Assembly: GCA_902595825.1 (NCBI GenBank)
Contig: CACJRP010000007.1
Span: 1 to 50,679 of the forward strand
DNA length: 50,679 bases
Reading direction: 5' to 3'
Source: an uncultured Bacteroidota bacterium
GTDB taxonomy: Bacteria > Bacteroidota > Bacteroidia > Flavobacteriales > Flavobacteriaceae
Part shown: positions 1 through 50,679 of the stretch, one piece after another
Layout of the letters: every line of letters begins with the position of its first letter
Numbering within the stretch: position 1 is the first letter of the stretch
Position numbers and translations under genes: made by a program
Notes under the pieces: model-generated
Databases searched by the model: none
The model's input: only the letters and a program-made list of their open reading frames with translations
Told to the model about the DNA's origin: nothing

Positions 1-854
1 CCAGATTGTATGGTAATAAAGAAAAAACTGGAGCTAGAATAGAGGTTTTTTTGTTAAGAGAGTTAAACAAGGAGCAAAGACTATGGGATGTTTTGGTTGA
101 CCCGGCCCGAAAAATAAGAATTGGTAACAAGCTCTATTTCGGAGATGATGATAGTCTTGTTGCGGAAGTTATCGACAATACAACATCAAGAGGAAGAACA
201 CTTAGGTTTCTTTTTGATGGAACTTACGAACAATTTAGAATTAAACTTAATGGATTGGGTGAGACACCTTTACCCAAGTACATCAAACGAGAGGCAACTC
301 CAGAAGATAAAGAAAGATACCAAACCATTTACGCAAAAAATGAAGGTGCTGTAGCTGCGCCAACTGCTGGTCTCCATTTTTCAAAACATTTACTTAAAAA
401 AATGGAGATTAAAGGAGTAAATATTGCTGAAATCACCCTCCATGTAGGCTTAGGGACTTTTAACCCAGTTGAAGTAGAAGATTTATCTAAACATAAAATG
501 GACTCAGAGGAGTTGATAATCAACCAAGATGCTACGGACATCGTTAATGAATCAATTCGAAAAAGGAAGAGGATATGTGCCGTTGGAACTACTGTCATGA
601 GAGGACTGGAAAGCTCAGTTTCTTCAATGAAAACTTTAAAAACTTACAACGGTTGGACTCATAAATTTATTTTCCCTCCACATGACTTTGCAATTGCAAA
701 TTCAATGGTTACAAATTTTCACACTCCTAAGTCAACACTATTGATGATGGTTTCTGCTTTTGCAGGAAATGAACTTATTAAAGAAGCATACAATGTGGCT
801 ATCAAGGAAAAATATAAATTTTATTCATATGGAGATGCAATGCTAATTCTCTGA
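1..854 (+). CDS. queA: S-adenosylmethionine:tRNA ribosyltransferase-isomerase, 5' end cut by window
   Basis: QueA moves and isomerises the ribosyl part of S-adenosylmethionine onto 7-aminomethyl-7-deazaguanine in tRNA, giving epoxyqueuosine at the wobble base of GUN anticodons. The reading frame is open to the window edge (first whole codon at position 3), and the first residues, [11 protein letters not shown], match the part of QueA that usually lies some 60-70 residues in, so the N-terminus lies outside the window. Family stretches visible are the APTAGLHF block near position 360, the [10 protein letters not shown] block near 430-465, and the [18 protein letters not shown] block near the C-terminus. 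The gene ends 4 nt before rlmN on the same strand, so the two are probably cotranscribed as tRNA/rRNA modification genes. Confidence 0.95.
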
Positions 855-858
855 GTGG

Positions 859-1908
859 ATGGGATATAAAAAAGATATACGGCAATTGAATTCTGGACAA
901 CTTGAAGAATTTTTTATTAATAAAAATCATAAAAAATACAGAGTAAATCAGATTTCCGATTGGGTTTGGAACAAGGGCGTCGATAATTTTTCTAAAATGT
1001 CAAATATTTCGGATGATTTAAAAAGACTTCTTGATAAAAATTTCGTCCTTAATAAGCCGATTGAAATAAAATCATACAAAAGTATTGATGGCACAATCAA
1101 ATATTCAATCCAACTTCATGACAAAAATTTGATTGAAGCCGTATTAATTCCATCAAACAAAAGAGTAACAGCGTGTATATCATCTCAGGTTGGTTGTAGT
1201 TTAGATTGTAAATTCTGTGCAACTTCCAGACTAATTAGAAAAAGAAATTTATTTTGTTATGAAATTTTTGATCAATTATTTTTTTTAAATGAACAGAGCA
1301 AATTTTATTTTGGAAGAAAAATATCTAATATAGTTTTTATGGGGATGGGAGAACCACTTCTGAATTATAAAAATGTGGTAAAAGCAATAAAAAAAATGAA
1401 GTTGAAAAGGGGATTAAATTTTTCTTCAAAAAAAATTACAATTTCAACTTCCGGAATACCTAAAGTAATAAGATTTATTGCTAACGAAGATTTAAAATGT
1501 AATCTTGCAGTTTCACTTCATTCTGCGATTCAAAAAACAAGAGAAACGATTATGCCTTTTTCAGAACAATTTCCCCTTGAAGATTTAATAGACTCCTTAA
1601 AATATTGGTATAAAATTACCAAAAACAAAATACTTTATGAATACATTATTTTTGATGGAATCAATGATGATATTGAACATATAAATGCACTTATAAAAAT
1701 TTGCAAAATTGTACCTTGCAAAGTAAACTTTATAGAATATAACCCAATAGGTGAGGTTAATTTCAAACAATGTAAGGTTGAAAAACTTAAATTATATCAA
1801 AAATATTTAACAAATGAAGGGATAGTTAATACATTTAGAATATCTAGGGGTAGAGACATTAACGCTGCTTGCGGGCAATTGATAAATTTAAATAAAGTTG
1901 GTTGGTGA
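859..1908 (+). CDS. rlmN: Dual-specificity 23S rRNA A2503 / tRNA A37 C2-methyltransferase RlmN
   Basis: This 349-residue radical-SAM enzyme methylates C2 of A2503 in 23S rRNA and, in characterised homologues, A37 of some tRNAs. The radical-SAM cluster motif CxxxCxxC is at C113, C117 and C120, followed by the FMGMGEPLLN stretch. The methyl-carrying cysteine of the family corresponds to C338 in DINAACGQL near the C-terminus. Length is normal for RlmN. The ATG at 859 follows the queA stop by 4 nt. The 3' end overlaps the next gene by 4 nt in a GTGA arrangement, which suggests translational coupling. Confidence 0.95.
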   Translation: MGYKKDIRQLNSGQLEEFFINKNHKKYRVNQISDWVWNKGVDNFSKMSNISDDLKRLLDKNFVLNKPIEIKSYKSIDGTIKYSIQLHDKNLIEAVLIPSNKRVTACISSQVGCSLDCKFCATSRLIRKRNLFCYEIFDQLFFLNEQSKFYFGRKISNIVFMGMGEPLLNYKNVVKAIKKMKLKRGLNFSSKKITISTSGIPKVIRFIANEDLKCNLAVSLHSAIQKTRETIMPFSEQFPLEDLIDSLKYWYKITKNKILYEYIIFDGINDDIEHINALIKICKIVPCKVNFIEYNPIGEVNFKQCKVEKLKLYQKYLTNEGIVNTFRISRGRDINAACGQLINLNKVGW

Positions 1909-2882
1909 AAGCTGTTGAGAAAATTAAAAATCCAATTTATCAAGAAATGGAAATTTTTGAAGAAAAATTTGCTGTATCTATGTTCTCAAAAGTTCCTTTA
2001 ATTAATCGAATTACACATTTTATAGTTAAAAGGAAAGGAAAACAAATGAGGCCTATGTTGATTTTTCTAACAGCTAAACTAATTAACAACGGGAAAATAA
2101 ATGATCGTACTTACCGAGCTGCATCTGTAATTGAATTAATCCACACCGCAACCCTAGTACACGACGACATCGTTGATGATTCGAATTTTAGAAGGGGTTT
2201 TTTTTCAATAAATGCATTATGGAAAAATAAAATAGCTGTTTTAGTTGGGGACTTTCTTTTATCAAAAGGAATGTTATTATGTATAGAAAACAAAGATTTT
2301 GATTTGTTAGAATATATATCTATTGCAGTTAGAGAAATGAGTGAGGGAGAGCTACTACAAGCTGAAAAAGCAAGAGCCTTTGATATAAATGAAGATTTAT
2401 ATTTGGAGATTATAAGAAAAAAAACAGCAATTTTAATGGCAACCTGTTGTGCAATTGGTGCTGTCTCAGTAAATGCGGATAAAAAATCAGTTGAGAAACT
2501 TTTTTTATTTGGAGAGTTAATTGGTATAACTTTCCAAATACGAGATGATTTGTTTGACTACAGCGAAAATAAAATAGGTAAACCTATAGGGATTGATATC
2601 AAAGATAAAAAAATGACATTGCCTTTAATTCACGTAATTAATAAGGCTAGTTTAAATGATAGAAAATGGATTTTAAATACAATAAAAAAGCACAATAGAA
2701 ATAAAAATAGGGTAAAAAAGTTAATAAGTTTTGTTAAGGAAAAAGGAGGCGTAGAATATGCTAAAAAAATAATGTTAAGCTATAAATCCAGAGCATTAAA
2801 ACTGATACTAGAATTTCCTAAAAATAATTTTCGTAATTCACTTGAATTTATGCTAGATTATGTCATTGAACGAAAGTATTAA
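1905..2882 (+). CDS. Polyprenyl (probably octaprenyl-type) diphosphate synthase
   Basis: Trans-prenyl transferase that extends farnesyl diphosphate with isopentenyl diphosphate, probably giving the menaquinone side chain; chain length cannot be read from sequence. It has the first Asp-rich motif (DDIVDD around residues 88-93, numbered from the alternative TTG start at 1902) and the second (RDDLFD, D215, D216, D219), together with the GKQMRP substrate-binding stretch. I chose GTG at 1905 because it gives a 4-nt GTGA overlap with the rlmN stop; the TTG at 1902 adds one residue and cannot be excluded. It sits 36 nt upstream of dnaG on the same strand. IspB-like is the best description, but HepT-like heptaprenyl synthases look alike. 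Confidence 0.88.
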   Translation: MKAVEKIKNPIYQEMEIFEEKFAVSMFSKVPLINRITHFIVKRKGKQMRPMLIFLTAKLINNGKINDRTYRAASVIELIHTATLVHDDIVDDSNFRRGFFSINALWKNKIAVLVGDFLLSKGMLLCIENKDFDLLEYISIAVREMSEGELLQAEKARAFDINEDLYLEIIRKKTAILMATCCAIGAVSVNADKKSVEKLFLFGELIGITFQIRDDLFDYSENKIGKPIGIDIKDKKMTLPLIHVINKASLNDRKWILNTIKKHNRNKNRVKKLISFVKEKGGVEYAKKIMLSYKSRALKLILEFPKNNFRNSLEFMLDYVIERKY

Positions 2883-2918
2883 ATACTTTTTTCACTAAGT
2901 TTGATAAAATAAAATAAT

Positions 2919-4865
2919 TTGATTTCAAAGACTACAATCAATAATATTTATGAAGCGGCTCGTGTTGAGGAAGTAATTGGTGACTTTATAAGTCTGAAAA
3001 AAGCCGGAAGTAATTTTAAAGGTCTAAGTCCGTTTTCTCAAGAAAAAACTCCAAGTTTTATGGTATCTCCAGCGAAACAAATATGGAAAGATTTCAGCAG
3101 TGGTAAAGGCGGTAATGTTGTCGCTTTTCTGATGGAGCATGAAGGATTTTCTTATCCAGAAGCATTAAAATATTTAGGTAAAAAATATAACATTGAAATA
3201 GAAGAGTTCAATAAAACACCAGAGGAACAAATAAAATTTGATTTAAGAGAAAGTATTTTTATAGCTTTAAATTTTTCTTATGAATACTACAGAGAAAATT
3301 TAAACAACACAGATAAAGGAAAATCAATAGGAATATCTTATTTAAATTCCCGTGGATTTTCAGAGGAGTCGATTAAAAAATTCGGCCTTGGAATTTCATT
3401 TAGCGAAAAAAAGAGTTTTACAGACCAAGCAGTTAAAAAAGGATATGACCTATCTATTCTTGAGAAAAGTGGATTAACAATCAAAGAAGGTAAAAAAGGT
3501 TTTGACAGATTTAAAAACCGAATAATGTTCCCAATTAAAAGTATTTCAGGTAGAGTTCTTGGTTACGGAGCAAGAATAATGAAAAACTCAAGTAAAACAG
3601 CTAAATATATAAACTCCCCTGAAAGTGAGGTTTACCAAAAAAGCAAAGTTTTATATGGTTTGTTTGAATCAAAATCTTTTATAATAAAAGAAGATAATTG
3701 TTACTTAGTTGAAGGCTACACAGATGTAATTCAGCTGCATCAAAAAGGTATTAAAAATGTTGTTTCCTCCTCGGGAACGGCACTAAGTTCTAATCAAATT
3801 ATGCTTGTGAAAAGGCTAACAGAAAATGTCACTATAATTTTTGATAGAGATCAAGCAGGAATTAATGCTGCGCTAAGAGGCACAGATTTGTTACTAGAAC
3901 ACGGAATGAATGTAAAAATTTGCAAACTGCATGAGGGAGAAGATCCAGATTCGTTAGCAAGAAAGTATTCATTAGACCATATCAAAGATTTTATTACACA
4001 GAATAGTCTAGACTTTATAAGTTTTAAGGCATCTTTGTTAGCTACTGAATACGAAAATGAACCCACTAAGAAAGCCGAGTTGATCAATAATATTGTCAAA
4101 AGTATTAGTCTTATAAAAGATATTATTAAACGAGAATTGTATGTTCAAACCTGCTCCAAAATCATGAAAATTTCTGAAGATTCAATTTTTGAAACATTAT
4201 TTAGAATTCAAAACAGTAATAAGAATCAATTTCGAAATCAACCCACTCAACCCTTAAATATTATTAAGAATCATAATTCCAACGAAGATTCAATTGATGA
4301 GTTATACGAGTTGGAAAAAAAGATTATAACAATTTTGATTTTGTATGGTCAAAAAACAGAGACTTTTAATGAATCACTACTTATTTTTTCAGAAAAAAAT
4401 GATGAAATCACAGAAAAAAATAAGCACGTGAGTTCCAAGGTATATGAAAAGATATTTTTGGATCTTCAACAGGATGAAATTGAATTTGCAAATAAAGAAT
4501 TTAGAGATTTATACAATATATTAATGACTGAATATCAAATAAACGGATTTGTTTCAATTGAAAAAATTGTACCCAGCTTATCCACAAAACTAAGTGAAAT
4601 AGTCAGCTCAATTATACTACAGGAAGAAAAGCACTTTTTACATAAATGGGACAAAAAAAGTATTTATGTAAAGTTACCATCAGAAAATGTTGGCGTAATG
4701 GTTACAGAAACTATTTTAAGTTTAAGAAAATTATTAGTCGGAAAAAAAATAGAATTTTTACAAGATAGCATCAAATCAAAGAACAATAAAGGCGTTCTTG
4801 AAGATGTAATGGGATATTATCAACTCAGAAGAATTGTATCATCAAAACTCAATAGAGTTCTTTAA
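2919..4865 (+). CDS. dnaG: DNA primase DnaG, zinc-ligand-less N-terminal domain
   Basis: Makes the RNA primers for replication. The 648-residue protein starts at TTG 2919, which gives the usual N-terminus (ISKTTINNIYEAARVEEVIGDF). The Toprim catalytic centre is intact, with EGYTD at 265-269 and the DxD motif D309-R310-D311. The N-terminal CHC2 zinc-finger fold is recognisable by its flanks (EKTPSF and GKGGN), but all four metal ligands are gone. Where E. coli has Cys-x-x-His and Cys-x-x-Cys, this protein has Ser37, Ser40, Asp58 and Ser61. From memory, other Flavobacteriia show similar loss, so this is probably a lineage trait and not decay. The C-terminal helicase-binding part is divergent. 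The 3' end overlaps the end of convergent nadE by 24 bp. Confidence 0.95.
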   Translation: MISKTTINNIYEAARVEEVIGDFISLKKAGSNFKGLSPFSQEKTPSFMVSPAKQIWKDFSSGKGGNVVAFLMEHEGFSYPEALKYLGKKYNIEIEEFNKTPEEQIKFDLRESIFIALNFSYEYYRENLNNTDKGKSIGISYLNSRGFSEESIKKFGLGISFSEKKSFTDQAVKKGYDLSILEKSGLTIKEGKKGFDRFKNRIMFPIKSISGRVLGYGARIMKNSSKTAKYINSPESEVYQKSKVLYGLFESKSFIIKEDNCYLVEGYTDVIQLHQKGIKNVVSSSGTALSSNQIMLVKRLTENVTIIFDRDQAGINAALRGTDLLLEHGMNVKICKLHEGEDPDSLARKYSLDHIKDFITQNSLDFISFKASLLATEYENEPTKKAELINNIVKSISLIKDIIKRELYVQTCSKIMKISEDSIFETLFRIQNSNKNQFRNQPTQPLNIIKNHNSNEDSIDELYELEKKIITILILYGQKTETFNESLLIFSEKNDEITEKNKHVSSKVYEKIFLDLQQDEIEFANKEFRDLYNILMTEYQINGFVSIEKIVPSLSTKLSEIVSSIILQEEKHFLHKWDKKSIYVKLPSENVGVMVTETILSLRKLLVGKKIEFLQDSIKSKNNKGVLEDVMGYYQLRRIVSSKLNRVL

Positions 4866-5645
4866 AATTTTAGGCAATTTACAGACTGGTATTGGATGCA
4901 TTTTGTGCTTATTTTTACTATTTAAACTTTTATAAATTTTGTAAACTTCCTTCTGTCTACTAGTTAAAACATTTTCAGATTTTTTCCCCATGTTTTTCAT
5001 CGCAAATTCAATTTCGTCATAAGTTGCACCTATTTGATCTTCATCAGTCCTATCGTCGTCCCAGAGGCCGTCAGTTGGTTCAGACTTTTGAATGTCATCT
5101 ATAATATTTAAATATTTTGCCAAAATAAAAACCTCTGATTTCATTAAATCTGCAATTGGACTAATATCTACTCCACCATCTCCATATTTAGTGTAAAAAC
5201 CAATACCAAAATCTTCAACTTTGTTTCCGGTTCCAGCTACCAAATAATTATTAATGGTTGAAAAATAGTATAAAGTTGTCATTCTCAACCTAGCTCTAGA
5301 ATTTGCTAGAGCATGATTTTTCTTATTATTATTAGTATCGTTGGGTAGAGCAAAAGAAAATTCATCGAACAATTTAGATAGAGATAAACTGTGATGAGAA
5401 ACATTAGTAAAATTTTTCTCTAGCCATTTAATATGCCTTTTTGCGTTAGAAACTTGAGATTTATTTTGATGGATACCCATCTCTAAGCACAAAGTTGGAT
5501 AACCTGTTCTAGCACAAATCGTTGAGGTTACTGCTGAATCTATCCCTCCGGAAACCCCAACTACAAAACCATCCATCTTTGATTTTTTGACATACTTAAT
5601 TAACCACCCTTCAATATACTGTGATAATTTTTCAATACTTTCCAT
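4842..5645 (-). CDS. nadE: NH3-dependent NAD+ synthetase
   Basis: Amidates nicotinate adenine dinucleotide to NAD+ with ATP, the last step of NAD synthesis. At 267 residues it is the short form without the N-terminal nitrilase-type glutaminase domain, so it should use free ammonia. The PP-loop SGGIDSAV is at residues 32-39, and the family stretch GTGNKVEDFGIGFYTKYGDG follows, with ISPIADLMKSEV after it. The gene is convergent with dnaG and overlaps its last 24 bp. It is divergent from gldB with only 45 bp between the two start codons, a space with no clear TAnnTTTG promoter on either strand. Confidence 0.95.
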   Translation of the reverse strand: MESIEKLSQYIEGWLIKYVKKSKMDGFVVGVSGGIDSAVTSTICARTGYPTLCLEMGIHQNKSQVSNAKRHIKWLEKNFTNVSHHSLSLSKLFDEFSFALPNDTNNNKKNHALANSRARLRMTTLYYFSTINNYLVAGTGNKVEDFGIGFYTKYGDGGVDISPIADLMKSEVFILAKYLNIIDDIQKSEPTDGLWDDDRTDEDQIGATYDEIEFAMKNMGKKSENVLTSRQKEVYKIYKSLNSKNKHKMHPIPVCKLPKILKNSIEF

Positions 5646-5690
5646 TAAATTTTTTTTAATTTAACGCTAACAAATAAAAGGACAAAGTCT

Positions 5691-6671
5691 ATGCTAAACC
5701 AATATAAGTTATTAATATTTCTTATGTTAATAATATTTTGTCCTATACTCATTTTTATGAGATGTTCAAATAATAAGAAAATCAACTCAGAAATAGAAAA
5801 AATACCACTGGAAATTAAATTTGACAGGTTTGATTTAAAGTTTATATCAGTTAATAAAAAAGGATTCCAAAAATTTAAAAATAAATACGATTTCTTGTTT
5901 CCAAGTAAATTCCCTGACAGTATATGGATGAAAAGAAAAAATGATAGTATTCAAATTATGCTTCAAAATGAGGTGAATATAGTTTTTCCAAATATGAATG
6001 AACTCGAAAAAGAATCTGAAAATATATACAAGCATCTTATATATAATTTCCCATCCCTAAAAGTCCCTAAATTTTTGACATTGATAAATAATGTTGATTA
6101 CCAGAGTAAAATAATTTTCACAGACTCAATTATATTGATTTCATTAGATACATTTTTAGGGTCTACAAATAAATTATACAATGGTATCCCAAATTACATC
6201 AAGAGTGATATGGATAAATCCAGATTTGGATCAATTTTAGTTGATAAAATTGCCAGTTCAATAATTAAAGCACCCAGAAGTAGATTTTTTTTAGATAGAA
6301 TTATTTATAAAGGTAAAATACTTTTGTTAAAAGATTTTGTTATTCCTTTATCTAGTGACGAGACAAAAATTGGATATTCCAAAGAACAAATAAATTGGGC
6401 AAAACAAAATGAAGAATATATTTGGAAATATTTTATTGAAAATGAATTACTTTTTGAAACCGATGATGATTTGATAGACAGATTTATAATTCCAGCACCT
6501 TTCTCAAAATTTTATTTAGAAATCGACAATGAAAGTCCTGGAAAAATTGGCCAATGGATTGGCTGGCAAATACTAAGGTCATTTAGAAAAAAAAATCCAT
6601 CACTTAAAATTTCAGATATTCTGAATCTACCTTCTGAAGAATTATTTAAAAAAGCAAATTATAAACCCTAA
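5691..6671 (+). CDS. gldB: Gliding motility lipoprotein GldB
   Basis: GldB is a membrane-anchored protein that Flavobacterium johnsoniae needs for gliding; its biochemical role is not well defined. The identification rests on overall resemblance (KIPLEIKFDRFD start, the DTFLGSTNKLYNGIPNYIKSDM block and the GKIGQWIGWQI block) and on gldC following 5 nt later. There is a hydrophobic N-terminal segment (residues 6-23) ending in FMRC, so Cys25 would be the lipidation site. However, Arg at -1 is unlike the standard lipobox, which has Gly, Ala or Ser there. Length is normal for GldB. The upstream stretch AAAAGGAC, about 10 nt before the ATG, resembles a Shine-Dalgarno sequence, which is rare in this phylum and may be chance. 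Confidence 0.85.
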   Translation: MLNQYKLLIFLMLIIFCPILIFMRCSNNKKINSEIEKIPLEIKFDRFDLKFISVNKKGFQKFKNKYDFLFPSKFPDSIWMKRKNDSIQIMLQNEVNIVFPNMNELEKESENIYKHLIYNFPSLKVPKFLTLINNVDYQSKIIFTDSIILISLDTFLGSTNKLYNGIPNYIKSDMDKSRFGSILVDKIASSIIKAPRSRFFLDRIIYKGKILLLKDFVIPLSSDETKIGYSKEQINWAKQNEEYIWKYFIENELLFETDDDLIDRFIIPAPFSKFYLEIDNESPGKIGQWIGWQILRSFRKKNPSLKISDILNLPSEELFKKANYKP

Positions 6672-6676
6672 AGCCA

Positions 6677-7018
6677 ATGGTCAAAAAAAAAGAAGCTAAC
6701 ATTAACATATTAGTCGAACTAGATGAAAATAAAATACCAGAGAAGTTAATTTGGTCTGCTCCGGATGGTGGAGTTAATAATAAAATCTCCAAAGCAATAT
6801 TCTTATCAATATGGGATCACAAAAATAAAGAGTCTTTATCAATAGATTTATGGACAAAGGAAATGCCAGTAGAAGAAATGAATGAATTTTTTTATCAATC
6901 ATTATTAACCATGGGAGACGCATTTTATAAAGCAACTGATAATGATAAAATTAAAGATGCTTTGAAGAAGTTTGCCAAATCGATTGAAAAAGAGTTAGGC
7001 ATTAGTAAAAATTCATAA
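6677..7018 (+). CDS. gldC: Gliding motility protein GldC
   Basis: Small soluble protein (113 residues) encoded with gldB in gliding Bacteroidota and important for efficient gliding in F. johnsoniae; its molecular function is not established. Recognisable conserved stretches are WSAPDGG near residue 26, then SIWDHKNKESLSIDLWTKEMPVEEM and the helical C-terminal part. No signal peptide or membrane segment is seen. It starts 5 nt after gldB, so the two form a two-gene operon. The stop lies 6 nt from the end of convergent engB, with no terminator hairpin between them. Confidence 0.88.
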   Translation: MVKKKEANINILVELDENKIPEKLIWSAPDGGVNNKISKAIFLSIWDHKNKESLSIDLWTKEMPVEEMNEFFYQSLLTMGDAFYKATDNDKIKDALKKFAKSIEKELGISKNS

Positions 7019-7024
7019 AAATGT

Positions 7025-7612
7025 TCACAAAATGTTTTGGCTATTTATATGTTTCAAAATTTCTTCAATTCCCTCTTTTTTTTTCGAAGAGGTAATGAAA
7101 TATTTTGGATTTTCATTAAATGTTTTTTTGACCTCTAGCATATATTCCTGGGCGTTAAACTTTCCATTTTTTAACTTATCACATTTAGAAAAAATTACTG
7201 AAAATCTTTTTCCCTGATTAATTAGCCATGACATAAAATTTAAATCAATATCAAGAGGTTTATGTCTAATATCTATAATTAAAAAAATCAATTTAATTTG
7301 TTTTCTATTCAAAAAATATTCAGTAATCAATTTGTCAATATTTTTTTTTATTGTTTTAGATACATTTGCATAACCGTAGCCTGGCAGATCCGTTAGATAC
7401 CAGCTATTGTTAATTTTAAAATGATTAATAAGTTTTGTTTTCCCGGGTTTACCGGATATTTTTGCTAAATTTTTTTTGTTGCAAATGGAATTAACTAAAG
7501 AGGATTTCCCAACATTTGAACGCCCAATAAAAGGATATTCAGGGATGAATTCATTTGGGCAAGTTTTTACATTTGGACTACTGGCTATGAATTCAGACTT
7601 AAAAACATCCAT
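7025..7612 (-). CDS. engB: Ribosome biogenesis GTP-binding protein EngB (YihA/YsxC)
   Basis: Small TrmE-Era-EngA-EngB type GTPase needed for late assembly of the 50S subunit. G1 is GRSNVGKS at residues 30-37, G3 is DLPGYG at 75-80, and G4 is SKCD at 142-145, with Ser in place of the more usual Thr. The KISGKPGKT stretch before G3 corresponds to switch I (G2). Length (195) is normal. The ATG is directly next to the stop codon of the upstream alpha/beta hydrolase gene (positions 7612/7613), so both should be read from the promoter near 8400. Confidence 0.94.
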   Translation of the reverse strand: MDVFKSEFIASSPNVKTCPNEFIPEYPFIGRSNVGKSSLVNSICNKKNLAKISGKPGKTKLINHFKINNSWYLTDLPGYGYANVSKTIKKNIDKLITEYFLNRKQIKLIFLIIDIRHKPLDIDLNFMSWLINQGKRFSVIFSKCDKLKNGKFNAQEYMLEVKKTFNENPKYFITSSKKKEGIEEILKHINSQNIL

Positions 7613-8362
7613 TTAAACCAAATCACTTTTTTTACTAAGCCAATTAATTAAAATTTTGTTAAATTCATGAGGATGTTCCATCATTGGTGCATGACCGCAT
7701 TTTTTTATCCATTTTAATTTCGAGTTAGGGAGTAAAGAATTAAATTCATATGCAACTTCAGGGGGGGTAACTAAATCGTTTTCTCCCCAGATTAGAAGTG
7801 TAGGAGTTTTAATATTTGGTAACTCTTTAGCCATATTATGTCTGATTGCGCTTTTTGCAATAGCAAGGGTTCTTACTAGCTTATCTCTGTTATTAACAGT
7901 TTCAAAAACTTCATCTACTATTTCTTTAGTTGCAACTTTTGGATTATAAAAAACCTCTTGTGTTTTTCTTTTAATGTAATCATAATTTTCTCTTTTTGGA
8001 TAACTTTCACCCATTGAATTTTCATATAATCCGGAACTTCCAGTCAATACAAGTGATTTTACCGAGTTTGGATGTTTATTTGAATAAATTAGACCTACGT
8101 GTCCTCCGAGAGAGTTTCCTAGTAAAATGACATTTTTGAAATTTTTATATTTAATAAAGTCTTCCAAAAAGTCTGAAAAGACAGTTACTGTAGTTTCCTT
8201 TATAGGTAAATCATAAATTGGTAATTCGGGAATTACTACATTGTAGCCTTTGTCAGAGAAAAAATCTGTAACATCTTTAAAATTACTTAATCCACCCATT
8301 AGTCCGTGTAAAAGAATAATCACCTGACCTTGACCTTTATCTATGTAATTATAGCTTTTCAA
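7613..8362 (-). CDS. Alpha/beta hydrolase
   Basis: Alpha/beta-hydrolase fold protein of 249 residues; the substrate cannot be told. The oxyanion stretch LLHGLMGG is at 17-24. The nucleophile elbow GNSLGG has Ser84, the acid is probably Asp196 in GENDLVTPP, and the base is His224 in CGHAPMMEHP, so the catalytic triad looks complete. There is no signal peptide, so it should be cytoplasmic. A hydrolase at this place, upstream of engB and divergent from mraZ, is common in Flavobacteriia, which suggests a conserved neighbourhood. A perfect TAnnTTTG box lies 31 nt upstream of the ATG. Confidence 0.88.
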   Translation of the reverse strand: MKSYNYIDKGQGQVIILLHGLMGGLSNFKDVTDFFSDKGYNVVIPELPIYDLPIKETTVTVFSDFLEDFIKYKNFKNVILLGNSLGGHVGLIYSNKHPNSVKSLVLTGSSGLYENSMGESYPKRENYDYIKRKTQEVFYNPKVATKEIVDEVFETVNNRDKLVRTLAIAKSAIRHNMAKELPNIKTPTLLIWGENDLVTPPEVAYEFNSLLPNSKLKWIKKCGHAPMMEHPHEFNKILINWLSKKSDLV

Positions 8363-8392
8363 TATCCAATTAAATTTTTTTTAGTATCTGTT

Positions 8393-8400
8393 CAAATATA
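8393..8400 (-). promoter_or_regulatory. Predicted -7 promoter element of the hydrolase-engB operon
   Basis: The minus strand reads TATATTTG, a full match to the Bacteroidota -7 consensus TAnnTTTG, 31 nt upstream of the hydrolase ATG. No TTG stands at the usual 17-23 nt upstream, so only the -7 half is supported. Confidence 0.5.
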
Positions 8401-8453
8401 ATTAATTCAGTGCATTTCATTCTATTTTATTTTTAAAGTTTAAAATAATACAT

Positions 8454-8498
8454 GTGGTAAAAGTTATTAACATTGTGGTAAGAAGTGGTTAAATGTGG
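8454..8498 (+). promoter_or_regulatory. Predicted MraZ operator: four GTGG repeats
   Basis: GTGGT occurs in the same orientation at 8454, 8475, 8485 and 8495. The last three are exactly 10 bp apart, and the first is 21 bp from the second, close to two helical turns. The wider repeat is about TGTGGTAA. MraZ proteins are known to bind short direct repeats upstream of their own operon with 10-bp phasing (TGGGN in E. coli), so this is very probably the autoregulatory site of the division cluster. The near-match -7 box TATATTTA at 8510-8517 lies just downstream, so binding would cover the upstream promoter region. Confidence 0.75.
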
Positions 8499-8534
8499 TA
8501 AATATCTTATATATTTATAAAAATAATTTTAGAG

Positions 8535-8990
8535 TTGAGTCATTTTATAGGTACTTATGAATGTAAAATTGATGCCAAAGGAAGAATTTTAGTTCCATCG
8601 GCTTTAAAGAAACAAATATCCCTGTCAAATAAAGATGGTTTTGTAATTAAACGAGGATTATTTAATAATTGTATTGAGTTGTACCCATTTCTCCAATGGA
8701 AATTTGTAATGAATAAAATCGATCAGCTGAATCGTTTTAACAAAAAGAATATTGATTTTATAAGACGATTTACTGCAGGTGTAAAAAAAATAGAAATAGA
8801 TACAAATGGAAGGTTGCTAATACCCAAAGATTTAATAAAGCATGCCAATATAAAAAAGGATATAGTTGTTAGTGCAGCGGTAAATATTCTTGAAATCTGG
8901 GATAAAAATCTTTACGAGGAGGTAATTGACGAAGCCAAAGTGGATTTCAGCTCCTTAGCTGAAGAAGTAATGGGTAACGAAAATGAGTAA
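8535..8990 (+). CDS. mraZ: Transcriptional regulator MraZ
   Basis: First gene of the division cluster and its DNA-binding regulator; homologues form ring-shaped oligomers on repeated sites. Two AbrB/SpoVT-like repeats are visible, each with the D-x-x-G-R signature: DAKGR at residues 13-17 and DTNGR at 89-93. The total of 151 residues is normal. The start is TTG at 8535 (SHFIGTYECKIDAKGR); no ATG fits the conserved N-terminus. It overlaps rsmH by 8 nt. The GTGG repeats upstream are its likely operator. Confidence 0.95.
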   Translation: MSHFIGTYECKIDAKGRILVPSALKKQISLSNKDGFVIKRGLFNNCIELYPFLQWKFVMNKIDQLNRFNKKNIDFIRRFTAGVKKIEIDTNGRLLIPKDLIKHANIKKDIVVSAAVNILEIWDKNLYEEVIDEAKVDFSSLAEEVMGNENE

Positions 8991-9888
8991 ATTTATTTAT
9001 CACAATCCGGTATTACTTGAAAAATCTGTATGTGAACTTATCACCGATCCGAATGGTATATATGTTGATGCCACATATGGTGGTGGTGGTCACTCAAGGG
9101 AGCTACTTTGCAGACTGACTAAAAAAGGAAGGCTGTTTGCATTTGATCAAGATATTGATTCTAAGCAAAACTTAATTGATGATGCAAGATTTTTTTTTAT
9201 CAATTCTAATTTTAAGCACTTGAAGAAGTATTTAAATCACTATGATGTTTATGAAGTAAGTGGTATAATTGCTGATTTTGGTGTTTCATCTTATCAATTA
9301 GATGTACCATTAAGAGGTTTTTCCACAATGAAAGACGGACCCTTGGACATGAGGATGAACCAAGGTTCAAACTTAACAGCTGAAAGTGTTGTTAACAATT
9401 ATGAAAGGAAGAAACTATGTAAAATATTAAAAGAGTACGGGCAGGTTAATCAGGCAAAAGAAATTGCCAATAAAATTGTATCTCATAGAAAAACAAAACC
9501 AATAAAATCAACAAAAGAACTTGTAAGAGTTGTGGAAAATTCGCACGGTAAGTTTTCAAAGTATAAAGTCCTTGCTAAAATTTTTCAATCAATAAGAATT
9601 GAAGTTAATAATGAGTTGGAGGTAATTAAGCAACTTTTGTCCCAAGCGTCTGAATTGGTAAAAACTAGAGGCAGAATGGTTTGTATTTCTTACCATTCCT
9701 TGGAGGATAGACTGATTAAAAATTTTTTTAGGAGTGGTTCATTTGACAATAAAGATAATAGAGATTTTTTTGGTAATGTTCAAAAGCCATTTAAAAAAAT
9801 TGGAGGTTTGATAGTACCGGGTGCTAATGAAGTAAAAAAAAACAAGAGAGCGAGGAGTGCTAAAATGAGAATAGCTGAAAAAATATGA
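8983..9888 (+). CDS. rsmH: 16S rRNA (cytosine(1402)-N(4))-methyltransferase RsmH
   Basis: SAM-dependent methyltransferase (MraW) acting on C1402 of 16S rRNA in the decoding centre. It starts with the typical YHNPVLLEKSV, followed by the SAM-binding DATYGGGGHS near residue 28. Later come DFGVSSYQLD, the RGFS stretch and the C-terminal SYHSLEDRLIKNFF. Length (301) is normal. It overlaps mraZ by 8 nt and the next gene by 4 nt (ATGA), in line with coupled translation along the cluster. Confidence 0.96.
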   Translation: MSKFIYHNPVLLEKSVCELITDPNGIYVDATYGGGGHSRELLCRLTKKGRLFAFDQDIDSKQNLIDDARFFFINSNFKHLKKYLNHYDVYEVSGIIADFGVSSYQLDVPLRGFSTMKDGPLDMRMNQGSNLTAESVVNNYERKKLCKILKEYGQVNQAKEIANKIVSHRKTKPIKSTKELVRVVENSHGKFSKYKVLAKIFQSIRIEVNNELEVIKQLLSQASELVKTRGRMVCISYHSLEDRLIKNFFRSGSFDNKDNRDFFGNVQKPFKKIGGLIVPGANEVKKNKRARSAKMRIAEKI

Positions 9889-10193
9889 AAAATATTTTAT
9901 CCCTTTTGAATATTGATTTTTTGTTGAAAGAGGACTCTATGAAAAATTGGAGAATGCTTTTTTTTATATCAATTCTTGCTATGATTTCAATAGCAAGTGG
10001 CCACAGTGCAGATAAAAAAATTTACCTCATAGCAAACTTGAATAATGATTTGAAACGTGTGAAAAGCAAATTTGTGGAAAATAAATCTCAATTAATGTTC
10101 TTAAAATTAGAAACCAGAATTTCTAAAAGACTATCCGAAATTGGGGTTGGTCCATCGAAGGAAAAACCTTTGAGATTGAAATTAAAAAAATAA
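9885..10193 (+). CDS. ftsL: FtsL-like cell division protein
   Basis: A 102-residue protein with one predicted membrane segment (about residues 25-40, MLFFISILAMISIASG), a short cytoplasmic N-terminus and a helical, probably coiled-coil periplasmic part. This is the bitopic FtsL/DivIC layout. Position between rsmH and ftsI is the standard ftsL place in division clusters, and this carries most of the weight because FtsL sequences are poorly conserved. It overlaps rsmH by 4 nt and ftsI by 1 nt (TAATG). Its expected partners are FtsQ and FtsB; an ftsB gene is not seen in this window. Confidence 0.82.
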   Translation: MKNILSLLNIDFLLKEDSMKNWRMLFFISILAMISIASGHSADKKIYLIANLNNDLKRVKSKFVENKSQLMFLKLETRISKRLSEIGVGPSKEKPLRLKLKK

Positions 10194-12193
10194 TGAATAG
10201 CATTGAAAAAAAAATAATGTTCAGATACTACATATCTCTAACTTTTATTGTTTTTTTCGCATTTATTTTAATCGGTAAATTATTATATATTCAATTTAAA
10301 GAAGGAGACTACTACAGGAGTATTTCCGAGACCAATACAATCAAAAATTTTATTTTAGAACCTAGTAGAGGAAATATATACTCTGATGATAATAGTTTGT
10401 TAGCAACAACAACACCACGTTATGAAATTAGATGGGATTCCAAGGTTCCATCGGAATCAAATTTTCAAGATAAAAAAGTGGTTCTTTCAAAAGGACTTTC
10501 TAAGATTTTAGGTAAAAACTTCCATTTTTATTTGGATATTTTAAACAATGCTAGAGAAGAGGGAAACAGGTATCTTTTGATATCTAAAAATTTAAGTTAC
10601 TCTCAATACAAACAAATTAGAAAGCTACCTCTTTTTAATCTATCCTCACTTAAAGGAGGGTTAATTGTCGAGTCAAAAGAGGTGAGAGAAAATCCTATGG
10701 GAAAAATTTGTGAAAGAACTATTGGTTATGAAAAAAAAGACCCTTCCGGGCACTATATAAGAGTCGGTTTAGAAGGTGCTTTTAGTCACTTTCTAAAAGG
10801 GCAAAGTGGGCAAAGGCTAAAGCAAAAAATAGCAAACGGTCAGTGGAAGCCAATTAATGACAATAATGAAAGAGAACCAACTCAAGGTTATGATATTTAT
10901 TCAACAATTAACGTAAATATTCAAGACATAACCCACCACGCGCTTTTAAGGCAGTTAGAGAAATACCAGGCAGACCACGGTTGTGCAGTCGTTATGAAGA
11001 CAAATTCGGGTGAAATAAAATCCATTGTTAATCTTTCTAGAACAAGAAATGGTAAATATTATGAAAAATTCAATTATGCAATAGGAGAATCACAAGAACC
11101 AGGCTCAACATTCAAGTTAATGTCAGTAATAGCAACATTAGAAAACGATAATGGAATTAGTAAAAAGTTGATAGATACAAAAAATGGCGAAATAACCTTT
11201 TATGAAAAATACAAAGTTAGGGACTCAAAAAAAGGTGGTTATGGAAAATTAACACCCTCTAAGGCATTTGAGGTCTCTTCTAACACCGGTATTGTAAAAA
11301 TGGTTTATGAAAACTATAAAAATAATCCACAAAAATTTGTTGATAGATTGTATAATATGGGACTAAATGATGACTTAGGTTTAACCATAAAAGGGGAGGG
11401 TAAACCACTTATACCTTACCCTGGAGACAAAAATTGGAGTGGAATTTCATTACCGTGGATGGCATTTGGCTACGGAATTAAACTAACACCTCTACAAATA
11501 CTATCATTTTATAATGGTATTGCAAATGGAGGAGAAATAGTCAAACCTCGCTTTGTATATAAAATTAAAAACCCTGGCTCATCCACAATAAAAACATATG
11601 AAAAAGAAATTTTAAATCCTTCAATTTGCTCCAACACAACATTAAGTAAAGTTCAAAAAATGATGTTCAATGTGATTGACAAAAAATGGGGAACTGCGAA
11701 TAAAATTAAAAATAGTCAACTAAAAATGGCAGGAAAGACAGGTACGTGCCAAATAGAGTATACCTCAGAGGAAACCCAGTATGTTTCAAGTTTTGTCGGC
11801 TATTTCCCATACGAAAAACCAGAATATTCGTGTATTATAGTTATTAACAAACCCAATAAAGAAATTGGTTATTATGGAGGAGAAGTTGCAGCACCAGTAT
11901 TCAAAGAAATAGCAGAAAAATTATTCGTTAGGACTCCCAATGATATGATTTTAGAATCTAAAAATTACTCAAATTATTTTTCAAAAAGTGAAAATCAAAT
12001 TAATAAGTATAAAAAAAATAAAATTTCTGTTATACCAAACCTCATTGGAATGCCTGCGATGGATGCAATAGTAATTCTTGAACAAATGGGTTTAAAATTT
12101 GTTCTTAAAGGTGAGGGAAAAGTATTCAATCAATCAATTAAGTCTGGATCTAAGGTAAACTATAAGGAAAAAATTATTTTATATCTGTCATGA
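10193..12193 (+). CDS. ftsI: Penicillin-binding protein FtsI (PBP3-like, septal transpeptidase) with PASTA domain
   Basis: Class B penicillin-binding protein that cross-links septal peptidoglycan. It has an N-terminal membrane anchor (about residues 10-30), a PBP dimerisation domain and a transpeptidase domain. The active-site motifs are complete: SxxK at S305-K308, SxN at S362-N364 and KTGT at 515-518. The last 55 or so residues (VIPNLIGMPAMDAIVILEQM onward) form one PASTA domain, a feature usual in Bacteroidota FtsI but not in E. coli. The 666 residues fit this architecture. The stop overlaps the murE start by 4 nt. Confidence 0.95.
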   Translation: MNSIEKKIMFRYYISLTFIVFFAFILIGKLLYIQFKEGDYYRSISETNTIKNFILEPSRGNIYSDDNSLLATTTPRYEIRWDSKVPSESNFQDKKVVLSKGLSKILGKNFHFYLDILNNAREEGNRYLLISKNLSYSQYKQIRKLPLFNLSSLKGGLIVESKEVRENPMGKICERTIGYEKKDPSGHYIRVGLEGAFSHFLKGQSGQRLKQKIANGQWKPINDNNEREPTQGYDIYSTINVNIQDITHHALLRQLEKYQADHGCAVVMKTNSGEIKSIVNLSRTRNGKYYEKFNYAIGESQEPGSTFKLMSVIATLENDNGISKKLIDTKNGEITFYEKYKVRDSKKGGYGKLTPSKAFEVSSNTGIVKMVYENYKNNPQKFVDRLYNMGLNDDLGLTIKGEGKPLIPYPGDKNWSGISLPWMAFGYGIKLTPLQILSFYNGIANGGEIVKPRFVYKIKNPGSSTIKTYEKEILNPSICSNTTLSKVQKMMFNVIDKKWGTANKIKNSQLKMAGKTGTCQIEYTSEETQYVSSFVGYFPYEKPEYSCIIVINKPNKEIGYYGGEVAAPVFKEIAEKLFVRTPNDMILESKNYSNYFSKSENQINKYKKNKISVIPNLIGMPAMDAIVILEQMGLKFVLKGEGKVFNQSIKSGSKVNYKEKIILYLS

Positions 12194-13638
12194 AAATATT
12201 AAAAGATATAATCTATGGTGTTGATTTAGATTCTATAAAAGGGGATACAAACTTAACTATCACATCAATAGAATTTGACTCCAGGGAGGTAAAAGAGGGT
12301 TCACTGTTTGTTGCAATTAAGGGCGAAAAAGTTGACGGACATTCATTTATTGACAAGGCCGTAGAAAATGGTGCCACTGCAGTGATTTACAATGATTATA
12401 ATTTTAATAACGAAAAAGTCACTTTTATTAAAACCCCAAATACAAGAAAATCCCTATCTATAGTATCTTCAAACTTTTACGAAAATCCATCAAAAAAAAT
12501 AAAATTAGTAGGTATTACCGGAACTAATGGAAAAACAACAGTCGCAACTATTCTTTTCGACCTATTTAATAAAACTGGAATAAAATCTGGACTAATTTCC
12601 ACTATTAACATAAAATATGCTGGTATTGACATCGAAAATCACCATACAACTCCAGATTCAAAAAAAATCAATGAGATTCTTTATAAAATGTATGAAAATG
12701 GAATTGAGTTTTGTTTTATGGAAGTTTCTTCACATGGGATAGATCAGGACAGAATAAATGGATTAAAATTTTATTGTGGAGTCTTTACAAACATCACAAG
12801 AGATCATTTAGATTACCATAAATCTTTCGCTTCTTACAGAGATGTCAAAAAGAAATTTTTTGATGGTCTAACATCTGATTCCTTTGCAATCATTAATGCA
12901 GATGACAAAAATTCAAAATTCATGGTGCAGAATTGCGCATCAAAAATTAAAACTTTTGGAATTAAAAACTTAGCAGATAATAATGCGAAAATTTTAGAAA
13001 TTGATTTTTCTGGAATGTTATTGAAAATTAATAGTAAAGAGTTTTGGACACCACTTATAGGAAAATTTAATGTTTCCAATCTACTCGCAGTTTTTTCAGT
13101 AGCAAATATAGCTGGAATCAAGGCGATTGAAATTTTAAGAATTTTGAGTCAAACCAAGGGAATAAATGGAAGATTTGAAATTTTAAAAACCCCAAATAAT
13201 GCTTTTGTAATAGTTGATTATGCACACACTCCAAATAGTTTGGAAAATGTTATTGACACAATCAGCGAGATCAGAACAAAAAACGAATTATTTATTACTA
13301 TCATAGGATGTGGAGGTGACAGAGACTTAGGCAAAAGGTCAAAAATGGGGGAAATCGTTATAAACGGATGTGATAAAGTAATTTTTACATCAGACAATCC
13401 GAGATATGAAAAACCTGAAAAAATTATTGATGATATGTTATCAGGAATTAATCCAAAAAACACGAAAAAAGTTTTAAAAATAATCAATAGAAGAGAAGCT
13501 ATCAAGAGAGGATGTTCACAACTTAACTCTGGAGATATTCTTTTGGTCGTTGGAAAGGGTCACGAAACTTACCAAGAAATAAAAGGTGAAAAAATTCCTT
13601 TTAATGATATAAAAATTGTAAGGGAATCATTTAGTTAA
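12190..13638 (+). CDS. murE: UDP-MurNAc-L-Ala-D-Glu:meso-diaminopimelate ligase MurE
   Basis: Adds the third amino acid to the peptidoglycan stem peptide. The ATP-binding GTNGKTT is at 111-117. DNPR at 402-405 is the signature of enzymes that add meso-diaminopimelate and not L-lysine, so the wall should be of the DAP type. The 482 residues are of normal length. The cluster contains murE but no murF after it, unlike E. coli; absence of murF here is common in Bacteroidota. It starts inside the ftsI stop (ATGA) and ends 5 nt before mraY. Confidence 0.96.
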
Positions 13639-13643
13639 ATATT

Positions 13644-14861
13644 ATGCTTTACTATTTATTTAATTTTCTCGAATATAATTATCAGATTCCAGGAGCAGGA
13701 CTTTTTCAATATATTTCATTCAGAGCTGCATTTGCCCTTATTTTTTCACTAATTATATCAATTTTCTTTGGAAGGAAAATTATTAAAATTCTAACAGTAA
13801 ATAAAATTGGTGAAAAAGTAAGAATACTTGGTTTAAAAAACGAGACAAAAAAAAATGGCACACCTACTATGGGTGGAATTATAATAATAATCGGTACAAT
13901 CATACCCGTACTTTTATTTTCAAAGTTTAACAACATATACATTATTTTATTGATTTTCACATCTATATGGATGGGTGTTATAGGTTTTATAGATGATTAT
14001 ATCAAAATTTTCAAAGATGACAAAAAAGGCTTAAAAGGGAGTTTCAAAATCATTGGTCAAATTATATTAGGAATAGTTGTAGGCTCAACAATTTATTTCC
14101 ATCCCGATATAAAAATTAAACAAAAAATAGAAGAGTTCCCCAAGGCTTCAAAAATTCAAGAAAAAACTTTATACAAAGAGGAAAAATCAACAAAAACAAC
14201 AATTCCTTTGGTAAAGGATAATGAGTTTGACTATTATTTTTTAATTGAATGGACCTCAATTCCTAGATCAATGACATGGATAATTTTTATTCCAATGGTG
14301 ATTTTTATAATAACTGCTGTTTCAAATGGAGCAAACTTAACAGACGGTATTGACGGATTAGCAGCAGGTAGTTCTTCGATAATGGCAATAACACTTGGAA
14401 TTTTTGCATGGGTCTCGGGAAATATAATTTTTTCCGATTATTTAAATATTATGTATATACCGAATGTTGGTGAAGTTACGGTTTTCGTGTCGTCATTTAC
14501 GGGCGGACTAATTGGGTTTCTGTGGTTTAATACTTATCCAGCTGATGTATTTATGGGTGATACTGGAAGTTTGACTGTTGGGGCTTTAATTTCAGTAATT
14601 GCGATTATGGTTAGAAAAGAACTTTTACTTCCAATTATTTGTGGAATTTTTCTTTTAGAAGTTTTATCAGTAATAATTCAAGTTTCTTATTTCAAGTACA
14701 CAAAAAAGAAAAAAGGATTTGGTGAAAGAATTTTTTTAATGTCTCCAATTCACCACCATTTTCAAAAAAAAGGAGTTCATGAAAGCAAAATTGTAAGCAG
14801 ATTTATAATAGTGGGAGTTCTATTAAGTGTTCTAGCAATCTTAACATTAAAAGTAAGATGA
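13644..14861 (+). CDS. mraY: Phospho-MurNAc-pentapeptide transferase MraY
   Basis: Integral membrane enzyme that forms lipid I from UDP-MurNAc-pentapeptide and undecaprenyl phosphate. Conserved stretches visible are [15 protein letters not shown], the [12 protein letters not shown] block, the MGDTGSLT block and the C-terminal [11 protein letters not shown]. At 405 residues it is some 45 longer than the E. coli enzyme because of a charged insert at about residues 152-195, between membrane segments and just before the IPRS stretch. I believe this insert is usual for the phylum, but that is from memory. It ends in a 4-nt overlap with murD. Confidence 0.96.
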
Positions 14862-16198
14862 AGGAATTAGTTGCAATCTTAGGGGCTGGAGAAAGTGGAA
14901 GAGGTGCAGCAATTCTTGCTAAAAAAGTAGGACACAGGGTTTTCGTTTCAGATTCAAATAAAATTTCAAAGCAAACAAAATTATTATTTAGAAAACTATC
15001 AATTGATTATGAAGAAAATCATCATTCAATAGAAAAAATTTTAAAAGCTGAGAAAATAATTAAGAGCCCAGGGATAGACAAAAATTCTGATTTAATAGCA
15101 AAAATAAAAAAAAGGGGTATTGATATCATATCAGAAATTGAGTTTGGTTTTTTGCAAACTGATTCAAAAATTATCGGAGTGACAGGAAGCAATGGTAAAA
15201 CAACAACTTCAACTATGATATATCACATTTTAAAAAAGTCGGGGATGGATGTTGCGTTGGTAGGAAATATTGGTAAAAGTTTTTCAGGGTCTATCGCTGA
15301 ACAAAATCATCAAATATATGTTTTAGAAATTAGCAGTTTCCAATTAGATAATATAAAGGACTTTTGCGCTGATATTTCCGTAATCACCAGTATTTCTCCA
15401 GATCACTTAGACAGATATAACTATGATTTTGATGAATATATAAAGACTAAACTCAAAATAACTCTTAATCAAATTACAAATCAATTTTTAATTTTTAATT
15501 CTGATGATAGGGAGTTAAAAAAAGCTGTTAAGAAGTATGCTCAAAGCGTAATTAAATTTCCATACGGTTTTAATTCTCCAAAAGGAGAATTCAATACTAC
15601 GGCGAAAAATAAATCAATAATTGTTAAAGAAAAAAAAAATATTAATATGTATGATACTTTAAACTTTTCCCTTAGAGGGAGACATAATTTACTAAACGCA
15701 ATGGCTGCTGTTTCAGTTGCCAGACTTTTAAAAGTCTCAAATAAATGCATAAGAGATAGTTTAATCAGCTTTTCAAACGTGGAACACAGACTTGAAGAGG
15801 TTTTGAAAATTCAAAATGTAACTTATATAAATGATTCAAAGGCTACGAATGTCAATGCAACTTTTTATGCTCTTGAAAGCATGGAAGGTCAAACGGTATG
15901 GATTGCTGGTGGAATTGACAAGGGAAACAACTATTTGGAACTACTACCCTTGGTAAGAGAAAAGGTGAAATCAATTGTTTGCATAGGATTAGATAATGAA
16001 AAAATAATTGAATCTTTTTCTCCAGTTGTTGACGTTTTAGTTGAGACTCAATCTATGTCTGAAGCTGTAAATATTGCACACAAACTAGCAAATAAAAAAG
16101 ATTATGTTTTATTATCGCCTGCGTGTGCAAGTTTTGATCTTTTTAAGAATTTTGAAGATCGTGGAAATCAATTTAAAAAAGCAGTAAGAAATCTGTAA
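14858..16198 (+). CDS. murD: UDP-MurNAc-L-alanine:D-glutamate ligase MurD
   Basis: Cytoplasmic Mur ligase that adds D-glutamate to UDP-MurNAc-L-Ala. The N-terminal Rossmann-like part begins with [12 protein letters not shown], and the ATP-binding GSNGKTT is at 110-116. Downstream are SSFQLD, the SPDHLDRY stretch and EHRLEEV, followed by INDSKATN and the C-terminal LSPACASFD motif. The 446 residues are normal. It overlaps mraY by 4 nt and lies 5 nt before ftsW. Confidence 0.96.
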
Positions 16199-16203
16199 AA
16201 AAA

Positions 16204-17400
16204 ATGCAGCAAAGATTCCTTGAAGGCGATAAAGTTTTGTGGGTACTTATATCACTACTAGCTCTTTTTTCTTTTTTCCCAATCTTTAGTGCAAGCTCTA
16301 ATTTAAGCTATGTGATTGGAACTGGGACTCCTTGGCAATACTTATTAAAACATACATTTATTTTAATTACTGGGTTTCTTTTGGTTCTAAGCATTCATAA
16401 AATTCCATTTTATTATTTTAAAGGAATATCGATTTTACTTCTTCCAATTGTGATTTTAATGTTGATTTATACAATATCACAAGGTAATATGGTCGATGGG
16501 GTAAATGCAAGTAGGTGGATTAAAATTCCGCTCATAGGGATTAGTTTTCAGACATCTTCTCTAGCATCACTAGTTTTGATGATTTATATTGCTTACTATC
16601 TTGACAAAACCAAAGAAGAAAAAATCAATTTTAGGAAATCATTACTCCCACTGTGGACACCTATTTTTTTGGTATTCATTTTAGTTTTTCCAACAAATTT
16701 ATCTACGGCATTGATTTTTCTATTTACTGTTTATTTAATTTTAATCTACGGTTGTTATCCAATAAAATATTTATTGAATTTATTTTTAATCAGTTCCTTT
16801 TTATTTACAATATTTATTTTATTAGCAATTCAATATCCTGAAAAAGCCCCAGACAGATTAGGTACATGGATTAATAGAGTTGAAAATTATTATAACCCAT
16901 CTTTGAGTAAAGATGGAAATTATCAGATTGAAAGAGCAAAAATTGCTATAGCCTCCGGAGGAATAACTGGTTTGGGAGTTGGTAAAAGTGTAATGAAAAA
17001 CTTTTTACCACAAAGTAGCTCAGACTTTATTTATGCAATTATTGTTGAAGAATATGGTCTTATAGGAGGAATAATGGTAATTATAATTTATTTGCTAATT
17101 CTTTTTAGAATAACAGTTATTCTTCATCATACAAGTTCGGTTTATGGTAAATTGTTAATTATTGGAGCAGGTCTACCAGTTATCATTCAAGCTTTTATTA
17201 ATATTGGTGTTGCTCTTAATATTTTTCCTGTCACTGGACAAACTCTGCCATTATTGAGTAGTGGTGGATCTGCGGCATGGGTAACATGTATTGCCTTTGG
17301 AATAATTCTTAGTGTTAGCGAAGAAAGATTCAATCAAGGAAAAATAAAACAACATAAAAAAGTTTCAAATCCTTTATTAATAATAAGTGAAGAAAAATAG
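16204..17400 (+). CDS. ftsW: Septal peptidoglycan polymerase FtsW
   Basis: Multi-spanning SEDS-family glycosyltransferase that polymerises lipid II at the septum together with FtsI. About ten hydrophobic segments are visible. SEDS landmarks include GVNASRWIKIP near residue 100, the YQIERAKIAIASGG block before GLGVGKS, the SSSDFIYAIIVEEYG block and the C-terminal NIFPVTGQTLPLLSSGGSA. The 398 residues are normal. Its 3' end overlaps murG by 14 nt, the second longest overlap in the cluster. Confidence 0.95.
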   Translation: MQQRFLEGDKVLWVLISLLALFSFFPIFSASSNLSYVIGTGTPWQYLLKHTFILITGFLLVLSIHKIPFYYFKGISILLLPIVILMLIYTISQGNMVDGVNASRWIKIPLIGISFQTSSLASLVLMIYIAYYLDKTKEEKINFRKSLLPLWTPIFLVFILVFPTNLSTALIFLFTVYLILIYGCYPIKYLLNLFLISSFLFTIFILLAIQYPEKAPDRLGTWINRVENYYNPSLSKDGNYQIERAKIAIASGGITGLGVGKSVMKNFLPQSSSDFIYAIIVEEYGLIGGIMVIIIYLLILFRITVILHHTSSVYGKLLIIGAGLPVIIQAFINIGVALNIFPVTGQTLPLLSSGGSAAWVTCIAFGIILSVSEERFNQGKIKQHKKVSNPLLIISEEK

Positions 17401-18481
17401 AATAATAATATCTTGTGGTGGTACAGGTGGTCACATATATCCTGGTATTGCAATTGCGAATAACTTAAAAAATTTGTGTCCTTTGAACCAAATATTATTC
17501 GTTGGCGCTTTTGGGAAAATGGAAATGAAGAAAGTTCCCAAAGCAGGATTTAATATAAAAGGAATATGGATTTCAGGTCTAAATAGAAAAAAATGGTGGA
17601 AGAATTTTTTTCTTCCTATAAAAATATTTGTAAGTCTTTTTCAAGCATTTTTGATATGGTTTAAATTTAGACCAGATATTATGATTGGCACTGGCGGTTA
17701 TGCAAGTCTTCCCATTTTATTTATTGGATCAGTTTTCAAAACAAAAATTGTTATTCAAGAACAAAACTGTTTACCGGGAATTAGTAATAAAATACTGTCT
17801 CGTTTTGCGTCTGTTATTGCTGTAGCTTACGAAAATATGGAGATTTTCTTTCCTCAAAAAAATATTTTTTTAACTGGCAATCCAGTTAGAAGTTCCTTGA
17901 TTCAGTCTAAATCACAAATTCTAAATACTAAAAAAAACAGCACTTTAAAAAAAAATAGCTTGAATCTCCTTGTGTTAGGTGGTAGCTTAGGTTCTGAAAA
18001 AATAAATGAAGTTATTTCTAATAATTTACCTTTTTTTAAAAAAAACAAAATAAAAATTATATGGCAGTGTGGTAATAATTATTTCGAAAGATATAAGGGT
18101 TACGAAAATAAGTTTACTAAAATATTTCCTTTTTTAGAAGAAATTGAAAAATTTTATAAAAAATCCGATATTATTATTTCAAGGGCTGGAGCTTTAACAA
18201 TTTCTGAACTTTGTTTAGTAGGGAAACCTTCTATTTTAATTCCTTCTCCAAATGTTTCTGAAAACCATCAATTTCATAATGCAAAGTATTTACAAGATAG
18301 GAGAGCTGCAATTATGATTGAAGAAAAAAAAATCAACGATGAGTTTAAAAAACAACTAGAAAAACTTATTGAATCTAACATATTGCGAAAACAACTTTCA
18401 ACTGCTATTAACAATCTAGCTAGACCTGATGCAACCAAAGATATAGTATTCCAGATAAATAAAATTTTAGTTAATGGATAA
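17387..18481 (+). CDS. murG: UDP-GlcNAc:lipid I N-acetylglucosaminyltransferase MurG
   Basis: Peripheral membrane glycosyltransferase (GT28) that turns lipid I into lipid II. GGTGGH is at 11-16, followed by the donor-binding half with LGGSLGSEKIN and SRAGALTISEL, then the C-terminal ENHQFHNAKYL. The start is GTG at 17387, which gives the conserved beginning KKNRIIISCGGTGGH and places the first 14 nt inside ftsW. The 364 residues are normal. It overlaps murC by 8 nt. Confidence 0.95.
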   Translation: MKKNRIIISCGGTGGHIYPGIAIANNLKNLCPLNQILFVGAFGKMEMKKVPKAGFNIKGIWISGLNRKKWWKNFFLPIKIFVSLFQAFLIWFKFRPDIMIGTGGYASLPILFIGSVFKTKIVIQEQNCLPGISNKILSRFASVIAVAYENMEIFFPQKNIFLTGNPVRSSLIQSKSQILNTKKNSTLKKNSLNLLVLGGSLGSEKINEVISNNLPFFKKNKIKIIWQCGNNYFERYKGYENKFTKIFPFLEEIEKFYKKSDIIISRAGALTISELCLVGKPSILIPSPNVSENHQFHNAKYLQDRRAAIMIEEKKINDEFKKQLEKLIESNILRKQLSTAINNLARPDATKDIVFQINKILVNG

Positions 18482-19811
18482 AGACGACATCTTTTATTTT
18501 ATAGGGATTGGAGGCATTGGGATGTCGTCTATTGCAAAATACCTAGTTTTAAATAATTTTAAAGTTGGTGGATATGATTTAACAAAAACAGAGATAACAC
18601 AAATGCTAGAAAAAAGTGGTGTTGAAATCAATTATAATGATGAATTAAAAAGCATCCCTTCATCATTTAAAAAAAAGAATGTATTTATAATTTATACTCC
18701 AGCAATCACAATTAAAAATAAACAACTGTTTTTTTTTAGAAATCAAGGAAACCAAATTTTTAAAAGAGCAGAATTTTTAGGTTATTTAACTCAAAAATTT
18801 GAAACAATCGCAATTGCAGGAACTCATGGTAAAACAACAACCGCGGCAATTGTTTCTCATCTTTTTCACAAAACCCAACAATCATTTACAGCTTTTGTTG
18901 GAGGTGTTTTAAATGAATTTAATTCAAATCTTATAATTAATGGGAATAAATATGCAATAGTAGAAGCAGACGAATACGACAGGTCATTTTTGAATCTTGA
19001 CCCTAGTATTGGTCTTATCACTTCAATAGATTCTGATCATTTGGACATTTATGGAAGTTTTGATGAAGTAAAAGTATCATTTAAACAATTTATTGAAAAG
19101 ATTAGAAATAAAGTTTTGGTATGTAAGGATTTAGGAATTAATGGAATAACATATAGTTTAAATAGTAAAGCCGATTATGAAGCAAGTAACATAAGTTTTT
19201 CACAAACAGGTTATTTTTTTGATTTGACTACACCTTCAAATACTTTTAAATCGGTTTTTTTTAGTCAGTTAGGGCTTCATAATTTGTTAAATGCTATCGG
19301 AGCATTTGCAATTTCAAGTCAAGTTGGAATAAATGAAAAAGAATTATGTAAATATCTTTCAACATTTAAGGGTGTAAAAAGAAGATTTCAACTCGTATAT
19401 AATTCAAAAAAGGAAATACTAATTGATGATTATGCTCACCATCCCAATGAAATAAATGCAGTTTGGAATGCCTTGGAAGATATCTTCCCTTATTACAAAA
19501 AATGCGTAATATTTCAGCCTCATCTATATTCTAGGACAAAGGACTTTATGAATGAATTTGCTGAGGTTTTGAGTAAATTTGATCGCATAGTATTGCTACC
19601 AATTTATCCTGCAAGAGAATTACCTATCAAAGGAATCAGCTCTTCGGTTCTAAAGGGAAAAATAAAGTCAAAAAATGTTGTTGAATTGGTAAAAAGAGAG
19701 GATTTAGTATCAGTTATAAAAACCTTTCCAGAGAAAATAAAAGTTGTTTTGGGAGCTGGCGACATTGGCATGGAAATTCAAAAAATTAAGGAAAAATTAA
19801 AATATTTATGA
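18474..19811 (+). CDS. murC: UDP-N-acetylmuramate:L-alanine ligase MurC
   Basis: Mur ligase that starts the stem peptide by adding L-alanine to UDP-MurNAc. The N-terminal nucleotide-fold stretch GIGGIGMSSIA is at 11-21, the ATP-binding GTHGKTTT at 116-123, and EADEYDRSFL and DDYAHHPNEI follow. The 445 residues are normal. It sits between murG and ftsQ with overlaps of 8 and 4 nt, the usual order in this phylum. Confidence 0.96.
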   Translation: MDKDDIFYFIGIGGIGMSSIAKYLVLNNFKVGGYDLTKTEITQMLEKSGVEINYNDELKSIPSSFKKKNVFIIYTPAITIKNKQLFFFRNQGNQIFKRAEFLGYLTQKFETIAIAGTHGKTTTAAIVSHLFHKTQQSFTAFVGGVLNEFNSNLIINGNKYAIVEADEYDRSFLNLDPSIGLITSIDSDHLDIYGSFDEVKVSFKQFIEKIRNKVLVCKDLGINGITYSLNSKADYEASNISFSQTGYFFDLTTPSNTFKSVFFSQLGLHNLLNAIGAFAISSQVGINEKELCKYLSTFKGVKRRFQLVYNSKKEILIDDYAHHPNEINAVWNALEDIFPYYKKCVIFQPHLYSRTKDFMNEFAEVLSKFDRIVLLPIYPARELPIKGISSSVLKGKIKSKNVVELVKREDLVSVIKTFPEKIKVVLGAGDIGMEIQKIKEKLKYL

Positions 19812-20527
19812 GGAAAAGGATAATTTATTTTTTTTCATTGTTGTTAATATTAGTCTTTCTGTTTTTTTTCTCCCAAAACAGAACTTCTAAAAATCAGATA
19901 CTAAAAGTGAAAATCGATTTTAAATACGAAAATGGAAAGTTTTTAGACTCTCAGATGGTTAATAAATTGTTAATACAAAGCAAGGGCTCAACGTTTTTCT
20001 TAAAAGAAGATATACTAGATTTGAAAGTAGCTGAAGATTTACTTAAATCTAACCCCATGATAGCCAGTGCTGATATTTTTAGAACTCCACAAGGTATTTT
20101 AAACGTAAAGGTAGAGGAGCGAAAGCCAGTTGTAAGAATAATTAATGATAAAGAAGAATTTTATGTTGATAATTTTGGTTATAGAGTTCCTACATCGAAA
20201 AAGTATTCAGCTAGAGTACCTATTTATTATGGTCAAACCAACAAAAACTTAAAGGATATAGTAAACTTTATCAAATTTATAAAAAATGATCAGTTCGCTA
20301 AAGTTGAGATAATAGATTTAAGAAATTTGAATAATAATTATATCCTTGGCCTTCGTTCTTTTCCATTTAAAATTATATGGGGGACAAATTCAGAAAATCA
20401 ACACAAGATTAAAAAACTTAAATATCTATATCGTTATTTAGAAAATCAAGATTTTTTAAAAGTAGAAAAAGTTAATTTATCATTTGATAAACAAATAGTT
20501 TTAGATTATGGACAAAACAGAAAATAA
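19808..20527 (+). CDS. ftsQ: Cell division protein FtsQ
   Basis: Bitopic divisome protein that links early and late division proteins. A short basic N-terminus (MRKR) is followed by one membrane helix (about 5-22) and a periplasmic part with a POTRA-like start. The FtsQ-type stretches SNPMIASADIFRTPQGILNVKVEERKPV and EFYVDNFGYRVP are visible, the latter cut to the key residues. The 239 residues are normal for Bacteroidota FtsQ. It overlaps murC by 4 nt and ftsA by 20 nt. Confidence 0.9.
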   Translation: MRKRIIYFFSLLLILVFLFFFSQNRTSKNQILKVKIDFKYENGKFLDSQMVNKLLIQSKGSTFFLKEDILDLKVAEDLLKSNPMIASADIFRTPQGILNVKVEERKPVVRIINDKEEFYVDNFGYRVPTSKKYSARVPIYYGQTNKNLKDIVNFIKFIKNDQFAKVEIIDLRNLNNNYILGLRSFPFKIIWGTNSENQHKIKKLKYLYRYLENQDFLKVEKVNLSFDKQIVLDYGQNRK

Positions 20528-21830
20528 GCAATTTGCTGTTGGCTTAGATATTGGAACTACTAAAATTGTTGCAATGGTAGGTCAAAAAAATAAATTTAAT
20601 AAGGTCGAAATCATTGGAATTGGTAAATCTAAGAGTCTCGGTGTTCACAGAGGTGTCGTAAATAATATAACCCAAACAATTCAATCAATTCAGGATGCGG
20701 TAAATAAAGCAGAATTAAAATCTTCAACTGAAATTAAAAATGTGGTCGTAGGTATTGCAGGTCAACATATAAGAAGTATTCAACACAGTGACTATATTAC
20801 TAGAAAAAATCCAGAAGAAGTAATAAATGAAAATGATGTAGAAAAATTAATTAATCAAGTTTATAAACTTGTAATGCTTCCCGGTGAAGAAATAATTCAT
20901 GTTTTACCACAAGAATTCAAGGTCGATGGACAAGCTGAAATTAAAGAACCAGTAGGAATGTATGGGGGGCGTTTAGAGGCAAATTTCCATGTTGTTGTCG
21001 GGCAGGTTTCTTCAATAAAGAACATAGGGAGATGTATTAAAAGTGCGGATTTAAAAATGGAAAAAATTACTTTAGAACCTATCGCATCATCAGATGCAGT
21101 TTTAAGCGATGAAGAAAAAGAAGCAGGGGTAGCCTTAGTTGATATAGGTGGAGGGACTACTGATCTTGCAATTTTCAAAGATGGAATAATTAGGCATACA
21201 TCTGTTATTCCATTTGGTGGGAACGTCGTAACTGACGATATAAAAGAAGGTTGTTCAATAATTCAAAAACAAGCAGAGCTTCTAAAGATTAAATTTGGTT
21301 CTGCTTGGCCCGGAGAAAATAAGGAGACAGAAATTGTTTCGATACCTGGTCTAAGAGGGCATGAACCAAAGGAGATTTCATTAAAGACTCTATCTAAAAT
21401 AATTAATGCAAGGATAGTTGAAATAATTGAACAAGTTTTTTTAGAAATTAAGAATTATGGTCATGATGAACAAAAGAAGAAGTTAATTGCGGGAATTGTA
21501 ATTACTGGTGGAGGCAGTCAACTCAAACATTTGAAGCAACTTGTTGAGTACATAACTGGAATGGATACAAGAATAGGTTACCCCAACGAACATCTTGCTG
21601 GAGACTCTAAGGAAAATCAAACAAGTCCTGTTTTTTCTACCGCGGTTGGACTTTTAATGACAGCCCTTAATGAAAACTTTGATACTAATGAATTGATTCT
21701 TGATAATAATTCAGAAGAAGACGAGCAAGAAACCACATCTAAAAATGTTTCCAGTTCGGAGGAAATTAAAAGAAATACAATTTTTGAAAGATGGACAGAA
21801 AAGTTTAAAGAATTTCTGGATAAAGCTTAA
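20508..21830 (+). CDS. ftsA: Cell division protein FtsA
   Basis: Actin-like ATPase that tethers FtsZ to the inner membrane. The ATPase core is clear: phosphate-1 motif GLDIGTTKI at about 13-21, SHS2/1C domain stretch NVVVGIAGQHI, phosphate-2 motif LVDIGGGTTDLAIF near residue 209, and the adenosine-binding ITGGGSQLK. The last residues (IFERWTEKFKEFLDKA) form an amphipathic helix that fits the membrane-targeting sequence. The 440 residues are normal. Its first 20 nt lie inside ftsQ, the longest same-strand overlap here. Confidence 0.96.
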   Translation: MDKTENKQFAVGLDIGTTKIVAMVGQKNKFNKVEIIGIGKSKSLGVHRGVVNNITQTIQSIQDAVNKAELKSSTEIKNVVVGIAGQHIRSIQHSDYITRKNPEEVINENDVEKLINQVYKLVMLPGEEIIHVLPQEFKVDGQAEIKEPVGMYGGRLEANFHVVVGQVSSIKNIGRCIKSADLKMEKITLEPIASSDAVLSDEEKEAGVALVDIGGGTTDLAIFKDGIIRHTSVIPFGGNVVTDDIKEGCSIIQKQAELLKIKFGSAWPGENKETEIVSIPGLRGHEPKEISLKTLSKIINARIVEIIEQVFLEIKNYGHDEQKKKLIAGIVITGGGSQLKHLKQLVEYITGMDTRIGYPNEHLAGDSKENQTSPVFSTAVGLLMTALNENFDTNELILDNNSEEDEQETTSKNVSSSEEIKRNTIFERWTEKFKEFLDKA

Positions 21831-21840
21831 GTTATTTGAT

Positions 21841-23769
21841 ATGAACGAAATAAAAGAAAACATGGAGGAAGATTTCAATTTTGATTTGCCTAAAAATAGG
21901 AGTAATGTAATTAAAGTTATTGGAGTTGGTGGTGGAGGTGGAAACGCAATTAATTATATGTTTAAGCAAGGAATTTCAGGTGTAGATTTTGTTGTTTGTA
22001 ATACGGATTCCCAGGCTTTAGAAAAAAGCCCAGTACCTATTAAAATTCAGTTAGGAGTCTCTCTAACAGAAGGTCTTGGTGCAGGCGCTAATCCTGAAAT
22101 TGGAAGTTTGGCTGCTAAAGAAAGTGAAGAAGAAATAAAAGCACTACTAAGTAATCAAACTAAAATGGTTTTTATTACTGCTGGAATGGGGGGAGGGACA
22201 GGCACCGGAGCGGCACCGATAATTGCACAAATGTCTAAACAAATTGATATTTTGACGGTAGGAATTGTGACCATTCCATTCCAATTTGAAGGAAGAATGA
22301 GGTCAGAACAAGCCGAAACTGGAATTGATATATTAAGGGAAAATGTTGATTCTTTGATTGTGATTAACAATAACAAATTGAGACAGGTTTACGGTAATTT
22401 AGGATTCAAAGCTGGATTTGCAAAAGCTGACGAGGTGCTAGCAACAGCTGCCAGGGGCATAGCTGAAGTAATTACTCATCACTACAGGCAGAATATTGAT
22501 CTGAAAGATGCAAAAACAGTTTTAAGTAATAGTGGAACAGCGATTATGGGGTCAGCAGTTGCTGAAGGGGCTGATCGAGCAGAAGAATCAGTAGTAAAAG
22601 CACTGGATTCACCTCTATTAAATGATAATAAAATCAATGGATGCAAAAATGTTTTATTACTTATTGTGTCTGGTGAAGACGAAATCACAATTGATGAAAT
22701 CGGTGAAATAAATGATCTTATACAAACTGAGGCTGGAAACAATACTAATATTATAATGGGTATTGGGGAAGATAAAAATCTAAAAAAAGCTATTTCAGTT
22801 ACTATCATTGCAACTGGATTTAATTCTGACCAACAACACGAAATTGTAAACACTGAAGCTAAAAAGATAATTCATACACTAGAGGAAGATCAACCATATG
22901 TTCAAGATTTGACAGATCAGGAAAAAAAACCAAATAATACAGGAATATACGACTCGGATATGGGTTATGGCAGCAAAGTATTTAATTATAAAGGGTCAAT
23001 TGAGAGTGAAAAATCTAAATTTTCCAAAATCTCGTCAACTGAAATTGAAAAAAAATATGATAGCAAAGATTCGAATTTCAAAGAAAATGATTTAATTAAA
23101 ACAAATCAAACAATTAAAGATATTGAAACAATATCAACCCAAGTTCATCAAAATTTAAATGAAGAAGTTCAAGAAAAAGAGTCTGTTAATTCAACAGAAA
23201 TATTTGATTTTGAGGTGATTAATGATTTGGACTCATCCCAAATTGAATTTGATTTTAATGAATCCATAGATGGCTCAAAAAACAATGAAGTAAAAAATTC
23301 TAATCTAGAATATGATGATTGTGATTTAAAAAACTCTGAAATCGACAATCGAAATTTGGATAAAAATACCGTAAATGATAGTTTGGATCAAATTTCTGAA
23401 ACTGAAAATCTAGATGAAGATACTTTAAAAATAGAAATTAAGAGTACTCAAACCGATGAGTCCTCAAGCGATGAACCGTTTGAATTTGACGATAAAAATG
23501 GTACTCCATTTGATAATTCAATTGAGGAAACCATAAAAAATTCAAATAATTCATCCAAAGAAGAGCTTAAGAAATTTAACTATTCATTTCAAAAAAATAT
23601 TAAAAGAATTAATGAGATGGATAAACAGCCTGCATACAAAAGGCTCGGATACGATATTGATCAAAATGCTGATAGTGATAAAAAATCTTCTTTAACTCTT
23701 GACAAAGATGTAAATGATGAAATTCAATTACGGTCAAATAATTCATTCTTACACGATAATGTTGACTAA
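21841..23769 (+). CDS. ftsZ: Cell division protein FtsZ with long acidic C-terminal extension
   Basis: Tubulin-like GTPase that forms the Z ring. The start is ATG 21841, 10 nt after ftsA; the frame is open upstream into ftsA, but that part has no FtsZ character. The GTPase core runs to about residue 330, with the nucleotide-binding GVGGGGGNAIN near 28 and the tubulin signature GGGTGTG at 117-123. Residues about 345-590 are a low-complexity linker rich in Asn, Asp, Glu, Ser and Lys. PAYKR at 597-601 stands where the C-terminal peptide that binds FtsA would be expected, yet 41 more residues follow and end in NNSFLHDNVD. The total of 642 is far above the roughly 380 of E. coli FtsZ, but long tails occur in Flavobacteriia. 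Confidence 0.95.
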   Translation: MNEIKENMEEDFNFDLPKNRSNVIKVIGVGGGGGNAINYMFKQGISGVDFVVCNTDSQALEKSPVPIKIQLGVSLTEGLGAGANPEIGSLAAKESEEEIKALLSNQTKMVFITAGMGGGTGTGAAPIIAQMSKQIDILTVGIVTIPFQFEGRMRSEQAETGIDILRENVDSLIVINNNKLRQVYGNLGFKAGFAKADEVLATAARGIAEVITHHYRQNIDLKDAKTVLSNSGTAIMGSAVAEGADRAEESVVKALDSPLLNDNKINGCKNVLLLIVSGEDEITIDEIGEINDLIQTEAGNNTNIIMGIGEDKNLKKAISVTIIATGFNSDQQHEIVNTEAKKIIHTLEEDQPYVQDLTDQEKKPNNTGIYDSDMGYGSKVFNYKGSIESEKSKFSKISSTEIEKKYDSKDSNFKENDLIKTNQTIKDIETISTQVHQNLNEEVQEKESVNSTEIFDFEVINDLDSSQIEFDFNESIDGSKNNEVKNSNLEYDDCDLKNSEIDNRNLDKNTVNDSLDQISETENLDEDTLKIEIKSTQTDESSSDEPFEFDDKNGTPFDNSIEETIKNSNNSSKEELKKFNYSFQKNIKRINEMDKQPAYKRLGYDIDQNADSDKKSSLTLDKDVNDEIQLRSNNSFLHDNVD

Positions 23770-23782
23770 ACTACTTTAAACC

Positions 23783-24235
23783 ATGTCATTAATAGAGAAA
23801 ATTAACATTGACCTAAAGCAAGCTATGCTTAAAAAAGACAAATTAAAGTTGGAATCTTTAAGAGCTATTAAAACTTCTTTAATTCTAAATCAGACATCAG
23901 CCTCTCCACAAAATAAAATTACCTTAGAAGATGAAGTAAAAATACTTCAAAAGCTTGTTAAACAAAGAAAAGAAAGTTCAAATATATACATAAATCAAAA
24001 TCGATCGGATTTGGCTGAAATAGAAAAAGCTCAAGCAGATTTCATATCTTCTTATTTACCCAAACAACTTACGTATCAAGAAATAGAAGCTATTGTCTCT
24101 AAAGTAATTGTTGATTCAAATTCTAATGGATTAAAAGATATGGGCAAAGTTATGGGAGAAGTTGTTAACAGAACCCTAGGGAGAGCTGATGGCAAAACAA
24201 TCTCAGATATTGTAAAACAAAAACTTTCTATTTAA
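23783..24235 (+). CDS. GatB/YqeY domain-containing protein
   Basis: A 150-residue protein of the YqeY family, which resembles the tail domain of the GatB amidotransferase subunit and probably binds tRNA; the cellular role is not established. Family stretches are LIEKINIDLKQAMLKKDK at the start, LESLRAIKTSL, ISSYLPKQLTYQEIEAIV and the C-terminal GKVMGEVVNRTLGRADGK. It follows ftsZ by 13 nt and is the last gene of the division cluster run, as is common in Flavobacteriia. Confidence 0.9.
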   Translation: MSLIEKINIDLKQAMLKKDKLKLESLRAIKTSLILNQTSASPQNKITLEDEVKILQKLVKQRKESSNIYINQNRSDLAEIEKAQADFISSYLPKQLTYQEIEAIVSKVIVDSNSNGLKDMGKVMGEVVNRTLGRADGKTISDIVKQKLSI

Positions 24236-24261
24236 TTTAAAGATAGATATTTAATTAATTT

Positions 24262-24269
24262 TATTTTTG
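24262..24269 (+). promoter_or_regulatory. Predicted -7 promoter element of tRNA-Arg
   Basis: TATTTTTG matches TAnnTTTG and lies 6 nt before the first base of the tRNA, so transcription would start almost at the mature 5' end. No TTG is seen at the proper upstream distance. Confidence 0.45.
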
Positions 24270-24275
24270 GAATTA

Positions 24276-24349
24276 GGCCCAGTAGTTCAACTGGATAGAA
24301 TATCAGATTTCGGCTCTGAGGGTTGGGGGTTCGAATCCTCCCTGGGTCA
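24276..24349 (+). tRNA. tRNA-Arg, anticodon UCG
   Basis: A 74-nt cloverleaf can be folded by eye. The 7-bp acceptor stem pairs GGCCCAG with CTGGGTC (one G-U). The anticodon stem pairs TCAGA with TCTGA around a 7-nt loop, with TCG at 24310-24312. The T stem GGGGG/CCTCC encloses TTCGAAT. The discriminator base is A and the CCA end is not encoded. It lies alone in the 319-nt gap between the YqeY gene and the OmpA gene. No integrase or duplicated tRNA 3' end is seen nearby, so nothing suggests use as an attachment site. Confidence 0.95.
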
Positions 24350-24460
24350 CTTTTTCCAATGCGATATATATATTTATAAAAAAAGTCTTACACATTAATT
24401 AGATGAGATTGTAACGAGTAATAACAAATTATTAGAGAATTTCAATTAACAAAAATCATT

Positions 24461-24490
24461 TTGAGAAATATCGCAAATATTGTATATTTA
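24461..24490 (+). promoter_or_regulatory. Predicted promoter of the OmpA/TSP3 gene
   Basis: TTG at 24461-24463, a 19-nt spacer, then TATATTTA at 24483-24490 (one mismatch from TAnnTTTG). This gives a 5' leader of roughly 55-60 nt before the ATG at 24555. The rest of the 24350-24554 gap is AT-rich, and I see nothing else in it. Confidence 0.55.
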
Positions 24491-24554
24491 CGTGAGTTTC
24501 GTTTGTGATTTTGATGTCAGAAATGAAATTAAGTTTGTTAACAAATTATAAAAT

Positions 24555-25889
24555 ATGAAATTACATAAAATACTCATCTCATTTTTACTTCTAATTAGTG
24601 CAGGAGTTTTTGCACAAAATGCCTCAAACCCATGGCAAATAAGCCTTGGTTTGACTATGCCATCTATTTCAGATGACATTGTTACAAGAGGTTCGACCGT
24701 ATCTTCCAATGATTTAAGTGGTTCTTTAGGAGCACCCTCATTGATGCTATACAGAAGAATAACTGGAGGATTGTCTGTTGGTGGACAACTATCTCTTGGA
24801 AAAATTAAAAATGACGCCGCCGGTGGTCAAGATTTTGATTTTTATAGTACACACGTAGGGTTAAAATATGGATTTTCAACAGATAATTCTTTTAGTCCAT
24901 ATTTAAAAGCAGGAGTTTATGGAACTACATCTCTGAAAGACGGTACAGAAAGTTTTTCAAAATTTACAGATTATTCAAATTTTGGTGCTGTAGGTTTTGA
25001 CTTGGCTTTGGGAGAAAATTTTGGTGCTTTTGCTGAATTTCAATTTGCTAAAATCAATGAGAACCCAGAAGTTAGTTACAGTTTAATTTCTCTTGGTGTT
25101 AGTTACGGATTTGGAAGTGGTGATAGTGACAAAGATGGTGTAAATGATAAAAAAGATAAGTGTCCCGATGTCCCCGGACTTAAGGAGTTTGAAGGATGTC
25201 CAGATACGGATGGAGATGGTATCCAAGATGGAGAAGATAATTGTCCTGAAGAGGCTGGTTCTGTTGAAAATAATGGATGCCCTGATTCAGACGGAGATGG
25301 TGTTGTTGATAAAGATGATGAATGTCCTGAAACAGCTGGTGTTGCAGAATTGGGCGGATGTCCCGATGCAGATGGAGATGGGATAAAAGATAGTGATGAT
25401 GAATGTCCAGATGAAGCCGGAACCGAAGCGACCATGGGATGTCCTGATTCTGATGGAGACGGAGTTGCAGATAAAGATGACAAATGTCCTAACGAGGCTG
25501 GAACTACTGATGATGGCTGCCCAGAGGTTAAAGAAGAAGTTCTTTCTGCTTTAAATACTGCTGGAATCAATATACTCTTCCCCGCTGATGGTTACAAACT
25601 TATGGGTTCAAAAGTAATGAACGCATTAGAAGAGGTAAAATCAATTTTGATGGCAAATCCTAATGGTGTAGTTCTAATACAGGGACACGCATCAGAAGAT
25701 GGAGGTGCTTCGTATAATATGACCCTCTCAAGAAAAAGAGCTGAAGCTGTAAAAACTAAATTAGTTGAGTTAGGTGTTGACCCCTCTAGATTAGAAGTTG
25801 AAGCCTATGGTGAAACAAAACCTAAAGGAGACAATTCTACCTCTGTGGGTCGTGCTAACAGTAGAAGAGTTGAATTTACTGGTAAGTAA
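24555..25889 (+). CDS. OmpA-family outer membrane protein with thrombospondin type 3 repeats
   Basis: Predicted outer membrane protein (444 residues) that ties the outer membrane to peptidoglycan. It has a signal peptide (MKLHKILISFLLLISAGVFA, cleavage near residue 20), an N-terminal eight-strand-barrel-like part to about residue 185, then about five Ca-binding thrombospondin type 3 repeats (about 190-320). The last part (about 335-444) is an OmpA-like peptidoglycan-binding domain with GHASEDGG, SRKRAEAVK and GRANSRRVEF. Its own promoter upstream and a strong terminator downstream make it a single-gene unit. GC content in the repeats is higher than around it, because of the Asp/Gly/Pro/Cys codons. 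Confidence 0.93.
   Translation: MKLHKILISFLLLISAGVFAQNASNPWQISLGLTMPSISDDIVTRGSTVSSNDLSGSLGAPSLMLYRRITGGLSVGGQLSLGKIKNDAAGGQDFDFYSTHVGLKYGFSTDNSFSPYLKAGVYGTTSLKDGTESFSKFTDYSNFGAVGFDLALGENFGAFAEFQFAKINENPEVSYSLISLGVSYGFGSGDSDKDGVNDKKDKCPDVPGLKEFEGCPDTDGDGIQDGEDNCPEEAGSVENNGCPDSDGDGVVDKDDECPETAGVAELGGCPDADGDGIKDSDDECPDEAGTEATMGCPDSDGDGVADKDDKCPNEAGTTDDGCPEVKEEVLSALNTAGINILFPADGYKLMGSKVMNALEEVKSILMANPNGVVLIQGHASEDGGASYNMTLSRKRAEAVKTKLVELGVDPSRLEVEAYGETKPKGDNSTSVGRANSRRVEFTGK
25120..25530 (+). repeat. Tandem thrombospondin type 3 coding repeats
   Basis: About five imperfect in-frame repeats of some 70-100 nt, each coding for a DxDGDGxxDxxDxCP-type Ca-binding unit; blocks such as GATGGAGATGG recur. 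Repeat copy number could vary between strains by slippage or recombination. The repeats also create a long open frame on the minus strand, which is a composition effect. Confidence 0.85.
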
Positions 25890-25916
25890 TTAGATATTAC
25901 TCATCATCAATCTAGT

Positions 25917-25948
25917 AAAGGCTAGGAAACGATTCCTAGCCTTTTTTT
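25917..25948 (+). terminator. Intrinsic terminator of the OmpA/TSP3 gene
   Basis: A 12-bp perfect stem (AAAGGCTAGGAA with TTCCTAGCCTTT) closes a 4-nt loop ACGA, and the 3' arm runs into seven T. It ends 28-59 nt after the OmpA stop and is the clearest terminator in the window. Confidence 0.93.
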
Positions 25949-26025
25949 ATTTAATATAATTTTCAATTTGTAATTTTAATTTTTATTTATTTAGGTCATA
26001 ATTTCAATAGTTTTAGCTTTAATAT

Positions 26026-26550
26026 ATGAGTGAAGAGAAAGTTGTTTTAGTTGATAAAGAGGATTTTCAATTAGGACTGATGCCCAAATTGGAGGCTCAC
26101 AGAAAAGGTGTTTTGCATAGAGCATTTTCAGTTTTTGTTTTTAATTCATCCAAATTGCTACTCATGCAAAAAAGATCTAGTCTAAAGTATCATTCTCCAG
26201 GATTATGGACTAACACGTGTTGTAGTCACCAAAGAGATGGTGAAAGTACTGTAGACGCTGCTAAAAGACGTCTCAATGAAGAAATGGGATTGAATGTTGA
26301 TTTGAAGGAAATATTCAGTTTTATATATAAGGCTAATCTCGAAAATGGTCTCATTGAACATGAGTTTGATCATGTTTTGGTAGGATTTACTGATTTCAAT
26401 CCAAAAATAAACACTAATGAGGTTGAGGATTGGAAATGGATTGATCTGTCTTTTTTGGAGCTGGACTTAGATAAAAATCAAAATATTTACTCTGAGTGGT
26501 TTAAAATTATATTTAAAAGAGTGAAGGGCTACATTGAAAATCTAAACTGA
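26026..26550 (+). CDS. idi: Isopentenyl-diphosphate delta-isomerase, type I
   Basis: Nudix-fold enzyme that interconverts isopentenyl and dimethylallyl diphosphate, feeding polyprenyl synthesis. The catalytic Cys is C66 in WTNTCCSH, the catalytic acidic region is E111/E113 in LIEHEFDHV, and the Nudix-like stretch AAKRRLNEEMGL is at 78-89. The 174 residues fit type I Idi. It stands alone, between the OmpA terminator and the convergent DUF4369 gene. A weak -7 match (TAGCTTTA at 26014-26021) precedes the ATG by only 4 nt. Confidence 0.93.
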   Translation: MSEEKVVLVDKEDFQLGLMPKLEAHRKGVLHRAFSVFVFNSSKLLLMQKRSSLKYHSPGLWTNTCCSHQRDGESTVDAAKRRLNEEMGLNVDLKEIFSFIYKANLENGLIEHEFDHVLVGFTDFNPKINTNEVEDWKWIDLSFLELDLDKNQNIYSEWFKIIFKRVKGYIENLN

Positions 26551-26568
26551 GCTTTTTTTAATTAAAGT

Positions 26569-27270
26569 CTAAATAAAACCATCCAGTTTCTTTTTAAGTT
26601 TTTTTCCATAAAATGAACTTTTGATTTCTTTATTTAATTTAGAATACAGGCTATCTAAATATTTTTTTGATATATTATTTAATTCATAGAGCCCTATATA
26701 AGCAGATATTTCTTTATCTGAATTATTCATAGCAAAATTTAAAGAAAAAAGTACTTTTTTTCTTTTTATCAAATTATTCTTTTTTTCAAATATCTCATCC
26801 CTTTGTTTAGAATCAAATTCACCTTTTTTCTCTAAATAATCCTTCACTAATTCAATATTTTGATTGTTAAATTTCCTCATAATCATCAAATACTCGTCCC
26901 AGAGTATTTGGTTTTCTGACCCTTCAACTTTAGCACTGCTTAAAAATGTATTTAATCTTGTATTGATTTCAATTTTACCCTCTTCAGCAAAAAATGGAAT
27001 TTTTTGTAAAGTGGTATCAGTTTCATCTTTTTTTAATGTGAGAAAATAAAATTGTGCTTCACTCAAGCTATCATTAAATTCAAAAGTTTCAACACCTTCA
27101 ATTTTTAAAGAATCAATAATAATTAACGTTGTATCATTTATATACTTTTGCAAATACAATTTACCTTTTCTTAGCCCTTTTACGCTCCCAGAAATATTGA
27201 GATTTTTGTTTATATCATTGGTGCACTTAAAAAAAAGTAGGAGAAATAAATATTTGATGTATGGTTTCAT
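26569..27270 (-). CDS. DUF4369-type predicted lipoprotein
   Basis: Predicted envelope protein of 233 residues with no known function. After a hydrophobic leader (MKPYIKYLFLLLFF) comes KCTND, so Cys16 could be lipidated, though Lys at -1 is not a standard lipobox. The following part (ISGSVKGLRKGKLYLQKY, then DTTLIIIDSLKIEG and FNDSLSEAQFYFL) has the beta-rich character of DUF4369, the N-terminal domain found in many Bacteroidota thiol-disulfide proteins. Here no thioredoxin domain or CxxC follows. I chose ATG 27270, 2 nt after the stop of the upstream DUF5916 gene; a start at 27288 would overlap it. The pair is probably one operon. Confidence 0.7.
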   Translation of the reverse strand: MKPYIKYLFLLLFFKCTNDINKNLNISGSVKGLRKGKLYLQKYINDTTLIIIDSLKIEGVETFEFNDSLSEAQFYFLTLKKDETDTTLQKIPFFAEEGKIEINTRLNTFLSSAKVEGSENQILWDEYLMIMRKFNNQNIELVKDYLEKKGEFDSKQRDEIFEKKNNLIKRKKVLFSLNFAMNNSDKEISAYIGLYELNNISKKYLDSLYSKLNKEIKSSFYGKKLKKKLDGFI

Positions 27271-27272
27271 TA

Positions 27273-29477
27273 TTAGATATTTAACCAATAAGTTAGTTTA
27301 AAAGTTAGACTTCGCACCCTTGGAACTAAATTATTGTAAGTAAAATAATTATCATTGTAAACTAAGTAAAAATCTGAGAGGGGAGCGAAGCGCCATTGTA
27401 ACCTTGAATTTACACCTAAATTGTCAGATCTAGAACTGTATTGAATAAATGTATTCCAAAAAAGTTTCTTATTAAATGTATACTCAAATTTTGGTCCAAT
27501 CAAAAATAATTTTCCATACGTGTACTTTGAAGGGAAGTATATATCATCATATCTGATTTTTACGCTACTATTAAATTTAGGTTGTACTCTAATTGTAAAT
27601 TCAGAATTAAAAGAAACTCTATTTCCGGAATAAAATTCTCCGAGCGTAGATTGCAAATTGAAATAAAAGTTTTTTGAATAATTTGATGTAAACCTCATTT
27701 CAACATCATTATAATAAAATCCAATACTAGATGGAAGCGGTACACTATTATTACCCCCCACAGGGTTGAAATCATCTAAAAGGTAGGTATATCTACGATT
27801 ATATGATATTTCAAACCTGGATTGGTTTGTGAATGAAATTTCACTTTTGGTTTCATAATTTCTATCTGTTACAAGATTAAGCAAATCAGGTTTATTCACA
27901 AAATAAAGTTGCTGACTAAATTCAATAGATCTAATTTTTTTTGAATCGATCCATAGTCTGTGGCCATAATTAATGAAGTGGGACTTCACACCAGTTCTTT
28001 GGATAAAGCCTAAATCAGAACTAAAATTCTCGCTTTTTTGTCCTGTAAATAGTCTAAAATTATTTTTTCTTGAATTATAAGTTAGCCTAAAGCCGTTTGA
28101 AAAATTATTTTCATTATTGTTAGTTTCAAAAGATTTATGATACCAAAGTTTACCAACCCATTTGTTATCTTTAGATTGTAGGTTGTAGTCTAGACCTATG
28201 ACACGATTATAATCTTCTTGATCATTAGTAAATTCTTCTTCACCAATTTTCTCTCTGTTTACAAAAAATGCCCCTAAAAAAGATCTCGAAAACATTTTTT
28301 GTTGAAGCGCAATTACAGTGTTGTTGTTGGAAGAAATTTTATTTTTTGGGTCACTATCTGTAACCATATTTAAAACACCCAGTCTCAAATTTTTATTTAT
28401 TTTACCGCTAAGCCTTGCGCCAGCTATTATTCTGTTTTGTATTGTATTTCCATTTAAATCTCTAGCTACACCTATTCTCCTTGAAAAAAATGGTTGTGCA
28501 TTGTAGCTGCTTCCAAAACTCGAAAATAGATCACTATTTTGGAGAAAAAATTGTCTTTTCTCTGGAAGACGGACTTCAAATCTGCTTAGATTTATAATTT
28601 GATCATCCACTTCTACCTGTGAAAAGTCTGGATTGAGGGTCAAATCCAAAATCATGCCGCTCCCAATACTCAACTTAGTATCAACTCCGATATCGAAAAA
28701 GGAAACCAATTTACTTTCTTCAAAATTTTTCCCTTGTGTTCCGCTTGTATAGGGAATTAAAAAAACGGGTGACTTCGAATTTCCAAGTGGTTTTTCAAAA
28801 TAAAGGTCTCCCATAAAAGCTAATCCAGCTATACTTAAATTTCTAGGTATTCTTGCCCATGTGGATCTTGTATTTTTTCCAACATCAGTTTTATAAATAT
28901 TTATTCTCCATTTTTGAGATTTGTTGTCAAACCTTAAGCTAGCAAAGGGGATTTTAAATTCAGCTGTAAGGACATTTTTAGTTTTGTTTATTTCACCTTC
29001 CCATTTAACATCCCAAGAAAAAGTGTAGTCACCACCGCCACTACTGCTGCTACTCCTATTTCCGCCATTAGAAATTAAACCTTCTCTTCTAACTCCTTCA
29101 GCAGAAATACCAAAAAGAAAAGCATTTGTAGCGTCATTAAATGTATCAAGAACCAATGTCATAGAATCATTATTTCTAGAACTCCAGTCTCTTTTAAGAG
29201 ATGACACAACGTAATCTTCATCTTCAAAATTGGAAATTATAAGCATATACAAATTTTCATTATCGTATAAAACCTTAAATTTTGTCTGTTCTTTTGCTTT
29301 GATTGAGTCCAAAGGGAAATATTCCCAAAAATCAGAGTTAAAATCAGCTTTATCCCATACTGATTCATCAGCGATTCCATCAATTTTGATTTCGGAATCA
29401 ATAAATATTGCTTTAGCAGATTGTGTAAAAGCTAATCTAGATATTAAAATTAATAATAAAAGATAGGGTTTTTTAAT
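27273..29477 (-). CDS. DUF5916 outer membrane protein, probable AUU start
   Basis: The frame holds a CBM9-like N-terminal part (IDGIADESVWDKADF) and a long C-terminal region of alternating strands typical of DUF5916, a predicted outer membrane barrel family in Bacteroidota; the function is unknown. The first standard start in frame is TTG 29312, but the frame continues upstream with a clear signal peptide, KKPYLLLLILISRLAFTQS, and then the first CBM9 strand. No ATG, GTG or TTG lies between the upstream in-frame stop and this peptide. The best start is ATT at 29477 (734 residues), with ATA at 29486 as alternative. A perfect TATATTTG box at 29502-29495 puts transcription start just before these codons. 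TTG 29312 would remove the export signal. Confidence 0.8.
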   Translation of the reverse strand: MKKPYLLLLILISRLAFTQSAKAIFIDSEIKIDGIADESVWDKADFNSDFWEYFPLDSIKAKEQTKFKVLYDNENLYMLIISNFEDEDYVVSSLKRDWSSRNNDSMTLVLDTFNDATNAFLFGISAEGVRREGLISNGGNRSSSSSGGGDYTFSWDVKWEGEINKTKNVLTAEFKIPFASLRFDNKSQKWRINIYKTDVGKNTRSTWARIPRNLSIAGLAFMGDLYFEKPLGNSKSPVFLIPYTSGTQGKNFEESKLVSFFDIGVDTKLSIGSGMILDLTLNPDFSQVEVDDQIINLSRFEVRLPEKRQFFLQNSDLFSSFGSSYNAQPFFSRRIGVARDLNGNTIQNRIIAGARLSGKINKNLRLGVLNMVTDSDPKNKISSNNNTVIALQQKMFSRSFLGAFFVNREKIGEEEFTNDQEDYNRVIGLDYNLQSKDNKWVGKLWYHKSFETNNNENNFSNGFRLTYNSRKNNFRLFTGQKSENFSSDLGFIQRTGVKSHFINYGHRLWIDSKKIRSIEFSQQLYFVNKPDLLNLVTDRNYETKSEISFTNQSRFEISYNRRYTYLLDDFNPVGGNNSVPLPSSIGFYYNDVEMRFTSNYSKNFYFNLQSTLGEFYSGNRVSFNSEFTIRVQPKFNSSVKIRYDDIYFPSKYTYGKLFLIGPKFEYTFNKKLFWNTFIQYSSRSDNLGVNSRLQWRFAPLSDFYLVYNDNYFTYNNLVPRVRSLTFKLTYWLNI

Positions 29478-29494
29478 TTTTCTTATTTTGGTTG

Positions 29495-29502
29495 CAAATA
29501 TA
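29495..29502 (-). promoter_or_regulatory. Predicted -7 promoter element of the DUF5916-DUF4369 operon
   Basis: The minus strand reads TATATTTG, a full match to TAnnTTTG. Transcription would start near 29488, leaving about 11 nt before the ATT codon at 29477 and almost none before ATA 29486, which favours ATT. No TTG is found at the right distance upstream. Confidence 0.55.
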
Positions 29503-29576
29503 AGGATATTAGCTATTTATAATTTAAATTTAGATTTTATAAAAAATTTGGATAACAGGAGAATTAAATTCACAAC

Positions 29577-30497
29577 ATGAATCAAAAATATTTGAAAAAA
29601 TTAAAATCATTGAATAATAGAAATTTGATAATTATTTTAATGTTTATTTTTTTTATTTCATTTGGGATTTCAAAAACCAGATTTTTAACTAATGGTAATG
29701 AATCAAATTATCATATATATCCTGTTTCAATCCCAAAAAAAGTCTCTTTTGCTGGCGAGGAAATTATTCTAGATGAAGATGATTTGATTGAAAGAATGGA
29801 TAAAGAATTCCTAGTGAATACTTACTGGCAATCTAATACAATTCTACTGATTAAAAAGTCAAATAAATATTTTCCTCAAATTGAAAAAATACTAATTGAA
29901 GAAGGAGTTCCTACAGATTTTAAATATTTAGCATTAATTGAAAGTGGTTTGGATAATGTAACATCTCCAAGAGGTGCAAAAGGGTTTTGGCAAATAATGA
30001 AAACAACTGGAAAAGAGTATGGATTAGAGATAAATAGTAATGTTGATGAAAGATATAATTTGAATTTATCTACAAGATTAGCTTGTAAATATTTAAAGAA
30101 AGCTAAGGATAAGTTTGGCACTTGGACACTTGCAGCGGCAGCTTACAACAGAGGAATTAATGGAGTTCAAAATGAAATAACAAAACAAAATCAAACCAGA
30201 TACGGAAATATTTTGTTTGGAGAAGAAACTAAAAGATATGTCTTTAGAATTATAGCATTAAAAAATATCGTTGAATCTCCTGAAAGTTTTGGTTTTTTTA
30301 TTAAAGAAGAGCAAATGTATAAACCAACAAAATATGAGGAATTAAAAGTTGACATTCCTATATATAATATATCTGATTTTTCAAAAAAATTAGGTTTAAG
30401 TTATAAAAACTTTAAAATTCATAATCCATGGTTGTTAGAAAACCATTTGAATAATAAATCAAAAAAGGTTTACACGATTTTAATACCTAAAGAGTAG
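29577..30497 (+). CDS. Lytic transglycosylase, SLT domain (MltD-like)
   Basis: Peptidoglycan-cleaving enzyme of 306 residues. An N-terminal membrane segment or signal anchor (about 16-31) precedes a goose-type lysozyme-like SLT domain at about 95-220. The catalytic Glu is E122 in LALIESGLD. It is followed by SPRGAKGFWQIM, the DERYNLNLSTRLACKYL stretch and AAAYNRG. The C-terminal part (from about 245) looks like a degraded LysM-like region. It is divergent from the DUF5916 gene (about 100 bp between starts) and convergent with the TPR gene, with a single base between stops. No clear promoter was found. Confidence 0.9.
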   Translation: MNQKYLKKLKSLNNRNLIIILMFIFFISFGISKTRFLTNGNESNYHIYPVSIPKKVSFAGEEIILDEDDLIERMDKEFLVNTYWQSNTILLIKKSNKYFPQIEKILIEEGVPTDFKYLALIESGLDNVTSPRGAKGFWQIMKTTGKEYGLEINSNVDERYNLNLSTRLACKYLKKAKDKFGTWTLAAAAYNRGINGVQNEITKQNQTRYGNILFGEETKRYVFRIIALKNIVESPESFGFFIKEEQMYKPTKYEELKVDIPIYNISDFSKKLGLSYKNFKIHNPWLLENHLNNKSKKVYTILIPKE

Positions 30498-30498
30498 A

Positions 30499-31014
30499 TT
30501 AAATTTTTTTCATTTGGGTTTTTAAAAGCCTAATTTGTTCTCCAAGCATATTATGCTTATCTGATTTTTTTGCCTCACCAATTAAAATTGTTGCTTCCCT
30601 TTTTCTCCTTTTTTGAATTAAAATTCCTGCTAGACTTAATTTTGCCATTGCTAGATCTGTACTCATTGATAATCCAAACGATAAGGCTTTCCTGAATGAT
30701 TTTTCAGCTAAAGTCAGATTTTTTTGAGATTCTATTATTCCATAGAGGTAGTGATAATAGCCTATTTGCTTTTTTACAAGTATATTTTCAGGATTTTTAA
30801 TTTTATCTAACCATTTTTTAGTCCCATCAAAATCTTGCTTTCTTAATTTCAGAAATGCAAAAAAAATTAATTCGTTTTTAAAATATATAAGAATAAAAAA
30901 TAAAGACAGAAACAAATAGAAAATTCCATTACCGATAAAATCCTCATAAAATTGATAAAAACTTAGAGCAATTAGAACAATAGAGATTATTATTTTAAAA
31001 ATTTTTGGAATCAT
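30499..31014 (-). CDS. Small membrane protein with TPR-like C-terminal part, function unknown
   Basis: A 171-residue protein that I cannot assign to a named family. Two hydrophobic segments (about 5-20 and 30-48) precede a helical part. In it, LTLAEKSFRKALSFGLSMS and the LAMAKLSLAGILIQKRRKREA stretch resemble tetratricopeptide repeats. It is probably an inner membrane protein with a cytoplasmic helical domain that binds a partner. Its stop is one base from that of the lytic transglycosylase gene, and its start is about 108 bp from divergent rpmH. Confidence 0.6.
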   Translation of the reverse strand: MIPKIFKIIISIVLIALSFYQFYEDFIGNGIFYLFLSLFFILIYFKNELIFFAFLKLRKQDFDGTKKWLDKIKNPENILVKKQIGYYHYLYGIIESQKNLTLAEKSFRKALSFGLSMSTDLAMAKLSLAGILIQKRRKREATILIGEAKKSDKHNMLGEQIRLLKTQMKKI

Positions 31015-31059
31015 ATTAACCTTAAAATTAATAAAAGAATTTTAATTATTTTAATGTAG

Positions 31060-31089
31060 TTGTTCAAACTAAAACTTATTGTATATTTG
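31060..31089 (+). promoter_or_regulatory. Predicted promoter of rpmH
   Basis: TTG at 31060-31062, a 19-nt spacer and TATATTTG at 31082-31089. Both halves match the Bacteroidota sigma-A consensus exactly, making this the best promoter in the window. The leader to the ATG at 31122 would be about 25 nt. Confidence 0.75.
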
Positions 31090-31121
31090 GGAAATTTAAA
31101 TTTTCCTTAAGTTTTAACTGA

Positions 31122-31280
31122 ATGAAAAGAACCTATCAGCCATCCAAGAGAAAACGAAAAAACAAGCACGGTTTTAGAGAAAGGATGTCTACCGCTAACG
31201 GTAGAAAAGTGATTTCTAGTCGAAGAGCTAAGGGGAGGAAAAAGTTATCAATTTCATCTGAACCCAGGCATAAAAAGTGA
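31122..31280 (+). CDS. rpmH: 50S ribosomal protein L34
   Basis: A 52-residue, strongly basic ribosomal protein. It begins [20 protein letters not shown] and continues with [21 protein letters not shown], the L34 signature. The gene is easily missed because of its length. It has its own consensus promoter and a terminator hairpin 22 nt after the stop. It is not beside dnaA or rnpA, the usual rpmH place in many other bacteria; no rnpA-like frame is seen here. Confidence 0.97.
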
Positions 31281-31302
31281 AAATTTTTAATTTAAATTGT
31301 AG

Positions 31303-31335
31303 AGGTGTTTCTTTGAATAAAGTTACACCTTTTTT
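31303..31335 (+). terminator. Intrinsic terminator after rpmH
   Basis: AGGTGT pairs with ACACCT. Across a 2x2 T-T internal loop, CTTT then pairs with AAAG around a GAAT loop, and the 3' arm runs into six T. The hairpin lies between the rpmH stop and the carB start. The predicted carB promoter overlaps it. Confidence 0.72.
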
Positions 31336-31342
31336 ATTTTTA
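31313..31342 (+). promoter_or_regulatory. Predicted promoter of carB, overlapping the rpmH terminator
   Basis: TTG at 31313-31315 lies in the hairpin loop region, and after a 19-nt spacer TATTTTTA follows at 31335-31342 (one mismatch from TAnnTTTG). Spacing equals that of the rpmH and OmpA promoters. The ATG at 31352 would be only about 5 nt from the start of transcription. Confidence 0.5.
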
Positions 31343-31351
31343 TAAGAATAT

Positions 31352-34201
31352 ATGCCTCAAAGAAAAGATTTAACAAAAATCCTAATTATAGGTTCAGGAC
31401 CCATAATAATTGGACAAGCTTGTGAATTTGATTATTCAGGTAGCCAAGCCTTACGATCACTTCGAGAAGATGGAATAGAAACATTTTTAATAAATTCTAA
31501 CCCTGCCACAATTATGACTGACCCCACTATGGCAGATCATATCTTTTTAAAGCCTTTGAATACCAAATCAATTATTGAAATTTTATCAGAAAATAAAATA
31601 GACGCAGTTCTTCCAACAATGGGGGGTCAAACAGCTTTAAATTTATGTATAGAGGCAGATGAAAAGGGGATTTGGGATGATTTTAATGTTGAAATAATTG
31701 GAGTTGATATTGAAGCTATTAATATTACGGAAGATAGGCAAAGATTTAAAGAATTGCTGAAGAAAATTGATATTCCAGTCGCTCCAGCCGAAACAGCAAA
31801 CTCTTTTTTAAAGGGAAAAGAGATTGCTCAAAATTTTGGATTCCCCCTAGTAATCAGACCTTCGTTTACTCTTGGAGGAACAGGAGCTTCTTTTGTTCAC
31901 AATTCAGAAAATTTTGATGAATTACTTACAAGGGGACTAGAAGCATCGCCAATTCATGAGGTACTGATCGATAAAGCTTTATTGGGATGGAAGGAATACG
32001 AATTAGAATTATTGAGAGATAAAAATGACAATGTTGTAATAATTTGCTCTATTGAAAATATGGATCCAATGGGAATTCATACTGGAGACTCCATCACAGT
32101 TGCTCCAACTATGACTTTATCTGATGAAACATTCCAAAGGATGAGAGACATGGCAATAAAAATGATGAGAAATATTGGAGACTTTGCTGGAGGTTGCAAC
32201 GTTCAATTTGCAGTTAGTCCAGATGAAAAAGAAGAAATTATTGCTATTGAAATAAATCCAAGGGTTTCTAGATCCTCCGCACTTGCGTCAAAAGCATCAG
32301 GATATCCTATAGCTAAAATTGCTGCGAAACTTGCCATAGGTTACACCCTAGATGAAGTAGACAACCAAATAACAAAAAGTACATCTGCTTTGTTTGAACC
32401 CTCAGTTGATTATGTAATAGTGAAGATACCACGTTGGAATTTTGACAAATTTGAAGGCTCAGATAGAATACTCGGATTACAAATGAAATCAGTTGGAGAG
32501 GTAATGGGTATTGGGCGTTCTTTTCAGGAGGCTCTTCACAAGGCAACTCAATCTCTAGAAATAAAAAGAAATGGACTCGGAGCTGATGGTAAGGGATATA
32601 AAGATTACAATACAATAATTGATAAACTTACTAATGCAAGTTGGGACAGGGTTTTTGTTATTTATGATGCTATTCAATTAGGAGTTTCTTTATCAAAAAT
32701 TCACGAAATAACAAAAATTGATATGTGGTTTTTAAAGCAATTTGAAGAATTGTATGATTTAGAAGATAAAGTATCTAGCTATAGCATAAAAACCCTTGAT
32801 AAAGATTTACTTCTTGAGGCTAAGCAAAAAGGTTTTGCAGACAGACAAATAGCTTTTATGCTTGGTTGTGTAGAAAGTGAAGTTTATAAATTAAGGAAAA
32901 AATTCAGTATAAATAGAGTTTACAAATTGGTAGATACTTGTGCTGCAGAATTTCAAGCCAAAACACCTTACTATTATTCAACCTTTGAAGCTGAAATGAA
33001 GCTTAGTCAAAAAAAACCCTTTGTTGACAATGAGAGTAAGGTATCAAACAAAAAGAAAATTATTGTCTTAGGCTCTGGCCCCAACAGAATTGGTCAGGGT
33101 ATTGAATTCGATTATTGTTGTGTTCACGGTGTTTTAGCTGCATCGGAGTGTGGTTATGAAACTATTATGATAAATTGTAATCCGGAGACAGTGTCTACTG
33201 ATTTTGACATCGCAGATAAATTATATTTTGAACCTGTTTTTTGGGAACATATTTATGATATTATCCAGCATGAAAAACCAGAAGGAGTGATAGTTCAATT
33301 AGGTGGTCAAACTGCCCTAAAACTCGCAGAGAAACTTGACCGGTACGGAATTAAAATTATAGGTACAGGTTTTAAATCTTTAGATTTGGCTGAAGATAGA
33401 GGTAGCTTTTCAAATTTATTAAAGAATAATAAAATACCATATCCTAAGTTCGGTGTTGCTGAAAATGCTGAACAAGCAATAGAACTATCTAAAAAATTAA
33501 ATTTTCCGATTCTTGTAAGACCCTCATATGTCCTTGGTGGGCAGGGGATGAAGATTGTTATAAATAGGGATGAGTTAGAAGCTCATGTTATAGACCTTTT
33601 GAGAAAGATACCTAACAATAAGTTGTTACTCGATCATTATTTAGATGGAGCAATTGAAGCTGAAGCAGATGCTATTTCAGATGGCGAGTATGTACATATA
33701 ATCGGTATCATGGAGCATATTGAGCCTTGTGGTATTCATTCTGGTGATTCAAATGCCACCCTTCCTGTTTTTAATATTGGTGAATATGTTCTCCAGCAAA
33801 TAAAAGATCACACATTAAAAATTGCAAAAGCCTTGAAAACAGTTGGTTTAATAAATATTCAATTTGCAATTAAAAATGAAAAAGTATATGTCATTGAAGC
33901 AAACCCGAGAGCGTCACGTACAGTACCATTTATAGCTAAAGCATACAACGAACCTTATGTAAATTACGCCACAAAAGTAATGCTAAGAAAAAACAAACTT
34001 AAAGATTTTAAATTTGAACCAAAATTAGAAGGTTACGCCATAAAACAACCTGTTTTTTCATTTAATAAATTCCCAAACGTTAATAAGCAACTTGGTCCTG
34101 AAATGAAAAGTACGGGAGAGAGTATCCTTTTTATAAAAAATCTTAAAGACGATGATTTTTATAATCTATATTCTAGAAGAAAAATGTATTTAACTAAATA
34201 G
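31352..34201 (+). CDS. carB: Carbamoyl-phosphate synthase large subunit, without C-terminal regulatory domain
   Basis: Makes carbamoyl phosphate from bicarbonate, ATP and ammonia supplied by the small subunit (CarA, not in this window), for pyrimidine and arginine synthesis. Two repeated halves are clear, each starting with a nucleotide-fold block (IIIGQACEFDYSGSQA and NRIGQGIEFDYCC) and an ATP-grasp domain (RPSFTLGGTGA and RPSYVLGGQGM). At 949 residues it is about 120 shorter than the E. coli subunit (1073). It stops soon after the LGPEMKSTGE block, so the MGS-like domain that binds UMP and ornithine in E. coli is absent. I recall this length as usual in Flavobacteriia. The DUF6580 gene follows after 7 nt. 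Confidence 0.95.
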   Translation: MPQRKDLTKILIIGSGPIIIGQACEFDYSGSQALRSLREDGIETFLINSNPATIMTDPTMADHIFLKPLNTKSIIEILSENKIDAVLPTMGGQTALNLCIEADEKGIWDDFNVEIIGVDIEAINITEDRQRFKELLKKIDIPVAPAETANSFLKGKEIAQNFGFPLVIRPSFTLGGTGASFVHNSENFDELLTRGLEASPIHEVLIDKALLGWKEYELELLRDKNDNVVIICSIENMDPMGIHTGDSITVAPTMTLSDETFQRMRDMAIKMMRNIGDFAGGCNVQFAVSPDEKEEIIAIEINPRVSRSSALASKASGYPIAKIAAKLAIGYTLDEVDNQITKSTSALFEPSVDYVIVKIPRWNFDKFEGSDRILGLQMKSVGEVMGIGRSFQEALHKATQSLEIKRNGLGADGKGYKDYNTIIDKLTNASWDRVFVIYDAIQLGVSLSKIHEITKIDMWFLKQFEELYDLEDKVSSYSIKTLDKDLLLEAKQKGFADRQIAFMLGCVESEVYKLRKKFSINRVYKLVDTCAAEFQAKTPYYYSTFEAEMKLSQKKPFVDNESKVSNKKKIIVLGSGPNRIGQGIEFDYCCVHGVLAASECGYETIMINCNPETVSTDFDIADKLYFEPVFWEHIYDIIQHEKPEGVIVQLGGQTALKLAEKLDRYGIKIIGTGFKSLDLAEDRGSFSNLLKNNKIPYPKFGVAENAEQAIELSKKLNFPILVRPSYVLGGQGMKIVINRDELEAHVIDLLRKIPNNKLLLDHYLDGAIEAEADAISDGEYVHIIGIMEHIEPCGIHSGDSNATLPVFNIGEYVLQQIKDHTLKIAKALKTVGLINIQFAIKNEKVYVIEANPRASRTVPFIAKAYNEPYVNYATKVMLRKNKLKDFKFEPKLEGYAIKQPVFSFNKFPNVNKQLGPEMKSTGESILFIKNLKDDDFYNLYSRRKMYLTK

Positions 34202-34208
34202 ATCAAAA

Positions 34209-34700
34209 TTGAGAATAGAAAGAAATAGAAATCTATTAATAGGAAGTATTATTATTTTGGCAGTTCTGTCTAGAATAATACCTCACCCTCCAAATTTTGC
34301 ACCAATAACAGGTATTGCTCTTTTTTCTTCCAAAAAAATAAACAACAAATTATTAGGCGTTTTACTTCCAATTATTCCCTTGTTTATTTCAGACCTTTTT
34401 ATTGGAATAAGTTTTATAAATATTTTTGTCTATCTATCATATGTGATAATTTATTTTTTAGGGTCTATATCCCCTAAAATTGACTTAAAAACAGTTCTTT
34501 TATCATCGACTATTTTTTTTATTTTTACCAATCTTGGAGTTTGGTATCTTGGTTACCCAAAAAATATTGAAGGATTAATTACATGTTTTACTTTAGCCAT
34601 ACCTTTTTTTGTAAATACTATTTTAGGTGACTTGTTTTACTCTTTAATACTATTTAAATCGTATAAAGCTGTTGAAAAATTCAAATCTACATTAGCATAG
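34209..34700 (+). CDS. DUF6580 family putative membrane transport protein
   Basis: A 163-residue protein with about five hydrophobic segments and the conserved N-terminal stretch RIIPHPPNFAPITGIALFSS, typical of DUF6580. The layout resembles small substrate-binding membrane subunits of ECF-type transporters, but no substrate is proven. The start is TTG 34209, 7 nt after carB, so it is probably read with carB. It lies directly upstream of the cobalamin riboswitch and receptor, on the same strand but outside riboswitch control. A link to cobalamin or a precursor is only an inference from this position. Confidence 0.7.
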   Translation: MRIERNRNLLIGSIIILAVLSRIIPHPPNFAPITGIALFSSKKINNKLLGVLLPIIPLFISDLFIGISFINIFVYLSYVIIYFLGSISPKIDLKTVLLSSTIFFIFTNLGVWYLGYPKNIEGLITCFTLAIPFFVNTILGDLFYSLILFKSYKAVEKFKSTLA

Positions 34701-34720
34701 TTAAATAAAATTTTATTTAA
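34701..34720. repeat. Perfect 20-nt AT-only palindrome
   Basis: TTAAATAAAATTTTATTTAA is its own reverse complement, and its first bases lie immediately after the DUF6580 stop. It has no loop, so as RNA it would lose some central pairs. It could be a weak end signal for the carB-DUF6580 transcript or a protein-binding site, or chance in AT-rich DNA. Confidence 0.5.
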
Positions 34721-34729
34721 ATTTAGACG

Positions 34730-34895
34730 ATGGTTTTTCTAATAATTAGAAGATTAAAAGGGAAATTGAATTTAAAGACAATGCTGTTCCCGCAACTGTA
34801 AGCTTATACCGATTTCAGGTTTTTTCTATAAACTCAATGCCACTGATTTTTTTTGGGAAGGCGAATAGAAAAAAGCAAGCCAGGAGACCTGCCAT
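34730..34895 (+). ncRNA. Cobalamin riboswitch
   Basis: The conserved B12-aptamer blocks occur in order: GGGAA (near 34760), AATGCTGTTCCCGCAACTGTAAGC, GCCACTG, GGGAAGGCGAATAG and the B12 box AGCCAGGAGACCTGCC ending at 34893. The closing helix can be formed between ATGGT (34730-34734) and GCCAT (34891-34895). A further hairpin (34908-34915 with 34923-34930, 8 bp with one T-G pair) lies between aptamer and ATG and may be part of the expression platform. No clear T-run follows, so control of translation seems more likely than termination. It should lower expression of the receptor when cobalamin is plentiful. Confidence 0.93.
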
Positions 34896-34951
34896 TAAAA
34901 ATTGTTTGATTTTTTCGGGATAAAAAAGTCTACATACTAATTATTACATTT

Positions 34952-36814
34952 ATGAAAGCAAAAGTGAAAATTTTACTCTTGTGTACCTTTTATTTTATAA
35001 ATAATTTAAAGGCCCAAGATTTAAAAGATAAAATAGATTCATTAAATACTAAAACATTTTATTTAAACGAAATAACATTAATTGAAAGCCAAATACCAAT
35101 AAAAAGAAGAGAATCTGGAAGGAGTGTTATTAAAATTGATAGTATAGACTTAAAAAAATTTCGTGGAAGAAGTATTTCTGAACTGTTATCAACCAAAGCT
35201 GGAATAATCACTTTGGGAAACGCATCAATTACAGGTCAGAACTTAAGATATGCAATTAGAGGTAGTAACAACAATCAGGTTCTTTTTTTAATTGATGGGG
35301 TTAGGATATCAGATCCTTCAAGAATTGATAATGATTTCGATATAAATTTTTTGAATATAAATCAAATTGAGTCAATTGAGGTTCTAAAAGGTGCTTCAAG
35401 TTCATTGTACGGAAGCTCTGCTTCAGCTGGTGTGATTAACATTACAACAAAAAAAAGTGGCAAGAGAGAGTCCTTAAGTTTTGATTTATTTACTGGGACA
35501 GAAAATGATAACAAAACAAAAATAGATAATTTGACTTACTTTTCTACAAATTTGGGATTTAACAAGGAATTAAGTTTTCTAAAATTAGGACTTAATTTAT
35601 CAACTCTTAACACAAATGGGATGAGCGCTATATCAACAGGTTCAGAGATTGATAATTTTTCTAAATATAATTTTAATATCAATTTATCTAACCAATATGG
35701 ACCTTTTGAATGGTTTGTAATTTTAAATAAATCTCAGATTAAAAATGGTTATGACAATTCCTTCCCAATTGAAGATGCAAATTTTATTGGACTAAGCTTT
35801 TTAGAGTCCCTTACTTCAAGATTTAAATATCAATACGGTAAAGGTGAAATTTCTCTTACGGCTGGCTTCCAAAATACTAGTCGAGAATACAGAGATAATT
35901 ATCCTCTAAATTTCAAATCAATAAATAAAAGCATAGAAATTCTTAATAAAATAAAAATTTCAGATAAAATTTATTCAGTTCAAGGCATACTTTTTCAAGA
36001 CTCTGGTTATGATGGTGTCCCAAATGTTGATCAGGTAGGATTATATTCAAATCTTGTTTATTTGAGCGGAAAAAATTTAAATTTCAGTTTAGGAGGACGA
36101 ATTAATAATCACCAGGCATATGGTAAATTTTTTACATATAGTTTAAATCCTTCCTATAATATTGACATTAAAGAATCAGAAAATATTAAATTATTTGCAA
36201 CTTTAAACTCAGCATTTATTGCACCAAGCTTGTATCAACTCTATGATCCTTATTCAGGAAACAAGGATTTACTGCCAGAAGAAAGTATTTCCAAGGAAAT
36301 TGGTATTGAAATCAATAATGAAAAACGAAATTTATCATTAGTTTTTTTTGAAAGAGAAGAGAATCCGAAGATTATTTACGAATATGATTTTTTAACCTTT
36401 TCAGGAGGATATATTAATTCTCCGTCAGATTTAACCTTTAGAGGTGTTGAAATTGATTATTCGAAAAATTTTTTTAATAAAATGGATTTTAATTTTAATT
36501 ATACCTTCAATGAACTTAAAAAAGGAGCTTTGCAAAGACTTCCAAAACACTCTTTCAATGAATCAATTACATATTATTTAAAAAAAGATAAACAATTATC
36601 TATAATCTATAGATATAGAGGTAAAAGAGAAGCTCTAGGAGGCACAGAAATACTAAACTCATATGGCATAATGGACTTAAGATACTCTTTTCCAAAAAAT
36701 AAAATAAAATTTAATTTTTGGATTAATAATATATTCAATAAAGAGTATGTAGAAATTTTAAATTATACTTCTAAAGGTAGAAACTTACGATTCGGAATTA
36801 GTTATAGTTTTTAA
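34952..36814 (+). CDS. btuB: TonB-dependent receptor, BtuB-like (cobalamin)
   Basis: Outer membrane receptor of 620 residues for energised uptake, almost surely of cobalamin because the riboswitch directly precedes it. There is a signal peptide (to about residue 21, NNLKAQ). Then comes a plug domain with RSISELLSTKAGI, the YAIRGSNNNQVLFLIDGVRI stretch, the IESIEVLKGASSSLYGSSASAGVINITT block and a 22-strand-type barrel ending in an aromatic residue (GISYSF). A CarboxypepD_reg-like N-terminal extension, as found in SusC-type receptors, is absent, so the form is like BtuB. Other uptake genes (btuF, btuC, btuD) are not in the window. The 3' end overlaps the S41 protease gene by 17 bp. Confidence 0.88.
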   Translation: MKAKVKILLLCTFYFINNLKAQDLKDKIDSLNTKTFYLNEITLIESQIPIKRRESGRSVIKIDSIDLKKFRGRSISELLSTKAGIITLGNASITGQNLRYAIRGSNNNQVLFLIDGVRISDPSRIDNDFDINFLNINQIESIEVLKGASSSLYGSSASAGVINITTKKSGKRESLSFDLFTGTENDNKTKIDNLTYFSTNLGFNKELSFLKLGLNLSTLNTNGMSAISTGSEIDNFSKYNFNINLSNQYGPFEWFVILNKSQIKNGYDNSFPIEDANFIGLSFLESLTSRFKYQYGKGEISLTAGFQNTSREYRDNYPLNFKSINKSIEILNKIKISDKIYSVQGILFQDSGYDGVPNVDQVGLYSNLVYLSGKNLNFSLGGRINNHQAYGKFFTYSLNPSYNIDIKESENIKLFATLNSAFIAPSLYQLYDPYSGNKDLLPEESISKEIGIEINNEKRNLSLVFFEREENPKIIYEYDFLTFSGGYINSPSDLTFRGVEIDYSKNFFNKMDFNFNYTFNELKKGALQRLPKHSFNESITYYLKKDKQLSIIYRYRGKREALGGTEILNSYGIMDLRYSFPKNKIKFNFWINNIFNKEYVEILNYTSKGRNLRFGISYSF

Positions 36815-38375
36815 AATCTTCCAATAATTTAAGACTTATTCTATCAACAAGCATCTGTTGAGTTCTAGCAATCTCGGGTTCAGACAGTGGAATTAAAAAC
36901 TCTTTGACTTCAACTTTCTTTTTACTACTCCCAGAAATATGATCTAGAGCTAAGGATAATAGAGGTTCAGTTTTGTCACCTATGGTGCCCAAGTTTGAGG
37001 CCTTTTCCCTATACTCTATGTCAGGTTCTAACCCATAATTATAATCTGCAAAATTCTCACTATTAGCAATTTTTAAAACGATTGGTTGCATCGCATATTT
37101 ATGCTTTGAATTTTTAATTTGTTGGTCGTTATCTGTGTAGTCATATAATGTTATTGATCCCACATTTTTTCCAACTGTTTTTAATCCTATTTGTATAATA
37201 TCAATATGCGGTGTTAATCCATTTATAAGAAGTTCACTTGATGATGCAGTTCTATTTGATGTCAAAACATATAATCTATTTAGGCCGAGGCTTGGAAGTG
37301 GATTTCCGTCAGGTCTCAAGTCGGTAAAATAATTATCAAAATTTAAATCGTCTGATGGATCATCATTAGAGTTTCTGTCTTCAATAAATGCCATTATTTT
37401 TTCATTCCATATTTGTTTTGCAAAAATGGTTCCTGTGAACTGGCCAGTTATCAAACTAGCTAAATAAGTACAGGTATTAACTGAACCTCCTCCGTTGTAT
37501 CTCAAATCTAACACAAGCTCATCCAAATTTTGATTCTTTAAATAAACAAATAAGTCAATCAACTCTTCATTAAAATCTCTATCTGTCTCGCCATCACCGT
37601 TACTATCAATTGTTCCTAAAAATTTATTATACATTACGTATCCTACCTTTTTTGAACCATGTTCAATTATGGAAGTATTATGGACTGGTACTTCTTGAAA
37701 GTTTTCTTCCTTGTTTAGTGTTACACTCACGTCCCTCGAAGTAACTAAATCATTTTCAGGATCATAATTTACAAGTTGAATGCTGTAAGTTTTTTGTTCA
37801 CCATACAAAAGCGACACGTAGTTATCAAAATTCAACTTATTGTTATTCACACTATTAAAAATATCTCCACGTTTTAAACCTTTGCTAAAAGCATCCGATT
37901 CAGGTAATACATACGTTACTGCTCCGATTATACTCTCTCCATCTTCTCTTACATAAAGTTGGAATTTCATACCATTTGAGGCAGTTGTTCCTGAAAGTTG
38001 ATTTTCCAGGACTTCATAGTCCTCCTCAATCCAACTAAATCTATCTTCTTGATGAAGTAGGTCTTCAAAAAACTCCTTGCTGTTTTGTTGAGAATTTAAA
38101 AGTGCAATATATTCACTTTCGGTTGTAGCCTTTGAATCTGCTAAATTGGACACATCTGATTGCCAATAATAATACTGATTTAATCCTTTCCAAATAAAGT
38201 CGTTGATTTCAGTTGAAAGGGTAATTTCTGGAGAAGAATCCTTTGATTCAGAATCGATATTGGAAACAACATTTATTTCGTTGTCGTCAATGTCATTTTT
38301 AGAACATTTTATTATTAGAAAAAGAAATAAGGACAAATAGACTAAAATCTTAATTGTATTTTCAAATTTTATCAT
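36798..38375 (-). CDS. S41 family peptidase, predicted lipoprotein
   Basis: Tail-processing-protease-like Ser/Lys peptidase of 525 residues. A hydrophobic leader ends in FLIIKCSKND, so Cys24 may be lipidated despite Lys at -1; acidic residues shortly after (DIDDNE) could favour surface export as described for Bacteroidota lipoproteins. A PDZ-like stretch (YVLPESDAFSKGLKRGD) precedes the catalytic domain. That domain has LDLRYNGGG, TSNRTASSSELL with the nucleophile among S378-S380, and KTVGKNVGS with the likely general-base Lys. I chose ATG 38375. The in-frame TTG at 38426 would add 17 residues without purpose and overlap purB. It is convergent with the BtuB-like gene, with a 17-bp overlap. 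Confidence 0.87.
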   Translation of the reverse strand: MIKFENTIKILVYLSLFLFLIIKCSKNDIDDNEINVVSNIDSESKDSSPEITLSTEINDFIWKGLNQYYYWQSDVSNLADSKATTESEYIALLNSQQNSKEFFEDLLHQEDRFSWIEEDYEVLENQLSGTTASNGMKFQLYVREDGESIIGAVTYVLPESDAFSKGLKRGDIFNSVNNNKLNFDNYVSLLYGEQKTYSIQLVNYDPENDLVTSRDVSVTLNKEENFQEVPVHNTSIIEHGSKKVGYVMYNKFLGTIDSNGDGETDRDFNEELIDLFVYLKNQNLDELVLDLRYNGGGSVNTCTYLASLITGQFTGTIFAKQIWNEKIMAFIEDRNSNDDPSDDLNFDNYFTDLRPDGNPLPSLGLNRLYVLTSNRTASSSELLINGLTPHIDIIQIGLKTVGKNVGSITLYDYTDNDQQIKNSKHKYAMQPIVLKIANSENFADYNYGLEPDIEYREKASNLGTIGDKTEPLLSLALDHISGSSKKKVEVKEFLIPLSEPEIARTQQMLVDRISLKLLEDFKNYN

Positions 38376-38422
38376 ATTGTAACGTTTCTTAATAAATATT
38401 TTATACAAAAAAAATGCCAAAT

Positions 38423-39775
38423 TCAAATCCCAACATAATTAAAGGGTGTAATATTTTTTAAATCATTTTTGATATCTGCGCCAATTTCAAGGGAATTTAT
38501 AAATTCATGAATTATTGTTTGGTCTATTTTTTTATTATTTCTAGTGAGCTCTTTGAGTTTTTCAAAAGCACCAACATATCCTTCTCTTCTTAAGATAGTT
38601 TGAATTCCTTCAGCCACGACTGACCAATTTTCTTCTAAGTCTTTTGATATTTTGTCATTGTTAATTAATAATTTTGATAATCCTTTGTTCAATGATTTGA
38701 ATGCTACAATAGTGTGAGCAAAAGGGACTCCAATATTTCTTAGTGTTGTACTATCGGTCAAATCTCTTTGAAGTCTTGAAATTGGTAATTTTTGTGAAAG
38801 GTGAATAAATAATGAATTAGCAATACCAAGATTACCTTCAGCGTTTTCAAAATCTATTGGGTTTATCTTATGGGGCATAGCTGACGAACCTACTTCATTT
38901 TTCACTATTTTTTGTTTGAAATAATCCATAGAAATATAATGCCAAATGTCCCTGCACATGTCTATTAAAATATTATTAATCCTTCTTAATGAGTCACATT
39001 GAGAAGAAAAATAATCGTAGTGCTCAATTTGAGTTGTTGGATAGGAGTGTTTGAGGCCAAATTTTGTTTTTAAAAAAGTGGAACTAAAATCCCTCCAATT
39101 AATTTTTGGATAACTTACCATGTGTGCATTATAATTTCCTGTAGCTCCCCCAAACTTAGCTGCATTAGGTATGGAGTTAAGAGTTTTTAATTGATTTTTT
39201 AATCTCTCAATAAAAACCATTATCTCCTTTCCTAATTTTGTAGGTGAAGCGGGTTGACCATGAGTTCTGGCAAGCATAGGAATGTTCTTTGATTCATTTG
39301 AGAGTTTGTTGAGATTTGACAATACTTCATTGATGTAAGGGAAATATTCTTCCTTGATTGCATTTTTAATTGATAGTGGTATGCTAGTATTATTTATATC
39401 TTGAGAAGTAAGACCAAAATGAATAAATTCTTTAAATTTTGATATTCCAATTAAATCAAATTTATTTTTTAAAAAATATTCAATGGCTTTAACATCATGA
39501 TTTGTTTTTTTTTCAATTTTTTTTACTTCCAATGCGTCTTCAACCGTAAATTTTTCATAAATATTTTTTAAATCTTTAATCAATTTTGTTGGAAAGCTTT
39601 TGAGTTCTGGGAGTGGTATTTCAACGAGGGATATGAAATATTCTATTTCAATTATTAGTCTATATTGAATTAAGGCTTTTTCTGAAAAATACCTAGATAG
39701 TGTTTTGATATTATTTTGATATCTTCCATCTATTGGTGAAATTGAATTTAGAGAGTTGATTAGCTCATTTTCCAT
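38423..39775 (-). CDS. purB: Adenylosuccinate lyase
   Basis: Catalyses two fumarate-releasing steps of purine synthesis: SAICAR to AICAR, and adenylosuccinate to AMP. The superfamily signature GSSAMPHKINP is present, along with SPIDGRYQNNIK at the start, HFGLTSQDINN and ARTHGQPASPTKLGKE. The 450 residues are of normal length. A perfect TAnnTTTG box ends 5 nt before the ATG, so its mRNA should be nearly leaderless. The S41 gene starts 47 nt after it on the same strand. Confidence 0.96.
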   Translation of the reverse strand: MENELINSLNSISPIDGRYQNNIKTLSRYFSEKALIQYRLIIEIEYFISLVEIPLPELKSFPTKLIKDLKNIYEKFTVEDALEVKKIEKKTNHDVKAIEYFLKNKFDLIGISKFKEFIHFGLTSQDINNTSIPLSIKNAIKEEYFPYINEVLSNLNKLSNESKNIPMLARTHGQPASPTKLGKEIMVFIERLKNQLKTLNSIPNAAKFGGATGNYNAHMVSYPKINWRDFSSTFLKTKFGLKHSYPTTQIEHYDYFSSQCDSLRRINNILIDMCRDIWHYISMDYFKQKIVKNEVGSSAMPHKINPIDFENAEGNLGIANSLFIHLSQKLPISRLQRDLTDSTTLRNIGVPFAHTIVAFKSLNKGLSKLLINNDKISKDLEENWSVVAEGIQTILRREGYVGAFEKLKELTRNNKKIDQTIIHEFINSLEIGADIKNDLKNITPFNYVGI

Positions 39776-39780
39776 TAATG

Positions 39781-39788
39781 CAAAGATA
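39781..39788 (-). promoter_or_regulatory. Predicted -7 promoter element of purB
   Basis: The minus strand reads TATCTTTG, a full TAnnTTTG match, with only 5 nt to the ATG at 39775. Transcription would start at or within a few bases of the start codon. No TTG is seen at 17-23 nt. Confidence 0.5.
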
Positions 39789-39850
39789 AAGCTTAATCAC
39801 AAAATCGTTGGTTTAATAATTAAATTTATTCAATTAAGTCCTTTTGAATG

Positions 39851-40624
39851 TTAAAGTTGAAGGATTTTAAACTCTTCGTAGCAACCACTAATTGCTTCTA
39901 AAATTTGCAAGTCGTTAGCTTCTCCAATAAAAGCATTGGAGTAATTGCAATTTCTTAAAATTTCTTCAAGATTTACTCTCTTAACTCCAATAAGTTGGAC
40001 TAAAACTTCTCTATCAAATTTTGTTGCGAGTAAATTTTTAATTTCATCATCTTCCCTCATCTTTTTTAACTTTCTCATTTGTTTTGGATTTTTTCCAAAA
40101 AGGTTATATAAAAAGTCAGCAGGATTAAACAGTGATCCAATCGCTTTAGAAATTGAAGATTTATTTCTATTTCCAGCCTCGTATCCCGATTGGGGAAGAC
40201 CGGGAATAGTAAATCTTCCCGCTGGATTAAGAGGGACTTTTTTAATATCTATGTCCAAAAACCCAGTTAATGAATATGGTCTTACTATTACCTCTTCTAA
40301 TGCAAATGAAAGTTGAGTAAGTCTAAAAATAGGAATCCCAAGTTTGATCATATCGTTGCTCACAGGGACTTTTAAAGGTTTAAATCCTAAGTAAGAAAAA
40401 TAAAGAGTATCTTTTGCTTTTACAGCAATTTCGAAATTACCTTCACTATCACTAATGACCCCTTCTACGGAGTTCAAATTAAGAACATGAACACTTGACA
40501 TATATTCATCAGTGCTATCATTTTTGATTTTCCCTTTCAATAGGGAAGTTCGGTCCTGAGCACTAACTAAATTATAGGATAGAGTCAATAAAAATAAATA
40601 ACATATTATTTTAGTAAAAGCCAA
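39851..40624 (-). CDS. CarboxypepD_reg-like domain protein, exported
   Basis: A 257-residue exported protein of unknown role. The start is TTG 40624, giving a signal peptide (to about residue 22, NLVSAQ). Next is a CarboxypepD_reg-like beta-sandwich (about 27-110: LLKGKIKNDSTDEYMSSVHV, GVISDSEGNFEI and the LYFSYLGFKPLKVPV stretch), the domain often found in front of SusC-type receptors. Here no plug or barrel follows. The C-terminal half is helical and charged, with KKMREDDEIKNLL. The rdgB gene is 19 nt upstream, so it may be the last gene of the rlmH-rdgB operon. Confidence 0.75.
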   Translation of the reverse strand: MAFTKIICYLFLLTLSYNLVSAQDRTSLLKGKIKNDSTDEYMSSVHVLNLNSVEGVISDSEGNFEIAVKAKDTLYFSYLGFKPLKVPVSNDMIKLGIPIFRLTQLSFALEEVIVRPYSLTGFLDIDIKKVPLNPAGRFTIPGLPQSGYEAGNRNKSSISKAIGSLFNPADFLYNLFGKNPKQMRKLKKMREDDEIKNLLATKFDREVLVQLIGVKRVNLEEILRNCNYSNAFIGEANDLQILEAISGCYEEFKILQL

Positions 40625-40643
40625 ATCGAATCTTTGTTTTAAA

Positions 40644-41240
40644 TTACAGATATTTTTGTTTATCTAAAAAAATAATTAGTCTTTTAAGAGCTTTTGATCT
40701 ATGACTAATCCTGTTTTTTTGGGTTAAAGTTAACTCTGAGAAAGTTTTTGAATAACCATTTGGAACAAATATTGAGTCGTATCCAAAACCATTTTGACCT
40801 TTTTGTTCAAATATAATTTTTCCATCAATTTTCCCTTCAAAAAAAGATGTTTTACCGTTTAGATTTAATGAAAATACAGATTTAAATCTTGCTTTGGTGT
40901 TTTTGCTTCCAGCTAATAATTCCCATACTTTTTTAATATTATCTTGAGAATTACAGTTTTCGCCTGCAAATCTTGCTGAGTAAACTCCAGGCATGCCGTT
41001 GAGAGATTCTATTTCTAGACCAGTGTCATCAGCAAAACAATCAATTTTAAAATGTTTGAAAATATAATCTGATTTTATTTTTGCATTTTGTTTTAATGTT
41101 TTTCCAGCTTCCTTTATGTCACCCTTAAAACTTAAATCACCCAAGCTTAGCACAGAGATGTTAGATGGCATCATTTTCTTTACCTCATAATATTTTCCAG
41201 TGTTTTGTGTAGCAAATACTAATTTTAATTCGTTATTCAT
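40644..41240 (-). CDS. rdgB: Non-canonical purine NTP pyrophosphatase RdgB/HAM1
   Basis: House-cleaning enzyme that hydrolyses dITP, ITP and XTP to monophosphates. It has FATQNTGKYYEV at the N-terminus, FADDTGLEIESLNGMPGVYS, the GKIIFEQKGQNGFGYDSIF block and the C-terminal SHRSKALKRL. I chose ATG 41240 (198 residues), which fits the family start and overlaps rlmH by 8 nt; ATG 41255 would add five residues and lengthen the overlap to 23 nt. Confidence 0.92.
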   Translation of the reverse strand: MNNELKLVFATQNTGKYYEVKKMMPSNISVLSLGDLSFKGDIKEAGKTLKQNAKIKSDYIFKHFKIDCFADDTGLEIESLNGMPGVYSARFAGENCNSQDNIKKVWELLAGSKNTKARFKSVFSLNLNGKTSFFEGKIDGKIIFEQKGQNGFGYDSIFVPNGYSKTFSELTLTQKNRISHRSKALKRLIIFLDKQKYL

Positions 41241-41697
41241 TATGATAAGGCTCATTATTTATAATTTTTAAGCTTCTGTAAATCTGTTCTAGAATAAAAA
41301 TTCGTATCATTTGATGAGAAAAAGTCATTTTTGATAAGCTTATTTTTTCATTAAATTTTAATTTAAATTCATTATTGAAACCATACGGGCCTCCGATTAC
41401 AAACTTCAAACATTTTATGTTTGCTGAGCAAATTTTTGAATTTAACCATCTAGAAAATCCCTTAGATGAAAAATTTTTACCACTTTCATCAAGAAGAACA
41501 ACATAATCATATCTGTTTATCCCCCTTTCAATTAAGTTTTTTGGCTTAATTGAACTACTTCCCTTTTTTGGTATATAAAATGTTATTTCTTTGACTGAAA
41601 TTTTTAATTTTTTATTTATTCTTTTTAAATAATCTTGGATTATATTTTTGTATTCAATCTTTTTCGTTTTTTCTATACATATTAATTCAATCCTCAT
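41233..41697 (-). CDS. rlmH: 23S rRNA (pseudouridine(1915)-N(3))-methyltransferase RlmH
   Basis: SPOUT-fold methyltransferase acting on pseudouridine 1915 in helix 69 of 23S rRNA. Conserved parts are YVVLLDESGKNFSSKGFS, FVIGGPYGFN and the C-terminal ISLSKMTFSHQMIRIFILEQ, the latter with the knot residues. The 154 residues are normal. It is the first gene of a minus-strand unit with rdgB. Its -7 box lies 5 nt upstream of the ATG. Confidence 0.95.
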   Translation of the reverse strand: MRIELICIEKTKKIEYKNIIQDYLKRINKKLKISVKEITFYIPKKGSSSIKPKNLIERGINRYDYVVLLDESGKNFSSKGFSRWLNSKICSANIKCLKFVIGGPYGFNNEFKLKFNEKISLSKMTFSHQMIRIFILEQIYRSLKIINNEPYHNE

Positions 41698-41701
41698 ATT
41701 G

Positions 41702-41709
41702 CAAAATTA
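41702..41709 (-). promoter_or_regulatory. Predicted -7 promoter element of rlmH
   Basis: The minus strand reads TAATTTTG, a full TAnnTTTG match, with 4 nt between it and the ATG at 41697, so the mRNA should be leaderless or nearly so. No TTG is found at the proper distance. Confidence 0.5.
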
Positions 41710-41744
41710 CAAAGTCAAAAAAAAATAATTTATTTTAAATAGAT

Positions 41745-41752
41745 TAATTTTG
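41745..41752 (+). promoter_or_regulatory. Predicted -7 promoter element of the yihY-priA operon
   Basis: TAATTTTG is a full TAnnTTTG match 11 nt before the ATG at 41764. Together with the rlmH box it makes a 66-bp divergent promoter region. No TTG is seen at 17-23 nt. Confidence 0.5.
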
Positions 41753-41763
41753 AAAAAAAATAA

Positions 41764-42660
41764 ATGATAGATATACTTAAAGAAAAAATAAGAAAATCTC
41801 TTTCCTATATTAAAATTCCTGGATTAAATGGATTTTCACTTCTAGATCTCTTAGAATTATATTTTCTTGGTTTAACTAGGGGTACACTAACATCAAGAGC
41901 GGGCTCTGTTTCCTTTAGTTTCTTTATGGCACTTTTCCCATTCATCCTATTTGTTCTAAACTTGATTCCTTTTATTCCAAAATTTTTTAATATTGAGAAT
42001 TTTGATGCTATTTTATTTAATTTTATAGAAACTATATTACCTCAAGACACCCATACTTTTTTTGAAAAAATTTTTGAGGATATAAAGTCAAAGCCAAGAG
42101 CTGGATTGTTGTCCTCCGTTTTTTTACTCTCTGTTATTTTAACTGCCAATGGAGTAAACTCAATTTTTACAAGTTTTGAGGTTTCATATCATGTTAAAGA
42201 ATTTAGAAACATTTTTAAGCAATATTTTTATTCTCTTGGTGTAAGTTTTATTCTAGCACTTTTATTGTTGGCTTCAGTAATCTCCTTTGTTTCATTCGAA
42301 CTATTATTCCAAAGAATTTTACCGGATTCAATTAATCTAGCTATTTTTTTACAAAATTTAATTTTTGTTCTACTGGCTTACATATCAATTACCATACTTT
42401 ATTATTTTGGGACAATTCAAGGAAAATTTACTGGTTTTTTTTCGCCTGGGGCTCTAATGACCACCCTATTATTTTTCTTTAGTACTTATTTATTTGGAAT
42501 CTATATTGATAATTTTTCAAACTATAACCAATTATATGGTTCAATTGGAGCCTTGCTAATTTTCATGCTTTTTAGTTGGATTAATTCAATAATCTTGCTT
42601 TTAGGATTTGAGTTGAATGCAACAATCAGAAGTTTAAATGAAGAAAAAAAAGCCGAATAA
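41764..42660 (+). CDS. YihY/BrkB family inner membrane protein
   Basis: Integral membrane protein of 298 residues with about six hydrophobic segments; the function of the family is not settled, and the old annotation as ribonuclease BN is wrong. Recognisable parts are SRAGSVSFSFFMALFPFILF, the ANGVNSIFTSFEVSYHV stretch and the C-terminal YNQLYGSIGALLIFMLFSWI, followed by GFELNATI. The stop overlaps the priA start by one base (TAATG), so the two are translated from one message. Confidence 0.9.
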   Translation: MIDILKEKIRKSLSYIKIPGLNGFSLLDLLELYFLGLTRGTLTSRAGSVSFSFFMALFPFILFVLNLIPFIPKFFNIENFDAILFNFIETILPQDTHTFFEKIFEDIKSKPRAGLLSSVFLLSVILTANGVNSIFTSFEVSYHVKEFRNIFKQYFYSLGVSFILALLLLASVISFVSFELLFQRILPDSINLAIFLQNLIFVLLAYISITILYYFGTIQGKFTGFFSPGALMTTLLFFFSTYLFGIYIDNFSNYNQLYGSIGALLIFMLFSWINSIILLLGFELNATIRSLNEEKKAE

Positions 42661-45107
42661 TGTCATTCTACATTGACGTTCTTCTTCCATTTTCATTAAA
42701 AAACTTTTACACATACAGAATCAGTGAAAAGGAATTTAAATTTATTGAAACTGGTTTTAGGGTTTTGGTCCCTTTTGGTGGTAAGAAAATATTCACTGCC
42801 ATTGTTATTAAAAAACATAAAAACAACCCAGATTCTTATGATCCAAAAGAAATTTTTGCATTTCAAGACGATTTGCCAATTGTGGATAAAAATCAACTTC
42901 TATTTTGGGAATGGATGAGTAATTACTATCAATGTTCTATGGGTAATATTCTGAAGGCATCTATACCCAGTAGTTTTTTGCTTACAAGTGAAACTCTTTT
43001 AGAAAAAAAACAAAATAAGAAGATTGATTACAAAAAAATTTCAGATGAAGAAATTTTAATTCTTGATGCACTTGACATTAAAAAAATTAAAATTGATGAA
43101 GTAAGGTCAATATTAAATAAAAAAAATATTTTACCAATAATAGATAATCTCATTAAAAAAGGGTACATAACTTCGATTGAGTCAATAAAAGAAAAATATA
43201 AACCAAAATATACAAAATACATAAAATTAGACAACAGCTTTAAGAAATTAAAAAGCACCAACGAGCTTCAAGAAAAATTTAAAAATTCACCTCGAAAGAG
43301 AAAAATAATTCAACATATTTTGGAAAATAATCCTGATAATGACTGGATTAAATACAGTCTATTAAAAAATGAGTGTAAACTGAATGGTTCATTATTAAAA
43401 AAAATGATAAGCTTAAGCATTTTGTCAGAAAAAATTGTAAGTGAGGATAGATTTAAGTTAAAATCCGATTTCAATCTTGAGTTGTTTAAGTTATCAAATG
43501 CACAATTTGAAGCTAAAGAAAAAATTTTGAAGGTATGGGAACAGAACTCAATTGTATTATTTGAAGGTGTAACCTCATCTGGTAAAACTGAAATATATTC
43601 TCATTTGATAAATACATATTTAAAAAAGGAATTTCAAATATTATTCATGATGCCAGAAATATCCTTGACAATTCAAATGGTCAGTAGGTTAAAAAAAGTT
43701 TTCGGTAAATATTTAACTGTTTATCATTCGAAATTTTCAAATCAAGAAAGATTTGAGGTATGGAATAGTGTTATTAAAAATAAAGAAAAGGCAAGGATAA
43801 TTGTCGGTGCTAGATCATCTATATTTTTACCATTTAAAAATCTAAAATTAGTCGTTGTTGACGAGGAGCATGATTCATCATTCAAACAAAATAACCCTGC
43901 ACCAAGGTATAATGCTAGGGATTGTGCAATCAAACTTTCAAAAATACATAATGCAAAATTGATTTTAGGTTCCGCTACACCATCAATAGAGTCTAAATTT
44001 AATGCTTTAAATAAAAAATATGGATATGTAAAACTTACAAAAAAATATGGAACTTCTGCTCCCCCAGAAATAAAGTGTATTGATATGAAAATCTACTATA
44101 AAGCTAATAAAATGAGGGGTTTGTTTACTCCAGAACTCTATGATGCTATAGAAAACAAATTAGCTTTAAATCAACAAATTCTTTTATTTCAAAACAGAAG
44201 GGGATATGCCCCTATAATCGAGTGTACCCTTTGTGGATATATTCCTAAATGCGTTAACTGTGACGTTTCCTTAACTTTTCATCAATTCAGTAATTCCTTA
44301 AAATGTCATTATTGTGGATTTAGTGAGAAAAACCAAAAAAAATGTCAAAAGTGTGGTAGTATAAAAATTGACATGAAAGGTTATGGAACTCAAAAAATTG
44401 AAGAACAAATTAAATCATTTTTTCCAAATGCTAAAGTAGATAGAATGGATTGGGATACTACAAGAGGAAAGTATTCAATAGATAAAATTTTTGAAAAATT
44501 CGAAAATCATAAAATTGATATTTTAATTGGAACCCAAATGATAACTAAAGGTTTGGATTTTAAAAATATTGGATTAGTTGGAGTTATCAATGCTGATAAT
44601 ATTTTATTTTTTCCAAATTTTCGAGCAAATGAGAAAGCTTTTCAGCTTTTAACACAAGTATCTGGAAGAGCTGGGAGGTCTACAATAAAAGGGTCAGTTA
44701 TAATACAGACATTTTCATCTGATAATAAAATATTTGAGTTTATAAAAAAACAAAACCATGATGATTTTTATAATAAAGAAATTATTGAAAGAAAAGAATT
44801 TAGTTATCCTCCATACTATAGACTAATAAAACTAACAATAAAGTCAAAAGATTTAGAAATACTTAAAATAGCTAGTGATTGGCTTTTTCAATCTTTAAGT
44901 AATGGCTTAATTTATCCAATTTATGGTCCATTTGACCCTCATATATCAAGAATAAAAAATGAATTTATAAAACAAATTCTTATAAAATACCCTAATACCA
45001 ATGTTAGAAATAAGATAAAGAGACATCTAATGAAATCGATGGAATCTTTCGAATCAATAGCGAAATTTAGGATTGTTAAACTTAATGTGGATATTGATCC
45101 GAATTAA
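42660..45107 (+). CDS. priA: Replication restart helicase PriA
   Basis: 3'-5' helicase that reloads the replisome at stalled forks. The N-terminal DNA-binding domain (to about residue 105) precedes the helicase core with Walker A GVTSSGKT at 303-310 and DEEH at 401-404. All eight zinc cysteines are kept (C522, C525, C531, C534, C549, C552, C562, C565). This contrasts with the primase in the same window, which lost its zinc site. The C-terminal helicase lobe has [11 protein letters not shown] and QVSGRAGR. The 815 residues are normal for the phylum. Confidence 0.95.
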
Positions 45108-45143
45108 TTTTAATTTTTTATTTGGCATAAAAGAGATATTATT

Positions 45144-45174
45144 TTGTCTAATCATCGAATTTAACTTATTTTTG
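45144..45174 (+). promoter_or_regulatory. Predicted promoter of rpsF-rpsR-rplI
   Basis: TTG at 45144-45146, a 20-nt spacer and TATTTTTG at 45167-45174, both halves exact. The leader before the ATG at 45193 would be about 12-14 nt. Confidence 0.7.
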
Positions 45175-45192
45175 CAAACCAAATATAGATTT

Positions 45193-45537
45193 ATGAATCA
45201 ATATGAAGCTGTTTTCATTTTAAATCCCGTTTTATCTGAAGATCAGATAAAGGAAGCAGTTAAAAAGTTCGAGACTTTTCTCAACGATAAAGGAGCAAAA
45301 TTTGTAAACAAAGAAAATTGGGGACTAAAAAAACTTGCTTATCCCATTCAAAACAAAAAAAGTGGTTTTTACCATTTATTTGAATTTACTGTTGATCCTA
45401 GTATCATAGGACCTCTTGAAGTAGAATTTAGAAGAGATGAGAGAGTTATGCGTTACCTTACAGTAAAACTTGATAAATTTGCCATTGAATGGGCAAAAAA
45501 AAGAGTAAAAAAGATAAAGTCTAAAATAAAGTCTTAG
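45193..45537 (+). CDS. rpsF: 30S ribosomal protein S6
   Basis: Ribosomal protein S6, 114 residues, which pairs with S18 on the 30S platform. The start is ATG 45193 ([21 protein letters not shown] trimmed to its first part); the open frame reaches back into priA, but those residues are not S6-like and the promoter lies between. [20 protein letters not shown] and [16 protein letters not shown] are the family stretches. It is the first of three ribosomal protein genes with gaps of 3 and 6 nt. Confidence 0.95.
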
Positions 45538-45540
45538 AAA

Positions 45541-45837
45541 ATGTCAACAATTGAAGAACAAAACACAGGTCGTAAGGAAGGAGAGATAAGATACTTAACT
45601 CCCTTGAATATATCTACAACTACCAAAAAAAAATATTGTAGATTTAAGAGATCTGGTATAAAATATGTCGATTATAAGGATCCAGATTTTCTAATTAATT
45701 TCGTCAATGAGCAAGGTAAATTGTTGCCAAGGCGACTTACAGGAACTTCTCTTAAGTACCAAAGAAAAGTTTCTAAGGCCATTAAAAGAGCTAGGCATAT
45801 TGCAATAATGCCTTATGTTGGAGACATGTTAAAATAA
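45541..45837 (+). CDS. rpsR: 30S ribosomal protein S18
   Basis: Ribosomal protein S18, 98 residues, the binding partner of S6. Landmarks are [19 protein letters not shown], then [20 protein letters not shown] and the C-terminal [14 protein letters not shown]. In many bacteria S18 carries zinc cysteines; here only one Cys (in KKYCRF) is visible, as in the zinc-free form. It lies 3 nt after rpsF. Confidence 0.96.
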
Positions 45838-45843
45838 TTTTTT

Positions 45844-46311
45844 ATGGAAATAATATTAAAGGAAGATATTGATAATTTGGGTTTTAAGGATGAGGTTGTA
45901 GTTGTAAAAAATGGATTTGGAAGAAATTTCTTAATTCCTACTGGTAAAGCTGTATTAGCCACAGATTCAGCTAAAAAAATTCTTGCTGAAAATTTAAAAC
46001 AACAAGCAAAAAAAGACCAGAAGTTGGTTAAAGAAGCTCAAAAATTGTCTGATGATATTTCAAAAATTGAATTAAAAATATCAGCTAAAGTAGGTGAAGC
46101 AGACAAGCTTTTTGGTTCAATAAATTCTAAAGATTTGTCAGATGCTTTATCTAAAAAAGGAAAGGACTTAGATAAAAAGTATATTATAATTCCTGGAAGA
46201 AATATTAAAAGGATTGGCACATATGAGGCAACATTAAGATTGCATAGAGATGTAGTAATTAAATATCCTTTTGAAATTGTGGCTGAACCAAAAAAAAAGG
46301 CAAGTAAGTAA
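45844..46311 (+). CDS. rplI: 50S ribosomal protein L9
   Basis: Ribosomal protein L9, 155 residues. It has the N-terminal RNA-binding domain with ILKEDIDNLGFKDEVVVVKN and GFGRNFLIPTGKAV, the long linking helix (about 41-75) and the C-terminal domain with KLFGSINSKDL and IGTYEATLRLHRDV. The last residues (PKKKASK) are a basic tail. It ends the three-gene unit. No hairpin terminator is seen in the 86 nt to hisS. Confidence 0.96.
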   Translation: MEIILKEDIDNLGFKDEVVVVKNGFGRNFLIPTGKAVLATDSAKKILAENLKQQAKKDQKLVKEAQKLSDDISKIELKISAKVGEADKLFGSINSKDLSDALSKKGKDLDKKYIIIPGRNIKRIGTYEATLRLHRDVVIKYPFEIVAEPKKKASK

Positions 46312-46397
46312 GCCAATATCATTTTTTTTGAATACAATTATCGTATTTAATTGCTTTAAAGCATACTAAAATTTGCATATTTGTATTTGATATAAAT

Positions 46398-47786
46398 ATG
46401 AAACCGTCTATTCCAAAAGGTACAAGAGATTTTACTCCTTCAGAGGTTTATTTAAGAGATTTTGTTAAAGAAAAAATTAAATCAAACTTTGAATTATTTG
46501 GATTCGAACCTATTGAAACACCTTCTTTTGAAAAGCTAGAAGTTATAGCAGGTAAATATGGTGACGATGGAGACCAATTAATTTTTAAAATACTATCAAA
46601 CGGTGAAAAACTTTCAAAAGCAGATCTAGATTCATTTAATGATCAAAATTATTCTAAGTTTGCTAATTCAATATCTGAAAAAGCTCTTCGATACGATTTA
46701 ACAGTTCCATTTTCCAGATATGTTGTTCAGCACCAAAATGAACTAACCTTTCCTTTTAAAAGATACCAAGTTCAAACAGTTTGGCGAGCTGATAGGCCAC
46801 AATACGGAAGATTTCAAGAGTTTCTTCAATGTGATGCAGACATAATTGGAAGTAATTCCATATGGCAAGAAATTGAACTTTGTTTGCTCTATGATAAAAT
46901 AATTAAGGATTTAGGATTGAAGGGAGTAACCCTTAGAATAAATAATAGAAAAATATTGTATGGTTTTACCAAACTTCTCGGATTTGAGAATAGATTTAAT
47001 GATTTTACAATAATTCTAGACAAATTAGATAAAATAAAAATTGAGGGCGTAACAAAGGAGTTAATAAAACAAAATTTTTCTAAAGATAAAATTGAAATAA
47101 TAAAAGAATTTATGTTAATGAAGGGTACAAATAAATTTAAACTAAAAAAAATTAGAAAAATATTTAATGATTACAAAATAAGTCTAGAAGGTCTAAACGA
47201 ACAAGATTTCATTATTGATAACATAGATAATAGTGGAGGTCTGGAATCTGTAGATCTAAAATTTGATCTATCACTCGCAAGAGGCTTGAGTTATTATACG
47301 GGTACAATATTTGAACTAACTCTCCCACGCATACCTGATTTAGGCTCTATTGGTGGTGGTGGTAGATATGACAATTTAACAGCTAATTTTGGTAAAAAAA
47401 GCCTAAGCGGTGTTGGAATTTCTTTTGGCTTCGAGAGAATTTTGATGGTTTTGCAAAAATTTAAACTATTTCCAAAAGATATAAACAATCACGTACATGT
47501 TTTGATTGCTAACTTTGGATCCAATACAACTTTGATTTGTAATTCAATTTTAAAAAAATTGAGAGATAAAGGTGTAAAATCAGAGTTTTATCCAGATGAC
47601 TCTAAATTAAGAAAACAATTGTCATATGCGAACAGTAAAAAAATTGAATATGTTGTTTTATTAGGCGAGGAGGAATTTGAAAATGGTGAATTTGTTTTAA
47701 AAGATATGAGTAAAGGTACTCAAGATAATTATAAAATTTCTGAACTAGAATCTGTTATATTATCTAAGTTTAAAAAAATAAATTAG
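46398..47786 (+). CDS. hisS: Histidine--tRNA ligase
   Basis: Class II aminoacyl-tRNA synthetase. Motif 1 begins PKGTRDFTP, motif 2 includes PFKRYQVQTVWRADRPQYGRF reduced to FKRYQ and R at its end, and the histidine-binding motifs are DLTVPFSRYV and LARGLSYYTGTIFE. Motif 3 is GVGISFGFERI, and a C-terminal anticodon-binding domain follows. The 462 residues are normal. Upstream, TTG at 46351 and CATATTTG at 46376-46383 (22-nt spacer, one mismatch) form a weak promoter candidate. The last 4 bp overlap convergent trxB. Confidence 0.96.
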   Translation: MKPSIPKGTRDFTPSEVYLRDFVKEKIKSNFELFGFEPIETPSFEKLEVIAGKYGDDGDQLIFKILSNGEKLSKADLDSFNDQNYSKFANSISEKALRYDLTVPFSRYVVQHQNELTFPFKRYQVQTVWRADRPQYGRFQEFLQCDADIIGSNSIWQEIELCLLYDKIIKDLGLKGVTLRINNRKILYGFTKLLGFENRFNDFTIILDKLDKIKIEGVTKELIKQNFSKDKIEIIKEFMLMKGTNKFKLKKIRKIFNDYKISLEGLNEQDFIIDNIDNSGGLESVDLKFDLSLARGLSYYTGTIFELTLPRIPDLGSIGGGGRYDNLTANFGKKSLSGVGISFGFERILMVLQKFKLFPKDINNHVHVLIANFGSNTTLICNSILKKLRDKGVKSEFYPDDSKLRKQLSYANSKKIEYVVLLGEEEFENGEFVLKDMSKGTQDNYKISELESVILSKFKKIN

Positions 47787-48715
47787 AGAGTTCCAATATA
47801 TCTTTCAGCGTCAAGAGCCGCCATACATCCCGTTCCTGCCGCAGTAACTGCTTGTCTGTATTCTTTATCTTGAACATCACCAGATGCAAAAACTCCAGGT
47901 TTGTTTGTCTTTGTCGATTTACCCCTTGTTAATATGTATCCTAAATCATCCATTTCAACTTGACCTCGAAAAATTTCAGTATTAGGTTTATGTCCAATTG
48001 CTATAAAAAGTCCTGATATAGATATTATTCTTTGTTTTTTAGTTTTACTGTTCACAACTTCAATAGCTTCTACTACCTTATCACCTAATACTTCAGAGAT
48101 TTCAGTTTCATATAGAATTTTAATATTTTTTGTTTTATTAACCCTGTGTTGCATTGCTTTAGAAGCCCTCATTTCGTTTCTCCTTATAATCATAGTTACT
48201 TTAGAGCATATATTTGCTAAGTAAGTAGCTTCTTCAGCAGCAGTATCTCCTCCACCTACAATTGCAACTTCTTGATTTTTATAAAAAAAACCATCACAAA
48301 CAGCACAAGCAGAAACACCTCCCCCTATTAATCTTTGTTCACTTGGAAGACCAAGGTATTTCGCACTTGCACCCGTGGAAATAATAATCGTTTTGGCATA
48401 CAGGGTTTTATTTTCATCAATCGTTACAGTATGCATTTTCCCTTTTTCAGGATTTAATTCTACTCGAGTTACATGCCCGATTCTTACATCAGTTCCAAAC
48501 CTTTCCGCTTGTCTTTGTAATTCTTGCATCATAATCGGTCCTTCAATTCCATTGGGATATCCTGGGAAGTTGTCTACGTCCGTAGTAGTTGTTAATTGTC
48601 CTCCAGGCTCCATACCTGTGTAGACTACAGGATTTAAATCAGCTCTAGCAGCATAAATTGCTGCCGTATATCCTGCCGGCCCGCTACCAATAATCAAGCA
48701 TTCAACATTTTCCAT
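47783..48715 (-). CDS. trxB: Thioredoxin-disulfide reductase
   Basis: FAD- and NADPH-dependent enzyme that reduces thioredoxin. The FAD-binding IIGSGPAGYTAAIYAA is at the N-terminus, the redox-active cysteines are in CAVCDGFFY, the NADPH-binding GGGDTAAEEATYL follows, and the C-terminal FAD stretch is VFASGDVQD. The 310 residues fit the low-molecular-weight type. A TAGGTTTG box lies 19 nt upstream of the ATG. Confidence 0.96.
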   Translation of the reverse strand: MENVECLIIGSGPAGYTAAIYAARADLNPVVYTGMEPGGQLTTTTDVDNFPGYPNGIEGPIMMQELQRQAERFGTDVRIGHVTRVELNPEKGKMHTVTIDENKTLYAKTIIISTGASAKYLGLPSEQRLIGGGVSACAVCDGFFYKNQEVAIVGGGDTAAEEATYLANICSKVTMIIRRNEMRASKAMQHRVNKTKNIKILYETEISEVLGDKVVEAIEVVNSKTKKQRIISISGLFIAIGHKPNTEIFRGQVEMDDLGYILTRGKSTKTNKPGVFASGDVQDKEYRQAVTAAGTGCMAALDAERYIGTL

Positions 48716-48734
48716 TAATCAGAAGTATTTAAGG

Positions 48735-48742
48735 CAAACCTA
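48735..48742 (-). promoter_or_regulatory. Predicted -7 promoter element of trxB
   Basis: The minus strand reads TAGGTTTG, a full TAnnTTTG match, leaving about 12-15 nt of leader. No TTG at the right distance was found. Confidence 0.5.
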
Positions 48743-48886
48743 AAAAAAATAGTTTTTATTAACGAAATTTAATCGTTGATTTTAAACCTAGTTATCAACT
48801 TATTTAATGATTTTGTTAATATCAAACCCCAAGTTGTACTATATTAAATAGAACCAATTATAAAGTCTATTTGTAACTTGTATAAT

Positions 48887-50128
48887 ATGATAGATAAAAT
48901 TTTTAATTTTCCAAATAAATATTCTTTTCTAGATGATATACTAGCGGGCATTACAGTTGGAGTTGTAACAATCCCGCAGGCTATGGCATTTGCTATTTTG
49001 GCAGGGATACCTCCGATTTATGGTCTTTATGGCTCGTTTATACCCTTATTAATTTATGGACTTCTTTCGAGTTCTAATTATTTAAATGTTGGACCTGTCG
49101 CGATAGTATCGATTTTTATTTTTGATATACTCTCAAAAAATGTTCAACCCTTTACACCTGAGTATATTAATGAACTAATAATTCTTGGAATTATGGTCGG
49201 TGTTTTTCAAATTATTTTTGGAGTTTTTAGACTTGGAAAGTTTTTAAGATATATACCAACATCTGTAATTTCAGGATTTATTCAAGCAGCGGCTGTTGTA
49301 ATTATTTCATCACAACTTACAACAGCATTTGGGATTGACTTTCCTGTTCAAGGACTTAAAAAAATACCATACTTGTTTGCACATCTTGAGGAATTAAAAC
49401 CCAATACTACACTGTTGTTTTTAATGTCACTTATTACTCTTTTTCTCTTTGCAAAATTTTTTCCAAGATTTCCAACTTCTATTTCATTAGTTTTAGTTAC
49501 CGGGATTTTATCCTATTTATTAGACTTTGAAAAATACGGTTTACTGTTAATTGGAGAAGTCCCAAGAGGCTTGCCAGAATTTATTTTTCCGACAGTCAAT
49601 ATTAATGCAATAAATTATCTTCCTGGGGCATTTGCCATCGCAATTATTGCTTCAATTGGCAGCTCAATAATGTCTTTAAAATTAGAACCAAATCAGTCAA
49701 AAAAAATTAATTTGAATCGTGAATATATTTCTTTGGGGATTGCTAAGTTTTTAAGTGCTTTTTTTGGCTCTATGGTTTCAGCGGGTAGTTTTAACAGGAC
49801 AATTCTTGCATATAAGATTGGTGGTAAAACTCAAATTACTAGTATTGTGTCGTCAATTATTATTTTATTTACAATTTTATTTTTGACACACGTTGTTTAT
49901 TATTTTCCTCAATCTGTAATAGCTGCACTCATAATTTATTCTGTATATTTTCTTTTTGATTTTAGTCTAATGTTTAAATTATGGAGAAAAGACAAAATAG
50001 AGCTATCGTACGTATTAATAACTGTGTCGGCCACCTTATTTATTGGTTTTGTAGAAGGTATTCTTATAGGGATTTTTATAAAATTTTTTGGCGATTATAT
50101 TTTTAAGAAAAAAATCAATTTGTCCTAA
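48887..50128 (+). CDS. SulP family anion transporter lacking a STAS domain
   Basis: Membrane transporter of the SLC26/SulP family, 413 residues, with about ten to twelve hydrophobic segments; the substrate could be sulfate, bicarbonate or another anion. The family signature DDILAGITVGVVTIPQAMAFAILAG (key residues AG, VG, PQAMA) is near the start, with PPIYGLYGSFIPLLIYGL after it. It ends shortly after the last membrane segment (KFFGDYIFKKKINLS), so the cytoplasmic C-terminal STAS domain of classical SulP proteins is missing. The start is ATG 48887; TTG at 48878 would add three residues. The 3' end overlaps the minus-strand gene by 14 bp. Confidence 0.9.
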   Translation: MIDKIFNFPNKYSFLDDILAGITVGVVTIPQAMAFAILAGIPPIYGLYGSFIPLLIYGLLSSSNYLNVGPVAIVSIFIFDILSKNVQPFTPEYINELIILGIMVGVFQIIFGVFRLGKFLRYIPTSVISGFIQAAAVVIISSQLTTAFGIDFPVQGLKKIPYLFAHLEELKPNTTLLFLMSLITLFLFAKFFPRFPTSISLVLVTGILSYLLDFEKYGLLLIGEVPRGLPEFIFPTVNINAINYLPGAFAIAIIASIGSSIMSLKLEPNQSKKINLNREYISLGIAKFLSAFFGSMVSAGSFNRTILAYKIGGKTQITSIVSSIIILFTILFLTHVVYYFPQSVIAALIIYSVYFLFDFSLMFKLWRKDKIELSYVLITVSATLFIGFVEGILIGIFIKFFGDYIFKKKINLS

Positions 50129-50679
50129 AAGAATATACTCCTGAATCACTTTCGTTTCCCTGTAAATCTTTAGCAACAACTTTCCAATAATAGACAAATC
50201 CTGCCTCAACCTCTGCTTCTAGTATAGTAGTTTCACTTTCATGATTAAGTGTTTTAATTAGTGTTGATCCATCTACTTTGTCAAGATATATATTATAAGA
50301 AGACAGATCATTATCAACATCACTGCAACTCCACTGAAGAGGTATCAAGTCATTTATAGGAGTAACGGTAGATCCAGAAATAGGATATGTAAGTTCCGGT
50401 GGAAAAGGGGCATAATTATCTATTGCTGGCCCAGAAAGATAAAATTTCCAAGTTTCACTTTCAGATGGAGCGGTACCCTTTGGTCCATAAGCCCTTACTT
50501 TCCATGAGTAAGGTTCACCATGATCTAGAGTTGCTGTCACCTCAGGGTTGTCAGATGAAAATTGTTGTAGCTCTTCTGAAGAAAGGTTAGTAACAAACAG
50601 CCTATATGAATTCGTATCTCTAGTTAACGACCATCTAAATGTGACTGAACTTTGGTTATCATTAATTACAGTAGTATCT
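50115..50679 (-). CDS. Fibronectin type III-like surface protein, 5' part outside window
   Basis: The C-terminal 188 residues of a larger protein whose frame stays open to the window edge on the minus strand. Two beta-sandwich repeats are visible, each ending in a typical Trp-Lys strand: EPYSWKVRAYGPKG and FVYYWKVVAKDLQGNES. The linker APFPPELTYPISGSTV has the Pro-rich start usual before such domains. This looks like a secreted or lipid-anchored protein with fibronectin type III folds, but no function can be given without the rest. GTG at 50540 is not the start, because domain sequence continues upstream (LTRDTNSYRLFVTNLS). Confidence 0.75.
   Translation of the reverse strand, partial: DTTVINDNQSSVTFRWSLTRDTNSYRLFVTNLSSEELQQFSSDNPEVTATLDHGEPYSWKVRAYGPKGTAPSESETWKFYLSGPAIDNYAPFPPELTYPISGSTVTPINDLIPLQWSCSDVDNDLSSYNIYLDKVDGSTLIKTLNHESETTILEAEVEAGFVYYWKVVAKDLQGNESDSGVYSFRTN

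Follow-up and report, generated by a model that had tools for sequence, protein, structure and literature searches.

The window examined here is a stretch of 50,679 nucleotides from an uncultured bacterium of the Flavobacteriaceae. Its minus strand carries a gene for a DUF5916 family protein, preceded by a promoter box and a short predicted leader (Table 1). Thirteen codons follow the upstream in-frame stop (ATA GCT AAT ATC CTT ATA TTT GCA ACC AAA ATA AGA AAA, the last ATA being at 29486), and after them come ATT (29477) AAA AAA CCC TAT and so on, encoding KKPYLLLLILISRLAFTQS. A preliminary description of the window had claimed that the signal peptide is unmistakable, that no ATG, GTG, or TTG separates it from the stop, and that the only standard start in frame, TTG 29312, would remove the export signal. 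A base-by-base check confirmed this: the signal peptide after ATT is clear, and no standard start precedes that TTG in the frame. It is also the start used by the ORF tool (listed ORF, 27273-29312). Thirteen successive codons that include no standard start can easily arise by chance. The weight of the argument lies with the conservation of the start among orthologues and with a control on 98 conserved ORFs.

The product had been described as a DUF5916 protein with a CBM9-like strand. The DUF5916 assignment held (94.4 bits, cut-off 22.6), but the CBM9-like Pfam match fell below its threshold (20.1 bits, cut-off 23.4). A structure prediction from seq­uences of seven proteins had a mean pLDDT of 34.7, too low for judging a beta-barrel fold or the outer-membrane location put forward in the preliminary description. 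No relatives were found among solved structures at an E value of 0.1, and no NCBIfam family was found for the protein. A literature search, mostly of journals open without subscription, found no paper on DUF5916.

Table 1. Features of the DUF5916 locus (positions are those of the window)
Feature	Positions	Strand	Basis
Upstream in-frame stop TAA	29517..29519	-	Base-by-base frame check
-7 promoter box TATATTTG (Bacteroidetes TANNTTTG type)	29495..29502	-	Identical in 6/6 orthologues of the genus
Predicted leader, 12-13 nt, A-rich, without GGAG core	29478..29490	-	Box spacing of 4-5 nt (PMC6847099, accessible part)
AUU, the likeliest DUF5916 start codon	29475..29477	-	ATT in 6/6 of the genus; ATT/ATC/ATA in 12/17 of a second genus
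Signal-peptide region (M)KKPYLLLLILISRLAFTQS	29418..29477	-	Translation; K/R at residue 2 and hydrophobic core in 18/18 relatives with AUU/AUC/AUA
TTG, first standard in-frame start, rejected	29310..29312	-	Use would delete the first 55 residues and with them the signal peptide
DUF5916 family protein, 734 aa, with signal peptide	27273..29477	-	Pfam PF19313, E = 9.3e-27; translation

An orthologue is present in six genomes of this genus, and a seventh (G003, 65% complete) showed a paralogue only. The five other orthologues come from separate assemblies and share 77 to 95% protein identity with ours. In the alignment, all six have ATT at the position matching 29477 and an open frame across the full match. 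The start ATT is invariant, and 43 of the 57 nucleotide columns of codons 4 to 22 vary. None of the six has ATG at that position, and none has an ATG in another frame between the promoter box and ATT. In five of the six, that interval has no ATG, GTG, or TTG in any frame. The exception, L003, has an in-frame ATG at -6 codons, which begins at the second base past the box and precedes the predicted transcript start. In L006, the box itself contains an in-frame TTG. The genus also has a paralogue group (~47%), in which an in-frame ATG (MILKN or MILNN) is found at all seven loci (L008 and L023 to L028). Therefore, a nonstandard start is not general to the DUF5916 genes of this genus.

The preliminary description had also pointed to a perfect promoter box ending at 29495, and the same box occurs in all six orthologues of the genus. 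The distance from box to ATT is 17, 17, 19, 17, 19, and 18 nt. Because these steps are not multiples of three, the leader is noncoding in this frame. In Flavobacterium johnsoniae, probable promoters are reported to have 4 to 5 nt between box and transcript start (accessible part of PMC6847099). This spacing puts the predicted +1 at 29490 or 29489. The message had previously been expected to begin near 29488, between the stop and the signal peptide. A scan for sigma-70-type promoters stayed at shuffle level (6 found; shuffle mean, 5.2), as expected because this phylum has another promoter type. In a minimum-energy fold, the predicted message was unpaired over its first 26 nt, although the fold as a whole was no different from shuffles (z = 0.04).

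We extended the comparison to a sample of 397 genomes of the family drawn from a larger group, taking homologues among the matches listed. Of the genomes searched, those of a second genus of the same family have the nearest orthologues; 18 of its 19 genomes matched, G420 only partly. Excluding the partial locus of G420 (L091), paralogues L092 and L093, and three further paralogues, there were 17 readable starts at 51 to 59% identity. The start place holds ATT, ATC, or ATA in 12 of these and TTG in the other five. For the two genera together, the counts are 18 of 23 with AUU/AUC/AUA and 5 of 23 with TTG; AUG is absent from the start in all 23. Isolated in-frame standard codons occur upstream in three of the 18 AUU/AUC/AUA rows: L003, L006, and L084, the last with an ATG at -21 codons. 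Seven of the 18 have an in-frame standard codon 7 to 15 codons downstream, within the signal peptide. Four rows that make up a four-genome subclade of the second genus (L076, L077, L079, and L081) have an out-of-frame TTG 5 to 8 nt upstream of ATT/ATA, which counts against AUU.

A tree of 53 proteins places all six rows of this genus in one clade (100/99) with eight rows from the second genus; the clade has 11 ATT, 2 ATC, and 1 ATA. Its sister branch has nine rows, five with TTG and four with ATT. Next outward is an ATG branch, made up of the paralogues and L068, and then come rows with TTG or GTG. Of the 14 clade rows, 13 have a TANNTTTG box, and in 12 of these it precedes the start codon by 11 to 23 nt. 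It lies 46 nt away in L082, and L043 has a near match only. In L078, L079, and L080, the box includes G at positions that are almost never G in F. johnsoniae boxes. None of the 23 rows of the two genera has a GGAG core, the one Shine-Dalgarno core searched for, within 25 nt upstream of the start.

For homologues from other genera (L007, L009, L045 to L069, L094 to L153, and L218 to L273, excluding L100, which is represented by L273, L138, which has Ns at the start, and L261, at a contig end), we looked for standard codons in a region from 25 codons before to 4 codons after the expected start place. This 30-codon region shows the presence of a codon and not its use as a start. Among the matches listed, all 140 have a standard codon there: 104 have ATG and 36 have only GTG or TTG. 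Therefore, weak starts are common in the DUF5916 family. The start of one of these homologues, L146, is uncertain: the region includes a TTG, but GTC ATT AAA lies closer to the signal peptide. By the same test, 15 of the 23 rows of the two genera have no standard codon; the other eight are the five TTG starters and the three rows with an isolated upstream codon.

As a control, 105 kb of this genome (the window and 55 kb around infC) was compared with syntenic stretches of relatives. We found 133 conserved ORFs and dropped 35 in which a longer ORF covers more than half, leaving 98. In only two of these, the DUF5916 gene and infC, does the first standard start lie over 50 codons inside the conserved protein (68 and 55 codons, respectively); the next-highest value is 24. 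The infC start is AUA at all six loci of the genus, where the codons read GTC or ATC, ATA, GCA (GGA in L075), ATA or ATT, and CGA. No ATG, GTG, or TTG lies between the upstream stop and the IF3_N domain match at any of the six. The same was true of all 50 infC loci taken from the infC rows among L070 to L075 and L154 to L200: 20 from the second genus, 27 from other genera of the family and order, and 3 from this genus. Five of 38 matched genomes had no locus and were left out (G022, G028, G029, G035, and G039). By eye, the 50 starts are 45 ATA, 3 ATC, and 2 CTG. Therefore, nonstandard starts are an established habit of infC here, one that the DUF5916 gene has in common with it.

Could the true start be another nonstandard codon slightly upstream, at 29486 or near the box, with ATT an ordinary isoleucine codon? 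ATA or ATC does lie 9 nt upstream of ATT in four of the six genus members (one ATA and three ATC). Furthermore, ATT, ATC, and ATA all encode isoleucine, and substitutions among them would by themselves also be compatible with an internal codon. However, that place holds CTG in L003 and TCA in L005, because of 1- to 2-nt indels. The leader changes length in steps that would break a reading frame, and a start there would sit only 3 to 4 nt from the predicted 5' end. We consider this improbable, in agreement with the earlier choice of ATT over ATA 29486. Even less probable is initiation at TTG 29312, which would mean that the protein is not exported or that the gene has decayed. The matching codon is also the first standard one in L002, but L003 and L004 have theirs at other places. 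Also against this start, the frame stays open over the full match in every genus member, and in all 18 relatives with AUU/AUC/AUA the upstream segment retains a hydrophobic core and has K or R at residue 2. The least credible alternative is that an ATG is masked by a frameshift or by an error in sequencing or assembly. This assembly is incomplete (67% completeness), but the same ATT is present in six assemblies together with the same TATATTTG box, so ATT is not a base error. The 12 ATT/ATC/ATA starts of the second genus and the lack of an out-of-frame ATG between box and ATT also argue against an error.

The AUU at 29477 is thus very probably the true, weak start of the DUF5916 gene, with a promoter box upstream and presumably a low yield of exported protein. 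In these aligned sequences, the position and codon are conserved, no standard start is shared, the leader is noncoding, and the nonstandard starts cluster on the tree; conservation of the promoter box holds for the genus. The main points against the AUU reading are the ATA or ATC 9 nt upstream in four genus members, the isolated standard codons of 3 of the 18 rows, and the weaker box matches of some second-genus rows; the in-frame codons within the signal peptide and the unremarkable RNA fold also count against it. Having a conserved AUU/AUC/AUA and no shared standard start, the gene would belong with the known AUU/AUC/AUA-start genes. Transcription would begin 12 to 13 nt upstream of AUU, from the conserved box, and the start would follow a short, A-rich leader that has no Shine-Dalgarno sequence. 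Initiator tRNA would read AUU as fMet through a third-base mismatch, at low efficiency, and little of the predicted exported protein would be made. IF3 is reported to act against noncanonical initiation complexes (accessible part of PMC8266586). By analogy with infC, use of the DUF5916 AUU may follow the IF3 level.

Why the start has stayed weak is a separate question within the AUU reading. Weak initiation might simply have been tolerated, and AUU reached by drift without selection or IF3 control. The many homologues elsewhere with only GTG or TTG and the few third-base changes of the start codon on the tree fit this, and we give it somewhat less than an even chance. What stands against drift is that none of the 23 rows has AUG, although bacterial GUG and UUG starts are reported to give way to AUG more often than AUG gives way to another codon (PMC5622118, a study that left AUU out of most of its analyses). 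This suggests that selection keeps the DUF5916 start weak.

Starts of this kind are known from other genes. In Escherichia coli, a host that uses Shine-Dalgarno pairing, infC reportedly starts at AUU and is under autocontrol, and translation of pcnB is said to be limited by its AUU start. The DUF5916 gene resembles infC, including the AUA-starting infC of its own genus, in the class of its start codon. However, its protein is predicted to be exported, it has its own promoter box, and it cannot autoregulate. It resembles pcnB as a non-infC gene with AUU, but the two differ in function and pcnB belongs to a Shine-Dalgarno-using host. In Listeria monocytogenes, infC (ATT) and rnhC (ATC) are reported to have starts fixed across the species (accessible part of PMC13068326); these are starts of the same class, but in unrelated proteins and an unrelated lineage. 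Staphylococcus aureus starts infC at AUA and has two conserved starts outside infC, cvfC1 (AUU) and ccpN (AUA), both with extended Shine-Dalgarno motifs, according to the accessible part of PMC13009471. There, noncanonical starts gave ~10% of AUG output in poor medium; in rich medium, ccpN AUA rose to as much as 30%, and cvfC1 AUU did not rise. The likeness to cvfC1 and ccpN is a conserved AUU or AUA outside infC. However, the DUF5916 leaders, with no GGAG in any of the 23 rows, do not belong to the extended Shine-Dalgarno class.

The kind of start is known from infC, pcnB, and S. aureus cvfC1, and what would be new here is its occurrence without a Shine-Dalgarno sequence. F. johnsoniae is reported to lack Shine-Dalgarno sequences and to tune initiation by low structure and upstream bases, such as A at -3 (PMC6847099, whose accessible part does not mention infC, AUU, or AUA). 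In Bacteroidia, ribosomes are reported to keep the anti-Shine-Dalgarno sequence sequestered (accessible part of PMC9976891). Our search, again mostly of journals open without subscription, found no paper on "non-AUG start codon" with AUU in Bacteroidetes. Reported AUU/AUC/AUA starts outside infC are apparently few, and the S. aureus cases rely on extended Shine-Dalgarno pairing. If the DUF5916 start is real, its conservation over two genera of bacteria that ignore Shine-Dalgarno sequences would show that starts of this class can function and be retained unaided, and this one is a direct test case for what keeps start codons weak. We tentatively propose, as a rather doubtful extension, that a lineage without Shine-Dalgarno use keeps the AUU/AUC/AUA class for infC and this protein, that a short A-rich leader replaces the Shine-Dalgarno sequence, and that the IF3 level, and with it growth state, might set the dose of a surface protein. 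There is also a practical side: a gene caller restricted to ATG, GTG, and TTG trims 55 residues and with them the signal peptide, as the ORF tool did here.

Two neighboring genes were also noted. Downstream, a DUF4369 gene (window positions 26569-27288) has a listed TTG start that lies within the last bases of the DUF5916 gene. If it used instead an ATG 18 nt further on, it would begin 2 nt past the DUF5916 stop, so the two genes may be cotranscribed. On the opposite strand, starting 100 bp from the DUF5916 gene, is a transglycosylase gene (29577-30497) with an SLT domain and weak similarity to murein transglycosylase D. The intergenic region therefore serves two divergent genes.
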